A stretch of 64,000 nt of DNA from Parasphingorhabdus flavimaris. GTDB lineage: Bacteria > Pseudomonadota > Alphaproteobacteria > Sphingomonadales > Sphingomonadaceae. Below are positions 1 to 64,000 of the stretch, piece after piece. The DNA lies in contig NZ_JABWMH010000002.1 of assembly GCF_013371215.1 (NCBI RefSeq), positions 558,001 through 622,000 of the forward strand. Reading direction: 5' to 3'. The notes beneath the pieces were generated by a model. It did not search any database and was not told where the DNA came from. It saw nothing but the letters and a program-made list of their open reading frames with translations. Position 1 is the first letter of the stretch. Each line of letters opens with the position of its first letter. Position numbers and translations under genes: made by a program.

Positions 1-501
1 TTCGCGCTGGGTGGTGAAGACGATCTGGTGCGTTTGCTCGCCCGGGTTAAGGCTTTGCAGGCCTTTGTCGAAACCACGGACGGGGAAAATCTGCTCGCCG
101 GTTACAAGCGGGCTTCGAATATATTGAAGAAAGAGGGCGCTGGTGCCGTTCGTGTCGAGCGTAGTCGAGACACGGATGAAGGTAGGCATGGTCTCTCGAC
201 TTCGCTCGAGACGAACGGGGAAGGGCTCAAACCCCTTTCCTACACGCCCGAAAAGGCCGAAAAGACCCTCATAGACGCGCTCGACGCGGCGCAGCCGCAG
301 GTCACTGCCGCGATCGAGGCCGAGCAGTTCGAGCAGGCGATGACCGCGCTGGCGGCCCTGCGCGGCCCGATTGACCAGTTTTTCGAGGATGTGACGGTGA
401 ACGACGACGACGGAGCGAAGCGCGAAGCCCGGCTTGCCCTGCTCGCGCGTTTTCGCAACGCCGTCCACCAAGTTGCTGATTTTTCGAAGATCGAGGGCTA
501 G
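1..501 (+). CDS. glyS: Glycyl-tRNA synthetase beta subunit, C-terminal part (5' truncated by window)
   Basis: The frame is open from base 1 and gives the last 166 residues of the beta subunit of the heterotetrameric glycyl-tRNA synthetase, which charges tRNA-Gly. The visible part is the C-terminal helical region: a DDLVRLLARVKALQAF stretch, then YKRASNILKKE, then the terminal ALAALRGPIDQFFEDVTVN and RLALLARFRNAVHQVADFSKIEG segments typical of GlyS. Between the NILKKE segment and YTPEKAEKTL lie about 33 residues (AVRVERSRDTDEGRHG and following) that are not part of the usual family sequence. They are encoded by an inverted repeat at 147-217 (see repeat entry). The insertion keeps the frame, so the protein is probably functional. 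The real start lies outside the window. Confidence 0.9.
   Translation, partial: FALGGEDDLVRLLARVKALQAFVETTDGENLLAGYKRASNILKKEGAGAVRVERSRDTDEGRHGLSTSLETNGEGLKPLSYTPEKAEKTLIDALDAAQPQVTAAIEAEQFEQAMTALAALRGPIDQFFEDVTVNDDDGAKREARLALLARFRNAVHQVADFSKIEG
147..217. repeat. Small palindromic element inserted in frame inside glyS
   Basis: Two 24-base arms (147-170 and 194-217) are inverted copies of each other with 22 of 24 matches, separated by 23 bases. Both contain the core TCGAGCG(A/T)AGTCGAGA. The same core recurs as a second inverted repeat at 52599-52644, so this is a dispersed family. The copy adds about 33 codons to glyS without a stop or frameshift. Confidence 0.85.
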
Positions 502-521
502 AAGAGATTTGATTCATAACA

Positions 522-539
522 GTGTAAAGTGTGTAAAGT
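522..539 (+). repeat. Tandem 9-bp repeat GTGTAAAGT x2 upstream of ppdK
   Basis: GTGTAAAGT occurs twice back to back at 522-530 and 531-539, between glyS and the palindromic block before ppdK. It could be a regulator site or part of a promoter for ppdK. The function is not established from sequence. Confidence 0.5.
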
Positions 540-579
540 TCGACGGCGGTTTTTTCGGTTATGAGGACTGACCGAAAAG

Positions 580-698
580 CCCCTCCTCTTCAGAGGAGGG
601 GTCGGGGTGGTGTCTATCCCCACTCACAAAACTCGGAGACTGGCATCGAGCCAGCCTCCTCATAAACCACCCCTTGCCCCTCCTTTGAAAAGGAGGGG
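580..698. repeat. Composite palindromic repeat between glyS and ppdK
   Basis: Two perfect 10-bp hairpins with CCCCTCC..GGAGGGG arms lie at 580-601 and 677-698. Between them, GGGGTGGT (about 603-610) and ACCACCCC (about 666-673) can pair, giving an outer stem. The block resembles intergenic palindromic repeats seen in many sphingomonad genomes. No T-run follows, so it is not an obvious intrinsic terminator, although it could stabilise mRNA ends. Confidence 0.75.
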
Positions 699-721
699 TT
701 GGACAGTGATGAGGCAGATGA

Positions 722-3396
<2,675 letters not shown>

Positions 3397-3400
<4 letters not shown>

Positions 3401-4086
3401 TCTTCCTTTCGGCCCAGTATCCGGTCGATTTCGGCCTGAGCGATGTTGAATTTCCAGTTCTGGACCATGTGCTTGCTGTGCAATTTTCCGTTCAGGCAGG
3501 CGAGGTGGCAATAGAGGCCCCGTGAGACAAACAGCCCGTCGGCGTTTGACAGGTCACGAAATTCGAGCTGGAAAATTTCGCCTTCGGCAATGGGCTGGTC
3601 GCAAAAGGCGCAGGGCGTGAGATAGCCTTGGCTGCTTTCGATTTGTTCCAGCGGCGGCGGGTTACAGGGCACATCTGCGTTGAGCCGGTCGATCAGGCCG
3701 GAAATGGCGATATTCCACTCGTTGGTTTCGCTATCCTCTTCGGACCATAGATCAAGCAGCTCCGATCCTGCCAATATTCGGGAAACCGAATCCTTCGCCT
3801 TGTTGATCAGAGGCGTGTCGGGCTTTGCCATGGTGCCGAGGCGGTTGCGGAGATCGTCGGGAACATCGGCGGCCTGCCGCCCCATGAGAAAGGCGACGCA
3901 TTCCGCTGCAGCAAGGATTTCGCTGGCCAGATCCACTTCGATATAGGCATCCGGCCCACAATCGTCTGTCTGGCCAAATGAATCGAGCTCGTTGAACTTG
4001 CCATCGATGTCATCGATCGAGGCGACTTCGGCGGCCCAGTCTAGCGCGGAATCATTCTCGAAACTGCCCGTACCCCATGTTCCCAT
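3397..4086 (-). CDS. DUF4259 domain protein with C-terminal zinc-binding-like module
   Basis: A 229-residue protein of unknown function. The N-terminus MGTWGTGSFENDSALDW is the signature of the DUF4259 family. The C-terminal third has a CAFCDQ pair and, further on, YCHLACLNGK, a spacing that suggests a small metal-binding finger (Cys-x2-Cys ... Cys-His-x2-Cys). No signal peptide or membrane segment is seen, so it is probably cytoplasmic. GGAGAG lies about 8 bases upstream of the ATG. It is a monocistronic gene converging on ppdK. I cannot assign a biochemical role. Confidence 0.75.
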
Positions 4087-4193
4087 CGACCGTCTCTCCG
4101 TCCGTTGACGGTCATTCTACAAATGAATGACAAAATAGCCACTAAAATGGCTTGCAAGCACGGGCATCACCCCCTATCTGCACCGTCTGGTTA

Positions 4194-4270
4194 GCGCCCA
4201 TAGCTCAGCTGGATAGAGTACTTGACTACGAATCAAGGGGTCGGGAGTTCGAATCTCTCTGGGCGCACCA
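4194..4270 (+). tRNA. tRNA-Arg (anticodon ACG)
   Basis: A 77-nt cloverleaf. The acceptor arm GCGCCCA pairs with TGGGCGC. The D-arm is AGCTCAGCTGGATAGAG. The anticodon stem CTTGA..TCAAG encloses the loop with ACG. The T-arm contains GTTCGAATC. The discriminator A and the CCA end are genome encoded. Confidence 0.96.
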
Positions 4271-4383
4271 CCTTCCTTTCTGTCAGGCCATGCACTGCAA
4301 AAGATGCACCAAGGTGCACTTGCGCATGGCTCGCCGCTGGCGTAACTTGTCGGCATTGCATCTGATGAACCAAAGGACCTGTT

Positions 4384-5004
4384 TTGGCCGATTATTCCCA
4401 ATCCATTGTCGACGCTCTCGCCGAGCGCGAAGCCCAGAAAATTGCGGTGCCGGACGAGGTCCAGGAAGCGGTGAAGACGCTGCTGCGCTGGACCGGTGAC
4501 GATCCCGAGCGCGAAGGGCTGGTCGACACGCCAAAACGCGTCGCGCGCGCGTGGAAGGAATATTGCGAGGGCTATGCCGAGAATCCCGCCATGCATCTCG
4601 CCCGCACCTTCGAGGAAGTCGGCGGCTATGACGAGCTGGTGTTGCTCAAGGACATTCCCTTCCACTCGCATTGCGAGCACCATATGGCGCCGATCATCGG
4701 CAAGGCGAGCATCGCCTATATGCCGACCGACAAGGTCGTCGGCATTTCCAAGCTCGCTCGCGTGCTCCACGGCTTTGCCCGGCGGTTGCAGGTGCAGGAA
4801 CGGCTGACAGCCGAAGTGGCGGAATGTATCTGGGACAATCTGAAGCCAGCCGGTGTGGCGGTCGTGATCGAAGCCAGTCACAGCTGCATGACGGCGCGCG
4901 GCGTTCGGACGCCCGGGGTCAAGATGACCACCAGTCGTTTGCTCGGATGTTTTCTGGACGACGCGCGGAGCCGCGAGGAAGTCATGAGCCTGATGGGCTA
5001 TTGA
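4384..5004 (+). CDS. folE: GTP cyclohydrolase I
   Basis: A 206-residue homodecameric zinc enzyme making 7,8-dihydroneopterin triphosphate from GTP, the first step of folate (and possibly queuosine) synthesis. Zinc and catalytic residues are visible in PFHSHCEHHMAPIIGKASIAY and in SHSCMTARGVRTPG. GFARRLQVQERLT is the GTP-binding helix region. Length and motif order are canonical. The start is TTG, supported by AAAGGA six bases upstream at 4372-4377. There is no in-frame ATG near the N-terminus. It converges with the hydroxylase gene on the other strand. Confidence 0.96.
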   Translation: MADYSQSIVDALAEREAQKIAVPDEVQEAVKTLLRWTGDDPEREGLVDTPKRVARAWKEYCEGYAENPAMHLARTFEEVGGYDELVLLKDIPFHSHCEHHMAPIIGKASIAYMPTDKVVGISKLARVLHGFARRLQVQERLTAEVAECIWDNLKPAGVAVVIEASHSCMTARGVRTPGVKMTTSRLLGCFLDDARSREEVMSLMGY

Positions 5005-5016
5005 GCCACAGGCGGC

Positions 5017-5673
5017 TCAGCGCATCCATTTCCGCATGAGATTATATTGTATCGCCTGCATTCGGGTGTAATTGGCGTGAGACATGTTATGTCCCTCCAG
5101 CGCGGCGACTTCATTCAGTTCGTAGAGAAGATTCCGGTTGGTGACATCCGGTATTTTGCTCTGGATGAAGGTGATGGCAACCATGCGTTCGCCATCGGTG
5201 ACCGGCTCGACCTCGTGGAGCGTTGAAGACGGGTAGACGATCGCGGTGCCCGGAGGCCCCTTGAACCGCATGCTGGCTTCGCCCTGGGTGACATGGAGAG
5301 CGCCACCGACCGAATCCTTTACGTCGCTGAGAAAAATCGTGCAACTCAGGTCGGACCGCAGCGGGGCGTCTGGCAATGGAATGATCGCGCTGTCAGCGTG
5401 CAATCCGTAATTCATTCCGGGCTTGTACCGTGTGATCAGTGGCGGAGCGACTTGCTCGGGAAAGGCAAAATCGACAAATTCGCGATTGGCCATCAACGCA
5501 TCGAGCAGGATCTCCGACGACTGTTTATAGCCCTCGACATCGTGCAATTGCAGGTTGTTCTTCACCTTGCTGTGCGGGTTGCTGATCTTGCCGTCGACAA
5601 ATTGGGCCTTTTCGGCAATCTGTTTCAGCTGGTTGACCTGCGCCTGGTCGAGTAGATTGAGCTGCTTGAACAT
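5017..5673 (-). CDS. PKHD-type Fe(II)/2-oxoglutarate hydroxylase (PiuC-like)
   Basis: A 218-residue dioxygenase of the prolyl-4-hydroxylase/PiuC family. The iron-binding triad reads H-x-D in YGLHADSAI and the distal His in SSTLHEVEPV. The 2-oxoglutarate-binding Arg is in GERMVAITFIQS. The C-terminal NLMRKWMR tail also matches the family. The start is set by the TAATG junction: its ATG (5671-5673) shares one base with the stop of the upstream gene, so the two are translationally coupled. Relatives often sit beside TonB-dependent iron receptors. None is visible here. The substrate is unknown. Confidence 0.85.
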   Translation of the reverse strand: MFKQLNLLDQAQVNQLKQIAEKAQFVDGKISNPHSKVKNNLQLHDVEGYKQSSEILLDALMANREFVDFAFPEQVAPPLITRYKPGMNYGLHADSAIIPLPDAPLRSDLSCTIFLSDVKDSVGGALHVTQGEASMRFKGPPGTAIVYPSSTLHEVEPVTDGERMVAITFIQSKIPDVTNRNLLYELNEVAALEGHNMSHANYTRMQAIQYNLMRKWMR

Positions 5674-6719
5674 TATCTCTTCGTTTCCGCTGTTGCTATC
5701 GCGGCGGCCACTTTCGGATGTTGCCGCGCCAATTGATCGATCCATAGCAGTGTCTGCCGGATATCGTCAGCATGAATTTTTCCCGCTTCGGCCAGAAGCT
5801 CTTCGCGCAGCGAGGCGCTATAATCATATTCGGGGGCCTTGGAATAGCTGGTCATGATCGGACCGGACACCAGTTTCTCGGCCTGATCCAGAGGCAGGCT
5901 CCTGCCGAAATGATCTGCGGCGGATTGCAATTTTCCGGCGGGCTGGTTCAGGAAATGATCAAAATCCATCCACATGATGTCTGCATCCGGGCAGCGCTTT
6001 TCTGCATCACAAAGCGTGACCATTTCGCACAGCCAGCCCAGGGCGCTGGTCTGGGCCAGCGTCAGCTGCTCCATGGTTCCGACAGGTTGGCCGAGATGCT
6101 GCTCGAGGCGTTTCAGCCTGAGCTCAGTCAGGGCAGCGGCTTCCTGCTTCGACGCATCACCGGCCAAAATGGTCTGCAGATAACGTTCACGCGAGGCAAC
6201 GAGGAAAAGTGCGGTGCCTGATCCGGCCAACAGGTCCTGGGCGAGGGGGCTGACAAAGCTGCTCGCCTTGATCATCACCCGTTGATCGGGGTGAAATGTC
6301 CGCGAGAGCCAATGTTCGACCTGATCGAGCCTTTTGGCTTGCTCGTCACCGGTCCAGCCGATTTCAGCCGGATTGTTGATCCGGACGTCGGCCAGCTGCC
6401 GCAATATCGCAGGCTCGCGCAGCGCCAATATGCTGTCGATTTCCCCGAGCAGTCTGGAAATCAGAGTCGATCCGACATGGCCGATATGGAAAATATACTG
6501 GGGCTTGGGAAGATTTGCCAGCGGCACGGAAGCAACATCCGCCCAGGACACGACCTGCCGTTGCAAATCGGGAGTGAATATTCGCTGATCAAGGAAACTG
6601 GCCTGGCGAAAGGCGGCTTCGCTCATGGTCGAAAGGAGGACCTGCTCCTTCTGCAGATCGGCGAGATGCGGGAACAGGGACGCATCTTTCGCAAAAAATG
6701 ATTGCCAGTCGTCGCTCAA
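5673..6719 (-). CDS. Sulfotransferase-like P-loop protein, unknown function
   Basis: A 348-residue protein with FHIGHVGSTLISRLLGEIDSI near residue 80, a P-loop-like motif resembling the PAPS-binding loop of sulfotransferases. I recognise no further catalytic signature, so the enzymatic role is uncertain. A TTG at 6717-6719 is the best start: GGAGGG (6724-6729) sits four bases upstream. A slightly longer frame from TTG 6731 would put the ribosome site inside the gene. The start lies directly behind the T-run of the rplI terminator, so expression may depend on read-through. It is coupled to the downstream hydroxylase by a TAATG overlap, suggesting a joint substrate-modifying pair. Confidence 0.6.
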   Translation of the reverse strand: MSDDWQSFFAKDASLFPHLADLQKEQVLLSTMSEAAFRQASFLDQRIFTPDLQRQVVSWADVASVPLANLPKPQYIFHIGHVGSTLISRLLGEIDSILALREPAILRQLADVRINNPAEIGWTGDEQAKRLDQVEHWLSRTFHPDQRVMIKASSFVSPLAQDLLAGSGTALFLVASRERYLQTILAGDASKQEAAALTELRLKRLEQHLGQPVGTMEQLTLAQTSALGWLCEMVTLCDAEKRCPDADIMWMDFDHFLNQPAGKLQSAADHFGRSLPLDQAEKLVSGPIMTSYSKAPEYDYSASLREELLAEAGKIHADDIRQTLLWIDQLARQHPKVAAAIATAETKR

Positions 6720-6733
6720 CGCGCCCTCCAAAG

Positions 6734-6784
6734 AAAAAGCCCGGGTCTGGTGAACCGTCTTGCGACGTTCCGGACCCGGGCTTT
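6734..6784 (-). terminator. Intrinsic terminator of rpsF-rpsR-rplI
   Basis: Perfect 12-bp inverted arms AAAGCCCGGGTC (6736-6747) and GACCCGGGCTTT (6773-6784). On the minus strand the hairpin is followed by TTTTTC. The next minus-strand gene begins 15 bases beyond it. Confidence 0.88.
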
Positions 6785-6806
6785 CGATATCAAAGTCAGA
6801 ATAGGA

Positions 6807-7454
6807 CTATTCCTTGGTTTCGGTATCGTCCTGTTCTTCGGTTTCTGCTGTTTCGTCCGCTGCTTCCGAAGTGGCTTCTTCGCCAGCTTCTTGAGCATCG
6901 TCTTCGCTGTCAGGCGCAAGCGCGTTGGCAGCCAGTTCGGCCTGATCTTCTTCGAACATCTGGGCAATCACGTCGACGCCGTCCTTCTGAAGATCGGCTT
7001 CGTCGTCCGAACGGGCGACATTGGCCTGGATCGTGACATTGACTTCCGGGTGGAGACGAACGCGGACATCGAAAACGCCGAGTGTCTTGATCGGCTTTTC
7101 CAGAATGACCATGCTCTTCTCAACGACGGAGCTCTTGCCATCGGCGTTCAGGGCTTCGACAATATCGCGAACCGATACGGAACCGTAAAGCTGGCCGCTG
7201 GCAGACGACGCACGGATCAGAACGATCTGCTTGCCTTCAATGCTGCCGGATGCCGCTTCGGCTTCCTTGCGCTTTGCTTCATTGTCGGCTTCGATCTGCT
7301 GGCGGTTGGCTTCGAAGACTTTCTTGTTCGCCGCATTGGCACGCAAGGCCTTCTTGTTGGGTAGCAGAAAATTGCGGGCATAGCCGTTCTTGACGGTGAC
7401 GATGTCGCCGATGCTGCCGAGTTTCTCTACGCGTTCAAGCAAAATAATATCCAT
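6807..7454 (-). CDS. rplI: 50S ribosomal protein bL9 with long acidic C-terminal tail
   Basis: A 215-residue bL9. The first 150 residues are canonical: MDIILLERVEKLGSIGDIVTVKNGYARNFLLP is the N-terminal rRNA-binding domain, followed by the long helix and a C-terminal domain ending near DVIAQMFEEDQ. From about residue 155 the protein continues for some 60 residues rich in Glu, Asp, Ala and Thr, ending TEEQDDTETKE. Usual bL9 is about 150 residues, so the tail is an addition, probably disordered. It is the last gene of the rpsF-rpsR-rplI operon, followed by a strong terminator. Confidence 0.96.
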   Translation of the reverse strand: MDIILLERVEKLGSIGDIVTVKNGYARNFLLPNKKALRANAANKKVFEANRQQIEADNEAKRKEAEAASGSIEGKQIVLIRASSASGQLYGSVSVRDIVEALNADGKSSVVEKSMVILEKPIKTLGVFDVRVRLHPEVNVTIQANVARSDDEADLQKDGVDVIAQMFEEDQAELAANALAPDSEDDAQEAGEEATSEAADETAETEEQDDTETKE

Positions 7455-7464
7455 TGTTTCGCTC

Positions 7465-7689
7465 CTATTTCACGAGGTAAGGCAGGAGGCCAATATGGCG
7501 AGCGCGTTTGATAGCTTTGGAAAGCTCGCGTTGCTTCTTGGCGGAAACTGCGGTGATACGACTTGGTACGATCTTGCCGCGTTCGGAAATGAATCCCTGC
7601 AGCGTCTTCACGTCTTTATAGTCGATTGGCTGTGCGTTTTTACCGGAAAAGGGGCAGCTTTTGCGGCGACGGAAAAATGGACGTCCCAT
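7465..7689 (-). CDS. rpsR: 30S ribosomal protein bS18
   Basis: A 74-residue protein, [16 protein letters not shown] then [30 protein letters not shown], matching bS18 end to end. It binds 16S rRNA as a heterodimer with bS6, whose gene lies 20 bases upstream. The basic N-terminus and single Cys are typical. Confidence 0.98.
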
Positions 7690-7709
7690 ATCTTAACTCC
7701 TTCTCTGGC

Positions 7710-8072
7710 TTAATTATTATCGAAATCGCGGCGCGGTTTGCGGTCGCGGTCGGGTTTGCGCATCATCACGGACGGGCCTTCTTCATGCTCGTCAACGCGG
7801 ATGGTCAGAAAACGGATAACATCTTCGTTGATCCGGGTCTGGCGTTCCAGTTCCAGGACAACGTTGCCCGGTGCGTCGAGACGCAGCATGACATAATGTG
7901 CCTTGCGGTTCTTCTGGATCTTGTAGGCGAGCGTACGCAGGCCCCAGGTTTCGGTCAGTACGACCTTGCCTTCGTTGGATTCAACAATTTTGGTGGCTTC
8001 CTGCGCAAGAGCATCAACCTGAGACTGGCTCAGATCCTGCCGCGCAAGGAAGACATGCTCATACATTGGCAT
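7710..8072 (-). CDS. rpsF: 30S ribosomal protein bS6
   Basis: A 120-residue bS6. The ferredoxin-like core begins [15 protein letters not shown] and contains [21 protein letters not shown], the conserved bS18/rRNA contact strand. The tail after residue 100 ([18 protein letters not shown]) is short and basic. The start is placed at the first Met because GAAGGA lies just upstream on the minus strand. A second Met two codons later is possible. First gene of the rpsF-rpsR-rplI operon. Confidence 0.97.
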
Positions 8073-8331
8073 GCAATCATTCCTTCATTTACCGCCGATC
8101 GCTGACGCCGCACCATGCGAACGCCCCTCCGGCTTTCTTCTTTTTCCGGGTGAATCGGACAGGCCGGTTCACGCGGAAGCGGCGCCTATGGCGGAAATGG
8201 CGGGGGAATGCAAGGGAGAAGGAGGGGGCTGCAATGTCGGAAAAGCTAGGTTGCTCTTAAAGGCCGAAACTGGGTGGAAAGCGGTCGGACGGCTTTCAGG
8301 CTGCGGTCAGAAGAAAGCTGCCGTTGCCTGC

Positions 8332-8360
8332 TTGCCTGATGGTAACAGGCTCGCTATGTA
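8332..8360 (+). promoter_or_regulatory. Promoter of the trp leader/trpS2 transcript
   Basis: TTGCCT (8332-8337), a 17-base spacer and TATGTA (8355-8360) form a sigma-70-type promoter. A start seven bases after the -10 would fall on 8367, exactly the A of the leader-peptide ATG, so the transcript would be leaderless. The remaining 8073-8330 stretch holds only the rpsF upstream region, and I see no gene in it. Confidence 0.55.
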
Positions 8361-8366
8361 AGTCCT

Positions 8367-8417
8367 ATGACCTACCGGCTTTCGACCATCAATCAACTTT
8401 GGTGGCCCGCGACTTAA
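8367..8417 (+). CDS. trpL: trp leader peptide (16 residues, tandem Trp codons)
   Basis: The short frame MTYRLSTINQLWWPAT ends in TAA. It has two adjacent TGG codons (8400-8405) four codons before the stop, the hallmark of ribosome-mediated transcription attenuation by Trp-tRNA shortage. The second Trp codon through the stop overlaps the 5' side of a GC-rich hairpin at 8404-8425. No ribosome site precedes the ATG, but the promoter predicts an RNA that starts at the ATG, as described for trpL of Sinorhizobium meliloti. The next gene is an auxiliary tryptophanyl-tRNA synthetase 107 bases downstream. The regulatory role is inferred. The frame and codons are directly visible. Confidence 0.78.
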   Translation: MTYRLSTINQLWWPAT

Positions 8418-8502
8418 GCGCGGCCAGTCATATTTCTGTGACCTCATCCGCTGCTTTCGGCGGCTAGGATCATCAGCACTCCCATCCCGACGGCAGCAGT
8501 GG
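8404..8502 (+). promoter_or_regulatory. Putative attenuator with alternative RNA structures before trpS2
   Basis: Hairpin A: GG-C(bulge)-C-CGCG pairs with CGCGGCC at 8404-8425, overlapping the end of the leader peptide. Hairpin B: GCTGC TTTCG GCGGC at 8450-8464. Alternative pairing: CCGCTGCT (8448-8455) with AGCAGTGG (8495-8502), eight pairs with one G-U, which is incompatible with hairpin B. No long U-run follows, so the switch may be weakly terminating or may act on translation near the AGGAG at 8511. Confidence 0.5.
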
Positions 8503-8523
8503 CAACTTCTAGGAGAATTGTCC

Positions 8524-9534
8524 ATGCGACCTGTTTCACGTCCTGTAATCCTGACCGGCGACCGCACCACCGGTCCCCTGCACCTGGGACATTACATCGG
8601 CTCTCTGAAGAGTCGGGTAGAGTTGCAGCACACCCACAAGCAATATGTGCTTCTGGCCGACACCCAGGCGCTGACCGACAACGCCGATCATCCTGACAAG
8701 GTGCGTCGCAATGTCCTGGAGGTGGCGCTAGACTACCTAGCGGTCGGAATCGATCCAGCCCTGTCCACGATCTGTCTGCAATCGGCTTTGCCTGCTTTGG
8801 CGGAGTTGACCATGCTCTACCTGAATTTCGTCACGGTCGCGCGCCTCGAGCGCAATCCGACCATCAAGGAGGAGATACAGGCGAGAGGGTTTGGTCGCGA
8901 CATACCCGCCGGCTTTCTTTGTTATCCGGCAGCACAAGCTGCCGACATTACGGCGTTCAGAGCGACCGTGGTGCCGGTCGGTGAAGATCAGACGCCCCTG
9001 ATTGAGCAGACCAACGAGTTGGTTCGCCGTCTCAACCGACAAATCGGCCGGTCCGTGTTGCCAGAAGCACGCGCGATTACGCCGCTGATAGGGCGCCTTC
9101 CCGGCGTGGACGGCAGGGCGAAGATGAGCAAATCTCAAGGTAACGCTTTGCCCCTGTCGGCTAGCGACGATGAGATCGCGGCAGCCGTACAGCGCATGTA
9201 CACGGACCCCGATCATCTCCGTGCATCCGACCCAGGGCGCGTTGAGGGCAATGTCGTATTCACTTATCTCGACGCCTTTGACCCCGACCGTGAAGCTGTT
9301 GCCGAACTGAAGGCGCACTATCAAAAAGGAGGTCTTGGGGACATGGTTCTGAAGCAGCGCCTCACGATCATCCTCCAGGCCACCGTCGCTCCGATCCGTG
9401 AGCGGCGGGCTGCGTTAAGTCGGGATGTCGACACGATAATGGACATCTTGCGAACCGGCGTTCAGCGGGGCCGAGAGATCACCGAGCAGACTAAGGATGA
9501 AATCGTAGCAGGCCTTGGACTTTTTTCTCTTTGA
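8524..9534 (+). CDS. trpS2: Auxiliary tryptophanyl-tRNA synthetase
   Basis: A 336-residue class I synthetase that would attach Trp to tRNA-Trp. The ATP-binding HIGH-type motif is TGDRTTGPLHLGHYIGSL near the N-terminus and the KMSKS loop reads GRAKMSKSQGNALPL. Length is normal for TrpRS. ATG 8524 is chosen because AGGAG (8511-8515) lies eight bases upstream; the in-frame TTG at 8518 is too close. The GDRTTGPLHLGHY form resembles the auxiliary, indolmycin-tolerant TrpRS branch known from Streptomyces and some Firmicutes. That resistance role is an inference from sequence style plus the attenuator. It is a lone gene between core operons, so acquisition by transfer is plausible. The housekeeping trpS is not in this window. 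Confidence 0.88.
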   Translation: MRPVSRPVILTGDRTTGPLHLGHYIGSLKSRVELQHTHKQYVLLADTQALTDNADHPDKVRRNVLEVALDYLAVGIDPALSTICLQSALPALAELTMLYLNFVTVARLERNPTIKEEIQARGFGRDIPAGFLCYPAAQAADITAFRATVVPVGEDQTPLIEQTNELVRRLNRQIGRSVLPEARAITPLIGRLPGVDGRAKMSKSQGNALPLSASDDEIAAAVQRMYTDPDHLRASDPGRVEGNVVFTYLDAFDPDREAVAELKAHYQKGGLGDMVLKQRLTIILQATVAPIRERRAALSRDVDTIMDILRTGVQRGREITEQTKDEIVAGLGLFSL

Positions 9535-9665
9535 ACGCACGAAAATCGCATCCACTTTCGAGCGGACGCCAACACCTCAGGAGTGTCCGGAATTGGGGCG
9601 ATTGCAGAAGGGCAGGTAATATATCTCAAATGTCTCGTATTGCGCGGTTGGCGGACCTGCTCAAT

Positions 9666-10943
9666 TTACTTCTTCGGCCCCAGGAAGCCGAACATGTCGC
9701 CGCCGATCTTGCGCATCTGGATTTCTTCCGCGCCTTCGGTGATCCGGTAGCGGCGGTGGTGGCGGTAGATATGTTCGAACGGCTTGTGGCGCGAATAGCC
9801 CATGCCGCCGTGGACCTGCATCGCGCGATCGGCCGCGTCGCAGACCAGCCGGTTCGCGCGATAGTTGCACATGCTGACCTGGGCGGAGAGATATTTGGCG
9901 ACGTCGGGTTTCGGCATCGTGTCCATCTTGGCCGCCGTAGCGTAGATCAGCTGGCGAAGCATGGCGGCTTCCGTGTGCAGCTCGACCAGCGGAAACTGGA
10001 TTCCCTGGTTGACTGACAATGGCTTACCAAACGGTTTGCGCTCGCCGGCATATTTTACGGCTTCATCGATGCAATATTGCGCCGCGCCGAGCGACGAGGC
10101 TGCCTGGCGTATGCGGTTCTCATGCACAAAATGCTGGGCGCAGGCGAGACCCATCTCAAGATCGCCAAGCACTGCATCTGCCGGAATCCAGACATTTTTA
10201 TAGGAGCATTTCGGATGGTCTGTGGGCATGTTCAATGTCCACATATATTCGCCGATTTCAAAGCCCTTGGCATCCACCGGAACGATGAAGCAGCCGATTC
10301 CCCTTGCGTCGCCGTCCTTGCCGCTGTGCCGGGCAAAGGTCATCACGTGCGAAGCCTTGTGCAGGCCGGTGGTCCACATCTTGTTGCCGTTGATCAGCCA
10401 GCCATCGACCCCTTCGTGGGCGACGGGTATCGCGGTCGTGTCCATCCATGTCGCATCGGAACCGTGATCTTCTTCGGTCAGCCCGAAGCACCAGCCCATT
10501 TTCCCGGCCAGCATCTGTGGAATATATTCCTGTTTCTGCTGTTCGGTGCCAAAGTCGCGGAGCATGAGCGGCTGCACGAGATTACCGACGATGGAATTTT
10601 CATTCTGCAGATCATTGTGCAGACCCAGGCCCTTGTGGGCGAGATGCTCGCGAATCCGCGCCATTCCGAGATTGGTGCCGTTCTGGCCGCCAAATTCTTC
10701 GGGCAGGGCATAGCGATAATGGCCGGCGGCATCGGCAACCTGCCGCATCTCGACCAGCAGCGCCTCCCATTCTTCGGTCGGCAGTCCCTGGTTTTCCCAG
10801 TTGGTCCGCGCGTCTTCGCGGCGGTGATCGAAAAAGCGGATATTGTCGTCGCGCTGCTCGATCGGCTTGATCTCCCGTTCGATAAAGTCATCGAGGACAG
10901 CCAGATAATCTTCAATCACCTGCGGAATTTCGAAACTGGTCAT
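9666..10943 (-). CDS. Acyl-CoA dehydrogenase family protein
   Basis: A 425-residue flavoprotein of the acyl-CoA dehydrogenase family. It has the N-terminal helical domain, the FAD/substrate loop WCFGLTEEDHGSDATWMDTTA, the middle beta domain (WLINGNKMWTTG, NVWIPADAVLGD) and the C-terminal helical domain with QVHGGMGYSRHKPFEHIYRHHRRYRITEG. It resembles the dehydrogenase part of ACAD10/11-type enzymes. The start is taken at the ATG of the ATGA overlap with the upstream kinase-like gene (10940-10943), not the earlier in-frame codon at 10955. The 131 bases after it, up to trpS2, hold nothing recognisable. Confidence 0.9.
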   Translation of the reverse strand: MTSFEIPQVIEDYLAVLDDFIEREIKPIEQRDDNIRFFDHRREDARTNWENQGLPTEEWEALLVEMRQVADAAGHYRYALPEEFGGQNGTNLGMARIREHLAHKGLGLHNDLQNENSIVGNLVQPLMLRDFGTEQQKQEYIPQMLAGKMGWCFGLTEEDHGSDATWMDTTAIPVAHEGVDGWLINGNKMWTTGLHKASHVMTFARHSGKDGDARGIGCFIVPVDAKGFEIGEYMWTLNMPTDHPKCSYKNVWIPADAVLGDLEMGLACAQHFVHENRIRQAASSLGAAQYCIDEAVKYAGERKPFGKPLSVNQGIQFPLVELHTEAAMLRQLIYATAAKMDTMPKPDVAKYLSAQVSMCNYRANRLVCDAADRAMQVHGGMGYSRHKPFEHIYRHHRRYRITEGAEEIQMRKIGGDMFGFLGPKK

Positions 10944-12343
10944 GACGGACTCCATTTGTTGAGCGCGACCCTGAGGCCGGCATATTTGGGTTGATCGATG
11001 GACAGGCGTTCAAGAGCGGAAAGCCGCAGATGGTTCCAGATGCCCGGAGCGGTGATTTCGATATCCCCCTTCGCGAGGCCGGTGCACAGCTGTTCGTGGT
11101 CATGGCCGATCGCAGCGAGCCGGGCCTGGGCGGCATCGCGAAAGCCCGGACCCCATGCAGCCTGGCGGCGCGCGATGCCGAGCGCATTGCCGGCGACCCG
11201 CGACTGGAACTTGTCATGACCCTGCAGATCGGGCTGCACGGTCCCGCTATTCCATTCGCCGAGAGCGGTGAGAAGCTCGTCATAACCGGTCTCGCCGGTC
11301 ACGGCTTTTTCCCCGGACGTTGACCAGTCCAGCGAGGTGCACAGCCGTTCGGGGAGAATATCCTCGAATAGCAAGGCGAGATCAATCTCGACCTCAGAGA
11401 CGCGGCGGCCGATCACCGTGCGCTCGAGCGAGCGGTCTCCGTGGCTGCGCCAGATCTGGCCCATGACCATGCAGGCCACGCCCCACCACAGGGTCGAGTA
11501 AATGAGCCAGAAGCGAAAACGGTCGGCGTCAACATTCTTGCCGCTCGCTTCGGCATAGGCCTGCAAGAGCGATTCGGCGCTGTCGAAGCCGCCGGCAAGT
11601 TTCTCGTAATGGCCGAATCGCCAGCTTGGCGTGCACAGATAGGCAAGGTCCTGGACCGGATCGCCAAGCCGGATCAGCTCCCAGTCGAGCACTGCGGAAA
11701 GCCCCTGATGGTCGATCATCAGATTGCCCATGCGAAAGTCGCCGTGGACCAGCTTCTTCTCCGATGCGCCTGGCGCGTTCTCGTTCAACCAGTGAAAGGC
11801 ATATTCATAGATCGGGATTTTGCCGCCAATCTCGTCATATTTGTCCTTCTGGAGTCGAATCAGTTCTGCGGGCGAGAAATAGTCCAGCGAAGCGGGCAGC
11901 GACTCCACCGGTATCCGGTGAATGGCCGCGAGTTCCCGCGCGCATTGCCCGGTCAGATTGTCTTCGGCCTCGGCAAAGTCCGGATTGCCGAGTATCTTGT
12001 GGGGCAGGGTTTCGCCCTCTGCCTTGGTCATAATAAAGCCGTCGCCCAGACCATGTTCGGGGCGAAGCCTGCCGCGAACCTGCGGCGCGGTCACTCCCTC
12101 GCCACGGGCCAGTTCGATAATATCCGCCTGAGTCGCCAGCGGAACCCCGCGCAAACCGTCATCATCCGCGGAAAGGCCATCGGGCAGGCGACGCAGGACA
12201 AGCTGTTCGCCGCCATAGGAGAAGCCCCAGCTTTCCATGCTGGCGCCGCCTGAAAGCCGCCGCAATTGGCCGAGTTCGCCATCTGCACCAAATGTTTCGG
12301 TGCAATAGGCTGCCAGTTTTTTTTCGAAGTCCTCTCCCCGCAT
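10940..12343 (-). CDS. Aminoglycoside phosphotransferase-fold kinase fused to DUF6285-like domain
   Basis: A 467-residue protein. Residues about 1-330 are an APH/choline-kinase-like fold: glycine-rich LSGGASMESWGFSY, catalytic loop LVHGDFRMGNLMID and metal site VLDWELIRLGDP. The last 120 residues (ELLTALGEWNSGT to ALNKWSPS) look like the DUF6285 domain, usually a separate protein in this gene neighbourhood. In ACAD10/11 proteins an APH-like kinase domain is joined to an acyl-CoA dehydrogenase and works on hydroxy-acyl substrates. Here the partner dehydrogenase is encoded immediately downstream with an ATGA overlap. I infer a two-protein equivalent that phosphorylates and then eliminates 4-hydroxy-acyl-CoA. 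The DUF6285 assignment is less certain. Confidence 0.82.
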   Translation of the reverse strand: MRGEDFEKKLAAYCTETFGADGELGQLRRLSGGASMESWGFSYGGEQLVLRRLPDGLSADDDGLRGVPLATQADIIELARGEGVTAPQVRGRLRPEHGLGDGFIMTKAEGETLPHKILGNPDFAEAEDNLTGQCARELAAIHRIPVESLPASLDYFSPAELIRLQKDKYDEIGGKIPIYEYAFHWLNENAPGASEKKLVHGDFRMGNLMIDHQGLSAVLDWELIRLGDPVQDLAYLCTPSWRFGHYEKLAGGFDSAESLLQAYAEASGKNVDADRFRFWLIYSTLWWGVACMVMGQIWRSHGDRSLERTVIGRRVSEVEIDLALLFEDILPERLCTSLDWSTSGEKAVTGETGYDELLTALGEWNSGTVQPDLQGHDKFQSRVAGNALGIARRQAAWGPGFRDAAQARLAAIGHDHEQLCTGLAKGDIEITAPGIWNHLRLSALERLSIDQPKYAGLRVALNKWSPS

Positions 12344-12403
12344 AAGTCGAGCTTAATCAAGCAATTAAAATAGCGCAATGCTTTTACCTGTGGTGCGCGA
12401 CGC

Positions 12404-12432
12404 TTGCATGACCAATCAATCGTGCCTAATTC
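12404..12432 (+). promoter_or_regulatory. Candidate sigma-70 promoter of the fab operon
   Basis: TTGCAT (12404-12409), a 17-base spacer and TAATTC (12427-12432), about 32 bases before the chosen fabD start. Confidence 0.45.
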
Positions 12433-12463
12433 GCTCAATCATATTTGAGGAATGGGGATCGAC

Positions 12464-13399
12464 ATGCGTGCATTTATTTTTCCGGGACAGGGCAGCCAGG
12501 CTGTCGGCATGGGCAAGACACTTGCCGAGGCGAGCAGTACCGCGCGGGAAGTATTCGAAGAAGTCGATCATGCGCTGGAGCAAAGTCTGTTCAAACTGAT
12601 GTGCGACGGGCCGCTGGACGAGTTGACCCTCACCGAAAATGCCCAGCCGGCAATCATGGCCAACGCGATTGCCACCTTGCGGGTGATGGAAAAGGACGGC
12701 GGCAAGTCGCTGGGCGATATCTGCAGCTATGTCGCGGGCCACAGCCTCGGTGAATATAGCGCCTTGTGCGCAGCCGGCGCGCTCGACCTGACCACCACCG
12801 CCGAACTGCTCAAGCTGCGCGGCCAGTCGATGCAAAAGGCCGTGCCGGTGGGCGAGGGCGGCATGGCGGCCCTGCTCGGAGCCGATATCAAAAAGGCCTC
12901 GGCGCTGGCCAACGCGTCGTCCGAGGGTGAAGTCTGTACCGTTGCCAATGACAATGACCCGACCCAGGTGGTGATCTCCGGCCATACCGGCGCAATCGAG
13001 CGCGCCATAGCCGCGGCCAAGGATCATGGTATCAAGCGGGGCATATTGCTTCCGGTGTCGGCACCTTTTCACTGTTCGCTGATGGAGCCTGCGGCCGAGG
13101 CGATGGAAGAGGCCCTGGCCGAAGCCAATCTATTCTCGCCGATTGTGCCGGTCTTTGCCAATGTCACCGCTGCGCCCGTCTCCGATGCCGACGAAATCCG
13201 CGACCTTCTGGTCCGGCAAGTCACCGGAACCGTGCGCTGGCGGGAATCGGTCGGCAATATGACAGAAGCCGGCGTCGAGCAATTTGTGGAATTTGGCGGC
13301 AAGGTCCTGACCGGCATGGTCGGACGGATCGCTCCGGATGCAGAAACCGCCAGCCTGATTTCGATGGATGATATCGAGGGTTTTCTGAAGAGCCTGTGA
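12464..13399 (+). CDS. fabD: Malonyl-CoA:ACP transacylase
   Basis: A 311-residue acyltransferase that loads malonyl from CoA onto acyl carrier protein for fatty acid synthesis. It begins MRAFIFPGQGSQAVGMGK. The nucleophile elbow is VAGHSLGEYSAL, the conserved Arg is in LLKLRGQSMQ and the catalytic His is in SAPFHCSLMEPA. I start at ATG 12464, which gives the family N-terminus. The in-frame ATG at 12452 would touch its own ribosome site. First gene of fabD-fabG-(secreted protein)-acpP-fabF. Confidence 0.96.
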   Translation: MRAFIFPGQGSQAVGMGKTLAEASSTAREVFEEVDHALEQSLFKLMCDGPLDELTLTENAQPAIMANAIATLRVMEKDGGKSLGDICSYVAGHSLGEYSALCAAGALDLTTTAELLKLRGQSMQKAVPVGEGGMAALLGADIKKASALANASSEGEVCTVANDNDPTQVVISGHTGAIERAIAAAKDHGIKRGILLPVSAPFHCSLMEPAAEAMEEALAEANLFSPIVPVFANVTAAPVSDADEIRDLLVRQVTGTVRWRESVGNMTEAGVEQFVEFGGKVLTGMVGRIAPDAETASLISMDDIEGFLKSL

Positions 13400-13448
13400 G
13401 TGCAGATTGATCCGGTCTTGATGAACTGGAATTTTGAAGGAATATGCT

Positions 13449-14192
13449 ATGTTTGATCTAAGTGGAATGACGGCACTGGTAACCGGCGCATCGGGCGGTA
13501 TCGGTTCGGCCATTGCCAAATCCCTTGCCGCACAGGGTGCTACCGTCGCGCTGTCCGGCACGCGCATGCACGTGCTAATGGAGATGATCCCGGACATGGC
13601 GGGGGACGGCCATATCGTCATGCCGTGCGATCTTTCCAAACCCGAAGAAGTAGACGCCCTGGTCCCGGACACGGTAGCGAAACTCGGCAAGCTCGACATA
13701 TTGGTCAACAATGCCGGAATCACCCGCGACGGTCTGGTGATGCGGATGTCGGACGATGATTTTTCCGATGTGATCCGGGTCAACCTGGAATCGGCCTTTC
13801 GGCTGATCCGGGCCGCAGCCCGGCCGATGATGAAGGCGCGCAATGGCCGAATCATTTCGATCAGTTCGGTGGTCGGCGCAACCGGCAACCCCGGACAGGC
13901 CAATTATGTCGCGTCCAAGGCCGGCCTCGTCGGCATGTCCAAGGCGCTCGCGCAGGAACTGGCCTCGCGCAACATCACCGTGAATTGCGTCGCACCCGGT
14001 TTTATCGAAACGCCCATGACCGACGCGCTGACCGATGCCCAGAAAGACGAGATCAACCGCAAGATTCCGGCGGGCAAAATGGGCAGCGTTGACGATATTG
14101 CCGCCGCCGTCGTCTATCTGGCGAGCCAGGAAGCCTCCTATGTCACCGGCCAGACGCTGCACGTGAATGGCGGCATGGCGATGCTCGGCTAG
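13449..14192 (+). CDS. fabG: 3-oxoacyl-ACP reductase
   Basis: A 247-residue short-chain dehydrogenase reducing 3-oxoacyl-ACP with NADPH. It shows the Rossmann motif TGASGGIG, NNAG, the catalytic Ser-Tyr-Lys in SISSVVGATGNPGQANYVASKAG, and the C-terminal YVTGQTLHVNGGMAMLG. GAAGGA (13436-13441) places the start at ATG 13449. The TTG five codons earlier lies within that ribosome site. Confidence 0.96.
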   Translation: MFDLSGMTALVTGASGGIGSAIAKSLAAQGATVALSGTRMHVLMEMIPDMAGDGHIVMPCDLSKPEEVDALVPDTVAKLGKLDILVNNAGITRDGLVMRMSDDDFSDVIRVNLESAFRLIRAAARPMMKARNGRIISISSVVGATGNPGQANYVASKAGLVGMSKALAQELASRNITVNCVAPGFIETPMTDALTDAQKDEINRKIPAGKMGSVDDIAAAVVYLASQEASYVTGQTLHVNGGMAMLG

Positions 14193-14205
14193 GACCAGCC
14201 TCCGG

Positions 14206-14739
14206 ATGTTATCAACTTTGCTGCTTTTTGCGGCTGCGGGCCTTCAGCCCGCGATGCCGAGCCACGGCCTGCTGACGATTGAAGGCCTTGACTGTATCAG
14301 CAGCCAGATCCCGGCCGATCGGGCGCAGGCGTATTATGCCTTGGCCCGCAGAGGCAAGGAGGCAGAGGCTTTCGAAAAGGAGCGCAGCCTTGCAGAAAAA
14401 TGCCAGACCGAGCACAGGTGGTCGGACATCCAGACTCGGAACGCTTTCCGGATTTCGGTGATGGATGGCTGGCTGCTGGAAGAAGGGCTGATCGAGAGAA
14501 TCCGGAATCTGGGTGATTTCAAGCCGTTTCTTGATCAATATTACGCGGATAATGTCAGCGCGACCGGGCGGCAGATGTTGGAAGATGTCTTCCAGTCCGG
14601 AAAGATGGACCAGGACCTGACCGCCGCTGGCTATCCGGAACAGGCGGAAATGCGGGAATGGGTCCATGATTATTTTGAATGGCGGGCCACGCTTTGGGGC
14701 ATCGAGGATGATTTTCGCAACGGGGAACTGCGCCAATAA
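14206..14739 (+). CDS. Hypothetical exported protein within the fab cluster
   Basis: A 177-residue protein of unknown function. It starts MLSTLLLFAAAGLQPAMPSHG, a short hydrophobic signal-like segment, so it is probably exported. The mature part is helical and charged, with KEAEAFEKERSLAEKCQ and several Trp residues near the end. No catalytic motif is apparent. The start is taken at ATG 14206, the beginning of the signal segment. An earlier frame overlaps fabG and lacks support. It lies 13 bases after fabG and 97 before acpP, so it is probably co-transcribed with fabG. Confidence 0.6.
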   Translation: MLSTLLLFAAAGLQPAMPSHGLLTIEGLDCISSQIPADRAQAYYALARRGKEAEAFEKERSLAEKCQTEHRWSDIQTRNAFRISVMDGWLLEEGLIERIRNLGDFKPFLDQYYADNVSATGRQMLEDVFQSGKMDQDLTAAGYPEQAEMREWVHDYFEWRATLWGIEDDFRNGELRQ

Positions 14740-14836
14740 ATTCGCTGGTATCACAAAGCTGTTCTTGCCCTCTTGCAAGCGGCGCGGCATGCCAGTAGGA
14801 CAAACGCGAAATTAATAAAACTAAGAAGGAACTCTC

Positions 14837-15073
14837 ATGAGTGAGACTGCAGACCGGGTTAAAAAGATTGTTGTTGAGCATCTGGGCGTTGAAGCTGACA
14901 AGGTAACCGAAGAAGCGGCGTTCATCGATGATCTTGGCGCTGACAGCCTCGACATTGTTGAGCTGGTAATGGCGTTCGAAGAAGAATTCAGCGTCGAAAT
15001 TCCAGACGATGCGGCCGAAAAGATCGGCACCGTCAAGGATGCCATCGATTTCATCGATAAAAACAAGGGTTAA
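14837..15073 (+). CDS. acpP: Acyl carrier protein
   Basis: A 78-residue ACP. The phosphopantetheine attachment site is Ser37 in [21 protein letters not shown], and the acidic helix II follows. AAGGAA precedes the ATG. The carrier for all fatty acid synthesis intermediates made by the neighbouring fab enzymes. It is followed by a perfect 8-bp inverted repeat (GAGGTGCG/CGCACCTC, about 15081-15109) without a T-run, then a true terminator. Confidence 0.98.
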
Positions 15074-15139
15074 TTGATTTTGAGGTGCGGCCATTGACTG
15101 GGCGCACCTCGGGCCAAATGATCGCTGAAAGACAGCAAA

Positions 15140-15192
15140 GCGGCTCACCGGCCCGGGGAGGATTTCCTGAACCGGTGGCCGTTTTTTATTTT
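15140..15192 (+). terminator. Intrinsic terminator after acpP
   Basis: CGGC-(T)-CACCGG pairs with CCGGTGGCCG with a one-base bulge, followed directly by TTTTTTATTTT. It separates acpP from fabF, so fabF-mltG may have its own promoter or rely on partial read-through. Confidence 0.8.
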
Positions 15193-15224
15193 GGGCAGGC
15201 TAAGCCCGCAAGGAGAAGCATGAT

Positions 15225-16481
15225 ATGCGTCGTGTAGTTGTAACCGGAATGGGCCTGGTGACGCCGCTGGGCGGGGATGTGGAAACGACCTGGAGCAATA
15301 TATTGGCTTCCCGGTCCGGTGCCGGGAAAATCACCCATTTCGACGCGTCCGACCAGAAATGCCACATCGCTTGCGAAGTGAAGCCGGCCGACCACGAATT
15401 TGGGTTCGATCCCAACCTCCGCGTCGACCACAAGGTGCAGCGCCAGGTTGACCCCTTCATCATCTACGGCATTGATGCCGCCGGACAGGCGTTTGAAGAT
15501 GCCGGTCTCACCGACATGTCGGAAGAAGACCGCTTCCGTACCGGTTGTTCGATCGGTTCGGGTATCGGCGGCCTTCCGGGAATCGAAAAAGAATCGCTGG
15601 TGCTTGCAGAGCGCGGCCCGGGACGGGTTAGCCCGCATTTTGTCCATGGTCGTCTGATCAATCTGATCTCCGGTCAGGTTTCGATCAAATATGGCCTGAT
15701 GGGCCCCAATCACGCAGTGGTTACCGCCTGTTCGACCGGCGCGCACAGCATTGGCGACGCGGCGCGGATGATCGCGCTTGACGATGCCGACGTGATGTTG
15801 GCCGGCGGCGCGGAAGCGACGATCTGCCCGATCGGCATCGCCGGTTTTGCGCAGGCAAAGGCACTTTCCACCAAACGCAATGATGATCCAACGAAGGCCT
15901 CCCGACCCTATGACAAGGACCGCGACGGTTTTGTGATGGGCGAGGGCGCCGGGGTTGTGGTTCTGGAAGAATATGAGCGGGCGAAAGCGCGCGGTGCCAA
16001 GATATATTGCGAAGTGGTCGGCTATGGCCTGTCCGGCGATGCCTATCATGTGACCGCACCGCATCCCGAAGGCATTGGTGCCTACAACTCGATGGCGATG
16101 GCGCTCAAGCGTTCGGGCCTGACCACTGCCGATATCGACTATGTCAACGCACATGGAACCTCGACCATGGCCGACACGCTCGAACTGGCCGCGATCCGCC
16201 GTCTGTTCGGTGATGACATTGCGACCATGTCGATGAGCTCGACCAAATCGGCAATCGGGCATCTGCTCGGCGGCGCCGGTGCGGTGGAAGCCATTTTCAG
16301 CATTCTGGCGATGCGCGACCAGACCGTTCCTCCGACGCTGAATCTTGATGATCCCGAAGAGGAGTGCGCTGGTGTCGATCTGGTCCCGCATTTTGCCAAA
16401 CAGCGCAAGGTGAAGGCTGTGCTCAGCAACAGCTTTGGCTTTGGCGGAACCAATGCCAGCATCATCATGAAAGCGATCTAG
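15225..16481 (+). CDS. fabF: 3-oxoacyl-ACP synthase II
   Basis: A 418-residue condensing enzyme that elongates acyl-ACP with malonyl-ACP. It starts MRRVVVTGMGLVTPLGGDVETTW. The nucleophile is Cys169 in VVTACSTGAHSIGDAAR. The catalytic histidines are in VNAHGTSTMADTLE and SAIGHLLGGAGAVE. It ends FGFGGTNASIIMK. Length is canonical. mltG begins four bases after the stop, the same pairing seen in many Proteobacteria. Confidence 0.97.
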   Translation: MRRVVVTGMGLVTPLGGDVETTWSNILASRSGAGKITHFDASDQKCHIACEVKPADHEFGFDPNLRVDHKVQRQVDPFIIYGIDAAGQAFEDAGLTDMSEEDRFRTGCSIGSGIGGLPGIEKESLVLAERGPGRVSPHFVHGRLINLISGQVSIKYGLMGPNHAVVTACSTGAHSIGDAARMIALDDADVMLAGGAEATICPIGIAGFAQAKALSTKRNDDPTKASRPYDKDRDGFVMGEGAGVVVLEEYERAKARGAKIYCEVVGYGLSGDAYHVTAPHPEGIGAYNSMAMALKRSGLTTADIDYVNAHGTSTMADTLELAAIRRLFGDDIATMSMSSTKSAIGHLLGGAGAVEAIFSILAMRDQTVPPTLNLDDPEEECAGVDLVPHFAKQRKVKAVLSNSFGFGGTNASIIMKAI

Positions 16482-16485
16482 CAAT

Positions 16486-17457
16486 ATGCGCCGCCTTGGT
16501 TGCCTGATACTGGCGGCAGCCGCGATCATCGCAGTCCTGCTGGCGGGGAATTTCCTCTATGGCTGGAACGCCAGCGGTCCGCTGGAAAATCAGCGGACGA
16601 TCATCATCAAATCCGGTTCGAGCCTGGCCATGGCGGCCGAGGCGATGGAATCGGAAGGTGTGATCAAGTCTGCCGACGCTTTTCTGAACCGGGCGAAGAT
16701 TCTTGGCGGGTCTGAACCGATCAAGGCCGGAGAGTTCGAGATTCCGGCGGGCGCCAGCAATGCCCAGATTCTGGATATCCTGCAGGGCGGGAAATCCGTC
16801 CAGCGGCTGATCACGGTTCCCGAAGGCACTCCTTCGATCATCGTCTACGAGAAACTGATGGCCGAAGATCTGCTCAAGGGCGATATTCCTGTCCCGGCAG
16901 AAGGCTCGATTCTGCCGGACAGCTACAGTTTCGAACGCGGCGAACAACGGTCGGCAGTGCTGCAGAGAATGCAAAAGGCGATGACCGATACGCTGGCCGA
17001 GCTTTGGCCGACGCGGACGAAGTCGAGCGTCGTCAAGACACCGCAGGAAGCGATCATATTGGCCGCGATCGTCGAGAAAGAGACCGCCTTGGCCCGTGAG
17101 CGCAGGACCGTGGCAGGCGTGTACAGCAATCGGGTTCGCAAGAATATGATGCTGCAGGCCGACCCGACCATCATTTATCCGATCACCAAGGGCAAACCGC
17201 TCGGACGCCGCATTCGTCAGTCGGAAATCGCACAGGTCAACGATTATAACACGTATGCGATGGTTGGTCTGCCCAAGGGCCCGATTGCCAATCCCGGTCG
17301 TGCTTCGATCGAAGCGGTGCTGAACCCCGCAAAAACCAGCGCGCTCTATTTTGTGGCCGACGGGAAGGGCGGGCATATTTTTGCGGATACGTTGAAAGAG
17401 CATAACGCAAATGTCGAGAAATGGTTCGCGATACGCCGCGAGCGCGGAGAAATGTAG
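16486..17457 (+). CDS. mltG: Endolytic murein transglycosylase MltG
   Basis: A 323-residue membrane-anchored YceG/MltG lytic transglycosylase that cuts nascent peptidoglycan glycan strands. It has an N-terminal transmembrane helix (LILAAAAIIAVLLAGNFLYGW), a LysM-like region (ITVPEGTPSIIVYEKLM), then the catalytic domain with ILPDSYSFERGE, the catalytic Glu in IILAAIVEKETALARER, QADPTIIYP and NDYNTYAMVGLPKGPIANPGRASIEAVL. Immediately downstream of fabF. Confidence 0.95.
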   Translation: MRRLGCLILAAAAIIAVLLAGNFLYGWNASGPLENQRTIIIKSGSSLAMAAEAMESEGVIKSADAFLNRAKILGGSEPIKAGEFEIPAGASNAQILDILQGGKSVQRLITVPEGTPSIIVYEKLMAEDLLKGDIPVPAEGSILPDSYSFERGEQRSAVLQRMQKAMTDTLAELWPTRTKSSVVKTPQEAIILAAIVEKETALARERRTVAGVYSNRVRKNMMLQADPTIIYPITKGKPLGRRIRQSEIAQVNDYNTYAMVGLPKGPIANPGRASIEAVLNPAKTSALYFVADGKGGHIFADTLKEHNANVEKWFAIRRERGEM

Positions 17458-17466
17458 GAGCCCGAT

Positions 17467-18534
17467 ATGTCGGCACGACTGGTTGAGGTCATCACACCCG
17501 ACGCTGAGATATCGCGGACGAAATCGATTATTCAAAAGCACTGCAGTCGCTTCTGGCAGGAACCGGTGCCTGACGGACTGGAAAAATTCTCCTGCGTCGT
17601 GGCGAGCCGGACAATAGAGCCACTGGTCGCCGAACTTGCCGGCGTTCTGAAAGACATAGCCGGGTTTTCGGTGCTGATCCTGCAGGTCGAGGCAGTCCTG
17701 CCTGAAATCCCCGAGCTCGAAGAGCTTGCGCCATCTCCATCCGGCGACCGCAAGCCGCCCAGCAGGCTCGAGGCCTTCTTTACCCGCGACCGGATCAGCA
17801 CCAACGAACTCTATGATGATATTGAGGCCAGTCTGGAACTGCGTCCCAATTATCTGCTGACAGTGGTTCTTTCGGTCCTGATCGCCGCACTTGGCATGCG
17901 CAGTGGCCAGACCGCCGTGGTCATCGGCGCGATGATAATCGCCCCGCTGCTTGGCCCGACCATGGCAATGGCGATGGCCGCTACTCTGGGAGACAGGGCG
18001 CTTGGCCGCCGTGCGGTCAGCACGCTCGTCGTCGGCATTGTTGCGGCGCTGGCGTTCACATTTCTGCTCGGCATGTTTATCGAGGTCAATCCGCTTGTAC
18101 CGGAACTCAGGAACCGCACGATCGTCCACCCCGCCGACATCGCGCTGGCGCTGGCCTGCGGTGCGGCGGGCGTGCTGGCGTTCAGCCAGGGGGCCTCGCT
18201 CTCGCTGGTCGGCGTCATGATCGCGGTGGCGCTCGTGCCGCCGATTGCTGCAGCCGGGCTGTTTCTGGGCAGCGGAGAAGAGATGCTCGGCTTCAGAGCG
18301 CTCTTTTTGCTCGCCACCAACCTGGTCTGCATCAACGTGGCGGGAATAATTACCTTTCTGGTGCAGGGACTACCACCCCGAAACTGGCGAATCACAAGCG
18401 GCGCATTCCTGATCTGGCTGGCGATATTGCTTCTGTTCGTGGGGCTGGTCGGCGGGCGTTTCGCGGTTGACGAAAACATTCCGCTATTCAGCGATAGTGG
18501 GCCATTGCCGGAGGGGGACAACGCGGCTCGATAA
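17467..18534 (+). CDS. DUF389 family membrane protein
   Basis: A 355-residue protein of the DUF389/TIGR00341 family, function unknown. The N-terminal 110 residues are soluble. About seven hydrophobic segments follow from residue 130: LLTVVLSVLIAALGMRSGQTAVVIGAMIIAPLLGP is the family signature, then VVGIVAALAFTFLLGMF, ASLSLVGVMIAVALVPPIAAAGL and others to the end. It begins nine bases after mltG and is probably the last gene of that operon. Confidence 0.85.
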   Translation: MSARLVEVITPDAEISRTKSIIQKHCSRFWQEPVPDGLEKFSCVVASRTIEPLVAELAGVLKDIAGFSVLILQVEAVLPEIPELEELAPSPSGDRKPPSRLEAFFTRDRISTNELYDDIEASLELRPNYLLTVVLSVLIAALGMRSGQTAVVIGAMIIAPLLGPTMAMAMAATLGDRALGRRAVSTLVVGIVAALAFTFLLGMFIEVNPLVPELRNRTIVHPADIALALACGAAGVLAFSQGASLSLVGVMIAVALVPPIAAAGLFLGSGEEMLGFRALFLLATNLVCINVAGIITFLVQGLPPRNWRITSGAFLIWLAILLLFVGLVGGRFAVDENIPLFSDSGPLPEGDNAAR

Positions 18535-18571
18535 TCGTGATTCTGCCGACGCGACACCACTGTTCCCGTGA

Positions 18572-19600
18572 CTATTTGCCGAAGATGCCACCACTCAACA
18601 AGCGCGCAGCATCGCGATTGATATGGCCGATCACCTCGTCTGCCGACGAAATATCGTTGATCAATCCAATATCCTGACCCACCGTTATATGGGCCCTGTC
18701 ATAATCTTCCTGACGGACTCCGCCCAGATAATCTTCAATCGCCGCCGCCGGATCCGATCGCAGCTCGTCAATCCTGCCTTCCCATTTTCTGTGCAATCGA
18801 TTCCTGATGGCGCGAAAGTCATATTGTCGCGGCCAGTTCTTGCCCCGCAAAATATCGAAGATACTGCTTCTGCCTGTGTCGTCGCCGCTCGCCTCCAGCG
18901 CCTTTGTCTTTGCGCTTTGCGGGGCCAGCGACTGGGTGGTGGCCCATAATCTCGAACCGATCAGCGCCCCGTCGGCGCCCAGCATCATCGCTGCGGCAAG
19001 GCCGCGGCCATCCGCAATTCCGCCGGCGGCGAGCAATTGGGTCTCCGGAGAATGTCCTGCGAGCCAGTCGGCGACTTCGGGTACGAAGGTGAATGTGCTG
19101 CGGCCTTCCAGATCGTTCATGCCATGCCCGCCAGCCTCGCTGCCCTGCGCAACAATGACAGCGGCTCCCGCATCCACCGCTTGCGGTAGCTGCGCCATCG
19201 TCTGGATCTGGCAAATGACCGGGATATCGCGGTCGGACAATATTCCGGCAAAGGCTGTCGGATCGCCGAATGACAGCATGACCGCCGCCGGTTCATGCGG
19301 TTGGTCCAGCAACCAGTCCAGCGCGCTCTGGTCTTCCGAGAGTTTCCAGGAGATGAAGCCGCAACCCAGTCGCGACAGATTTTCCTGATCGCCGTCCAGC
19401 CGGTTGATCGCGTCGCCATATTCGCGTCGCGTCCAGTCAAGATCGCCATAGCCACCGCCGACCAGGCCAAGCGCGCCCGCACGCGCGCAGGCCGCGGCCA
19501 GGTCTCCGCCGGTAGCCAATGCCATCGGCGCCAAGGCAATCGGGGCTGACAGATTGAAGCGTTCGGAGAACCGGCTGCGGATCAAGGGCTGCGGCATCAC
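18572..19600 (-). CDS. Nitronate monooxygenase-like flavoprotein
   Basis: A 342-residue FMN enzyme of the nitronate monooxygenase/2-nitropropane dioxygenase TIM-barrel family. Visible signatures are the N-terminal PIALAPMALATGGDLAAACARAGALGLVGGGYG, then VIVAQGSEAGGHG (FMN phosphate/catalytic His region) and LLAAGGIADGRGLAAAMMLGADGALIGSRLWAT. The physiological substrate is unknown. It lies 49 bases downstream of a second, more distant member of the family and may be co-transcribed with it. Two adjacent Met codons leave the start uncertain by one codon. Confidence 0.85.
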   Translation of the reverse strand: MMPQPLIRSRFSERFNLSAPIALAPMALATGGDLAAACARAGALGLVGGGYGDLDWTRREYGDAINRLDGDQENLSRLGCGFISWKLSEDQSALDWLLDQPHEPAAVMLSFGDPTAFAGILSDRDIPVICQIQTMAQLPQAVDAGAAVIVAQGSEAGGHGMNDLEGRSTFTFVPEVADWLAGHSPETQLLAAGGIADGRGLAAAMMLGADGALIGSRLWATTQSLAPQSAKTKALEASGDDTGRSSIFDILRGKNWPRQYDFRAIRNRLHRKWEGRIDELRSDPAAAIEDYLGGVRQEDYDRAHITVGQDIGLINDISSADEVIGHINRDAARLLSGGIFGK

Positions 19601-19649
19601 GATCGAAGGCTTTTCAGACTAGGGACGCCGCAACAGCGCTCGACGGGCT

Positions 19650-20621
19650 TCAATAATTGAACCGCTCTTTCAGGCTTTCCCGTGCGGCCCTATATTCGGC
19701 GGTGAACTGGTCGACCATGTCCTGGACGCTCATAACGTCGTTGATCAGGCCGATGCCCTGACCGCATCCCCAGATATCCTTCCACGCCTTTTTCTCGGTA
19801 TTGCCGCCGGAACCGAAGTTCATGGTCTTGTAATCGCCCTGCGGCAGATTGTCGGGATCGAGACCGGCCTGCTCGATCGACTGGCGGAGATAATTGCCCT
19901 TCACCCCGGTAAACAGGTCGGAATAGACGATGTCGGAGGCTTTGCCCTCGACAATGCCTTCCTTATAGCCTTGGTCCGCATTGGCTTCCTTGGTTGCGAT
20001 GAAAGCCGAACCGGCATAGCCGAGATCTGCGCCCATCGCCTGGGCTGCCAGTATCGACGCGCCATTGCCGATCGAACCGGAGAGCGCGACAGGACCGTCA
20101 AACCATTCGCGGATTTCCTGCATCAACGCGAAGGGGGACAGGGTGCCGGCATGGCCGCCAGCGCCTGCGGCAACCGGAATAAGGCCGGTCGCGCCCTTTT
20201 CAATCGCCTTGTGAGCGAAGCGGTTGTTGATAATGTCATGGAGAACGATGCCGCCCCAGCCCTTGACCGCGGTATTGAGATCCTCGATTGCACCCAGCGA
20301 GGTAATGACGATCGGCACTTTCCATTTCGCACAGGTCGCCATGTCCTGGTCGAGCCGGTCATTGGACTTGTGGACGATCTGGTTGACCGCAAAAGGCGCC
20401 GCCGGCTTGTCCGGATTATCCCGGTTCCATGCCGCCAGTTCTTCGGTGATCTGGTGCAGCCATTCGTCGAGCATCGATTGCGGGCGGGCGTTGAGGGCAG
20501 GGAAGCTTCCGACGATACCCGCCTTGCACTGGGCAATGACCAGTTCGGGGCCCGACACGATGAACAAGGGTGAACCGATAAGCGGCAGGCGAAGATTGTC
20601 AAAAATGGCTGGTAAAGTCAT
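19650..20621 (-). CDS. Nitronate monooxygenase-like flavoprotein, second subfamily
   Basis: A 323-residue FMN barrel protein. It shows IGSPLFIVSGPELVIAQCKAGIVGSFPALNAR at the N-terminus, GATGLIPVAAGAGGHAGTLSPFALM and VALSGSIGNGASILAAQAMGADLGYAGSAFIAT, the FMN-binding half of the family. The subfamily differs from the neighbour (longer KEGIVEGKASDIVYSDLFTGVKGNYLR segment). ATG 20621 is preferred over the GTG two codons earlier because GGGG lies five bases before it. Downstream of leuA on the same strand. Confidence 0.85.
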   Translation of the reverse strand: MTLPAIFDNLRLPLIGSPLFIVSGPELVIAQCKAGIVGSFPALNARPQSMLDEWLHQITEELAAWNRDNPDKPAAPFAVNQIVHKSNDRLDQDMATCAKWKVPIVITSLGAIEDLNTAVKGWGGIVLHDIINNRFAHKAIEKGATGLIPVAAGAGGHAGTLSPFALMQEIREWFDGPVALSGSIGNGASILAAQAMGADLGYAGSAFIATKEANADQGYKEGIVEGKASDIVYSDLFTGVKGNYLRQSIEQAGLDPDNLPQGDYKTMNFGSGGNTEKKAWKDIWGCGQGIGLINDVMSVQDMVDQFTAEYRAARESLKERFNY

Positions 20622-20699
20622 GGGCACCCCGATTTGATGAAATATGCCACTGCAATAACCGATGCAGCGGCATATTCTACTGTTTTCTTAATTGAACAC

Positions 20700-22358
20700 T
20701 TAAATTCGGTTCACGGCGCTGAGCAACGCCTCGACCGAAGCGGTGGCAACATCGCTGTTGATGCCGACGCCATAGAATTCTTTGCCGTCGCCGGTTTTAC
20801 ACTCGATATAGGCGGCCGCCTGAGCGTCCTTGCCGGAACCCAGCGCATGTTCGCTATAGTCGATTATTTCCAGCGTTATGCCCAGCGCCGAGGAAACGGC
20901 GTCAACCACACTGGAAATCAGGCCATTTCCACGACCGCTGACCGAAATTTCGCCATCGGGTCCCTTGACCTTGCCGACAAAAATACGCTCGCCACCGGTT
21001 GCCCGCTCGTCATAGTCGACCAGACTATATTTGCCGCTGCCATCGATATGGTAGCGCTTCTGGAACGCCGCCCAGATGTCCTCGGATGACAGTTCGCGGC
21101 TCGTTTCATCGGCCAGTTCCTGTACCGTCCGGCTGAAATTGGCCTGCAGCCGCTTGGGCAGCTTCAGCCCGTGATCCTGTTCCAGGATCCAGGCGATGCC
21201 GCCCTTGCCGGACTGGCTGTTGACCCGGATGACCGCTTCATAGTCGCGGCCGAGATCGCGCGGATCGATCGGCAGATAGGGCACGTTCCACAGCTCGTCA
21301 TTGCGCTGTTCCTGCGCGGCAAAGCCTTTCTTGATCGCGTCCTGATGCGAACCGGAAAAAGCGGTAAACACCAGTTCGCCGGCATAGGGATGGCGCGCCG
21401 GGACCGGCAGCTGGTTGCAATATTCGACAGTCTTGACGATTTCGTCCATATTGGAAAAATCCAGTTTCGGATCAACGCCTTGGGTGTAGAGATTCAGGCC
21501 CAATGTCACCAGGTCGACATTGCCGGTGCGCTCGCCATTGCCGAATAGGCAGCCTTCGACCCGGTCGGCGCCGGCCATCATGCCCAGTTCCGATGCGGCA
21601 ATGCCCGATCCCCGGTCATTATGCGTGTGCAGGCTGATCACGACATGGTCGCGCTTGCTGATATTGGTGCACATCCACTCGACCTGATCGGCATAGATAT
21701 TCGGCGTCGCCGCTTCGACGGTCGCGGGCAGGTTGAGGATCAGCGGTTTTTCTGCGGTCGGTTCGATAATCTCCATCACCGCTTCGACCACTTCCAGACT
21801 GAAATCCAGTTCGGCAGTCGAGAAGGTTTCCGGTGAATATTCGAAATGCCAGTCGGTATCGGGATAATTCTCGGCCTGTTCGCGCAATATGGTTGCGCCT
21901 TCGCGGGCGATATCCTTGACGCCCTGCTTGTCGAGCCGGAACACGACATCGCGCCAGGCCGGGGAAACAGCGTTATAGAGATGAACGATCGCTGCCCGTG
22001 CTCCTTCCAGGCTGGCAAAGCTGGTTTCGATCAGGTCGCGGCGGGACTGGGTCAGAACCTGGACCATGACGTCATCGGGTATCTTGCCCGATTTGACGAG
22101 ACCGCTGATGAAATCGAAATCGGTGGCACCGGCGGAAGGAAAGCCGACCTCGATTTCCTTGATGCCGACCTTGACCAGGAGATCGAAGAACCGCTGTTTC
22201 TTCTGGGCATCCATCGGATCGATCAGGGCCTGGTTGCCGTCGCGCAGGTCGGTCGAGAGCCAGCGCGGCGCCTTGTCTATGGTGCGCGATGGCCATTGCC
22301 GGTTGGGCAGGTCGATCTGCGGAAAAGGGCGGTATTTCTGTGACGGATTCTTGTGCAT
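20700..22358 (-). CDS. leuA: 2-isopropylmalate synthase
   Basis: A 552-residue enzyme condensing acetyl-CoA with 2-oxoisovalerate, the first committed step of leucine synthesis. It starts MHKNPSQKYRPFPQIDLPNRQWPS, typical of the long LeuA form of alphaproteobacteria and actinobacteria. The catalytic barrel has STDLRDGNQALIDPM and the metal site HTHNDRGSGIAASEL. The C-terminal allosteric domain, through which leucine inhibits, runs from about residue 420 and contains VKGPDGEISVSGRGNGLISSVVDAV. Transcription appears to pass through a Leu-rich leader peptide and hairpin at 22436-22529. Confidence 0.95.
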   Translation of the reverse strand: MHKNPSQKYRPFPQIDLPNRQWPSRTIDKAPRWLSTDLRDGNQALIDPMDAQKKQRFFDLLVKVGIKEIEVGFPSAGATDFDFISGLVKSGKIPDDVMVQVLTQSRRDLIETSFASLEGARAAIVHLYNAVSPAWRDVVFRLDKQGVKDIAREGATILREQAENYPDTDWHFEYSPETFSTAELDFSLEVVEAVMEIIEPTAEKPLILNLPATVEAATPNIYADQVEWMCTNISKRDHVVISLHTHNDRGSGIAASELGMMAGADRVEGCLFGNGERTGNVDLVTLGLNLYTQGVDPKLDFSNMDEIVKTVEYCNQLPVPARHPYAGELVFTAFSGSHQDAIKKGFAAQEQRNDELWNVPYLPIDPRDLGRDYEAVIRVNSQSGKGGIAWILEQDHGLKLPKRLQANFSRTVQELADETSRELSSEDIWAAFQKRYHIDGSGKYSLVDYDERATGGERIFVGKVKGPDGEISVSGRGNGLISSVVDAVSSALGITLEIIDYSEHALGSGKDAQAAAYIECKTGDGKEFYGVGINSDVATASVEALLSAVNRI

Positions 22359-22435
22359 GGCTTCACTCTTATGCTGCTGGAAGATGCGCGCAAGGCACAA
22401 ATTCGAGGGTTTGCTTATATTGTCCGGAAAGAGGT

Positions 22436-22488
22436 CCCTTAGGCGGGGCAGTGCGCATTTTGCGCAGCAGCAACGGTACGCCTAAGGG
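22436..22488 (-). promoter_or_regulatory. Leucine attenuator stem upstream of leuA
   Basis: Perfect 10-bp arms, CCCTTAGGCG and CGCCTAAGGG (22436-22445 and 22479-22488), enclose a smaller TGCGC/GCGCA hairpin. On the minus strand the 5' arm contains the last codon and TAG stop of the leader peptide, so ribosome position controls whether it can pair. CTCTTT follows, only a weak U-tract. Confidence 0.65.
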
Positions 22489-22529
22489 CGTATAAGTCGT
22501 AGCAGCGAGAGAGCTTTTAACCTCGTCAT
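22482..22529 (-). CDS. leuL: leu leader peptide (15 residues, five Leu codons)
   Basis: The short frame MTRLKALSLLRLIRP uses five different Leu codons (TTA, CTC, CTG, CTA, CTT), two of them adjacent, and ends in TAG inside the 5' arm of a 10-bp stem. It lies 123 bases before leuA on the same strand. This is the architecture of a leucine-sensing attenuator. It has no ribosome site, but the promoter at 22537-22564 predicts a transcript beginning at its ATG. A longer in-frame opening exists upstream, running through the ilvC terminator, and is not a credible gene. Confidence 0.75.
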   Translation of the reverse strand: MTRLKALSLLRLIRP

Positions 22530-22536
22530 GTTCGTG

Positions 22537-22564
22537 ATGTTATTCGACTTTGCCGGAAAATCAA
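22537..22564 (-). promoter_or_regulatory. Promoter of leuL-leuA
   Basis: On the minus strand TTGATT (22559-22564), a 16-base spacer and TAACAT (22537-22542). Seven bases separate the -10 from the leader ATG at 22529, so the RNA is predicted to start at or one base before the ATG. Confidence 0.55.
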
Positions 22565-22577
22565 GTCTGTTTGCATG

Positions 22578-22609
22578 AAAAAGGGCAGCGAAGTAGACCT
22601 TCGCTGCCC
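22578..22609 (-). terminator. Intrinsic terminator of ilvB-ilvN-ilvC
   Basis: Perfect 10-bp arms GGGCAGCGAA (22583-22592) and TTCGCTGCCC (22600-22609). On the minus strand TTTTT follows the stem. It isolates the ilv operon from the leuL promoter just beyond. Confidence 0.9.
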
Positions 22610-22660
22610 CTGATAACTGATAGTTCATTCGCCAGACGGCCAAAAAACCGAGAGCCGGTG

Positions 22661-23689
<1,029 letters not shown>

Positions 23690-23768
23690 TTATATTCAGA
23701 TGATTGTCAAAAGGGTGAGAGAGCTCACGGCAACCGGCGCGAACCGGAAGATATGAGCAATATTCCGT

Positions 23769-24284
23769 TCAGCCGGCATTCGGGCCGCGTGAAACCGCGA
23801 CGACGCCGGTCCTGCCGACTTCGACCAGTCCGACTTCGCGCATCAGCGTCACGAATGTCTCGATTTTTTCCGGCGCGCCGGTGATTTCAAAGATGAAGCT
23901 CTCGGTCGAGGCGTCGACGATCCGGGCCCGATAGGCGTCAGCAAGGCGCATGGCCTCGATCCGGTTCTCGCCCTTTCCGGCGACTTTCACCAGCGCAAGC
24001 TCGCGCTGAACATGCGGACCGGATTCGGTCAGGTCGCGGACGCTGTGGACCGGCACCAGCCGGTCGAGCTGGGCGATAATCTGCTCGATCACATGCGGCG
24101 GTCCGTTGGTGGCGATGGTAATCCGGCTGATCGCGTGATCTTCGCTGATATCGGCGACGGTCAGGCTTTCGATATTATAGCCGCGCGCGGTGAACATGCC
24201 GGCGATCCGCGCCAATATGCCGGCTTCATTGTCAACCAGAACGGCGAGAACATGCCGTTCAACGGCTTCTTCGTGAATATGCAT
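23769..24284 (-). CDS. ilvN: Acetolactate synthase small (regulatory) subunit
   Basis: A 171-residue ACT-domain protein that activates the IlvB catalytic subunit and confers valine feedback. The ACT domain is at the N-terminus: HVLAVLVDNEAGILARIAGMFTARGYNIESLTV. The C-terminal half (IEAMRLADAYRARIVDASTESFIFEITGAPEKI) is the second regulatory domain. Its ATG overlaps the ilvB TGA stop by one base (TGATG), giving translational coupling. Confidence 0.96.
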   Translation of the reverse strand: MHIHEEAVERHVLAVLVDNEAGILARIAGMFTARGYNIESLTVADISEDHAISRITIATNGPPHVIEQIIAQLDRLVPVHSVRDLTESGPHVQRELALVKVAGKGENRIEAMRLADAYRARIVDASTESFIFEITGAPEKIETFVTLMREVGLVEVGRTGVVAVSRGPNAG

Positions 24285-26029
24285 CAGACTAGAGCCTTTG
24301 CTTGGTCGTCCATCGTACCCTTAACGTCGGCTTCGGTCAGAAGCATTTCGGTATGGGCTGCACCGGACGGGATCATGGGAAAGCAGTTTGCCAGTTTCGC
24401 GACCCGGCAATCGACCATCACCGGTCCGTCGGTCTCGATCATTTTCTGGATACCGGCTTCGAGATCGGCGGGATCCTCGATTCTTATGCCGGTCCAGTCA
24501 TAGCTTTCGGCCAGCTTCACAAAGTCTGGAAGACTATCGCTATAACTGTTTGAATAGCGGCTTTCATAGGTCAGTTCCTGCCATTGGCGAACCATCCCCA
24601 TATATTCGTTGTTGAGGATGAATATCTTGACCGGCAGGCGATATTGGGTGGCGGTGCCGAGCTCCTGGATATTCATCTGGATCGATGCTTCGCCGGCTAT
24701 GTCGATGACCAGCGCATCGGGGTTGCCCAGCTGCGCGCCAATCGCTGCAGGCAGGCCGTAGCCCATCGTGCCGAGACCGCCGCTGGTCAGCCATTTATTG
24801 GGGTTTTCGAAATCGAAATGCTGGGCCGCCCACATCTGGTGCTGGCCGACTTCGGTGGTGATGATCGGCTCGCGTTCGTGCGTGGCTTCCCATAATTTGC
24901 GGATCGCCAGCTGCGGCATGATTTCCTTTTTGTTTTCGGGATAATCAAGGCAATTGGTCGCCCGCCAGCCGGTGATCCGGGACCACCATTCGCCGTAGTC
25001 CGGCGTGGCAAAGCGTCTGCCCTTGAGGACGGCGATCATCTGTTCCATCACCCGGCCGACGTCACCGACCAGCGGCAGATCGACACGGATGGTCTTGTTG
25101 ATCGACGAACGGTCGATGTCGACGTGGATTTTCTTGCTGTTTGGCGAAAATGCGTCGAGCCGGCCCGTGATCCGGTCGTCGAACCGGGCGCCAAGGCAGA
25201 CCACGAGGTCAGCCTTGTTCATCGCCATATTGGCTTCAAAAGTGCCATGCATGCCCAGCATACCCAGCCATTTGTCGGAGGAGGCCGGGAATGCACCCAG
25301 ACCCATGAGGGTGGAGGTTACCGGGCATCCGAGCAATTCGGCCAGTTCCCTCAGTGTCTCGCTCGCCTTGGGGCCGCTGTTGATAATCCCGCCGCCGGTA
25401 TAGAGAACCGGCGCTTTCGCGTTCATGATCATCTCGACCGCGGTGTTGATATCCTTGAAATCGCCCTCGGTTTGCGGCTGATAGCGGGAATTGGCGACAG
25501 CGGCGTTGCGGCTGAATTCTGCTGCCGCAACCTGGACGTTCTTGGGAATGTCGATGACCACCGGGCCGGGGCGGCCCTGGGTGGCGATGTGAAAGGCTTC
25601 CTGGACGACATGCGCCAGATCCGAAGGCTTTTTCACCAGATAATTATGCTTCGTGCAGTGGCGGGTGATGCCGACCGTATCTGCTTCCTGAAAGGCGTCG
25701 GTGCCGATCAGATTGGTCGCGACCTGTCCGGTTATGACAACCATCGGAATGCTGTCCATCAACGCGTCGGTGATACCGGTTACCGCATTCGTAGCGCCCG
25801 GCCCGGAGGTGACCAGAACGACACCGGGCTTTCCGGTTGAGCGCGCATAGCCTTCTGCGGCGTGCGTCGCTGCCTGTTCGTGACGAACCAGGATATGCTT
25901 GATCTTGGGGTGCTCGTAAAGCGCGTCGTAAATCGGCAGCACCGCACCGCCAGGATAGCCGAAAACGGTATCCACGCCCAGATCCATCAAGGTTTCGACC
26001 AATATGTCGGCGCCGCTTTTTTCGGCCAC
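24284..26029 (-). CDS. ilvB: Acetolactate synthase large subunit
   Basis: A 581-residue TPP/FAD enzyme forming 2-acetolactate. The N-terminal domain shows VFGYPGGAVLPIYDAL and the TPP Glu in HEQAATHAAEGYARSTGKPGVVL. The C-terminal TPP-binding segment reads ALVIDIAGEASIQMNIQELGTA. A GTG start at 26027-26029 is chosen: GGGAG lies seven bases upstream. The nearby ATG pair is out of frame. A TTGACA box at 26140-26145 is a likely -35, with its -10 unclear. I find no leader peptide rich in Ile/Val/Leu in the 120 bases upstream. Confidence 0.95.
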   Translation of the reverse strand: MAEKSGADILVETLMDLGVDTVFGYPGGAVLPIYDALYEHPKIKHILVRHEQAATHAAEGYARSTGKPGVVLVTSGPGATNAVTGITDALMDSIPMVVITGQVATNLIGTDAFQEADTVGITRHCTKHNYLVKKPSDLAHVVQEAFHIATQGRPGPVVIDIPKNVQVAAAEFSRNAAVANSRYQPQTEGDFKDINTAVEMIMNAKAPVLYTGGGIINSGPKASETLRELAELLGCPVTSTLMGLGAFPASSDKWLGMLGMHGTFEANMAMNKADLVVCLGARFDDRITGRLDAFSPNSKKIHVDIDRSSINKTIRVDLPLVGDVGRVMEQMIAVLKGRRFATPDYGEWWSRITGWRATNCLDYPENKKEIMPQLAIRKLWEATHEREPIITTEVGQHQMWAAQHFDFENPNKWLTSGGLGTMGYGLPAAIGAQLGNPDALVIDIAGEASIQMNIQELGTATQYRLPVKIFILNNEYMGMVRQWQELTYESRYSNSYSDSLPDFVKLAESYDWTGIRIEDPADLEAGIQKMIETDGPVMVDCRVAKLANCFPMIPSGAAHTEMLLTEADVKGTMDDQAKALV

Positions 26030-26148
26030 ATCATGCTCCCGTAACTGTCTGTTTCGTGCTTGCCGCCCGCCATGATGCACTGCACCACAATAGGCAAGGC
26101 CTAGTTAATTCGGGGCTGGCTACATATCTGAATATATTATGTCAAGGG

Positions 26149-27096
26149 CTAATTACGTAATAAAGTTTCAATTATGTCGTCAAAATGATTATTTAATGGC
26201 TCTTCAATCCTCGGCCATTCAGCCGGACACTGGTTGCGAAACCAGGTATATTGGCGTTTGGCATATTGCCGGGTGGCCGCCTGGGCGCGCTCAACCGCGG
26301 TTTCTTCCGTCAGATCCCCGGTCAGCCACCCGCTGATATCAGGGACGCCGATCGCCCGCATCACCGGTTGCTCCGCCGGCAGGTTGCGAGACAGAAGCGT
26401 TTCCACCTCTTCGGCCGCTCCCTCTTCGATCATCTGGTGCAAACGCAGGTCGCAGCGTTGATACAGCCATTCGCGCGGCGGCAACAGAATCAGCGGGTGC
26501 AGTCTGATCTCGCCGGCTATCCCGCCGGTCTTTTGCTGGTGCCAGTGATCGAGCGGCTTGCCGGTCGAGCGGACCACTTCCAGTGCTCGCTGGATACGGG
26601 TGGTGTCGGTTGGATGCAGTCTTGAGGCTGACACGGGGTCGAGCTCCGCGAGCGCTCGATATGCTTCCAATAGTTCCATTTTTCTGATCGTGGCACGGAT
26701 TTCAGGAACGATTTCGGGAATCGGCGCAATGCCGTCGAGCAAGACCCGGACGTACATCCCTGTGCCGCCCACCAGTATCGGCAGTCTGTCACGATCATGG
26801 GCTGCCGCAATTGCCGTCTTGGCGTCATCGGCCCAGCGCGCTGCGGAACAGGCTTCGCTGCCGTCGATATAGCCGAACAGCTGATGCTCGATCCCGTCCA
26901 TTTCATCGTCGCTGGGTCGAGCGCTCAAGATCCTGAGGTCACGATAAACCTGCGCGCTGTCGGCATTGATGATCACCGAGGGTTGCTTTTTGGCAATCTC
27001 CAATGCCAAGGCGGATTTGCCGCTGGCCGTCGGTCCGACGATCAGCGCGACATTCTTGTCCAGTTTCGGAGAAATCATGTTCATCGCAACGCTCAT
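26149..27096 (-). CDS. miaA: tRNA dimethylallyltransferase
   Basis: About 315 residues. It adds a dimethylallyl group to A37 of tRNAs reading UNN codons. The P-loop is IVGPTASGKSALALEIA, and further signatures are IINADSAQVYRDLRILSARPS, LVGGTGMYVRVLLDG, DTTRIQRALEVVRSTGKPL and the C-terminal ATRQYAKRQYTWFRNQ. The exact start is uncertain: ATGs at 27096, 27084 and 27078 all keep the core. GAGGG upstream of 27096 favours that one. Whichever is used, the 5' end overlaps or abuts the divergent serB start. Confidence 0.93.
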   Translation of the reverse strand: MSVAMNMISPKLDKNVALIVGPTASGKSALALEIAKKQPSVIINADSAQVYRDLRILSARPSDDEMDGIEHQLFGYIDGSEACSAARWADDAKTAIAAAHDRDRLPILVGGTGMYVRVLLDGIAPIPEIVPEIRATIRKMELLEAYRALAELDPVSASRLHPTDTTRIQRALEVVRSTGKPLDHWHQQKTGGIAGEIRLHPLILLPPREWLYQRCDLRLHQMIEEGAAEEVETLLSRNLPAEQPVMRAIGVPDISGWLTGDLTEETAVERAQAATRQYAKRQYTWFRNQCPAEWPRIEEPLNNHFDDIIETLLRN

Positions 27097-27958
27097 AGCA
27101 AAAGAATCCCTCAATGAGAGAGATATTCAGTCGGCGATTGCCAGCCTCGCTGTGGTTGATGCCACAATCATCCGGCAGTCGGAGTTGATCGACGGGCGGG
27201 TGGTGGACATATTCTTCCAGGGGGACCCGGTTGCGGCGCGCGTGAAGCTCGAAACAATCGGGGGCGATATAGATATCGCTGTACAGCCCGAAGCCAATCG
27301 CCTCAAAAAACTGCTGATTTCCGATATGGACAGCACGATGATCACCGTCGAATGTATCGACGAGCTGGCAGATTATGCCGGCATCAAGTCGGAGATCGCG
27401 GAAATCACCGAACGGGCGATGCAGGGAGAGCTTGATTTTGAGGAAGCGTTGCGGGGCAGGGTGGCGCTGCTCGAGGGGCTGCAGACCACTGCGATCCAGC
27501 AATGTCTCGACGAACGGGTGAAAATCATGCCGGGGGCCGAAATCCTGGTGCGGACGATGGCAAAGCGTGAAGCCACGACGATATTGGTATCAGGGGGCTT
27601 CACCAAATTTGCCAGTCCCGTTGCGCAAGCGATTGGATTTGGATCCTTCCATGCCAATATATTGGGCGAGGCGGGCGGCCAACTGACCGGCGGCCTTGAG
27701 GGACAGATTGTCGATTCGGCGCGCAAGGTCGCAGTGCTTGAAAGCGCTGCCCAAGTAGCCAGCCTGCCGCTGGAACAATGTATCGCGGTCGGCGATGGCG
27801 CCAATGATATCCCGATGCTCGAACGGGCTGGGCTCGGAATAGCCTATCATGCAAAGCCGAAGGCGGCGCAGGCGGCAGATGTGGCCATCAAATATAATGA
27901 CCTGTCGGCGCTTCTATATATCCAGGGTATCGCGGTTGACCAGTGGGTCATCGGATAA
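27077..27958 (+). CDS. serB: Phosphoserine phosphatase
   Basis: A 293-residue HAD phosphatase, last step of serine synthesis. An N-terminal ACT-like half (residues 1-70) precedes the catalytic domain: nucleophile DMDSTMITVECIDELAD, motif II ILVSGGFTKFASPVA, and motif III/IV CIAVGDGANDIPMLERAGLGIAYHAKPK. GGAGA six bases upstream supports ATG 27077. A longer in-frame extension would run through miaA antisense. The start codon sits in CATG shared with a possible miaA start on the other strand. Confidence 0.95.
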   Translation: MFIATLIAKESLNERDIQSAIASLAVVDATIIRQSELIDGRVVDIFFQGDPVAARVKLETIGGDIDIAVQPEANRLKKLLISDMDSTMITVECIDELADYAGIKSEIAEITERAMQGELDFEEALRGRVALLEGLQTTAIQQCLDERVKIMPGAEILVRTMAKREATTILVSGGFTKFASPVAQAIGFGSFHANILGEAGGQLTGGLEGQIVDSARKVAVLESAAQVASLPLEQCIAVGDGANDIPMLERAGLGIAYHAKPKAAQAADVAIKYNDLSALLYIQGIAVDQWVIG

Positions 27959-27965
27959 CCGGATA

Positions 27966-28982
27966 TTAGGGACGCTTTGCAAGACAGTCATTGCCGGACG
28001 CTTTGACATTGTTGCACATCGCTTCGGCCTGCGCGCGGGTCGCAAAAGGCCCTGCCTGTAATCGCGTGAACTCGCCGGCCCTGACCAGATAGGGCTGCAG
28101 CCCGGCGAGAGCCGAAACGCTGCTTTCCAGTCTGGTCCAAAGATTCTTGGCCTTGTCCTCGTCGCTGAACGCTCCCAGTTGCACCCGCCAGTCGCCGGCA
28201 GCAGCTGCGCGAACCGGTGCTGCCGCTGCCGCCGGCGCTGCTGGTAGCGGAGCGGAGGCCGGCGCATAGGTGACGCCGGGCGTGATCGGGCCAGGTGCCG
28301 GTGCAGGATCGGGCATTGCAGGACGCGAGGGCGGCAATTGCGCGGTTTGGACCGCACCGCTTGACTGTACAGGTCGCAGGCCACCGATTTGCGCCGTCCT
28401 GACCCGCTGCTCGCTCTGCTCCATCTGTCCAGCCAGTTGAACCGCCCGCTGCCGGTCTTCGATCGGGATGAAGCGATCCATTTCCGCCAGATTGGATGTT
28501 GCCGCGCTGAGACCCTGCGCTGAGGAACGGGTCATCAGAGCATAAGCCTTGACCCAGTCCTTGGCGACAAAGTCCCCGTTGAAATGGCCGGTACCCAGAA
28601 CATATTGGGCGCGTTTTTCGCCCCGATCGGCTGATGCCTGCAGATATGGCAGGGCCTCGCTCCGGCGATTGTTCTGGAACAGCAGCAGGCCGTAATTGTC
28701 ATTGGCTTGCAGATGGCCCTGATCGGCGGCCATCTTGTACCATTTCTCCGCTTGCCCCAGATCTTTGGGAACGCCATTGCCCAGCTTATAGGCCTGGCCA
28801 AGATTGAATTGCGCATCGGCATCGCCGGCATCAGCCGGACCGCGCCATTCCTTGATCGCCGTTGCATAATCGCCCCGGCCCCACGCATCCACGCCTGCCT
28901 TTACATCGGCCAGAGCGGGTGCCGACACCAGAATGAGCGCCATGCCAAGCAATCGGGTAATCGGTCGAGTGGCTTTTTTCAT
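27966..28982 (-). CDS. Exported Sel1-repeat protein with C-terminal SPOR domain
   Basis: A 338-residue protein. It has a Sec signal (LLGMALILVSAPALADVK), then Sel1-like repeats (DADAQFNLGQAYKLGNGVPKDLGQAEKWYKMAADQG and following, about 50-175), a Pro/Ala-rich linker and a C-terminal SPOR domain (WRVQLGAFSDEDKAKNLWTRLE ... LQAGPFATRAQAEAMCNNVK). SPOR domains bind denuded septal peptidoglycan, so it probably acts in the periplasm at the division site. It is divergent from a parA-like gene, and a second SPOR protein lies beyond that operon. Confidence 0.85.
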   Translation of the reverse strand: MKKATRPITRLLGMALILVSAPALADVKAGVDAWGRGDYATAIKEWRGPADAGDADAQFNLGQAYKLGNGVPKDLGQAEKWYKMAADQGHLQANDNYGLLLFQNNRRSEALPYLQASADRGEKRAQYVLGTGHFNGDFVAKDWVKAYALMTRSSAQGLSAATSNLAEMDRFIPIEDRQRAVQLAGQMEQSEQRVRTAQIGGLRPVQSSGAVQTAQLPPSRPAMPDPAPAPGPITPGVTYAPASAPLPAAPAAAAAPVRAAAAGDWRVQLGAFSDEDKAKNLWTRLESSVSALAGLQPYLVRAGEFTRLQAGPFATRAQAEAMCNNVKASGNDCLAKRP

Positions 28983-29152
28983 GGTCTATTCCTCGGTCAT
29001 CAAAGATCAATGTCGGCGGATTATTCTCCGTTCGGGCAGTGCTAAACCGCCGAGACTCTTGAAGTCTAGCAAAAACTGGCAGGCCAGTTCAGCAATTCGC
29101 GGCGGAGGCAATGTAAATTTATTTTTACAAAATCAAATTCGTCGTCAGCTTG

Positions 29153-29167
29153 TTAACCCTATTTTAG
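29153..29167 (+). promoter_or_regulatory. Candidate CtrA-type site upstream of parA-like gene
   Basis: TTAA-N7-TTAG matches the CtrA half-site pair TTAA-N7-TTAA with one mismatch, 76 bases before the parA-like start. The rest of the 260-base divergent region (28983-29242) is AT-rich and holds no gene. Confidence 0.3.
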
Positions 29168-29242
29168 CCCTGCTCTGTCACAAAAGCATCCGGTTAGAGG
29201 TTTTTGGGCAAATTCTGCCCGTGATGGAATAAGGGGAAGAGC

Positions 29243-29965
29243 GTGCGAGTTCTAGCAATGGCTTCGCAAAAAGGCGGCTCCGGCAAAACTACTTTGTCGG
29301 GTCATCTGGCTGTACAGGCACAACTGGCCGGGGCTGGCCCCGTTGTATTGATCGATATCGATCCGCAGGGTTCATTGGCTGATTGGTGGAACGAACGGGA
29401 AGCCGATTTGCCGGCCTTCGCGCAAACCACCGTATCCCGGCTTGCCTCGGATCTGGCGATATTGCGCCAACAGGGGTTCAAGCTGGCGGTCATCGACACG
29501 CCTCCGGCCATTACCATGGCGATCCAGAGCGTGATTTCCGTCGCGGAACTCATTGTCATCCCGACCCGTCCCAGTCCGCATGATCTCCGCGCAGTTGGCG
29601 CGACCGTTGATCTGTGTGAACGGGCCGGCAAGCCGCTGCTCTTTGTGGTCAACGGCGCGACACCGAAAGCCAAGATTACTTCCGAAGCGGCAGTTGCTCT
29701 CTCGCAACATGGAACCGTCGCTCCGATCACCATCCATCACCGCACCGATTTTGCCGGTTCGATGATCGATGGCCGTACAGTCATGGAAGTCGATCCAAAA
29801 GGACGATCCGCGCAGGAAGTCATCCATCTCTGGGATTATATTTCCGACCGTCTGGAGAAGAATTTCCGCCGGACCATCTTCAGCGCGCCCGCGATGGCGC
29901 AAAATGTCAATCCCGGCGTCCAACGCCCAGGCGGCAATTTTGGCCGCAGAGTGGTTGGTTCGTGA
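29243..29965 (+). CDS. ParA/MinD-like ATPase (orphan)
   Basis: A 240-residue deviant-Walker ATPase. It has MASQKGGSGKTTLSGHLA (deviant P-loop with the signature Lys), VVLIDIDPQGSLADWW, VIDTPPAITMAIQSVI and ELIVIPTRPSPHDLRAVGATVDL. The last 35 residues are a basic, glycine-rich tail. Such ATPases position DNA or protein cargo by dimer gradients. No ParB follows. Instead an RHH protein is coupled by a TGATG overlap, as with small plasmid partition pairs. The start is GTG with GGGGAAGAGC before it. Flanking SPOR genes suggest a link to the division site, which is inference. Confidence 0.85.
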   Translation: MRVLAMASQKGGSGKTTLSGHLAVQAQLAGAGPVVLIDIDPQGSLADWWNEREADLPAFAQTTVSRLASDLAILRQQGFKLAVIDTPPAITMAIQSVISVAELIVIPTRPSPHDLRAVGATVDLCERAGKPLLFVVNGATPKAKITSEAAVALSQHGTVAPITIHHRTDFAGSMIDGRTVMEVDPKGRSAQEVIHLWDYISDRLEKNFRRTIFSAPAMAQNVNPGVQRPGGNFGRRVVGS

Positions 29966-30639
29966 TGGCAGAGGCCGAGAAAATGAGAGATCCAAAACCA
30001 CAAGCATCTCTTTCGTCCACCTTGCTGGCACGAAAAGGCGGTGCGAAGCCGGCGATGCGTCGTCAGGGACTGACGAGCTTTCCCGATCATTCATCCGATC
30101 AGCATAGCGATGTGCATGAGGATCTTGGCTGGAATGACATGGGATATGATGTTGACCCCGATCACGAGGCGCATCCGGTCGAACATATTCACCATAATCC
30201 TTTGGCCGGTGCGATTCCGAATCCCGGTTCCGTCGTCAGGCATCAGCAGGAAGAAATTGCTGCCAAGCTGGGGAACAAGACAGTTGACGAACCAGCGGTG
30301 AAGAAAGCCGAACCGGAACCCGTTGCTGCTCCGGTGCCCCTGTCGATTTCCCGCGAAGTTCAGCCACTGGCTGAAGGTTCGGCGGTATTGGCGGCAGCCA
30401 GAAGCCAGAAGCGTCAACCGAAGAAATCCCGTCCGGCGACAAAATCCCGGACCCGTAACGCAAAGACGGCGTTCACGCTCCGCATGGACCCTGAACGGCA
30501 TCTGAAATTGCGGTTGGCAACAGCGGTAAAAAACATCTCGGCGCAGCAATTGGTAACCAAAGCTGTGGACGAATATTTGAGGTCTATCCCCGAGTTGGAT
30601 GGACTGGCCGAACGGATCCCGTCTCGAGGGGCTGCTTAA
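29965..30639 (+). CDS. Ribbon-helix-helix DNA-binding partner of the ParA-like ATPase
   Basis: A 224-residue protein. Residues 1-150 are low-complexity, rich in Pro, His, Lys and acidic patches (HEAHPVEHIHHNPL and neighbours) and probably disordered. The C-terminal 55 residues look like an RHH/Arc-type fold: TAFTLRMDPERHLKLRLATAVKNISAQQLVTKAVDEYL. ATG 29965 overlaps the stop of the ATPase gene by one base, so stoichiometric translation is likely. By analogy with ParA-ParG style pairs it would recruit or stimulate the ATPase. The analogy is inferred, not shown. Confidence 0.7.
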   Translation: MAEAEKMRDPKPQASLSSTLLARKGGAKPAMRRQGLTSFPDHSSDQHSDVHEDLGWNDMGYDVDPDHEAHPVEHIHHNPLAGAIPNPGSVVRHQQEEIAAKLGNKTVDEPAVKKAEPEPVAAPVPLSISREVQPLAEGSAVLAAARSQKRQPKKSRPATKSRTRNAKTAFTLRMDPERHLKLRLATAVKNISAQQLVTKAVDEYLRSIPELDGLAERIPSRGAA

Positions 30640-30697
30640 AACAGTTCTGGTCTGGATCCTGGACGACAACGACTGACTTTATTGCGAGGGCATAGAA

Positions 30698-32128
30698 ATG
30701 AAACGCGATCTGATATTGAAAATGGCTGCTTCGTCCATGGTGTTTGCCACCGTGTTGACCGGTTGCGGCCCCTTTGGCGGCGGCTCGGTCGCATCCATGT
30801 CGAGCAAGCCGGCAACGGTCAAAGATGGCGCCAAATATGCCAAGAAGGCTGAAAAGGCGATGGCCAAAGGCGAAATCGAAAAAGCGATTGCCTATGCCGA
30901 GCGTTCGGTAGCCGGTGTTGGCACCAATGCGGAAACCCGCGCTCTTCTCGGTCAGGCTTATTTGGCCGCGGGTCGTCTGGCTTCTGCGGAACGCAGTTTC
31001 CAGGACGCCATGGAACTCGGTAAAACCGATGCCCGTACGATCCTCAGCCTGAGCCTCGCCCAGCTGGGTCAGGGCAAGGCGGATAAAGCGAAAACACTCG
31101 TCGTCAACAATCGCCAGCATATCCCGGCCGAAGATTATGGTCTCGCTCTGGCGCTGACCGGCGATAGCAAAACGGCCGTCGCGGTGCTTGAGCAGGCAAT
31201 TCGCGAAGCCAATGTCACCGGACGAACCCGCCAGAACCTGGGCCTTGCCTATGCTCTGGACGGTCGCTGGCAGGAAGCCAAGTTGATGGCCCTTCAGGAC
31301 GTGACTCCGTCGCAGGTCAGCAACCGGGTGATGCAGTGGGCCCAGATGGCCCGGCCCGGCGCTTATGAAACACGCGTTGCTGCGGTATTGAATGTAACCC
31401 CGGTCGCAAACGATCCGGGTCAGCCCGTTCGACTGGCTCTGCACCAGGCACAAGCACCGGTAGATGTCGCTGTTTCTGCCGAACAGGATTTTGAACGTGA
31501 AGTGGCGAGCTTTGATCGCAACAGCCCGCTGCCGGCGATCGGACCGGCACCGAGCGCCGACGATGATGTCGACTTCATGGCCAAGGAAAATAATGTCAAA
31601 GTGGCGAACGTTGCCATCCCGGCGAGCCAGGCAGCAGCCAAAGCTCCGCTGATCAGGGCCGATGCAAAACCGGCTCGGGTTGCGGCGACCAAATTCGTCG
31701 TAGAGCGCGACAAGCCGGTTGCATCGAAACCAGCGGCGTTCCAGACCGTTCCAGAGGCAAAGCCAGTGGTGCAAAAAGCTGCATTCCAGCCTGCCGCAAA
31801 GCCCCGAGCCTCTAGCACCGGGACCCATTTGGTCCAGCTGGGCGCCTTTTCATCGGCCGAGGGTGCCAAGCGCGCCTGGGGGATATTGTCCGCTCAGAAC
31901 AGCGATCTCAAATCCTTTGAATATGCCAGCTCGCGGATCAACGTGAAGGGCAAGACGCTTTACCGTCTGGCCGCAATCGGCTTCGGTAACGCGCAAACCG
32001 CTGACGCCATGTGCAACGGTATCAAGGCCAAGGGCGGCAATTGCATCGTTCGCAATGCACCAGGCATCAACAGGGCGGCGCCAACCCGCATGGCCAGCAA
32101 GGCACCGAAGAAGCTGGCATCACGCTAG
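30698..32128 (+). CDS. TPR/SPOR lipoprotein
   Basis: A 476-residue protein. The lipobox is VLTGC at residues 20-24, so it is an outer- or inner-membrane lipoprotein. Tetratricopeptide-like repeats follow (KAEKAMAKGEIEKAIAYAERSVAG, TRALLGQAYLAAGRLASAERSFQDAMELGK, TRQNLGLAYALDGRWQEAKLMAL). A long linker rich in Ala, Lys and Val leads to a C-terminal SPOR domain (HLVQLGAFSSAEGAKRAWGILS ... RLAAIGFGNAQTADAMCNGIKAKGGNC). It lies 58 bases after the RHH gene, on the same strand. The SPOR end closely resembles that of the divergent protein at 27966. Confidence 0.82.
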   Translation: MKRDLILKMAASSMVFATVLTGCGPFGGGSVASMSSKPATVKDGAKYAKKAEKAMAKGEIEKAIAYAERSVAGVGTNAETRALLGQAYLAAGRLASAERSFQDAMELGKTDARTILSLSLAQLGQGKADKAKTLVVNNRQHIPAEDYGLALALTGDSKTAVAVLEQAIREANVTGRTRQNLGLAYALDGRWQEAKLMALQDVTPSQVSNRVMQWAQMARPGAYETRVAAVLNVTPVANDPGQPVRLALHQAQAPVDVAVSAEQDFEREVASFDRNSPLPAIGPAPSADDDVDFMAKENNVKVANVAIPASQAAAKAPLIRADAKPARVAATKFVVERDKPVASKPAAFQTVPEAKPVVQKAAFQPAAKPRASSTGTHLVQLGAFSSAEGAKRAWGILSAQNSDLKSFEYASSRINVKGKTLYRLAAIGFGNAQTADAMCNGIKAKGGNCIVRNAPGINRAAPTRMASKAPKKLASR

Positions 32129-32156
32129 TTCTTCTACCATATTGAAAATGCAATAG

Positions 32157-32185
32157 AGGCGGCGAGCTAATAAGCTTTGCCGCCT
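32157..32185 (+). terminator. Candidate terminator of the ParA/SPOR operon
   Basis: AGGCGGC (32157-32163) pairs with GCCGCCT (32179-32185) around an AGCT/AGCT inner stem, followed by TTATATA on the plus strand. It overlaps the last codons of the convergent pyrC-like gene. Confidence 0.5.
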
Positions 32186-33387
32186 TTATATATGGCGGTG
32201 ACCCGGCCCTGGACGGGCAGGCCGCCAAATGGCGTATTGTCGGCTGCGGCGGCCATTTTGCGGGTATTGACCTGCCACGGGCTGTCTTCATCGACCAGGA
32301 TGAAATCGGCTTCATAGCCCGCTTGCAACAGGCCCGCTTCCACACCAAGAATCCGCGCCGGATTGGCGGACAAAAGCTCGAACAGCCGGCCGATCGAGAT
32401 CGTTCCGTCGCGCACCAGCGTCAGCGAGAGAGTGAGCAGGGTTTCCGCACCGGCCATTCCCGGCGCGGCTTCGGCATAAGGCAGTCTTTTATCCTCGGCG
32501 CCGCGCGGATCATGCCCGGAGGCGATGGCGTCGATCGTACCATCCTTCACCGCAGTGATGCATGCGAGCCGGTCGTCGTCGCTTCGCAACGGGGGAGAGA
32601 GGCGGGTAAACGTCCGGAAATCGTGGATCGCAATGTCCGAGAGAAGCAGATGGGCAGGGGTGATCCCGCAGGTAACCGGGAGATGCTCCGATTTCGCGGC
32701 CCGGATCAGATCCAGGCCGGCCTCGGTCGTAACCTGGCGAAAATGGACATGCGCGCCGGTCTCGCGGACCAGGGCTATGTCCCGGGCAATGGAGACCGCC
32801 TCCGCGGCGGCTGTGGCACTGGCGAGGCCCAACCGGGTTGCGGTTTCGCCATTGGTGGCGACGGCACTGCCGGTCAGTCCGGCATCCTCGCTGTGGACGA
32901 TGAGCGGCAGGTCCAGCGACCGGCAATATTGCAGCAGTTTGAGCATCAGGCCACTGTCCGCGATCCACTGACGACCGGTGGCGACGGCGTTCGCGCCCGA
33001 CCGTTTCATCAGTCCTATCTCTGCAAGCTGCTTGCCTGCGAGGCCCTTTGTTGCTGCTGCAATCGGATGGGACCAGAAGTCCGGTTTTCCGTCGACGGCA
33101 TTATGCCTGATCATCGCCGGCAGATCGAGAACCGGAGACTGGTCGGGCATCAATGCAGCGCGGGTAATCCCGCCAAAATGGCAGGCCGGCTTGTCGATGG
33201 CGAAAACGCCAAGATCGACGATTCCCGGCGCCAATATCCTGCCTTTGCAATCGATCTGCTCGTCGGCTTCTCCGGCTGCAGCCGGTCCGACCGAGGCGAT
33301 GCGGTCACCGTCCACGATCAGGGAGCCTTCAATGGGCTGAGCCTCGTTCGGCAAGATCAGGCGCGCATTGGTATAATGTTTTTTCAT
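32167..33387 (-). CDS. pyrC': Catalytically dead dihydroorotase homolog (PyrC' / PyrX type)
   Basis: A 406-residue amidohydrolase-fold protein. The metal-binding HxH of active dihydroorotase (family pattern DLHVH) is replaced by D58-L-G-V-F62. The later zinc-His position in the HICH-ST region reads VHFRQVTT, and the DHAP motif reads GHDPRG. Only a few residues such as IVHSED survive. In Pseudomonas an inactive PyrC' of this kind is needed to assemble active aspartate transcarbamoylase, and the gene lies next to pyrB as here. ATGA overlap with pyrB supports coupled subunit synthesis. The structural role is inferred from that precedent. Confidence 0.85.
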
Positions 33388-34376
33388 GACCAGCCCTCCA
33401 CGCCGCGAGACTTGCGGGTCAAAATGTCGAGACAGGCCATCCGCACGGCAACCCCCATCTCGACCTGTTCGGTCACGGCAGAATGGTCGAGATCATCGGC
33501 CACATCGCTATCAATCTCGACGCCCCGGTTCATCGGCCCCGGGTGCATGACCAGCACGTCCTTGTTGGCGAGCATCAGCCGCTCGCGGGTCAGTCCGTAG
33601 AGATAATGATATTCGCGCGGGCTGGGGATGAAATCGCCATTCATCCGTTCGTTCTGCAGCCGCAGCATCATCACGACATCGCTGCCTTCCAGGGACCCGT
33701 CGAAATTGCTGAACACTTCCACATTGAACCGGTCCAATGCGGCGGGAAGCAGCGAAGGCGGTCCGCAAACCCTGACTTTCGCACCTAGCGTGGTCAGGCA
33801 GTAAATATTGGACCGTGCCACCCGGCTGTGCATCACATCGCCGCAAATGGTGACGGTCAGCCCGCTGATCTCGCCCTTGCGCCGCTGGATGGTCAGGGCG
33901 TCAAGCAGTGCCTGTGTCGGATGCTCGTGGCTGCCGTCACCCGCGTTGAGTACCGGACAGTCGACCTGGTCGGCGATCAGCTGCACCGCTCCGGAACTGC
34001 CGTGGCGGATGACAATCGCATCCGCCTTCATTGCGTTCAGCGTGACCGCGGTGTCGATCAGCGTCTCGCCCTTCTTGATGCTCGATTGCGCCGCGTGCAT
34101 GTTGACGACATCCGCACCCATCCGTTTTCCGGCGATTTCAAAGGACAACAGGGTTCTGGTGCTATTCTCGAAAAAGGCGTTGATGACGGTCAGGCCGTCC
34201 AGCCTGTCCGCATGCTTGCTCGATTTCCGGTTGAGATCGACCCATTGCTTGGCCTCCTCGAGCAGAAATAATATCTCCCAGGGATGGAGCCCGGCGATAC
34301 CCAATAGATGACGATGAGGAAAAGCATCCGATCCGGGTGGAAAGGTCTGCGACGATGCGGTTTTTTTCGATGTCAT
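33384..34376 (-). CDS. pyrB: Aspartate carbamoyltransferase catalytic subunit
   Basis: A 330-residue enzyme committing carbamoyl phosphate and aspartate to pyrimidine synthesis. Carbamoyl-phosphate binding is in [50 protein letters not shown] and [18 protein letters not shown] are the other active-site loops. The aspartate domain ends with RLQNERM and [14 protein letters not shown]. The start is taken at [15 protein letters not shown]; the frame extends further but through ruvX antisense-like sequence. It overlaps the dead pyrC' gene by four bases (ATGA). Confidence 0.95.
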
Positions 34377-34398
34377 TAAAGCGGGTTCTATAGAGTCA

Positions 34399-34863
34399 TC
34401 ATGGCAGCGCGGCAAGCCTGTCGATGGCCCCTTGCAAAATATAGGCGGCCGCCATCTTGTCGACGACCTTGGCCCGCTTTTTCCGGCTGACATCAGAAGC
34501 AATCAGATCGCGCGTAACCGCTTGCGTGCTCCAGCGTTCGTCCCATAACAATATCGGCAGGCCCAGTGGTTTCAGATTTTGCGCAAAGGAGCGTGCGGCC
34601 TGAGTCTGCTGGCTCTGGCTGCCGTCGAGGTTGAGCGGCAGGCCGGCGACCAGTCCGACAATATTCTGTTCTGCAATGACCGTTTTGATGCGCTCCAGGT
34701 CCTTCGAAAATTTGCGGCGTTCGATCGTTTCTGCCGCCGTCGCGAAGGTCCAGTTTGAATCGCACAGGGCCATTCCCACCGTCTTCGTACCTATATCGAG
34801 CCCGAGCAGCCTGCCACCGTCGGGCAGTGCCTGGCTGAACGCCGCGACATCATCAGAGATCAG
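34399..34863 (-). CDS. ruvX: Pre-16S rRNA nuclease RuvX/YqgF family, apparent CTG start
   Basis: About 154 residues, processing the 16S rRNA 5' end. The RNase H-like core is visible: [20 protein letters not shown] with the catalytic Asp, [37 protein letters not shown] and [13 protein letters not shown]. No ATG, GTG or TTG exists between an in-frame TGA (11 codons upstream) and the conserved N-terminus. The first GTG (34777-34779) falls after the catalytic Asp and would give a truncated protein. The best start is CTG at 34861-34863, which overlaps the TGA of the upstream gene in a CTGA arrangement and gives [17 protein letters not shown], as in sphingomonad homologs. ATT four codons earlier is an alternative. 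Confidence 0.82.
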
Positions 34864-35984
34864 CGCGCCGGAAATGCTGTCATCCTCCGACGCGCATCAA
34901 CCCGAAGATTGGCCCAGAAAAGGCTATAGTCATAAACGTGGTAATTGTTTCCGGGCAGGGCATAGGGACCGATTTCGGGCGGATCACCGATCAGCAGAAA
35001 GCCGCGCTCATCGCAGCGGGCAGGGACCGAACCAGCGAGCAGAGTCGCTTCGCTGAGATCGTCATTGGGAACCAGGGTTCCCAGATTGACATTTGCCGGA
35101 GCAGCCGAATCGACGTCGCCATTGATCGGATTGCTGCACAGCAGCTTGCTGTCCTTGCGTGGTTGGCCATTGAAACCGATCGTTCGGTCATAAACTCTGA
35201 CGATCCGCTCATAATCGGCGGGTTCGGCAAAGCTTTGCCACGCCATGATGCAGCCCGTCTGGTCGGGCATTTCGCAAGCGTCCAGTCCCATTTCCGGGAT
35301 ATCCGTCTCGACCGAAACCGGCCAGCCGACGACATAGGCGGCGACTATGCGGCTGGCGAGCGGGGTTCCGGCAACCCGGTCCTTGAGCAAATTGGTCAGA
35401 TGCAGGCTGCCCTGGCTATGCCCAGCCAAGATAATCGGCTGATCACTGGGGATTTCGGCGACAAAATAGTCAAACGCCGCCAGCACATCCTGATAGGCGG
35501 CATCCAGCGCCTGCTGGCCTTCCTTTTTCTCGGTCAGAAAGGCGCCCAGGGTCGCCTGCCGATAGCGGGGCGCCCATATTTCTCCGATAGCGTTGAAGGC
35601 GCTGGCCTGGCCGCGCAGGAAAATCCGCGCCCGGGCTTGCGATTCTGTGTCATCCAGCGGCGCGTTCCAGCGGTTGTTCTTCAGAAAGGACGTCGGGTGA
35701 AGGAAAAAGACTGCGGCTTTCTTCGCTTCCGGAAACGCTTCGTCACTGTCTTCATAGCCGGCCGGCAGCCAAAGGGCAGGGTTTCCCTTCACCAGTTCCG
35801 GACGCGCCAGCCACATGCCGGTATCGGCATAGACGTTGTTTTCCAGCACTTCCTGCGCCGTGAACTCAGTGTCGGGCACGAATGCCACTTCCATCAGCTC
35901 GTCGCCATAGACCTGAAAAACAAAGGCGCCGGCAAGCAGGAGGACGACCATGCTTGCGACGAAGTAGAGAAATTTACGGGCCAA
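34860..35984 (-). CDS. DUF3089 alpha/beta-hydrolase-like membrane-anchored protein
   Basis: A 374-residue protein. It has an N-terminal membrane anchor ([24 protein letters not shown]), then a DUF3089-type alpha/beta hydrolase with the nucleophile elbow [37 protein letters not shown] is the family's N-terminal signature. It is probably a periplasmic or membrane-facing esterase/lipase. The substrate is unknown. TTG 35982-35984 is preferred as start because GGAG lies six bases before it and the membrane anchor then begins at once. A longer frame to 36077 is possible. Its stop overlaps the presumed CTG start of ruvX. Confidence 0.78.
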
Positions 35985-36112
35985 AAGATACTCCAACCAA
36001 TATGTGGGCGCTTCAATCCGCTTGAAGCCGCTCCGCGCCAGTGCTAGCGGCGCTCGGTACACAATATATATCCGCATTACCCGAAAAAAGATGAACTGAA
36101 AAAGAATGAGTC

Positions 36113-36400
36113 ATGTCAATCGATAAGGAAACCGTCAAAAAGATCGCCAGCCTCTCGAGGATCGCGATCACCGAAGCCGAAGCGGATGCCTTCGTGCCTG
36201 AACTCAACCAGATATTGGGTTGGGTCGAGCAACTGGGCGAAGTGGATACATCGAAGGTCGAACCAATGACGGCGGTCATTCCGAACAAGCTGCGGCTGCG
36301 CGAGGATGTCGTCACAGACGGCGAGATTCGCGAAAAGATCTTGGCCAACGCGCCAATTGCCGAACATGGCTTTTTTGCCGTTCCGAAGGTGATCGAATAA
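36113..36400 (+). CDS. gatC: Asp-tRNA(Asn)/Glu-tRNA(Gln) amidotransferase subunit C
   Basis: A 95-residue subunit that stabilises the GatA-GatB complex. [27 protein letters not shown] and the C-terminal [20 protein letters not shown] match the family. First gene of gatC-gatA-gatB. Its TAA stop overlaps the gatA ATG by one base (TAATG). Confidence 0.96.
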
Positions 36401-37884
36401 TGACCGCTATATATCAATTGGGTATCGCAGGCATCCGCAGCGGCATCGCCGATGGCGATTTCACCGCAAAGGAAGTTGCAGAGACCTTTATCGCACGGGT
36501 CAGAGCGGCAAAACCGCTGAACGCCTTCCTTGTCGAGACGCCGGAACACGCTCTGGCCGCTGCGGAAGCGACTGACAAGGCCAAGGCGGCTGGTGAAGAT
36601 CTGGGCAAGATGGCCGGGGTTCCGATCGGCATGAAAGACCTGTTCTGCACCCAAGGCGTCGAGACCACCGCAGCCAGCGGCATTCTCAAGGGCTTTGTCC
36701 CGCAATATGAATCGACGGTTTCCGCCAATCTTTTCAAGGCCGGCGCCGGCATGCTCGGCAAGCTCAACCTCGACCAGTTCGCCATGGGCTCCTCGAACGA
36801 GACCAGCGCCTTCGGCAATGTCATCTCGCCATGGCGGCGCAATGACGGCGGCAATGCTGACCTCACTCCCGGCGGTTCGTCGGGCGGCAGCGCGACCGTC
36901 GTTTCCGGACGGATCGCGCCCGCAGCAACCGGCACCGACACCGGCGGATCGATTCGCCAGCCGGCGGCCTTCACCGGCATCACCGGTTTCAAACCGACCT
37001 ATGGCCGCTGCTCGCGCTGGGGCACGATTGCCTTTGCAAGCTCGCTCGACCAGGCCGGACCGATGGCCCATGATGTCCGCGATTGCGCGATCATGCTCGA
37101 ATCGATGGCCGGCTTCGATGCCAAGGATTCAACCTCGCTCGATTTGCCCGTCCCCGACTGGGAAGCGGCGCTCAATAGCAATCTCGCAGGCAAGAAAATC
37201 GGTATTCCCAAGGAATATCGGGTCGAGAATATGCCTGCCGATATCGACGCGCTCTGGCAGAAAGGCATCGAGATGCTGAAGGATGCCGGCGCGACCATCG
37301 TCGATGTCTCGCTGCCGCACACCAAATATGCGCTGCCCGCCTATTATATCATCGCTCCCGCCGAAGCATCGTCCAACCTCTCGCGCTATGATGGCGTGCG
37401 CTATGGTCTGCGCGACCTGCCGGACGGGGCAGGGCTGCAGGACATGTATGCCGCCACCCGCGAAGCCGGTTTCGGCGACGAGGTGAAGCGCCGGATCATG
37501 ATCGGCACCTATGTGCTCAGCGCCGGCTATTATGACGCTTATTATACCCAGGCGCAGAAGGTCCGGACGCTGATTGCGCAGGATTTCGACAAGGCCTGGA
37601 ACAGCTGCGACCTGCTGCTGACCCCGACCGCACCCAGCGCCGCCTTCGGCCTGGGCGAGAAAAGCGACGATCCCCTGGCCATGTATCTGAATGACGTGTT
37701 CACCGTGCCCAGCTCGCTGGCCGGACTGCCGGCAATGTCGGTGCCTGCCGGACTGGACGGCAAGGGCCTCCCGCTCGGGCTGCAGATCATCGGCAAGGCA
37801 CTGGACGAACAGAGCGTGTTCAACGCAGGACTGGCAATCGAGGAACGCGCCGGCTTCGTCGCGAAACCGGAGCAGTGGTGGTAA
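36400..37884 (+). CDS. gatA: Asp-tRNA(Asn)/Glu-tRNA(Gln) amidotransferase subunit A
   Basis: A 494-residue glutaminase subunit of the amidase-signature family, releasing ammonia for transamidation of misacylated tRNAs. The catalytic Ser-cisSer-Lys triad is visible: Lys in [14 protein letters not shown], Ser in [14 protein letters not shown] and Ser in [14 protein letters not shown]. Length and C-terminal [25 protein letters not shown] are canonical. ATG 36400 overlaps the gatC stop. An upstream open extension within gatC is discarded. The presence of gatCAB suggests Gln-tRNA and/or Asn-tRNA are made by the indirect route. Confidence 0.97.
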
Positions 37885-37886
37885 AA

Positions 37887-39374
37887 ATGACTGAATCAAC
37901 ATATCGTATCCAGGGCGGAACCGGCGAATGGGAGGTCGTGATCGGTCTCGAGGTCCACGCCCAGATCACATCCGAATCGAAGCTCTTTTCCGGGGCTTCC
38001 ACCGAATTTGGCGCGGAGCCGAATACGCAGGTCAGCCTGGTCGACGCGGCCATGCCCGGCATGCTGCCGGTGCTCAACGGCGAATGCGTCCGTCAGGCGG
38101 TGCGCACCGGTCTCGCGATCAACGCCCAGATCAACAAATATTCGCGCTTTGACCGCAAGAATTATTTCTACGCCGATCTGCCGCAGGGCTACCAGATTTC
38201 CCAGCTCTACCATCCGATCGTCGGCGAGGGCGTGATCCAGATTTCGCTCGACGAGAAAGACCCGGATGCCCACGGCAAGGCGATCGGTGTCGAGCGCATC
38301 CATATCGAACAGGACGCCGGCAAGCTGATGCACGACCAGCATCCGACCATGTCCTATGTCGACCTCAACCGCTGCGGCGTCGCGCTGATGGAAATCGTCT
38401 CCAAGCCGGACATGACCTCGCCCAAGGAAGCGGCGGCCTATGTCCGCAAGCTGCGTTCGATCCTGCGCTATGTCGGGTCATGCGACGGCAATATGGAACA
38501 GGGCTCGATGCGCGCCGACGTCAATGTCAGTGTGCGCAAGCCGGGCGGCGAGCTCGGCACCCGCACCGAGACAAAGAATGTCAACTCGATGCGCTTCATC
38601 CAGGCGGTGATCGAATATGAGGCCCAGCGCCAGGTCGATCTGATTGAGGATGGCGGGGTAGTCGTGCAGGAAACCCGTCTGTTCGATCCCGACCGCAACG
38701 AAACCCGGTCGATGCGGTCCAAGGAAGACGCGCACGACTATCGCTATTTCCCCGATCCCGATCTGCTGCCGCTGGAACTGGAAGATGATTTCATCTTCGA
38801 CTGCAAGGCGAGCCTGCCGGAACTGCCGGACGAAAAGCGCGCCCGCTACAAGAATGTTCTGGGTCTCAGCCCCTATAACGCGGCGGTTCTGACGGCCGAG
38901 CATGAAACGGCCCTGTGGTTCGAACAATTGCTCGAAACCACCGACCAGCCAGAAAAAATCGCGAGCAGCGCGGCCAACTGGGTAACCTCGGAACTGTTCG
39001 GCGCGCTCAACCGGCTCGGCGTCGGGATAGAGGATAGTCCGGTCTCCCCGGCGCAGGCCGCTGAATTGCTGGGTCTGGTTGCCGATGGCACGATTTCCGG
39101 CAAGATCGCCAAGCAGGTGTTCGAGATCATGCTCGAAAGTGGCGACGGCGCGAAGAAGATCGTCGAGGAACAGGGGCTCGTCCAGGAATCCGACACCGGT
39201 GCTATCGAGAAAGTCATCGCCGAAGTGATGGCGGCCAATGAAGACAAGGTCGCCCAATATCGCGACGGCAAGGACAAGCTGTTCGGTTTCTTTGTCGGTC
39301 AGACAATGAAGGCGATGCAGGGCAAGGCCAATCCGCAGGTGGTGAATGAACTGCTGAAGAAGATATTAGGTTAA
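37887..39374 (+). CDS. gatB: Asp-tRNA(Asn)/Glu-tRNA(Gln) amidotransferase subunit B
   Basis: A 495-residue kinase/transamidase subunit. It shows [72 protein letters not shown] and the C-terminal YqeY-like tRNA-binding domain ending [21 protein letters not shown] 37887 lies two bases after the gatA stop. A GTG four codons earlier overlaps gatA and is less likely. Confidence 0.97.
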
Positions 39375-39465
39375 ATCCTTCGCAAAGCCCACTTGCCCTT
39401 GGCCCGCCTTTGGGCTAGGCGCGCGGGTCAATCGATCTTCGATAGAGTTTTGACGAACTATCTGT

Positions 39466-39550
39466 GCGGGCGTGGCGGAATTGGTAGACGCGCCAGATTT
39501 AGGTTCTGGTATCTTAGGGTGTGGGGGTTCGAGTCCCTTCGCCCGCACCA
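39466..39550 (+). tRNA. tRNA-Leu (anticodon TAG)
   Basis: An 85-nt class II tRNA. Acceptor arm GCGGGCG/CGCCCGC, anticodon stem CCAGA/TCTGG with loop TTTAGGT (anticodon TAG), a long variable arm (TATCTTAGGGTGTG) and T-arm GGGGTTCGAGTCCCT. The CCA end is encoded. Confidence 0.95.
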
Positions 39551-39607
39551 AAGTTAGTCGCAACATCTATCGAAAAACACCGAATATGAAGGCACCAAAG
39601 GATAGTC

Positions 39608-41152
39608 ATGCAGATTGTTGAAACGCTGAACGAAGGTCTGAAACGGGCCTATGAAATCAAGATAACCGCGAAAGATATCGAGTCGCGGGTCGAAGCCGAG
39701 GTGCAGAAAATGGCGCCGCAGGTGAATATGCCCGGCTTCCGCAAAGGCAAGGTTCCGGCCAATCTTGTGCGCAAGATGCACAATGATGCCCTGATGCAGG
39801 ACGCGCTTTCGAGCACGATCCAGGAAAGCATCGAGAAAACCATGACGGACAACAATCTCCGTCCGGCGATGCAGCCCAATGTCAATCTCGACGAAGGCTA
39901 TGAGCCCGGCAAGGACGCGAACGTCAAGCTGGACCTCGAAATCCTGCCGGACGTCCCGACACCGGATGTCGAGGGCCTCAAGCTCGAACGCCTCCAGGTC
40001 GAAGCGGACAAGAAAACCGTTGATGAAGCCCTGCAGAAATTTGCAGAGAGCCAGAAACAGTTCGAAACCGCAGCCAAATCCTACAAGGCCCAGATCGGCG
40101 ACCAATGCCTGATCGATTTCGAAGGCAAGGTAGACGGCATTCCGTTTGACGGCGGCAAGGGCGAAGGCATGGCGATCGAACTCGGCTCGGGCCGTTTGAT
40201 CCCCGGCTTCGAAGACCAGCTGGTCGGCAAGAAAGCCAATGACGAAGTGCTCGTCAAGGTGACCTTCCCTGACGATTATAATGTCGAGGACCTGAAGGGC
40301 AAGGACGCGACATTCGATGTTGTCATCGGCGAAGTCCAGAAACCGAAGGCTGCCAAGGCCGACGACGAAATGGCCAAGTCCATGGGTCTCGAAGGCATCG
40401 ATCAGCTGACGGAACTGCTCAAGGGGCAGATCGAGCAGGAACTGAACGGCCTGACCCGCACCCACATGAAGCGCAAGCTGCTCGACCAGCTCGCCGCCAG
40501 CCACGATTTCGAAGTGCCACCGGGCATGGTCGAAGCCGAGTTCAGCCAGATCTGGCAGCAGCTCGAGCAGGAAGCCGCTCAGGAAGAAGATCCGGAAGCC
40601 GCCCGCAAGGAAATGGAAGACGAGAAGGACGAATATCGCGATATCGCGGTCCGTCGTGTCCGTCTCGGATTGCTGCTCTCGGAAATCGGCCAGGCCAATG
40701 GCGTTGAAGTCAGCCAGCAGGAAATGGGCATGCTGATCCAGCAGGCAGCCCAGCAATATCGTCCGGAAGACCGTGATCGCTTCGTCCAGTATATCCAGCA
40801 GGACCAGATGGCTGCAGCCCAGCTTCGTGCACCGATGTACGAAGACAAGGTTGTCGACTTCCTGTTTGACAAGGCGGAAGTAACCGACCGCAAGGTAACG
40901 CGCGACGAGCTGGAAGCAGCGATCGAGGCCGAAGACGAGGCCGAAGCCAAGCCAGCTGCCAAGAAAAAGGCGCCGGCGAAGAAAGCCGCTGCGAAAAAAC
41001 CTGCTGCAGAGAAGAAGCCTGCCGCAGAAAAAGCGCCAGCCAAGAAGGCCGCAGCAAAGAAGGCTCCGGCCAAGGCTGCAGCCGAAAAGGCGCCAGCCAA
41101 AAAGCCAGCGGCCAAGAAGCCTGCTGCGAAAAAGGCACCTGCCAAAAAGTAA
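39608..41152 (+). CDS. tig: Trigger factor with Lys/Ala-rich C-terminal tail
   Basis: A 514-residue ribosome-associated chaperone and prolyl isomerase. The ribosome-binding domain contains the signature GFRKGKVPANLVRKM. The FKBP domain begins near GDQCLIDFEGKVDG and includes GSGRLIPGFEDQLVGKKAND. The helical arms fill about 260-440. After about residue 445 there is a tail of nearly 70 residues of the pattern AKKAPAKKAAAKKPAA, resembling histone H1-like C-termini. Standard trigger factor has about 430 residues, so the tail is additional and strongly basic. It lies downstream of tRNA-Leu and is terminated at 41178-41209. Confidence 0.96.
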   Translation: MQIVETLNEGLKRAYEIKITAKDIESRVEAEVQKMAPQVNMPGFRKGKVPANLVRKMHNDALMQDALSSTIQESIEKTMTDNNLRPAMQPNVNLDEGYEPGKDANVKLDLEILPDVPTPDVEGLKLERLQVEADKKTVDEALQKFAESQKQFETAAKSYKAQIGDQCLIDFEGKVDGIPFDGGKGEGMAIELGSGRLIPGFEDQLVGKKANDEVLVKVTFPDDYNVEDLKGKDATFDVVIGEVQKPKAAKADDEMAKSMGLEGIDQLTELLKGQIEQELNGLTRTHMKRKLLDQLAASHDFEVPPGMVEAEFSQIWQQLEQEAAQEEDPEAARKEMEDEKDEYRDIAVRRVRLGLLLSEIGQANGVEVSQQEMGMLIQQAAQQYRPEDRDRFVQYIQQDQMAAAQLRAPMYEDKVVDFLFDKAEVTDRKVTRDELEAAIEAEDEAEAKPAAKKKAPAKKAAAKKPAAEKKPAAEKAPAKKAAAKKAPAKAAAEKAPAKKPAAKKPAAKKAPAKK

Positions 41153-41170
41153 CGGATTTGGTTTGAGTTT

Positions 41171-41209
41171 AAAAAAAGCCGGGCAGGGCGAACCTGTCCG
41201 GCTTTTTTT
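41171..41209. terminator. Bidirectional terminator between tig and clpP paralog
   Basis: GCCGGGCAGG and CCTGTCCGGC pair (one G-U) around GCGAA at 41178-41202, with AAAAAAA on the left and TTTTTTT on the right. It serves tig on the plus strand and the ClpP paralog on the minus strand. Confidence 0.9.
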
Positions 41210-41260
41210 ATGCGCTGGTTACTGCCAGCTTCCGTCTGCGCCTTGCGGCGTTATCCGGCC

Positions 41261-41884
41261 TCAGATCGTGACTTCACTCGCCTTGTCGATCACCGTGCCG
41301 AGAATGCCATATTCCTTGGCCTCTTCGGTGCTCATCCAGTAATCGCGATCAATATCCTTGCGGATGCGTTCGACATCCTGGCCGGTTTCTTCCGCGATAA
41401 TCTGCGCAAGCCGTTCGCGCATCTTCACGATTTCCTGCGCCTGGATTGCAATGTCCGACGCCTTGCCACCGGCGCCACCGGATGGCTGATGGATCAGGAA
41501 CCGCGTATTGGGCAGGCAGAAACGACGCTCCTTGGGAACACCGAGGAAAATATGGGTGCCGGCGCTGGCTACCCAGCCGGTTCCGATCATCGCGACCGGC
41601 GAGCTGATATAGCGGACCAGATCGTGGATCGTGTCGCCCGATTCGACATGGCCGCCGGGGGAATTCAGGAAAATGCGGATGGGGTCATGATTGACATGGT
41701 CGAGATAGAGGAGCTGCGTCGCTACGCGTTCGGCCAGTTTCTGGTCAATGCCGCCGAAAATCATGATCGTGCGCGCTTCCAGAAATTTTGTCATCATGGC
41801 ACCCGGCAGGCCGCCGGACTTGTTCTCGTCGTCATTGTCCTCATTGTTGAATGAGGGAAAGATTGGGCTGTTATTGGTTATCAT
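41261..41884 (-). CDS. clpP2: ClpP-family serine protease paralog
   Basis: A 207-residue ClpP homolog, divergent from the canonical clpP. The catalytic Ser is in VASAGTHIFLG (canonical form AASMGS), the His in RFLIHQPSGGAGG and the Asp in DRDYWMSTEEA, so the triad is complete. Other family motifs: IRIFLNSPGGHVESGDTIHDLVRYI. The N-terminus MITNNSPIFPSFNNEDNDDENKSGG is longer and more acidic than in ClpP1, and lacks its usual loop. GGAG six bases before ATG 41884 sets the start. It may form mixed or alternative rings with ClpP1. That is inference. Confidence 0.9.
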   Translation of the reverse strand: MITNNSPIFPSFNNEDNDDENKSGGLPGAMMTKFLEARTIMIFGGIDQKLAERVATQLLYLDHVNHDPIRIFLNSPGGHVESGDTIHDLVRYISSPVAMIGTGWVASAGTHIFLGVPKERRFCLPNTRFLIHQPSGGAGGKASDIAIQAQEIVKMRERLAQIIAEETGQDVERIRKDIDRDYWMSTEEAKEYGILGTVIDKASEVTI

Positions 41885-42044
41885 TCTGGACTCCGCTAAT
41901 AAATTTCGAGAAGCGCCGATCACGGAACGATCAGCGTTGCCTTGGAGAACATGTAGGGATAGCGTAGATGGTGCGCAATGATCGTCGTATCGGGGAGGTG
42001 TTTTTTCCGGATTGCAATCATTAGCAGCGAACATCGTTAAAGCC

Positions 42045-42073
42045 CTTGAACAATCCAGCTATAATCCCGATGT
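42045..42073 (+). promoter_or_regulatory. Sigma-32 (RpoH) type promoter of clpP
   Basis: CTTGAA (42045-42050), a 15-base spacer and CCCGATGT (42066-42073) match the heat-shock consensus CTTGAA / CCCCATNT with one mismatch in the -10. It lies 33 bases before the clpP ATG. rpoH itself is at 45724-46635. Confidence 0.65.
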
Positions 42074-42106
42074 AGTGCCGAAGCCAAAAACAGGACGATT
42101 TACAAG

Positions 42107-42730
42107 ATGCATGATCCGATTACAGACGCTCTAATCCCGATGGTTGTCGAACAGTCCAACCGCGGCGAGCGCAGTTTCGATATTTTTTCCCGGCTGCTGC
42201 GCGAACGCATCGTTTTCGTCACCGGTCCGGTCGAGGACGGAATGGCGTCGATTATCACGGCGCAGCTGCTTTTCCTGGAGTCGGAGAATCCCAAGAAGGA
42301 TATCTATCTCTACATCAACTCGCCGGGCGGCGTCGTGACTGCCGGCATGGCGATCCACGATACCATGCAGTATATCCGCCCCCGCGTCGGTACGGTTTGC
42401 GTCGGGCAAGCGGCCTCTATGGGCAGCTTCCTGCTCGCAGCCGGTGAGCCCGGCATGCGGATGGCAACGACAAACGCCCGTATCATGGTGCATCAGCCTT
42501 CAGGCGGCGCCCAGGGCATGGCATCGGATATCGAAATCCAGGCCAAGGAAATTCTCCGCATCCGCTCCAGCATGAACAATCTCTATGCCAAATATACAGG
42601 CAAGCCCGTGGAAGAGATCGAAAAGGCGATGGATCGCGATACGTTCCTCGAGGCGGACGAAGCCAAGGCGTTCGGGATTGTCGACGAAGTCTACGACAAG
42701 CGTCCGGTGCCCTCAGAAGATGCTAAATAA
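42107..42730 (+). CDS. clpP: ATP-dependent Clp protease proteolytic subunit
   Basis: A 207-residue canonical ClpP. Catalytic Ser in [14 protein letters not shown], His in [13 protein letters not shown] and Asp in [31 protein letters not shown] and [20 protein letters not shown] are the ring-contact segments. It forms the barrel fed by ClpX, encoded 138 bases downstream. A sigma-32 type promoter precedes it. Confidence 0.97.
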
Positions 42731-42868
42731 GCGGTTAGCGCCGCTCTAAACGAAATTTAAGCACTATTTGATAGACTTGGCTTTGCGCCAGGAAAACCGT
42801 AAAAATAGCGGTGGCAATTTGGAATTTGACGGCTAGATTACAAGACTATCCGGTTTAAAGGACTTTTT

Positions 42869-44140
42869 ATGACGAAATTGACGGGATCTGATTCGAAGAG
42901 CACGCTTTACTGCTCCTTCTGCGGCAAATCCCAGCATGAAGTCCGCAAGCTGATTGCGGGCCCCACGGTTTTCATCTGCGATGAATGCGTAGAATTATGC
43001 AATGACATCATCCGCGAGGAAACCAAGGGCACCGTAACCGGACGCAAGGACGGCGAAGTTCCGACGCCGCAGGAAATCTGCGACGTGCTGAACGATTATG
43101 TCATCGGGCAGAAACGCGCGAAACGCGTCCTGTCGGTCGCTGTCCATAATCATTATAAACGCCTCAACCACGCCGCCAAATCCGGCGATATCGAACTGGC
43201 GAAATCCAACATCCTGCTGGTCGGCCCTACCGGTTGCGGCAAGACCTTGTTGGCGCAGACGCTGGCGAAGACATTCGACGTGCCCTTCACCATGGCCGAT
43301 GCGACGACATTGACCGAAGCCGGCTATGTCGGTGAAGACGTCGAGAACATCATTCTCAAGCTGCTCCAGGCGTCCGACTATAATGTCGAGAAGGCCCAGC
43401 GCGGCATCGTTTATATCGACGAAATCGACAAGATCAGCCGCAAGGCGGAAAATCCTTCGATCACCCGCGATGTGTCGGGTGAAGGCGTTCAGCAGGCCTT
43501 GCTGAAGTTGATGGAAGGCACGACCGCCAGCGTTCCACCGCAAGGCGGCCGCAAGCATCCACAGCAGGAATTCCTGCAGGTTGATACCACGAATATCCTG
43601 TTCATCTGCGGCGGCGCCTTTGCTGGTCTGGAAAAGATCATCGGTGACCGTCTTGAAGGAAAATCGATTGGTTTCGGCGCGCATGTCGCTGCTCCCGAAG
43701 AACGCCGGGTTGGCGAATTGCTGGCCCAGGGCGAGCCCGAGGATCTGTTGAAATTCGGTCTTATTCCCGAGTTTGTCGGTCGTTTGCCAGTGATCGCGAC
43801 ACTAGAGGATCTGGACGTCGATGCCCTGGTGACGATTCTCCAGGAACCGAAAAACGCGCTGGTGAAACAATATCGCAAATTGTTCGAACTGGAAGATGTC
43901 GGTTTGACCTTCACCGACGACGCACTGGTAGCCGTCGCCAACAAGGCGATCGAACGGAAAACCGGTGCTCGCGGCTTGCGCTCCATCGTTGAGAATATTC
44001 TGCTCGACACGATGTTCGATCTGCCCGATTTCGAAGGCGTGGACGAGATCGTGATCGACAAGGATGTCGTCGCCGGCACCAAAGATCCGGTGAAGGTAAT
44101 CGCGAAAAGCAGCAAGGCGAAGAAGGAAGACGCGGCTTAA
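42869..44140 (+). CDS. clpX: ATP-dependent Clp protease ATP-binding subunit ClpX
   Basis: A 423-residue AAA+ unfoldase. The N-terminal zinc domain has CSFCGKS and CDECVELC. Walker A is [17 protein letters not shown], Walker [11 protein letters not shown], the ClpP-binding loop lies near [11 protein letters not shown], sensor 1 is [13 protein letters not shown] and the C-terminal [17 protein letters not shown] is sensor 2. It delivers ssrA-tagged and regulatory substrates (CtrA in Caulobacter) to ClpP. AAAGGAC precedes the ATG. Confidence 0.98.
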
Positions 44141-44145
44141 GTTCG

Positions 44146-44898
44146 CTAAACTTTTACCGCGGCGTTTCCTCCATCGGCCCACAGCGTCGAGCCGGACACA
44201 AAGCTGGACAGGTTGCTTAACAAGAACAAAGCGGCCTGAGCGATTTCATCGGGATTTGCGAGGCGCTTCATCGCGTGCAAGCTGGCCGCCCATTCTCTGT
44301 TGTCCGCATTTCCGGCCATTTTGGTGTGAGTTCCGCCGGGTATAAGGGCGGTTGATCGAATACCCTGGGTAGCATAATCGGCGGTAATTGATCGAACCAA
44401 GCCGAGAAGGCCTGACTTCGCCGTCGCATAGGCCCCCATCGTTGGGAGGCCTGTACTGACTCCGACAAAGCTACCTGTAAAGACAATCGAACCACCGCCG
44501 GATTCAATCATTGCTGGGATCTGGTTTTTGGCGGCAAGAAAAGCCCCGGTCAAATTGGTTGTCAGAACATTTTGGAATGTCTCGAGGCTGATCTCCGCCA
44601 GGGGCGATGTTGCACCGACGGTTCCGGCATTGTTGAACGCACCATCCAGTCGACCGAAGCTCTTCATTGCCCGGTCAACCGAATGTTCGTGGGTTTGTGG
44701 ATCGCAAATGTCACCTGCACAAATGATCGCTTGTCCGCCATCATCGGTTACTTTTGCGGCCGTTTCTTGCAAGCCTGTCTCGTCGCGAGCAACCAAAACC
44801 AGATTTGCGCCTTGTTTTGCGAAGATCTCTGCAGCTGCGGCGCCTATCCCCGAACTGGCTCCGGAGATGATGATCGAGTGGTTCAATAACAAAGTCAT
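44146..44898 (-). CDS. Short-chain dehydrogenase/reductase, unknown substrate
   Basis: A 250-residue classical SDR. It has the cofactor loop ISGASSGIGAAAAEIF, NNAGTVG, the catalytic Ser in IVFTGSFVGVSTG and YxxxK in AYATAKSGLLGLV, and ends with LFLLSNLSSFVSGSTLWADGG. An Asp-free acceptor region after strand 2 (LVLVARDE) is compatible with NADP. AGGAGG precedes the ATG. It converges on clpX with only five bases between stops. No neighbour hints at the substrate. Confidence 0.9.
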   Translation of the reverse strand: MTLLLNHSIIISGASSGIGAAAAEIFAKQGANLVLVARDETGLQETAAKVTDDGGQAIICAGDICDPQTHEHSVDRAMKSFGRLDGAFNNAGTVGATSPLAEISLETFQNVLTTNLTGAFLAAKNQIPAMIESGGGSIVFTGSFVGVSTGLPTMGAYATAKSGLLGLVRSITADYATQGIRSTALIPGGTHTKMAGNADNREWAASLHAMKRLANPDEIAQAALFLLSNLSSFVSGSTLWADGGNAAVKV

Positions 44899-44972
44899 GT
44901 TGGCCTCCTATTACAAGCGTCGGATAGCCATGCCGGGATCGAGTTTCTTCCCGAATCTTGCGCTCAAACAAT

Positions 44973-45638
44973 TTAATTATAAATACAGCTGTCCAGCTTC
45001 TCGTTCTGCACCACATTGATCCGGGCTGCGATTATATTGCCATAGCGGCGGGTAAAGCCGCTGGCGCCGTTGACAGCGCGCTTCTTGGGCAAGGGCAGAG
45101 CAGCAGCAATGCGGGCGGCCTCGATGCGGGTAAGATCTTTGACGTCTTTCTTGAAATAGCGCTGGGCACCCGCCTGCACGCCATAGGTCCCGATCCCGGT
45201 CTCCGCCAGATTGAGATAGACCTCCATGATCCGTTTCTTGCTCCAGATCGTCTCTATCAAAAAGGTAAAATAGGCCTCCAGCCCCTTGCGGAAAAATCCG
45301 CCGCCCTGCCAGAGAAAGGCATTTTTGGCGGTCTGCTGGGATATGGTGGATCCACCTCTTATCCTGCCGCCCTGGGCATTGCGTTTGATCGCTTTCTGAA
45401 TGGCCTCGGTGTCAAATCCGTCATGGCTGCAGAACTTGCCATCCTCGGCAGCGATAACCGCGCGCACCATGTTGGGGGAAATGTCGCTGAAGCTGGTCCA
45501 GTCCTTGGTGATGCCATTTTTATCCATGATCATCGTCGCCGTGACCGGGGGCGGGACGATGGCATAAATCCCGACCCACGCCAGTGTGATCAGAACGAAA
45601 TATACCATCAATTTGAAAAGGAATTTAATCGGCCGCAT
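44973..45638 (-). CDS. mtgA: Monofunctional peptidoglycan transglycosylase
   Basis: A 221-residue GT51 enzyme polymerising lipid II. One N-terminal membrane helix (FLFKLMVYFVLITLAWVGIYAIV) anchors it. The catalytic Glu is in VIAAEDGKFCSHDGFD, and IRGGSTISQQTAKNAFLW, RKGLEAYFTFLIETIWSKKRIMEVYLNLAETG and YGVQAGAQRYF are the further GT51 motifs. No transpeptidase domain follows, which defines MtgA. Confidence 0.95.
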   Translation of the reverse strand: MRPIKFLFKLMVYFVLITLAWVGIYAIVPPPVTATMIMDKNGITKDWTSFSDISPNMVRAVIAAEDGKFCSHDGFDTEAIQKAIKRNAQGGRIRGGSTISQQTAKNAFLWQGGGFFRKGLEAYFTFLIETIWSKKRIMEVYLNLAETGIGTYGVQAGAQRYFKKDVKDLTRIEAARIAAALPLPKKRAVNGASGFTRRYGNIIAARINVVQNEKLDSCIYN

Positions 45639-45656
45639 CGCCGCAATCTAAATGCA

Positions 45657-45689
45657 AAACGCCCCGAAAACAAATCATGTTTCGGGGCG
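45657..45689 (-). terminator. Intrinsic terminator of rpoH
   Basis: CGCCCCGAAA (45660-45669) and TTTCGGGGCG (45680-45689) form a perfect 10-bp stem, followed on the minus strand by TTTTG. Confidence 0.85.
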
Positions 45690-45723
45690 TCATGCGATTT
45701 GGTTCTGCAATCTTGGCAGAGTG

Positions 45724-46635
45724 TCAGGCCGCTGTGAGCAGCTTTTTCTCTCCGGCAATGCGAAGCATCGCTTTTTGCAGCTTCTCGAACGCCCGCACCT
45801 CGATCTGGCGGATGCGTTCGCGACTGACTTCATAGACCTTGCTCAGGTCCTCGAGCGTCTTGGGATCTTCCGACAAGCGGCGTTCGGCCAGGATATGCTG
45901 TTCGCGTTCGTTCAGCGAACCCATTGCCTCGGTCAGCATCTCGTGGCGGAAGTCGGCTTCCTGAGAGGCGGCAATCGCCTCATCGTGCAGCGGGCCGTCA
46001 TCTTCGAGAATGTCCTGCCACTGGCCGCTATCGCCTTCTTCGGACGAAAGCGAGACGTTCAGCGATGCATCGCCGCCCATCGACATGCGGCGGTTCATAT
46101 TGACCACTTCATGTTCGGCGACGCCGAGGTCGGTGGAAATCTTCTGCACGTCTTCTGGCGAGAGATCCCCGTCCTCGAACGCGTCGAGATTATTCTTCAT
46201 CCGGCGCAGGTTGAAGAAAAGCTTCTTCTGCGCGGCGGTGGTCCCCATTTTGACGAGGCTCCAGCTGCGCAGCACATATTCCTGGATCGACGCGCGAATC
46301 CACCACATCGCGTATGTCGCGAGGCGGAAGCCGCGTTCAGGTTCGAATTTCTTGACGCCTTGCATCAGGCCGACATTGCCTTCGGAAATCAGGTCCGAAA
46401 CAGGCAGGCCATAGCCGCGGAAACCCATCGCGATCTTGGCGACGAGCCGGAGATGCGACGTAACCAGCTGGGCCGCTGCTTCCTGATCCTTGTGTTCAGA
46501 ATAGCGTTTCGCCAGCATATATTCTTGTTCTGGGGTCAATAACGGAAATTTACGAACTTCCGAGAGATACCGGTTCAGGCTCGCGTCCCCCCCTAAGGCA
46601 GGGATTTTTGCCGGAACATTGCTACCATTAGCCAT
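45724..46635 (-). CDS. rpoH: RNA polymerase sigma factor RpoH (sigma-32)
   Basis: A 303-residue heat-shock sigma factor. Region 2 reads HLRLVAKIAMGFRGYGLPVSDLISEGNVGLMQGVKKFEPERGFRLATYAMWWIRASIQEY in segments. The RpoH box QKKLFFNLRRMK, which distinguishes RpoH from housekeeping sigmas, is present. Region 4.2 is LEDLSKVYEVSRERIRQIEVRAFEKL. The length matches alphaproteobacterial RpoH. It probably controls clpP upstream in this window. Confidence 0.97.
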   Translation of the reverse strand: MANGSNVPAKIPALGGDASLNRYLSEVRKFPLLTPEQEYMLAKRYSEHKDQEAAAQLVTSHLRLVAKIAMGFRGYGLPVSDLISEGNVGLMQGVKKFEPERGFRLATYAMWWIRASIQEYVLRSWSLVKMGTTAAQKKLFFNLRRMKNNLDAFEDGDLSPEDVQKISTDLGVAEHEVVNMNRRMSMGGDASLNVSLSSEEGDSGQWQDILEDDGPLHDEAIAASQEADFRHEMLTEAMGSLNEREQHILAERRLSEDPKTLEDLSKVYEVSRERIRQIEVRAFEKLQKAMLRIAGEKKLLTAA

Positions 46636-46711
46636 TTTAGTTCCTTCTTATGTTATGCCGCCGGGCCTCATTAAGCACCCTTTGGTCAAATGCTGATATA
46701 AGGTGTATTCC

Positions 46712-47683
46712 TTATACGCGCAACTTCATGAATAGTTCCTGCATATCGTCCGGGAAATCGATAGAAAACATCAATTTTTCGTCCGTTATCGGGTGAACAA
46801 ATCCAAGACTAGCAGCATGTAGCGCCTGACGTCCAAATTGAATATCTTTTCGCCGGGAAAGCAAAGATTTTCGACGAGTGCCATAGAGCGGATCACCAAT
46901 CAAACTATGCCCGATATGGGTCATGTGGACCCGGACCTGATGGGTGCGGCCTGTTTCCAGCGTACATTCCACCAGAGCGGCCCCGTCAAGCATCTCCTTG
47001 ACCGTATAATGAGTCATCGCCAGCTTGCCGCGGTCATCGCCGACAACCGCCATCTTCTTGCGATTGACATTGCTCCGGCCGATACTGCCCTCGATCGTCG
47101 CCGAAGCCGGATTGGGCCTGCCGTTGACGATTGCCAGATAGCGACGCTCGATATCATGTTTGGCGAACAGGGCGCTGAGACCCTGGTGCGCGGCGTCGGT
47201 CTTGGCCGCGACCATCAGTCCCGAAGTATCCTTGTCGATCCGGTGGACAATCCCGGGCCGGGAAACCCCGCCAATGCCTGACAACTGGCCCCGGCAATGG
47301 TGGAGCAGCGCATTGACCAGCGTCCCATCCGCATGGCCGGCTGCGGGATGGACGACCAGTCCTGCCGGTTTATTGATTATGATCAGATGTGTGTCTTCGA
47401 AAACCACGTCGAGCGGGATATCCTGCGCCAGCGCAGGCCCGGCAATCGGCTCGGGGATATTCAGCTCAAAAGCCTTGCCGTTCAGCTTCTTGGCCGACGG
47501 ATCGGTGAATTTAACCCCGTCGATCAGCAGGTTTCCGCTCGAAATCAGCGCTTTGACCCGTTCGCGCGAGAGCCCCTCTACCGCTTCTGTCAAAGCCGCA
47601 TCGAGACGCTGTTTCTTTTGAGAATCCGGTAATGTTCCGGATATTGTGGATTGCCCCTCGTTCATCGCGTAGATGTGGGCCAT
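46712..47683 (-). CDS. rluD: 23S rRNA pseudouridine synthase, RluD family
   Basis: A 323-residue enzyme. The N-terminal S4 RNA-binding domain is LSRERVKALISSGNLLIDG. The catalytic Asp is in IVHRIDKDTSGLMVAAKT. LVNALLHHCRGQLSG, GRTHQVRVHMTHIGHSLIGDPLYG and ALHAASLGFVHP are the RluA/RluD signatures. The start is uncertain: ATG 47683 overlaps the start codon of the divergent peptidase gene in a shared CATG, while ATG 47665 would leave a 16-base gap. Confidence 0.92.
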   Translation of the reverse strand: MAHIYAMNEGQSTISGTLPDSQKKQRLDAALTEAVEGLSRERVKALISSGNLLIDGVKFTDPSAKKLNGKAFELNIPEPIAGPALAQDIPLDVVFEDTHLIIINKPAGLVVHPAAGHADGTLVNALLHHCRGQLSGIGGVSRPGIVHRIDKDTSGLMVAAKTDAAHQGLSALFAKHDIERRYLAIVNGRPNPASATIEGSIGRSNVNRKKMAVVGDDRGKLAMTHYTVKEMLDGAALVECTLETGRTHQVRVHMTHIGHSLIGDPLYGTRRKSLLSRRKDIQFGRQALHAASLGFVHPITDEKLMFSIDFPDDMQELFMKLRV

Positions 47684-48113
47684 GCAAGTCTTTATATCAA
47701 GCGCCATGTTGGCGGATCTCCAGCTAATTGCCCTTGCTGGCGCGCCCAAGGAAATCTGCGGAATTCTCTTTGGTCGCGATGGCAGGGTGAGCGGCTATCG
47801 GGTGGCGCAAAATGTCGCGGACGATCCCCGCCGGCATTTCGAGATTGACCCCGCAACATTGATCGCCGCCGAGCGGGAGCAGCGGGAAGGGGGAGAACCC
47901 ATTCTAGGCTATTATCATTCCCACCCCGCCGGAACGGTAAAGCCGTCAAGCACCGATGCACGATGCGCCGCGCCGGACGGCAGGGTCTGGCTCATTCTGA
48001 ACGGCGAGGATGCCGCGGCATGGCATAGCGTCGATCCGGGGGAAATTTATGGCCGTTTTGTCGCGATGAAGCTTGATTGCGCGGATGCAAAAGGCCAAAC
48101 AGCCGCGAAATAG
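47682..48113 (+). CDS. JAMM/MPN metallopeptidase (M67 family)
   Basis: A 143-residue zinc isopeptidase-like protein. The JAMM signature is complete: Glu in KEICGILFG and H-S-H-P-A-G-T-V-K-P-S-S-T-D (HxH-x7-S-x2-D) at about residues 81-94. Family members remove ubiquitin-like tags or cleave sulfur-carrier fusions in bacteria. No ThiS/MoaD-like gene is nearby, so the substrate is unknown. Start ATG 47682 gives the family N-terminus MQVFISSAMLADL. ATG 47706 is an alternative. It is followed 26 bases later by chpT. Confidence 0.85.
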   Translation: MQVFISSAMLADLQLIALAGAPKEICGILFGRDGRVSGYRVAQNVADDPRRHFEIDPATLIAAEREQREGGEPILGYYHSHPAGTVKPSSTDARCAAPDGRVWLILNGEDAAAWHSVDPGEIYGRFVAMKLDCADAKGQTAAK

Positions 48114-48139
48114 TAACCATAGTTTGAAAGCGCGTTGAT

Positions 48140-48781
48140 ATGTCGAATAATGAAGTTGATCTGGCCGCTCTGCTGTGTTCGAAAATTTGCCATGATCTGC
48201 TCAGCCCGGTCGGAGCGATCAACAATGGCCTCGAACTGCTCGAAGACGAAAGCGATCCGGTCATGCGCGATCGCTGCATGGATCTGCTTGCCGACAGTGC
48301 CAGGGTATCGGCGGACAAGCTGAAATATTTCCGGCTCGCCTTCGGTGCTGCTGGCGGTTTTGGTGACGAAGTCGACCCGGCCGAGGCGCGCAACCTGATC
48401 GAGTCGCTGATCGGCGATTCGGGCAAGATCACGCTCGGTTGGGCGCTGCAGGCTGATGCCTTGCCGAAAAAGGCGATCAAGATTCTCCTCAACCTCGCTC
48501 TTATCGCCAAGGAAGCGCTGGTCAGAGGCGGCACTCTGGACGTCGGCGCGGAAAAAGGCGATCTGGGGATCGAAGTCGTCGTACGGGCCGAAGGCGTCAA
48601 GATCGCGCTGGACAGCGGTATCCGTGCCGCTCTCGACGGAACCATCGAGCAGATCGATCTCAGCGCCCGTACCGCCCCGGCCTGGATGACCCGCGAACTG
48701 GCGTTGCAAAATGGCGGGGATCTAAGAATTTCCCCGCCATCGCCGACAGAATTGCTTTTGGGTGCTATCGTCACCGCATGA
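48140..48781 (+). CDS. chpT: Histidine phosphotransferase ChpT
   Basis: A 213-residue protein resembling ChpT, which passes phosphate from the CckA hybrid kinase to CtrA and CpdR. The phosphoacceptor is His18 in LLCSKICHDLLSPVGAINNGLELLED. The remaining sequence is the degenerate ATPase-like domain (KKAIKILLNLALIAKEALVRGG). The sequence is typical of the sphingomonad/Caulobacter ChpT family. It suggests that cell-cycle or motility control by CtrA exists in this organism. The amidase gene starts 21 bases later. Confidence 0.88.
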   Translation: MSNNEVDLAALLCSKICHDLLSPVGAINNGLELLEDESDPVMRDRCMDLLADSARVSADKLKYFRLAFGAAGGFGDEVDPAEARNLIESLIGDSGKITLGWALQADALPKKAIKILLNLALIAKEALVRGGTLDVGAEKGDLGIEVVVRAEGVKIALDSGIRAALDGTIEQIDLSARTAPAWMTRELALQNGGDLRISPPSPTELLLGAIVTA

Positions 48782-48802
48782 GTTTGAAAGGGGAGGCCTC
48801 TC

Positions 48803-49495
48803 ATGGACATCATATCGACGCCGTCTCCAAATTTTGACGAACGCAAACTGCCGGTCACCATTCTCGTGATGCATTATACCGGCATGAAGGACGCCGCTTC
48901 GGCGATAAACTGGCTCGCCAACCCCGAAGCGAAAGTCTCGGCCCATTATGTCGTCACCGAGGACGGCCAGATCGTCCAGATGGTCGATGAGGAAAAGCGC
49001 GCCTGGCACGCAGGGCGCGGCTACTGGCGCGGGATCACCGACGTAAACAGCGCCAGCATAGGCATCGAGATCGTCAATCCCGGCCATGAATGGGGCTATG
49101 TTCCGTTCCCCGAAGAGCAGATGGACGCGGTAACCCGGCTTGCCCACGCGATCGTGAAACGCCACGATATCACACCATCCAATGTCATCGGCCACAGCGA
49201 CCTCGCCCCGGCTCGCAAGCAGGATCCGGGCGAGCTGTTTGACTGGGAAAGGCTGGCACGGCACGGCATCGCCCTGAAAAAGCCGTCCCTGAAGCTCGGC
49301 GACCCGCCGTGGTCGGACGGCGGCTTCATGCTCGCGCTGGAGCGTTTCGGCTATGATATCTCTGACCAGAGTGCCGCCGTCGTCGCCTTCCAGCGCCGTT
49401 TCCGGCCAAAGAACATCGACGGCGTGATCGACGGCGAATGCCGCTCGCTGCTTTTGTCTTTAATGTTGGACAGAGAGCGCGGAATCACTAAATAG
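48803..49495 (+). CDS. N-acetylmuramoyl-L-alanine amidase (AmpD-like) with peptidoglycan-binding domain
   Basis: A 230-residue amidase_2 enzyme. Zinc ligands appear in ILVMHYTGM (His) and IGHSDLAPARKQDPGELFDW (His and the last ligand). WHAGRGYWRG and IGIEIVNPGHEWGY are core strands. The C-terminal 65 residues resemble a PG_binding_1 domain (FGYDISDQSAAVVAFQRRFRP). No signal peptide is visible, so it could act in cytoplasmic recycling of anhydro-muropeptides. GGGGAGG before ATG sets the start. Confidence 0.9.
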   Translation: MDIISTPSPNFDERKLPVTILVMHYTGMKDAASAINWLANPEAKVSAHYVVTEDGQIVQMVDEEKRAWHAGRGYWRGITDVNSASIGIEIVNPGHEWGYVPFPEEQMDAVTRLAHAIVKRHDITPSNVIGHSDLAPARKQDPGELFDWERLARHGIALKKPSLKLGDPPWSDGGFMLALERFGYDISDQSAAVVAFQRRFRPKNIDGVIDGECRSLLLSLMLDRERGITK

Positions 49496-49500
49496 GGCGC

Positions 49501-49868
49501 ACCAGAGGGTCGGCCAGCCGTCCGCCGAAGCTTTAGCGGAGGTGGAAGGAAAGTCCGGGCTCCACGATTAAAAGGTGCCGGATAACGTCCGGCGGGGGCA
49601 ACCCTAGGGAAAGTGCAACAGAAAGCAGGTCGCGACGACTTCGGTCACGTGACAATGAAAGGGTGCGGTAAGAGCGCACCGCGGGACTGGCAACAGGCCT
49701 GGCATGGTAAACCCCACCTGGAGCAAAACCAAATAGGGGCGGCATATGGCTTTTTCGGCTTGCTGCCCGGGTTGGTTGCTTGAGCCACGCAGCAATGCAT
49801 GGCCTAGATGAATGGCTGGCTATTTCGCTTCGGCGGATGGACAGAACCCGGCTTACAGACCCTCTGGT
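49501..49868 (+). ncRNA. rnpB: RNase P RNA (class A)
   Basis: P1 is closed by CCAGAGGGTC (49502-49511) and GACCCTCTGG (49858-49867). The conserved GGAAAGTCCGGGCTCC core (P4 5' side) lies near 49547-49562. GGTAAACCCCACCTGGAGCAA (J5/15 region) and the 3' P4 strand GACAGAACCCGGCTTACAGA near the end are present. These are the universal landmarks of bacterial RNase P RNA, which matures tRNA 5' ends. It follows the amidase gene closely. The 50 bases after it hold nothing recognisable. Confidence 0.96.
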
Positions 49869-49918
49869 ATTTTCGATTTGATCGTTGAACGACGGACGAT
49901 CAATGGTAGACTGATGGA

Positions 49919-51550
49919 ATGAAAAAATTTCTGCTCAGCTGCCTTGTTCTCGTCGGTCTCTTCGGCCTCGTTCATCCGGCCGAGGCGAAATGCGTGGCGC
50001 CCCAGGGAGAGCGTGGGGTTGCCCTGCTCATTGGTATCAGCGCCTATGATGGTCTCAACTGGCCCGCATTGGCAAATGCGGTCAATGATATCGATCATGT
50101 CTGCGCAGCCTTTGCCAGTGCGGGGTTCGAAATCATTGATGTCCGCGACGCAAATATTGCGGAGTTGAACAGCGCGACCGAGCTGTTTGCAGCCAAGGCA
50201 TCAAGGGCCGATAGTGCAGTGGTCTATTACGCGGGCCACGGCTTTGAATATAACGGCCGCAATTTCATGGTTCCGGTAGATGCTCCGGTCTTTGCTTCCA
50301 AGGACGAGCTGGATACCGAGTTTCTTCCGCTGGAGAAAATGCTGAAAGCGGCGTCAAAGGCGAAGAAGTTCAACCTGTTCTTCATGGACGCCTGCCGGAC
50401 GCCCGATCCGATCGTACGCCTCAAGAACGAAAGCAGCGACGACCCTGACGGCAGTATTTCTCCAATGGGACTGCTCGAAATGACGCAGGGTGCGGTCTTC
50501 TATTCCACTGCCAAGGGCAAGCCCGCTCTGGATGCCGCTCCGGTCGATTCCAAAACCAGTCCCTTTGCCAAGGCGATCGCCAGCAAGCTGGCCATCCCCG
50601 GTCTGGAGCTATCCGATTATTTCAAGGTCGTATCGCGGGACGTTTATACAAATACCCGGGCCCTGGATCTGGGTCCGCAGCAACCTTTTCATTATGGCAG
50701 CTGGTTTGAAGATTTCTATCTCAACCTGCCAAAGGACCTGCCGGACGTTTCGGCAGCGGCTTCGCCGTCGGCGATCGATATCCCCATGGACCGTCTGGCT
50801 ATCGAAGACGAGACGATATTGGTCGGCGAGGTTCTCGAAAATATCGGCGTCTCTGATTTGACCCGGCTCGCGGCCGCCGGTGATCCGCTTGCCCAATCGT
50901 TTTTGGGATATATGTACCATCTCGGCGTCGGGGTGCGGAAAGACCTGGACCAGGCAGAGCTCTGGTTGGAAAAATCAGCGGCCCAGGGCCATCCCGCAGG
51001 GCAGACCGAGCTGGCGTGGTATCTCCAGGAAAATGAGCCCGACAAGGCAAGCCGCACGCTGGAGCTATATCTGCTCGCCGCTGCTCAAGGATATGCCAAG
51101 GCGCAATCCCACCTCGGCTTCGCCTTGTGGGAGGGAAAATTCGGCATCACCGACAAAAAACGAGCGATCCAGCTGTTCAGCGCAGCATCGGATCGCGGGC
51201 ATCCCTATGCAACCTATGCGCTGGGCATTTACGGAAAGCAGATCGATGAATCGATGCGAAAGCTCCGGATGCTGGCCAACGACGGAAATGTCGAGGGCAA
51301 TAACTGGATATGCGAGCTGCAATATCAGCGCGGGCAGGCCGACAAGGTGGCCAAGGATTGTTCGCTTGCGGCGAGGGGCGGATATGCAGGTGCAAGAGCG
51401 ATATGGGCGCAGCTTCATGATCAGGGGCAGGGCATTCCGAAATCGCCCAGCGAGGCGCGATATTGGGCCAGACTCGCGACCAGTCAGCCCGAACTCCGGC
51501 AGCGTCCGGATCTGGAACGCGCTACCGCAAATATATTGTCCCGCAACTAG
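49919..51550 (+). CDS. Exported caspase-like (peptidase C14) protein with Sel1 repeats
   Basis: A 543-residue protein. A Sec signal (FLLSCLVLVGLFGLVHPAEA) indicates export. The caspase domain (about 30-250) has GVALLIGISAYDG, the catalytic His107 in VVYYAGHGFEYNG and Cys159 in FNLFFMDACRTPDP. From about residue 320 Sel1-like repeats follow (ASPLAQSFLGYMYHLGVGVRKDLDQAELWLEKSAAQG-type units) to the end. Such caspase-Sel1 proteins are common in alphaproteobacteria, and their periplasmic substrates are unknown. It is a single gene between rnpB and a J-domain gene. Confidence 0.86.
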   Translation: MKKFLLSCLVLVGLFGLVHPAEAKCVAPQGERGVALLIGISAYDGLNWPALANAVNDIDHVCAAFASAGFEIIDVRDANIAELNSATELFAAKASRADSAVVYYAGHGFEYNGRNFMVPVDAPVFASKDELDTEFLPLEKMLKAASKAKKFNLFFMDACRTPDPIVRLKNESSDDPDGSISPMGLLEMTQGAVFYSTAKGKPALDAAPVDSKTSPFAKAIASKLAIPGLELSDYFKVVSRDVYTNTRALDLGPQQPFHYGSWFEDFYLNLPKDLPDVSAAASPSAIDIPMDRLAIEDETILVGEVLENIGVSDLTRLAAAGDPLAQSFLGYMYHLGVGVRKDLDQAELWLEKSAAQGHPAGQTELAWYLQENEPDKASRTLELYLLAAAQGYAKAQSHLGFALWEGKFGITDKKRAIQLFSAASDRGHPYATYALGIYGKQIDESMRKLRMLANDGNVEGNNWICELQYQRGQADKVAKDCSLAARGGYAGARAIWAQLHDQGQGIPKSPSEARYWARLATSQPELRQRPDLERATANILSRN

Positions 51551-51600
51551 CGCGTCGAAGAGGCTGGTAGTTAGCGCCAGTCTTTGATAGAGTCCGCTCC

Positions 51601-52137
51601 ATGCCAAAAGCAAAACGATCCGACAATTGGGGTTTTCCCCGCTGGGGAAGCTATGAAAGCTCCCGCGAAACGCAACAGGTCAAGATTTGTGACCGCCACG
51701 GTTGCGACGAACCGGGCAATTGCCCCGCGCCGAAATCGCCCAACAGCCCCGAACGCTGGTATTTTTGCCAGACCCATGCTGCGGAATATAACCGCGGATG
51801 GGATTATTTCGAGGGGCTCGACAAGGAAGAGCGCAAGAAGCGCGAAGCCGACGAGCAGCGCGATGCCAACGCCTATCAGGAAGCGGCCCATTACAGCTGG
51901 ATGGGCTCCGGTGACGGCAGCCGGTCCCGCGACGAGATGACGGCGCTGGAAATTTTCGACCTGACTCCCGACGTCGAGTTTGAATCGGTGAAAAAGGCCT
52001 GGCGGTCGATGGCCAAGGAATATCATCCCGACGTCAATCCGGGCGATGCCGAGGCGGCCAAGAAATTTCAGGCCGCCCAGGCAGCGTTCGACGTTTTGCG
52101 GATTGCCGAAGAGCGGCGGGTCTGGAAGCCGGTCTAG
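51601..52137 (+). CDS. J-domain protein with N-terminal Cys-rich segment
   Basis: A 178-residue protein. Residues 25-65 contain CDRHGCDEPGNCPAP and YFCQTHAAEYN, Cys/His spacing suggesting a small zinc-binding module. The C-terminal 65 residues are a DnaJ J-domain: ALEIFDLTPDVEFESVKKAWRSMAKEYHPDVNPG with the HPD tripeptide. It would stimulate a DnaK-type ATPase for a specialised client. It resembles the DjlA/DnaJ-domain proteins widespread in Rhodobacterales and Sphingomonadales. It converges with the SufE-like gene, overlapping by four bases. Confidence 0.85.
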   Translation: MPKAKRSDNWGFPRWGSYESSRETQQVKICDRHGCDEPGNCPAPKSPNSPERWYFCQTHAAEYNRGWDYFEGLDKEERKKREADEQRDANAYQEAAHYSWMGSGDGSRSRDEMTALEIFDLTPDVEFESVKKAWRSMAKEYHPDVNPGDAEAAKKFQAAQAAFDVLRIAEERRVWKPV

Positions 52138-52544
52138 GCTTTTTCCAGGCGCGACGCGGTCTCCTGAATGAGGCCGATCATGTTGGGAATGCCCTGGGTG
52201 CGGTTCGAACTCAGCTGGTTCTTCAGGTCAAAAGGTTCCAGAACGGCCGCGATATCGGTCTTGGTGATTTGTTCGGCTGACTGATCCTGAACGGTTTCCA
52301 GGACGAGCGCGATAATGCCCTTGGTTATCGCCGCGTTGCTGTCGGCCAGAAAATGCAGCCGTCCATCATCCAGCTGGGTGGGATAGACCCAGACCGATGC
52401 GGAACAGCCCCGCACCAGCGTCGCATCGGTTTTCAGGGCATCCGGCATGTCATCAAGCTCTTTGCCGAGATCGATCAGCAGGCGGTAGCGATCATCGGGT
52501 TCGAGAAATTCATATTCTTCGATCAGGTCGTCAATTTTGCTCAT
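52134..52544 (-). CDS. sufE: SufE-like cysteine desulfuration protein
   Basis: A 136-residue SufE family protein, sulfur acceptor for a SufS-type cysteine desulfurase. It has MSKIDDLIEEYEFLEPDDRYRLLIDLGKEL and the active-site Cys in DATLVRGCSASVWVYP. The C-terminal FDLKNQLSSNRTQGIPNMI is the family end motif. No other suf gene is in the window. Confidence 0.93.
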   Translation of the reverse strand: MSKIDDLIEEYEFLEPDDRYRLLIDLGKELDDMPDALKTDATLVRGCSASVWVYPTQLDDGRLHFLADSNAAITKGIIALVLETVQDQSAEQITKTDIAAVLEPFDLKNQLSSNRTQGIPNMIGLIQETASRLEKA

Positions 52545-52598
52545 GGGGAGGGCGATTAGCAGGGGTTAACCGCAACGTCACCCATTTTTGCCGTCCGC

Positions 52599-52644
52599 CT
52601 CGAGCGAAGTCGAGAGGCTCTCGCGTGGCTCGACTTCGCTCGAC
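52599..52644. repeat. Second copy of the small palindromic element
   Basis: CTCGAGCGAAGTCGAG (52599-52614) and CTCGACTTCGCTCGA (52629-52643) are inverted copies, 15 of 16 matching, with 14 bases between. They share the TCGAGCGAAGTCGA core with the element in glyS. The element is intergenic, between sufE and the last psp-locus gene. Confidence 0.8.
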
Positions 52645-52669
52645 ACGAGCGGAATTGGGGCGTCGTTCG

Positions 52670-52903
52670 CTAGAGCTCTACGCCCGCCGCGATTGCTTCC
52701 AGTTTGCGGATCCGTTCCTTGAGATCGGCAACTTCGATCCGCGATGTCGTGGTCGGCGGGTTATCCTCGCGCCTCTGTTCGATTTCGCGGGATTTGAGGG
52801 CTATCCAGTCGCGCCATCCACGGAGCGTAACCAGAGCGACGACCGTCAGTCCTATGAGCGAAAAGGCTGCGGTAATCATATAAAAGGCAGGTTCTTGCAT
52901 CAT
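52670..52903 (-). CDS. PspB-like small membrane/coiled-coil protein, paralog 5
   Basis: A 77-residue protein and the last gene of the psp array. One membrane segment (FYMITAAFSLIGLTVVALVTL) near the N-terminus is followed by a basic stretch (RGWRDWIALKSREIEQRRED) and a heptad-like end IEVADLKERIRKLEAIAAG. The LKERIRKLEAIA segment aligns with LKERVAVLEKIA of paralog 4 and with LDDRMETIERIMA of PspB. It is the only paralog that lacks the terminal EIExLRD tail. AAGGACAAGT precedes the ATG. Function unknown; probably a membrane partner of PspA/PspC. Confidence 0.65.
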   Translation of the reverse strand: MMQEPAFYMITAAFSLIGLTVVALVTLRGWRDWIALKSREIEQRREDNPPTTTSRIEVADLKERIRKLEAIAAGVEL

Positions 52904-52930
52904 ACTTGTCCTTCTACTTTCCGGACCGGA

Positions 52931-53200
52931 TCAACGGTCGCGCAATTTTTCAATCTCGTTTTCAAGGTCGCGGGCGCCGCGATCATCGGTGGCGATCTTC
53001 TCAAGCACCGCGACGCGCTCCTTGAGATATTTCACTTCATCACGCAGGCGATCGGACTCGGGATCATTTCTGGCCTGGGAACCGATCGTGTTTCCCTTGT
53101 GATCCTCCAATATGCCGTGTTCGGCGCGATATTTGGAACGCATCACCCGTCCGATTGTCACAATGATGATGATGGCGACGACTGCCTCGGGCCAACCCAT
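52931..53200 (-). CDS. PspB-like small membrane/coiled-coil protein, paralog 4
   Basis: An 89-residue protein: MGWPEAVVAIIIIVTIGRVM is the membrane helix, then a charged juxtamembrane region with HGILEDHKGN, then the coiled coil EVKYLKERVAVLEKIATDDRG and the tail LENEIEKLRDR. It is closest to paralog 3 in its last 40 residues. GAGGAG seven bases upstream supports ATG 53200 over the codon five positions earlier. Confidence 0.7.
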   Translation of the reverse strand: MGWPEAVVAIIIIVTIGRVMRSKYRAEHGILEDHKGNTIGSQARNDPESDRLRDEVKYLKERVAVLEKIATDDRGARDLENEIEKLRDR

Positions 53201-53226
53201 GTTCTGTCTCCTCAATCAATGCCGGA

Positions 53227-53481
53227 CTAGCGATCCCGCAATTGCTCAATTTCGCTTTCCAGTTGTCGCGTGCTGTGCCCGTCAGTGGTAATCTGCTCGA
53301 GTACGGCGACGCGGTCTTTCAGATATTTGAGCTCCTCGCGCATTCTCTCCGAATCCGCGTCATGGCTCGCAGGAAACTCTCCCCGCATTTTGATCAGCTT
53401 GCGCTGGTGCCCTGTCCAGATGGCAAAGCCTGCCACGGCAAAGGCTCCAAATGGTATCAGCAGCGCGATAATTCCTTCCAT
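53227..53481 (-). CDS. PspB-like small membrane/coiled-coil protein, paralog 3
   Basis: An 84-residue protein. The membrane helix is MEGIIALLIPFGAFAVAGFAIWTG, followed by a basic HQRKLIKMRGEF, then the coiled coil EELKYLKDRVAVLEQITTDGHS and the tail LESEIEQLRDR. The last 40 residues are nearly the same as in paralog 4, which argues for recent tandem duplication. It starts 11 bases from paralog 2 and 26 bases from paralog 4. Confidence 0.7.
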   Translation of the reverse strand: MEGIIALLIPFGAFAVAGFAIWTGHQRKLIKMRGEFPASHDADSERMREELKYLKDRVAVLEQITTDGHSTRQLESEIEQLRDR

Positions 53482-53494
53482 CAATCCTGTCCCT

Positions 53495-53824
53495 TCAGTT
53501 CGTGCGCTTGTCGCGCAGTTGTTCTATTTCCTGCGTCAGCCGGTGGCTGTCATCGGTGACGATCCGCTCGACATTGGCCAGCCGGTCCTTGACCGAACCG
53601 AGTTCGGCGCGCAGTTCGGCATTCTCGTTGGTCAGCAGCTTGACCCGCTCGACCGCTTCCTTGTCGGTTTTGGGATAGACTGACTTGCCCCACTGGTTTT
53701 CCAGGGGATAGCCGTTCTTGACCCGCATCCAGGTTGTTGCAACCCAGCCGATGGTGATGGCGATGGCGCCTACAGCAATCATCGGAGCGAGTTCGGTGAA
53801 CATCGAGATTTTGTCCGGATCCAT
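53495..53824 (-). CDS. PspB-like small membrane/coiled-coil protein, paralog 2
   Basis: A 109-residue protein: membrane helix MIAVGAIAITIGWVATTWM, the juxtamembrane motif RVKNGYPLENQWGKS, coiled coil LLTNENAELRAELGSVKDRLANVERIVTD and tail LTQEIEQLRDKRTN. The juxtamembrane and NENAEL segments align with paralog 1. Its ATG overlaps the stop of paralog 1 by one base (TGATG). Confidence 0.7.
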   Translation of the reverse strand: MDPDKISMFTELAPMIAVGAIAITIGWVATTWMRVKNGYPLENQWGKSVYPKTDKEAVERVKLLTNENAELRAELGSVKDRLANVERIVTDDSHRLTQEIEQLRDKRTN

Positions 53825-54123
53825 CAGTTCTTCTCCCTCAGGGCTTCGATCTCATCAGCGGTGCGCTTGGCGGGATCGGTGGCGATCCTTTCGAGAACCT
53901 GGAGCCGTTCCTGCAGGCGATCGATCTTTCCGACCAGTTCCGCATTTTCGTTGGAAAGAAGCTCGATTTTGCGCTGTTCGTTCGGCTCAGCCTTGCTGCT
54001 TTTTCCGCCCCATTCATCCTCCAGCTCATAGCCATGCTTGGCTCTGATCCAGTTGTTGACGATCCAGCCTCCATATGAGAGCGCGATGATCGCTATTACA
54101 AATTCGGGGCTTCCCCAATCCAT
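53824..54123 (-). CDS. PspB-like small membrane/coiled-coil protein, paralog 1
   Basis: A 99-residue protein directly downstream of pspC. It has membrane helix EFVIAIIALSYGGWIVNNWI, juxtamembrane RAKHGYELEDEWGGK, coiled coil LLSNENAELVGKIDRLQERLQVLERIATD and tail ADEIEALREKN. The VLERIATD core matches the ERIMAAD end of PspB. It is coupled by TGATG to paralog 2. Confidence 0.7.
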   Translation of the reverse strand: MDWGSPEFVIAIIALSYGGWIVNNWIRAKHGYELEDEWGGKSSKAEPNEQRKIELLSNENAELVGKIDRLQERLQVLERIATDPAKRTADEIEALREKN

Positions 54124-54146
54124 GTCTATTCTCCCAATTCAGCTGC

Positions 54147-54530
54147 TTAGCGCAGATTTTCTATTTCGTTCGACAGCGTCGTGTTCTTGCTGGTGTAGTA
54201 AAGTTCCATGTCAGCCAGCTTGCGGTCGATTTCCCGGAACCGCGATTTGATATCGCGGGTCGTGCGGCGGGGTGACTGGCGAACGCCCTGCCAGAATTTG
54301 GTGTCTTCCGGGTCGCTCAGATACATGCCGCTCGGCTTGGGTTCGGAAATCCTTGCCGCGATCCAGTAGGCGATCAGCGTCCAGGGAAAGGCGAATGTCA
54401 CGGTCGCGATAATCGCTGCCAACCGGATCCAGGCCACGTTGATCCCGGTATAGTCGGCAATCCCGGCACAGACACCGCTCCATTTTGCGCGCTTCTTGTC
54501 GAGATAGAATTTGGTGCGTGAGGAGCTCAT
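54147..54530 (-). CDS. pspC: Phage shock protein C
   Basis: A 127-residue inner-membrane protein. The PspC domain is FYLDKKRAKWSGVCAGIADYTGINVAWIRLAAIIATVTFAFPWTLIAYWIAA, with the amphipathic region followed by hydrophobic segments. The C-terminal cytoplasmic part ends KNTTLSNEIENLR, the same EIExLR ending seen in four downstream paralogs. With PspB it relieves PspF inhibition by binding PspA under membrane stress in enterobacteria. Its ATG overlaps the pspB stop (ATGA). Confidence 0.92.
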   Translation of the reverse strand: MSSSRTKFYLDKKRAKWSGVCAGIADYTGINVAWIRLAAIIATVTFAFPWTLIAYWIAARISEPKPSGMYLSDPEDTKFWQGVRQSPRRTTRDIKSRFREIDRKLADMELYYTSKNTTLSNEIENLR

Positions 54531-54829
54531 GATGGGTGCCTTTCTTTTTTCAGCAGCTCGTCAAAATTTTCGAGCGTCGGGGCAGGGGATGAAGACGGAA
54601 GCGCAGATTGTTGCCAGTCGGGATTGTCTGCGGCCATTATCCGTTCGATGGTTTCCATCCGGTCATCCAGACGGCGGGCCATATGATGCAATTCTTCGAG
54701 GAGATGCTCATCTTCATTGGTGATTGTCGCGGCGGTTTTCCATTTTGTGACATAGTGGAAGATCAACCACGGCAGTCCAATAAACAATGTTCCCATGACG
54801 ATGGGAATGATGATGAGTTCTTCCTGCAT
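54527..54829 (-). CDS. pspB: Phage shock protein B
   Basis: A 100-residue protein: membrane helix IIIPIVMGTLFIGLPWLIFHYV, then LLEELHHMARRLDDRMETIERIMAADNPDW, the conserved PspB coiled coil. It is longer than the 74-residue E. coli PspB by a Ser/Pro-rich tail ending FDELLKKERHPS. Its ATG overlaps the pspA stop by one base (TAATG). A sensor partner of PspC. Confidence 0.9.
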   Translation of the reverse strand: MQEELIIIPIVMGTLFIGLPWLIFHYVTKWKTAATITNEDEHLLEELHHMARRLDDRMETIERIMAADNPDWQQSALPSSSPAPTLENFDELLKKERHPS

Positions 54830-55503
54830 TATGCGTCACCTTTCTTCATGGCGGCCTTCATGGCCTCCAGTTCTTCATCAACCTTGTCGCTCGATTCGAG
54901 CGCCGCGATCTGGTTTTCCAGGCTCTGCGGCTCACCGCCCATGTTGAGCGAGTCAGCACGGCCTTCGGCGAAATCGACCTGGCGTTCGAGATATTCAAAG
55001 CGGGAGAATGCATCCTGCATCTTCTCGCCATTATACATTTCACGGAGTTTGACGCGATTTTCAGCGCTTTCCAGCCGGTTGACCAGGCTGCTCTGCCGCG
55101 AGCGGGCTTCCTGCAGCTTTTTCTGCAATTTCGCGATGTCGCCTTCCGACGCGCGGAGCGTTTCGTCGAGGACCTGGATTTCCGATTTCAGCTGGTCTGC
55201 CATGTCGGCAGCCTTGCGTTTTTCGACCAGAGCGGCCTTTGCGAGATCTTCGCGATCCTTTGACAGGGCCAGCTGGGCTTTCTCGCTCCAGTCTTCGGTC
55301 AGATGATCGAGCTTGTCGATATGCCGGCGCATTTCCTTCTGGTCGGCGATCGTGCGGGCGGCGGAGGCGCGGACTTCAACCAGCGTTTCTTCCATCTCGA
55401 GGATGATCATCCGGATCATCTTCGACGGGTCCTGGGCCTTGTCCAGCATGTCGGTAACGTTGGCGGCGATGATATCGCGCGTTCTTGAAAAAATACCTGC
55501 CAT
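54829..55503 (-). CDS. pspA: Phage shock protein A
   Basis: A 224-residue PspA/IM30 (bacterial ESCRT-III) protein that binds stressed membranes and inhibits PspF. It begins MAGIFSRTRDIIAANVTDMLDKAQDPSKMIRMII, the amphipathic helix and conserved helix 1, and continues as a long coiled coil to KVDEELEAMKAAMKKGDA. GGAG seven bases before ATG 55503 supports this start. The frame stays open a further 51 codons upstream to an ATG (55656) that overlaps the stop of the preceding small gene, so an extended form cannot be excluded. Confidence 0.94.
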   Translation of the reverse strand: MAGIFSRTRDIIAANVTDMLDKAQDPSKMIRMIILEMEETLVEVRASAARTIADQKEMRRHIDKLDHLTEDWSEKAQLALSKDREDLAKAALVEKRKAADMADQLKSEIQVLDETLRASEGDIAKLQKKLQEARSRQSSLVNRLESAENRVKLREMYNGEKMQDAFSRFEYLERQVDFAEGRADSLNMGGEPQSLENQIAALESSDKVDEELEAMKAAMKKGDA

Positions 55504-55652
55504 ATACATACTCCGGTTGTCTCTATGGTTGGGTTTGAACTTGTTCGAACCGTTACTCCAGTCCTGTTCTACATCAACCTGTTCAATTTCAAAAGGTGGC
55601 CGGGACTTGACTTCGGCAAGGGGGAATGAAGTGGTCCCGGCCATTTGGTCTG

Positions 55653-55829
55653 TCATGCCCGATAACCAGGGTTAATCGGGCTGACAGGTGGGGAAGCGAT
55701 TTTGTCGCTGGCGACCGTGCCTTCGGCCTGTGCAGGTCCGACGGCACTGATCAGGATGGTCACGCCAAACATCAGGATTGAGATGATCGCGGAAACATCG
55801 GTGCGGCTCAATGTGTTCAATGTTGGCAT
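55653..55829 (-). CDS. Small exported peptide, first gene of the psp operon
   Basis: A 58-residue protein, MPTLNTLSRTDVSAII then SILMFGVTILISAVGPAQA, which reads as a signal peptide or single membrane helix with an AQA cleavage-like end. A short Pro/Ser/Ala-rich remainder follows (VASDKIASPPVSPINPGYRA). GGAGGACAAC directly before ATG 55829 is a strong ribosome site. The gene starts 34 bases after the predicted sigma-54 transcription start, so it should be induced with pspA. I recognise no family. Confidence 0.65.
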   Translation of the reverse strand: MPTLNTLSRTDVSAIISILMFGVTILISAVGPAQAEGTVASDKIASPPVSPINPGYRA

Positions 55830-55873
55830 GTTGTCCTCCAGATATTGGTTCGTCTTGTATATGAAACCAACAC

Positions 55874-55889
55874 TGCAGAAGTCGTGCCA
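55874..55889 (-). promoter_or_regulatory. Sigma-54 promoter of the psp operon
   Basis: On the minus strand TGGCACGACTTCTGCA matches the -24/-12 consensus TGGCACG-N4-TTGCW with a single mismatch and correct GG/GC spacing. The divergent gene is pspF, whose product activates sigma-54. The AT-rich 55890-55990 stretch between them would hold the PspF enhancer sites. Confidence 0.85.
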
Positions 55890-55990
55890 AACCAGATAAG
55901 GCGCTGATAAACAACAATAATCCAATTTTTCTCGCAAGATGAACTTGGTATTAATTGCTATTTAATGGGAATTGGCACTATATCTTGGTC

Positions 55991-57037
55991 ATGGAGCGAG
56001 AGAGTCAATTTGTCGGGGAATCGGGGGCTTTCCTCGATGCCGTGGAAAAAGCCAGCCGGGCGGCGCCATTGGACCGTCCGGTACTTGTAGTCGGTGAACG
56101 CGGAACCGGCAAGGAGCTGATCGCAGAGCGGCTTCACCGTCTCAGCCTGCGGTGGGACGGGCCGTTTATCACGCTGAATTGCGCGGCGATGCCCGAGACG
56201 CTGATCGAGGCTGAATTGTTCGGTCATGAGGCAGGCGCCTTCACCGGCGCGACCAAGGCGCGGGCAGGGCGGTTCGAGGAGGCTGATGGCGGGACCTTGT
56301 TCCTCGATGAGCTCGGGACATTGTCGACCGGTGCGCAGGAGCGGCTGCTCAGGGCAGTCGAATATGGCGAAATTACCAGGATCGGGGCGTCCCGACCGCA
56401 ACGCGTGGATGTTCGCATCGTCGCGGCCACCAACGCGGACCTGCCGAAAATGGCGCAGGAAAAGGCCTTTCGCGCCGACTTGCTGGATCGCCTGTCCTTC
56501 GAAGTGGTTACATTGCCGCCGCTCAGGGTGCGGGAAGGCGATGTTCCGGTGCTCGTGGACTATTTTGGCCGTCGCATGGCTGCCGAACTGGAATGGCCGT
56601 CCTGGCCCGGCTTCGGACGGCTCGCGTCAGAAGCGCTGAACCGGCACGAATGGCCCGGCAATGTCCGCGAATTGCGCAATGTGGTCGAGCGCGCGGTCTA
56701 TCAGTGGAATGACCATTCGATACCGGTCGATCACATCGTGTTCGATCCCTTCGCATCGCCCTGGAAGCCTCGGGAGAGTCTTGCCAGAGTGGAGGCGGAG
56801 CCGGATGCGCCACAGGCCGAGGAAGCCCCGGTCGTCCAAAACCCGCCCGCCCAGATCGAGTCCGGATTGCACGATGTCGACGACATGAAGGCGGCGGTCG
56901 AAGCCTTTGAAAAGAGGATATTGGAAACGGCACTGGCCAAGTCGCGCTACAACCAGCGCCAGACCGCCAAGGCGCTCAACCTGACCTATGACCAGTTGCG
57001 TCATTCGCTAAAGCGGCACGACCTGCTGGGGTCATAA
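55991..57037 (+). CDS. pspF: Psp operon transcriptional activator PspF
   Basis: A 348-residue sigma-54 enhancer-binding protein. The AAA+ domain starts almost at the N-terminus, with no receiver domain: Walker A VVGERGTGKELIAERLH, the sigma-54 loop HEAGAFTGATKAR, Walker B GGTLFLDELGTLS, then ATNADLPKMAQEKAFRADLLDRL and EWPGNVRELRNVVERAV. A Pro/Glu-rich linker leads to a C-terminal Fis-type HTH (ALAKSRYNQRQTAKALNLTYDQLRHSLKRH). ATG 55991 gives the family N-terminus MERESQFVGES. Divergent from the psp operon it controls. Confidence 0.94.
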   Translation: MERESQFVGESGAFLDAVEKASRAAPLDRPVLVVGERGTGKELIAERLHRLSLRWDGPFITLNCAAMPETLIEAELFGHEAGAFTGATKARAGRFEEADGGTLFLDELGTLSTGAQERLLRAVEYGEITRIGASRPQRVDVRIVAATNADLPKMAQEKAFRADLLDRLSFEVVTLPPLRVREGDVPVLVDYFGRRMAAELEWPSWPGFGRLASEALNRHEWPGNVRELRNVVERAVYQWNDHSIPVDHIVFDPFASPWKPRESLARVEAEPDAPQAEEAPVVQNPPAQIESGLHDVDDMKAAVEAFEKRILETALAKSRYNQRQTAKALNLTYDQLRHSLKRHDLLGS

Positions 57038-57038
57038 A

Positions 57039-57064
57039 AAAAGGGGCCACGAGGGCCCCTTTTC
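57039..57064. terminator. Terminator after pspF, also facing the convergent gene
   Basis: GGGGCC and GGCCCC arms around ACGAG, with an A-run to the left and CCTTTTC to the right, form a bidirectional terminator between pspF and the minus-strand membrane protein. Confidence 0.78.
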
Positions 57065-57084
57065 ATGCTTCCATATCTTCCATT

Positions 57085-57645
57085 CTATCCGGCGTTGGCG
57101 TTCACCATCGTGTAGAACATCGGCAGCGAGAGCAGGACATTGGTCCGCGACGCCATCAGCGCGATCTTGCCGGCTGCAGCTTTCTCGTCTGCCGTGGCTT
57201 CGACGATGCCGAGAACCCGTTTCTGCTTCGGCCAGATGATGAACCAGACATTGGCGGCCATGACGATGGCAATCCACATTCCGACACCGATCATCTGATA
57301 GGGTGCCTGCAGGGTCATCGCCTGATGGACCCAACCGCTCGCCCATGCGACATAGAGGCCGGTTATGACCGTCAGCAAAGCGGCCCAGCGGAAATAGAAT
57401 AATACTTTCGGGGCAATATGCTTGCCGACCGCGGGTTTGAGTTCGTCCGGGATAGTTGGCATCAGTGGCACCTGAACAAAGTTCAGATAATAGAGCAAGC
57501 CTATCCACAGCACGCCAAAGAACAGATGAAGCCAGCGTCCGACGGCATTGCCGCTGATATTGGCGTCCATGCCGAACATCAGCGCAAGCGCCGCAATCAA
57601 GCCCACGATCATCACTGCATTAAGATTTCCGAAAAATTTTGCCAT
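57085..57645 (-). CDS. Urate-oxidase-N (PuuD-like) membrane protein
   Basis: A 186-residue protein with about four membrane helices: NLNAVMIVGLIAALALMFGM, WLHLFFGVLWIGLLYYLNFVQVPLM, FYFRWAALLTVITGLYVAWASGW and MIGVGMWIAIVMAANVWFIIWPKQKRVLG. The GVLWIGLLYYLNFVQVP signature belongs to the N-terminal membrane domain of urate hydroxylase PuuD (COG3748). The cytochrome c domain of PuuD is absent and no purine-catabolic gene is nearby, so urate activity should not be assumed. The GGGGGGATGCACA before ATG 57645 supports this start over a longer frame. Confidence 0.72.
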   Translation of the reverse strand: MAKFFGNLNAVMIVGLIAALALMFGMDANISGNAVGRWLHLFFGVLWIGLLYYLNFVQVPLMPTIPDELKPAVGKHIAPKVLFYFRWAALLTVITGLYVAWASGWVHQAMTLQAPYQMIGVGMWIAIVMAANVWFIIWPKQKRVLGIVEATADEKAAAGKIALMASRTNVLLSLPMFYTMVNANAG

Positions 57646-57826
57646 TGTGCATCCCCCCCAAGGATATTTTACATTTAGGGCCCCACGATATGTCTGCGGT
57701 CGTTGGAAGTCACGAAAAAATGAACTTTTAGCCTCGTGACGGCCTCGATCGCATATTTCTCCTTGCATCTTTTCCGCTATTGATGCGTTTACGCGGCATG
57801 TTTCACTAAACCGGAGAAAAGACAAA

Positions 57827-58432
57827 ATGGCTTTCGAACTTCCCCCGCTCCCCTATGAAAAAACCGCATTTGGAGATTTGATCTCCGAAGAGACGTTCAA
57901 CTATCATCATGGCAAGCATCACAATGCCTATGTCACCAAGACCAATGACGCGATCAAAGGCACGGATCGTGAAGGCAAAAAGCTTTCACAGATCATCGAA
58001 GCCGCGGATGGCGGATTGTTCAACAATGCAGCCCAGGTATGGAACCACAGTTTCTACTGGTTGTGCCTGTCGCCCGAGAAAAAGGAAATCTCCGGCGAAC
58101 TGAAAGACCGTCTGGAAAGCAGCTTCGGTTCGATCGATGATTTCAAATCCAAGTTCAAGGACGAAGCTGTCGGGCATTTCGCCAGCGGTTGGGCCTGGCT
58201 GGTCCTCGACGGTGATGAGCTGAAAATCACCTCTTACCATGACGCTGACAGCCCGGTTGCACATGGCGTCAAGCCGGTCTTCACGCTCGACGTTTGGGAA
58301 CATGCCTATTATCTGGACTACCAGAATGCGCGTCCTGATTATGTATCCGCACTTCTCGACAACGCGATTGACTGGGACTTTGTCGCGCTGAATCTTGACG
58401 GCGACGGCGTTAGCCGCGCCGACCAGGGCTAA
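57827..58432 (+). CDS. sodB: Superoxide dismutase (Fe type)
   Basis: A 201-residue cytoplasmic SOD. Metal ligands are His in YHHGKHHNAYV, His in VWNHSFYWLCL, and Asp/His in LDVWEHAYYLDYQNARPDYV. The AQVWNHSFYW and GGLFNNAAQ segments favour the iron-type subfamily. No signal peptide. It is divergent from the membrane protein at 57085 and convergent with yciB. Confidence 0.95.
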   Translation: MAFELPPLPYEKTAFGDLISEETFNYHHGKHHNAYVTKTNDAIKGTDREGKKLSQIIEAADGGLFNNAAQVWNHSFYWLCLSPEKKEISGELKDRLESSFGSIDDFKSKFKDEAVGHFASGWAWLVLDGDELKITSYHDADSPVAHGVKPVFTLDVWEHAYYLDYQNARPDYVSALLDNAIDWDFVALNLDGDGVSRADQG

Positions 58433-58454
58433 AGCCTGATAGCAGAAACAATAT

Positions 58455-59093
58455 TCAAGCCGCGTCCTGACCGTCAGGGCGCGGCTTTTCTTCTACCGAA
58501 AACCCGTGTTTCATGAGCATCGGGATATTCGCCATCGCGAAGATAAACGAAACGGTTGTCACGCCCCACACCTTGATCGTAAGCCACCAGTCGAAGCTCA
58601 GCGTCGCCACCATCAGCTCGTTGATCGCCGCCATCGCCAGGAAAAACAGCCCCCAGTTACGCGACAATTTGAGCCAGCCCTCGTCGGACAGGCCTTCGAA
58701 TGCCGCTTGCAGCAGGCTCTTCAGCATTGCTTTCCCGCGCAGCAATCCACCGAATAATATCGCCGCAAATCCGGTATAGATGATCGTCGGCTTGTGCTGG
58801 ATGAAGCGCGGATCGTTGAAATAGATGGTCAGGGCACCAAAGCCCAATATCAGGATTGCCGACATCCACATCATCGGCGAAATCTTGCCCAGTTTCCATT
58901 TGGACACGATCATCGCAATGATAATTGCGATCATGAATGCGACGGTGCCATATATTGCCGAGGTGATCGGATTGCCATCCGGCGCGCCGAATTTGTAGAC
59001 GAGAAAGAAGACAAGCAGCGGCCCGAAATCAAGCGCGAAGCTGAGCCCCCGATGTTCCTTGGGAATTTCTTCGATTGCTGTTGCTTCGGTCAT
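58455..59093 (-). CDS. yciB: Inner membrane septation protein A homolog (YciB)
   Basis: A 212-residue membrane protein with five or so helices: FALDFGPLLVFFLVYKFGAP, ITSAIYGTVAFMIAIIIAMIVS, MMWMSAILILGFGALTIYFNDPRFIQHKPTIIYTGFAAILFGGLL in segments and the C-terminal WWLTIKVWGVTTVSFIFAMANIPML. The FNDPRFIQHKPTI motif is the YciB/IspA signature. It is linked to cell-envelope synthesis and division in enterobacteria. Last gene of dapF-mtaB-ftsY-yciB, overlapping the ftsY stop (ATGA). Confidence 0.93.
   Translation of the reverse strand: MTEATAIEEIPKEHRGLSFALDFGPLLVFFLVYKFGAPDGNPITSAIYGTVAFMIAIIIAMIVSKWKLGKISPMMWMSAILILGFGALTIYFNDPRFIQHKPTIIYTGFAAILFGGLLRGKAMLKSLLQAAFEGLSDEGWLKLSRNWGLFFLAMAAINELMVATLSFDWWLTIKVWGVTTVSFIFAMANIPMLMKHGFSVEEKPRPDGQDAA
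58458..58490 (+). terminator. Intrinsic terminator of sodB inside the yciB 3' end
   Basis: AGCCGCG and CGCGGCT (58458-58464 and 58480-58486), with an inner CTGAC/GTCAG stem, are followed by TTTTCTT on the plus strand. The hairpin doubles as the last codons of yciB on the minus strand. Confidence 0.78.
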
Positions 59094-60019
59094 TGCTCTA
59101 TCCCGGCTATGGCTGCGGCCAAATCTTCGGCCTTGAATGGTCTCAAGTCTTCCACGGTCTCGCCGATCCCGATGGCGTGGATCGGCAAGCCAAATTGCTT
59201 CGCCGCTGCGACCAGAACGCCGCCGCGCGCGGTGCCGTCCAATTTGGTCATCACCAGTCCGGTGACCTTGGCGACATCCCGGAACACCTCTATCTGGGAA
59301 AGGGCATTCTGTCCGGTCGTCGCGTCGAGCACCAGTACGACATTATGCGGCGCTGCCGGATTGAGCCGGCCCAGTACGCGACGGATCTTGTCCAGCTCGT
59401 CCATCAATTCGGACCGGTTCTGCAACCGCCCGGCTGTATCGACGATTAACACATCGATCCCGGTCGCGGTGGCCTGCTTGACGCCTTCATATACAATGCT
59501 GGCGCTGTCGCCGCCCTGCGGACCGCTGATGATCGGAACGCCCAGCCGTTCGGCCCATATCTTGAGCTGCCCGATGGCCGCCGCGCGAAACGTGTCGCCC
59601 GCCGCCAGCATGACTCCATAATCCTGTTCGAGGAACAGATTGGCCAGCTTGGCGATCGTGGTGGTCTTGCCCGAGCCATTGACGCCGATAACCAGTATCA
59701 CCTGCGGACGGGGGAAGGCGTCGATCTCCAGCGGGATGGCAACCGGTTCCAATATCGCGGCGATCTCGCGCTGGATGATCTCCTTCACCGCATGCTCGCT
59801 CAGGCCCTTTTCGAAACGCTCGACCGCCAGCTTCTCGCGAATCGACGCAGCGGTAGCCGGCCCGAGGTCCGACATGATCAGCGCATCTTCTATATCGTCG
59901 AGCGTGGCTTCATCCAGCTTGGCCTTGGTTACCAGCCCCGAGAGATTCTCGGTCAATCGCGAGGATGTCTTGCCCAGGCCGCCAAACAGGCGATCTTTCC
60001 AACTGCTGTTTTCGGTCAC
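59090..60019 (-). CDS. ftsY: Signal recognition particle receptor FtsY
   Basis: A 309-residue SRP-family GTPase that docks ribosome-nascent chains at the membrane. The N domain contains LIMSDLGPATAASIREKL. G-domain motifs: GVNGSGKTTTIAKLA (P-loop), AAGDTFRAAAIGQLKIWAERLG, LIVDTAGRLQNRSELMDEL, TKLDGTARGGVLV and IGIGETVEDLRPF. The acidic A domain is short, as is usual in alphaproteobacteria. It overlaps mtaB and yciB by ATGA at both ends. Confidence 0.97.
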   Translation of the reverse strand: MTENSSWKDRLFGGLGKTSSRLTENLSGLVTKAKLDEATLDDIEDALIMSDLGPATAASIREKLAVERFEKGLSEHAVKEIIQREIAAILEPVAIPLEIDAFPRPQVILVIGVNGSGKTTTIAKLANLFLEQDYGVMLAAGDTFRAAAIGQLKIWAERLGVPIISGPQGGDSASIVYEGVKQATATGIDVLIVDTAGRLQNRSELMDELDKIRRVLGRLNPAAPHNVVLVLDATTGQNALSQIEVFRDVAKVTGLVMTKLDGTARGGVLVAAAKQFGLPIHAIGIGETVEDLRPFKAEDLAAAIAGIEQ

Positions 60020-61281
60020 GCTGCCACCCTGCCAATCAATTGCTTATCGTTGATAGCGATAATGTCGACCGGAACAATCTGGCCTTTGCTTACTGGCTCA
60101 TCCAGCTGAATGCGGGCAAAACCCTCGGAATAGCCGGCATCACCCGACATTTCCGCCAGGATCGACTGGCGCGAGCCAACCAGTGACTGGCGCCACGACT
60201 GCGCGCGTTTCTCCACTATTCCGCGCAATATCTTCGCTCTGTCCTTGATCGCCTGTCCGTCCACCTGCGGCATTTTCGCGGCCGGTGTGCCCTTTTTTGG
60301 CGAGTAAGGAAAAATATGTCCATGGACGATATCGCATTGTTCGATGATCGATCGGCTGTTGGCAAACATCGCTTCGTCTTCCGTGGGAAAACCGGCAATG
60401 ATATCCGCGCCGATGGTGATTTCCGGCCGCTTGGTCTTGAGCCGTTCGACCAGATCAATAGCCTGCTCGCGAGTGTGCCGCCGCTTCATCCGCTTCAATA
60501 TCATATTGTCGCCGGACTGGAGCGAGAGATGGACATGCGGCATCAGCCGCGCCTCTCCGGTCAGCAGCTCAAACAGGCGATCATCGATTTCGATGCCGTC
60601 CAGCGAGGACAGCCGGAGCCGCGGCAGGGCCGGCACATGTTTCAATATCCGTTCGATCAGCATGCCCAATGTCGGCTCGCCGGGCAGGTCGGGGCCATAG
60701 CTGGTGACATCGACGCCGGTCAGAACGACTTCCTGAAATCCCTGGTCGACGAGGGCTTGGACCTGATCGACGACCAGACCGGCAGGCACCGAGCGGCTGT
60801 TGCCCCGGCCGAAGGGAATGATGCAGAAGGTGCAGCGATGGTCGCAGCCGTTCTGGATCTCTACAAAGGCGCGCGACCGGTCGGCAAAGGCGCTGACCAT
60901 GTGCGGCGTGGTTTCGGTGATCCGCATGATGTCGGACACCCGGATATCCGGACGATTGCTTTGCAGCCCCAGCTTGAAATTGGCGACGTCATATTTGTCG
61001 CCATTGCCGACCACCGCGCTGGTTTCCGGCATCGCCGCAAACATGGCTGGGTCAACCTGTGCGGCGCAGCCAGTGACGATTATGTTTTTTTCCGGATTGG
61101 CCTTCTTGGCCCGGCGGATGGCCTGGCGGGTCTGCCTGACGGCTTCGTTGGTCACCGCGCAGCTGTTGACGATGATCAGATTGTCACCATCGATATTGCT
61201 GGCGAGCAAATTCTGTCTCAAGGTCTCGCTTTCCGCGATATTGAGACGGCATCCCATGCTGATCATTTCCGGAGCGCTCAT
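60016..61281 (-). CDS. mtaB: tRNA t6A37 methylthiotransferase MtaB
   Basis: A 421-residue radical SAM enzyme adding methylthio to t6A37 of ANN-decoding tRNAs. The N-terminal MTTase cluster Cys are in ISMGCRLN, VNSCAVTNEA and VTGCAAQ. The radical SAM CxxxCxxC is NGCDHRCTFCIIPFGRG. LSLQSGDNMILKRMKRRHTR and IIAGFPTEDEAMF follow, and the C-terminal TRAM-like domain ends the protein. ATG 61281 is set by the ATGA overlap with dapF. A long open frame upstream is dapF antisense-frame noise. Confidence 0.95.
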   Translation of the reverse strand: MSAPEMISMGCRLNIAESETLRQNLLASNIDGDNLIIVNSCAVTNEAVRQTRQAIRRAKKANPEKNIIVTGCAAQVDPAMFAAMPETSAVVGNGDKYDVANFKLGLQSNRPDIRVSDIMRITETTPHMVSAFADRSRAFVEIQNGCDHRCTFCIIPFGRGNSRSVPAGLVVDQVQALVDQGFQEVVLTGVDVTSYGPDLPGEPTLGMLIERILKHVPALPRLRLSSLDGIEIDDRLFELLTGEARLMPHVHLSLQSGDNMILKRMKRRHTREQAIDLVERLKTKRPEITIGADIIAGFPTEDEAMFANSRSIIEQCDIVHGHIFPYSPKKGTPAAKMPQVDGQAIKDRAKILRGIVEKRAQSWRQSLVGSRQSILAEMSGDAGYSEGFARIQLDEPVSKGQIVPVDIIAINDKQLIGRVAA

Positions 61282-62084
61282 CCGAACTGGCTCCAGTCGG
61301 CTTCGCCGGAAAAAACATAGGTGGTCGGGCCTTGCATCTGAATGGACTCTCCGGCCGTCCAGCTGATTGTAAGCGACCCGCCCGGCAAATCGACCCGTAC
61401 CGGGCTGGTGACCAGACCGCGCTTGATTGCGGCAACGGCTGTCGCGCAGGCTCCGGTTCCGCAGGCCTGGGTCAGGCCAACGCCCCGTTCCCACACGCGC
61501 AAATGGATCACGCCGTCCGCGATGTGGGCGACATTGACGTTTACCTTTTCCGGAAACAGCGGATCGACCTCGATCATCGGGCCAAGCCGATCGAGCTCCA
61601 CGACCGCGCTGTCCTCGACAAAGAAAATTAAATGAGGATTGCCGACATTGACGGCGGCGGGATTCTGCAAATCCTCCCAGCCAACCGGCATGTTGAGCAC
61701 ATCCATCGCATAGGCGAGCGGAATCGCCTGCCAATCGAACCGCGGTGTGCCCATGTCGACAATCGCGCCATCTGCGGTCGCATGACCGGTGATCACTCCG
61801 CCCTTGGTTTCGATCCGGGTTTCCTCGCCAATCAGTTTCGCGACGCAGCGCGATGCGTTGCCGCAGGCTTCCACTTCGCTGCCATCGGCATTGAATATCT
61901 GCATCCTGAAATCGGCAATGTCGGAGGGGCGCAATATGATCAGCTGATCACAGCCGATCCCGCTGTGCCGGTCCGCGATGGCAGTCGCCTTCGCAGCAGA
62001 TAATTCCATCTCCTGCTCGCGCGCATCGACGATGACAAAATCATTGCCCAACCCGTGCATTTTGTGAAACCGTCCGGTCATCAT
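61278..62084 (-). CDS. dapF: Diaminopimelate epimerase
   Basis: A 268-residue racemase converting LL- to meso-diaminopimelate for lysine and peptidoglycan. It starts MMTGRFHKMHGLGNDFVIVD. The two catalytic Cys lie in EACGNASRCVAKL and LTQACGTGACATAV. Two adjacent Met codons (62084, 62081) leave the start uncertain by one codon. First gene of dapF-mtaB-ftsY-yciB, all joined by four-base ATGA overlaps. Confidence 0.95.
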   Translation of the reverse strand: MMTGRFHKMHGLGNDFVIVDAREQEMELSAAKATAIADRHSGIGCDQLIILRPSDIADFRMQIFNADGSEVEACGNASRCVAKLIGEETRIETKGGVITGHATADGAIVDMGTPRFDWQAIPLAYAMDVLNMPVGWEDLQNPAAVNVGNPHLIFFVEDSAVVELDRLGPMIEVDPLFPEKVNVNVAHIADGVIHLRVWERGVGLTQACGTGACATAVAAIKRGLVTSPVRVDLPGGSLTISWTAGESIQMQGPTTYVFSGEADWSQFG

Positions 62085-62154
62085 GACAGGCGATTTAGGG
62101 ATGCAGTTCACCAGTGTCCAGTGTTTCGGCTCGACACGACGGTCGGCAACGGGT

Positions 62155-63858
62155 CTAGCCGGCTTTTTGCTGACGATCCTCGACGCTGATCGGAGCAGGT
62201 GCTTCGGTTTGCGGAACCGTGATGACGTCGACCTGCTTGGCCGGCAGCAGATTGCGCTCGGCCAGTACCGCGCGGGTCTGCTCGATCGAGAGCGGTCGTC
62301 CGTAATACCAGCCCTGGCCCTTGGCACAGCCGATGGTCCGCAATTCGCTCTCGGTTTCCTTGTCCTCGATACCTTCTGCGGTGATCGCCATTCCCAGGCT
62401 TTCGCCGAGGCCGGTGATCGCCTTGACGATCGCCTTGCTTTCCGGGTTCAGCAGGATCGAGGTCACGAAACTGCGGTCGATCTTGATCCGGTCGAAGGGC
62501 AGGGCGCGCAAGTGGGCGAGCGAGCTGTAGCCGGTGCCAAAGTCGTCGAGAGCGATCTTGATGCCCTGGTTCTTCAGGCTGCCGATGATCGACTGGGCGA
62601 GGCTCAGATTTTCGAACAATGAACTCTCGGTGATCTCGATCTCGAGGCGATTTGGCGGAAATCCGGTTTCGACCAGCAACTTGACGATTTTCTGGGCGAG
62701 CCACGGATCGAGTAACTGGATCGGGGAAATATTCACCGAAATAGTCAGGCTCGGGTCCCAATGTCTGGCATTTTCAAAGGACTGGCGCAGGACGCTCAGC
62801 GACAGGTCGCCGATCATCCCCGTCTCTTCGGCAATCGGGATGAATATTTCGGGAGATATCAGTCCCTGCGTCCGGGATTCCCAGCGGCAGAGCATCTCGA
62901 AGCCGGTCAGTTTGCCGGTCGCGAGATCTATCTGCTGTTCGTAATAGGGTACAAATTCGCCCTTGGGGATGCCGGCGCGCATTTCTGTCTCGAGCGAATT
63001 GCGGGTCTGCAGTTCCTTTTCCATGATCTCGTCAAACCAGCAATGACGGTTACGTCCCTGCTTTTTTGCGCTGTACATGGCAATATCCGCGTGACGCATC
63101 AATGCTTCGACATCGGCTGTTTCGGGTTCGTAGCGCGACATTCCGATCGACGTGGTGACAACCAGATGTGTGCCATTCTCGAGGATTGGCGCGGCAATGG
63201 AATCGATCAGATCGTCGGCAATTCTCTCGACCATCTCCGGCTGTTCGGGGTCAAACACAAAGGCGCAGGCAAATTCGTCGCCACCAAGGCGCGCGAGCAG
63301 ATTCTTTGCCGGCAACAGGCCTGCGATCCGGGTTGCGACCTGTTTGAGCACAACGTCACCGGCGCTATGTCCGTGGACATCATTGATATTCTTGAAATTG
63401 TCGAGATCGAGCATCAGGAAAGCGACGCTCTTGTGTTTCCGCTGCGCCTCGTCGGTCAGGTCCGAAGTTTTTTCCCCGATCGTCCGGCGATTGAGCAGTC
63501 CCGTCAGCGGATCGGTAATCGCGAGCGAATGCGCGCGTTGTTCCGCGGCGGCTCGTTCGTCGACTTCGTTGGAAAGATCCTTGTAGCGGCGCCAACCGAA
63601 CAGGATCAGAGCGATATTCAGCAGAAAGGCCGAAACCAGTATATCATCTCCGGCACCGGCTTCGCCGGAGAGAGACGAGATGGCATCGGGTAATACCGTG
63701 CCGCCTGTTCCGATAAACATCAAAATGGCCATAATGACCACGCCGCCAGTTACTACATCGCGTCCCGCAGACGCTCTATAACCGTTTTTCGCTAATTCGA
63801 CACACTGTGAGGCTTCTGGTCTAGCCATAATAAGTCTTTCGCTGTTTCCCGAAATCAT
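62155..63858 (-). CDS. Membrane GGDEF-EAL cyclic-di-GMP protein
   Basis: A 567-residue protein. Two N-terminal membrane helices (VVTGGVVIMAILMFIGTGG, ILVSAFLLNIALILFGW) precede a GGDEF domain (about 110-270) with an intact GGDEF in LLARLGGDEFACAF but no RxxD inhibition site upstream. The EAL domain (about 290-540) reads GFEMLCRWES where EALLRW is usual, keeping the key Glu. It also retains SVNIS, EITES, IALDDFGTGYSSL, DRIKIDRSFV and the final AEGIEDKETE..GCAKGQGWYYGRPLS. Both synthesis and hydrolysis of c-di-GMP look possible. An alternative start is ATG 63828. The 142 bases to the window end hold no gene I can see. Confidence 0.92.
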   Translation of the reverse strand: MISGNSERLIMARPEASQCVELAKNGYRASAGRDVVTGGVVIMAILMFIGTGGTVLPDAISSLSGEAGAGDDILVSAFLLNIALILFGWRRYKDLSNEVDERAAAEQRAHSLAITDPLTGLLNRRTIGEKTSDLTDEAQRKHKSVAFLMLDLDNFKNINDVHGHSAGDVVLKQVATRIAGLLPAKNLLARLGGDEFACAFVFDPEQPEMVERIADDLIDSIAAPILENGTHLVVTTSIGMSRYEPETADVEALMRHADIAMYSAKKQGRNRHCWFDEIMEKELQTRNSLETEMRAGIPKGEFVPYYEQQIDLATGKLTGFEMLCRWESRTQGLISPEIFIPIAEETGMIGDLSLSVLRQSFENARHWDPSLTISVNISPIQLLDPWLAQKIVKLLVETGFPPNRLEIEITESSLFENLSLAQSIIGSLKNQGIKIALDDFGTGYSSLAHLRALPFDRIKIDRSFVTSILLNPESKAIVKAITGLGESLGMAITAEGIEDKETESELRTIGCAKGQGWYYGRPLSIEQTRAVLAERNLLPAKQVDVITVPQTEAPAPISVEDRQQKAG

Positions 63859-64000
63859 TTAGCCAAAAAATCTCAATTTCCAGTTAATAACATATTAGTG
63901 CAGGCCAAATCGGGGCTTGCGATCTTCCGTAAACTGCACTAACAGGCCGCCAATAGAGGCAATATTCGATTGCTGTTTCAGTTTAGAGTTTGAAAAACTC

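Follow-up and report, generated by a model that had tools for sequence, protein, structure and literature searches.

The locus analysed here raises the question whether a short reading frame with two Trp codons controls the tryptophanyl-tRNA synthetase (TrpRS) gene behind it and, if so, by what kind of RNA switch. The window, a 64 kb stretch of DNA from Parasphingorhabdus flavimaris, contains such a frame, with tandem TGG codons and a stop codon, ahead of a trpS-type gene, all at the places at which the original prediction had read them (8367-8417, 8400-8405 and 8524-9534). Comparison with related loci points to a ribosome-mediated attenuator that would sense uncharged tRNA-Trp and control an acquired second TrpRS, a reading to which we assign a probability of about three in four. 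The relevant features, all on the + strand, are:

8271-9618, +, stretch common to the window and a locus from a metagenome-assembled genome (MAG), L006, with 88.5% DNA identity (DNA match)
8332-8360, +, promoter-like site: TTGCCT (8332-8337), 17-nt spacer, TATGTA (8355-8360) (sequence and relatives)
8367-8417, +, leader ORF, MTYRLSTINQLWWPAT followed by a stop codon (sequence)
8400-8405, +, tandem Trp codons TGG TGG, presumed stall site (sequence)
8407-8424, +, segments A (8407-8411) and B (8419-8424), a hairpin whose loop holds the leader stop codon (covariation in relatives)
8427-8442, +, GTCA (8427-8430) and TGAC (8439-8442), inner part of a proposed B:C hairpin
8448-8455, +, segment C (CCGCTGCT), common partner of B, D and E
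8459-8464, +, segment D (GGCGGC), forms the C:D hairpin
8495-8502, +, segment E (AGCAGTGG), forms the long-range C:E helix, 8 bp in the window, and overlaps the base of the Shine-Dalgarno (SD) hairpin
8501-8523, +, imperfect hairpin enclosing the SD sequence AGGAG (8511-8515) (local folds)
8524-9534, +, trpS2, auxiliary TrpRS of the Deinococcus TrpRS II type, 336 aa (homology)

The Second trpS Gene and Its Probable Acquisition

A search of the genome yielded two trpS genes above the family cut-off, trpS2 and a housekeeping copy with GIQPTG and ADLHAIT motifs, in agreement with the proposal that the enzyme encoded in the window is auxiliary. The start codon of trpS2 is ATG 8524, with the SD sequence AGGAG at 8511-8515. 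Nearest among solved structures were those of Deinococcus radiodurans TrpRS II (PDB 1yi8 and 2a4m, E 1.7e-115). In the five structure alignments shown, TrpRS2 and TrpRS II had Gln (ADTQALT) at a position where the other three TrpRS had His (DYHALT, ADWHALT and ADLHTLT). Judging by the motif, this column is presumably that of His43 of Bacillus TrpRS. The H43N substitution is reported, in the excerpt of PMC4899734, to confer indolmycin resistance. Gln occupied the presumed His43 position in all readable leader-bearing relatives (32 of 32, out of 35) and also in all readable Acinetobacter enzymes (28 of 28, out of 31), while this position was readable in 0 of 11 Cupriavidus proteins. In these alignments the His-to-Gln change is a subfamily trait and by itself no evidence of resistance. 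The proposed comparison with indolmycin-resistant active sites did reveal a replacement at the presumed residue, but one that Acinetobacter enzymes share.

Within the first 16 kb of the window, the stretch 8271-9618 was all that matched L006. Eleven same-genus loci aligned with the window up to approximately 8147-8216; in two of these the match resumed from approximately 9684-9690, and the others ended earlier or did not reach that far. Because of the isolated match to L006 and the same-genus matches that stop upstream of it, promoter, leader and trpS2 look like a single acquired, transferable cassette. Relatives of trpS2 at E 1e-80 or better were found in 3 of 397 genomes of the window's family, the window's own included; that sample contained nine genomes of the same genus, all of which lacked such a relative. 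The viral contigs searched contained no TrpRS2 relative and 18 records of a phage collection matched at E 1e-30 with at most 70.7% identity; on these grounds, a viral or phage origin was rejected. The contig of L006 is labelled Hyphomicrobiales and its TrpRS2 is 93% identical, which may reflect either recent transfer or misbinning.

Conservation of the Leader and Its Predicted Transcript Start

Upstream regions (400 nt) of the best 80 of at least 250 confirmed relatives were surveyed for a short frame with tandem Trp codons (WW). Such a frame was present in 35 of the 80 loci: 34 of 37 outside Cupriavidus and Acinetobacter, 1 of 12 in Cupriavidus and 0 of 31 in Acinetobacter. In 36 sequences, window included, the leader stop codon lay 12 or 15 nt past the first base of the Trp pair and 105-126 nt before the trpS start, save for L082 (146 nt) and L041 (187 nt). 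The WW leader, which usually ends about 100-125 nt before trpS, extends across three proteobacterial classes (alpha, beta and gamma) and to a Deinococcus plasmid. An alignment of 34 rows, from which L041 and L082 were excluded, had an invariant TGG TGG, its rows having been selected for that pair. TGGTGG by itself is common, with 12 occurrences on the + strand of the window, so that it is conservation in relatives which argues that the leader is more than chance. Relatives that share trpS2 kept the WW leader, as the original prediction had anticipated; with a conserved leader and two trpS genes in the genome, neither of the outcomes that it had named as counting against it was found. In L013 (5845-5985) the leader stop codon is altered and the WW frame reads on, with the hairpin there retained. 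Single-Trp leaders precede TrpRS2-type genes in L086 (near 1640, - strand; FYWPSP) and in the Acetobacter locus L130 (upstream of 2489; SVWPRA).

A plasmid collection, some of whose records are chromosome-sized, held 89 records with a relative at E 1e-80 or better; 19 loci, fetched from 60 listed, were inspected. Fifteen of these had a WW leader, the Acetobacter locus a single Trp codon, and three had no such leader. The WW-leader records included ones from Klebsiella, E. coli, Salmonella, Proteus, Vibrio, Photobacterium, Variovorax, Burkholderia, Rhizobium, Agrobacterium, Methylocystis, Roseibium, Bosea and Deinococcus. The Klebsiella, E. coli and Salmonella plasmid records with TrpS2 and a WW leader were L116, L117, L127 and L129. 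DNA of the pKTa005_5-like gene, at a query cover of at least 80%, occurred in 2 of 5426 E. coli genomes, on plasmids in both; a third match was dismissed as an IS fragment.

A good promoter had been claimed ahead of the leader. A sigma-70 consensus scan of 8000-9900 called no promoter, whereas the TTGCCT/TATGTA site is promoter-like and lies at a position kept in relatives. In 52 of 61 leaders, TTG started 33-37 nt ahead of the ATG (mean 5.2 and maximum 12 in shuffles; L126, with a GTG start, was excluded). Further counts were made on a wider set of 62 loci, which excludes L041, L013 (leader stop lost), L042, L086, L105, L108 and L110. In this set, a hexamer resembling the -10 box at 4 or more of its 6 positions lay 3-14 nt upstream of the leader in 30 loci (mean 12.0 and maximum 20 in shuffles), and the best -10-like hexamer was placed 6 nt upstream, the gap between TATGTA and the leader AUG in the window, in 30 of 62. 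An SD-like motif upstream of the leader ORF was seen in just 4 of the 62 loci. These spacings suggest that the leader mRNA is probably leaderless. In the excerpt of PMC7298713, the trpL transcript of Sinorhizobium meliloti begins at its own AUG, which provides a precedent for a leaderless leader mRNA.

RNA Helices and Covariation

Rfam gave no match near threshold for 8000-10000 of the window, and a scan of 11 relatives matched only an unrelated fluoride riboswitch (RF01734, at 2168-2230 of locus L037). Two alternative pairings, 8448-8455 with 8459-8464 (C:D) or with 8495-8502 (C:E), had been proposed, and both proved to be real candidates. RNAalifold, applied to the 34 relatives, picked A:B and C:E unprompted. 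Beyond the helices listed originally, the comparison added the A:B stop-codon hairpin, whose register in the window is shifted by one nt relative to relatives, the B:C pairing and the SD hairpin.

For A:B and C:E together, 92.9% of cells in the 34 sequences were paired, against 84.7% in shuffles and at most 62.5% when the helices were slid out of register. Thirty-nine cells were changed on both sides, against 11.0 in shuffled alignments, none of 500 of which scored as high. A weaker measure, the number of pairs with two-sided change, gave 8 against 5.9, with 24 of 500 shuffles as high. Across the 62 wider loci, the own C:E helix scored 24.5, compared to 19.0 for swapped and 13.4 for shuffled partners; the own score exceeded the swap mean in 56 loci and the 95% level of the shuffles in 54, so that 6 to 8 of the 62 loci failed these tests. 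This set includes Vibrio-type loci, in which the sequences of C and E differ greatly from the others (GCTGCTGGA with TCCAGTAGC). The end of the C:E helix lay 15-31 nt upstream of the start codon in 61 of 62 loci.

The pairs of B:C hardly vary, so that covariation is uninformative on this helix. Visual inspection of alphaproteobacterial loci showed its inner GTCA/TGAC part, which also formed in some of the constrained folds. C:D is partly misaligned in the 34-row alignment and was judged by inspection only. In Rhizobium, B can also be seen to pair with the SD arm (GGAGC:GGCTCC); this helix was dropped, as by eye it was absent from the window's group. Judged by these comparisons, the locus has two features expected of a ribosome-mediated attenuator: a short leader ORF with Trp codons upstream of a related gene and, downstream of those codons, mutually exclusive helices with covariation for A:B and C:E.

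Leader Presence and trpS Copy Number

The number of trpS genes was tested in 50 of the best 80 genomes. A second trpS above the cut-off was present in 33 of 33 genomes with a WW leader (L013 counted as leader-bearing). Among 16 leaderless genomes, 14 held this trpS alone (10 Cupriavidus and 4 Acinetobacter, one of the latter with a further trpS match below the cut-off); the exceptions with two trpS were L042, which has the element without WW, and L045, which has no element. L057, which starts at the trpS gene, was left unjudged. The association of leader and second trpS had a Fisher p of 2e-10, uncorrected for kinship among rows that are related.

The Cupriavidus loci with the auxiliary-type TrpRS alone and no leader (L017-L020, L023, L025, L026, L030, L047 and L076) look as if this enzyme has replaced the ancestral one. 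In a protein tree, from which L113, L132 and L133 are absent and whose root is unsure, six leaderless Cupriavidus rows had leader-bearing C. basilensis as their supported neighbour, followed by Paraburkholderia. In our reading, the switch was lost once the spare enzyme had become the sole TrpRS.

Genes Behind the Element in Other Genomes

Searches with a covariance model of the element (R1) gave matches in 6 of 385 genomes of the class and 15 of 398 of the phylum, the window's own being counted in both. These corresponded to 19 distinct loci, since two genomes, in addition to the window's, belong to both samples; L110 and L114 were the two loci not in front of trpS. In the window's family, 22 of 397 genomes had an R1 match with E no higher than 0.05. 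By eye, four matches (L151-L154, E 0.016-0.037) were judged false, three preceded trpS2 and 15 preceded something else. Twelve of the 15 (L114, L138, L139, L141 and L143-L150, near 1500) had a Tyr-Trp leader ending in YWRSF, YWRSFT, YWRFL or YWLSF. The frame directly after this leader encoded a GNAT acetyltransferase in 11 of the 12 (in L150 by Pfam); the frame of L145 is divergent and shares the CRIAPL start and RIDVC end, with its GNAT assignment unconfirmed. Relatives of the L141 GNAT at E 1e-25 or better were found in 10 of 337 family genomes, in all 10 with the element just upstream. The best-named relatives of these acetyltransferases were RimJ and RimL, at scores far below their cut-offs. 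In the excerpt of PMC3817062, RimL and MccE are said to acetylate, and thereby inactivate, a broad range of aminoacyl adenylates.

The presence of the element ahead of GNAT and other genes suggests, from sequence context, a charging-responsive set of defence or supply genes. In its widest form, the idea would be that Trp-tRNA charging is sensed by one mobile switch, composed of a leaderless leader ORF and an RNA of six segments, which commands scattered defences against TrpRS inhibitors: a tolerant spare TrpRS in some bacteria and, for the family of the window, inactivation of aminoacyl-adenylate mimics by a RimL-like acetyltransferase. Such a switch would convert between transcriptional and translational output and be discarded when the spare becomes the only TrpRS. 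We regard this generalization as doubtful. Locus L142 (1500-2249) carries the element, with leader MTGTSNPLCMNYWRSF and a stop codon, before an isochorismatase-domain hydrolase related to PhzD. In L110 (1501-2339) a WWRFQ leader and the element precede trpG by approximately 110 nt. L137 and L140 have elements near 1500, behind which no nameable gene was found.

Output and Proposed Switch

After C:D the window has no T-run, with at most 2 T in 8, and 8000-9900 contained no terminator-like site on the + strand. A classical intrinsic terminator (GC hairpin plus T-run) thus appears absent from the window and present in some relatives: T-runs followed C:D in L090 and L091 (7 T in 8), in Roseibium and Bosea (6 in 8) and in two of four enteric loci (L116 and L129), and a five-T run was seen by eye in the Deinococcus locus, in which the script counted 4 in 8. 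A loose test (5 T in 8) was passed by 15 of 62 loci and failed by 47, the window among them. As no T-run follows C:D in the window, translation is a plausible output there. In local folds, the SD sequence was paired at P >0.5 in 51 of 62 loci (mean 0.76), with E bases used in 60 of 62; in shuffled, composition-matched controls this was 69% (mean 0.62). SD pairing little above the controls gives modest support to translational output, and in the window the SD hairpin is weak (paired with P = 0.38). Taken together, output would be terminator-like in some relatives and more likely translational in the window.

A:B, B:C and C:D follow one another as in a classical attenuator. With ample Trp-tRNA, the ribosome would complete the leader, A:B and C:D would form and the gene would be off, by termination where a T-run exists and elsewhere through a free E that helps to close the SD hairpin. 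Under Trp-tRNA shortage, it is on the Trp pair that the ribosome would stall, covering A; B, once freed, would pair with C and thereby block C:D. The loop half of C would remain open as a foothold for E, an argument from kinetics, and C:E would then draw bases from the SD hairpin and open the ribosome site. Stalling, formation of B:C, the identity of the ON state and induction are steps that we infer. Folding with and without a stalled ribosome, the check that had been suggested for the attenuator, did not reproduce the switch: in equilibrium folds with the ribosome masked, SD opening was barely changed in nearly all 36 sequences, so that the switch would have to be kinetic. In soft-constrained folds with a stalled ribosome, C:E left the SD more open than C:D did in 25 of 34 sequences and less open in 6; with a free ribosome it was more open in 23 of 34 and 5 were opposite. 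The window was among the opposite cases (SD opening 0.25 with C:E, 0.62 with C:D).

Alternatives to this scheme concern both the role of C:E and the state of the leader. Attenuation might be purely transcriptional, with C:D halting transcription, intrinsically or aided by Rho, unless B:C forms, and with C:E and the SD hairpin as side features. The classical 1:2/2:3/3:4 layout, the T-runs of several relatives and an SD pairing close to that of controls fit this version. However, most loci, including the window, fail even the loose T test, and C:E is conserved, covaries and adjoins the ribosome site; we consider purely transcriptional control possible and rather less probable than not. A different assignment makes C:E the OFF state, clamping the initiation region, with B:C alone activating by removing C from E. 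Its stall logic is the simplest, as a stall frees B, B takes C and C:E is lost, and in the window the SD is indeed less open with C:E than with B:C (0.25 vs 0.63). Across relatives the balance is reversed, C:E leaving the SD more open than B:C does in 27 of 34 sequences and less open in 4, and in the Vibrio plasmid locus and four relatives E shares, by eye, 2-3 bases with the six-base SD complement (ATCTCC:GGAGAT); C:E as OFF state is in our view unlikely. Least probable, and improbable outright, is a leader that arrived as part of the copied cassette and has lost its function in the organism of the window. Cassette-like transfer, the weak SD hairpin and the missing T-run would suit such a relic, but leader, stop-codon hairpin and the C:D and C:E candidates are kept in both the window and L006 despite base differences.

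The function of the enzyme is a separate matter from that of the attenuator. TrpRS2 could have another job, such as protection from TrpRS-inactivating HipA-type kinases or growth at low Trp, with inhibitor tolerance being incidental. Caulobacter HipA2 phosphorylates TrpS according to the excerpt of PMC8545095, and a Salmonella gene that bears the name trpS2, and may or may not be of this type, was twofold up together with trp genes in biofilm in that of PMC2805695. The Gln shared with the Acinetobacter enzymes points the same way, as each of the 4 Acinetobacter genomes tested has this enzyme as its only trpS. Nothing speaks directly against this other role; the RimL-like GNAT behind the same element would fit inhibitor defence better, and we hold the other role to be a real possibility, with the odds somewhat against it. 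PMC8545095 was rejected as a paper on 'trpS2' itself, since in its excerpt the string seemingly belongs to a mutant name, TrpS210A.

Relation to Known Systems

Control of an auxiliary TrpRS gene by ribosome-mediated attenuation has reportedly been described in Streptomyces by Vecchione and Sello (2009 and 2010), as transcriptional attenuation by title. The candidate attenuator in the window resembles that system in its second TrpRS gene and in the proposed ribosome-mediated control. Unlike it, as far as the title goes, the window has no T-run and has a conserved C:E helix at the ribosome site; the original prediction, in which the two were exactly of a kind, therefore went too far. D. radiodurans TrpRS II, the closest solved protein relative, is likewise an auxiliary enzyme, known for its link to nitric oxide synthase (PMC9437257, excerpt). 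S. meliloti trpL shares with the window an alphaproteobacterial leader ORF, consecutive Trp codons and an mRNA that starts (in the window, probably) at the AUG; in contrast, it controls trpE(G) by transcription termination, and the excerpt of PMC7298713 describes no C:E or SD layer. The element uORFC-8-2 upstream of Rhodobacterales cysS is similar in that tandem cognate codons precede an alphaproteobacterial synthetase gene and differs in its Cys codons, its target cysS and, in the excerpt of PMC8632094, its description as transcriptional read-through.

Attenuators have been predicted upstream of trpS in some Streptomyces (PMC1262725, excerpt). Because of these and the cysS leader element, the kind of attenuator is already known, and the variant before proteobacterial trpS seems new: a search of the open literature, with subscription papers outside its scope and sources seen in excerpt, gave no report of the element before a proteobacterial trpS. 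If correct, our reading would account for the way in which many Proteobacteria hold a costly spare TrpRS in silent reserve until the first one fails. It would also allow prediction of the bacteria that can respond to TrpRS-directed antibiotics through induction instead of mutation. The element may serve as a search handle, by which genes behind it, for example GNAT, become candidates for synthetase-inhibitor defence. It would also offer a natural series in which one sensor seems to alternate between stopping transcription and blocking translation. A small plasmid labelled 'Streptomyces griseorubiginosus' (L134) has a region upstream of trpS that is nearly like that of a Staphylococcus epidermidis plasmid (L118), possibly through contamination.
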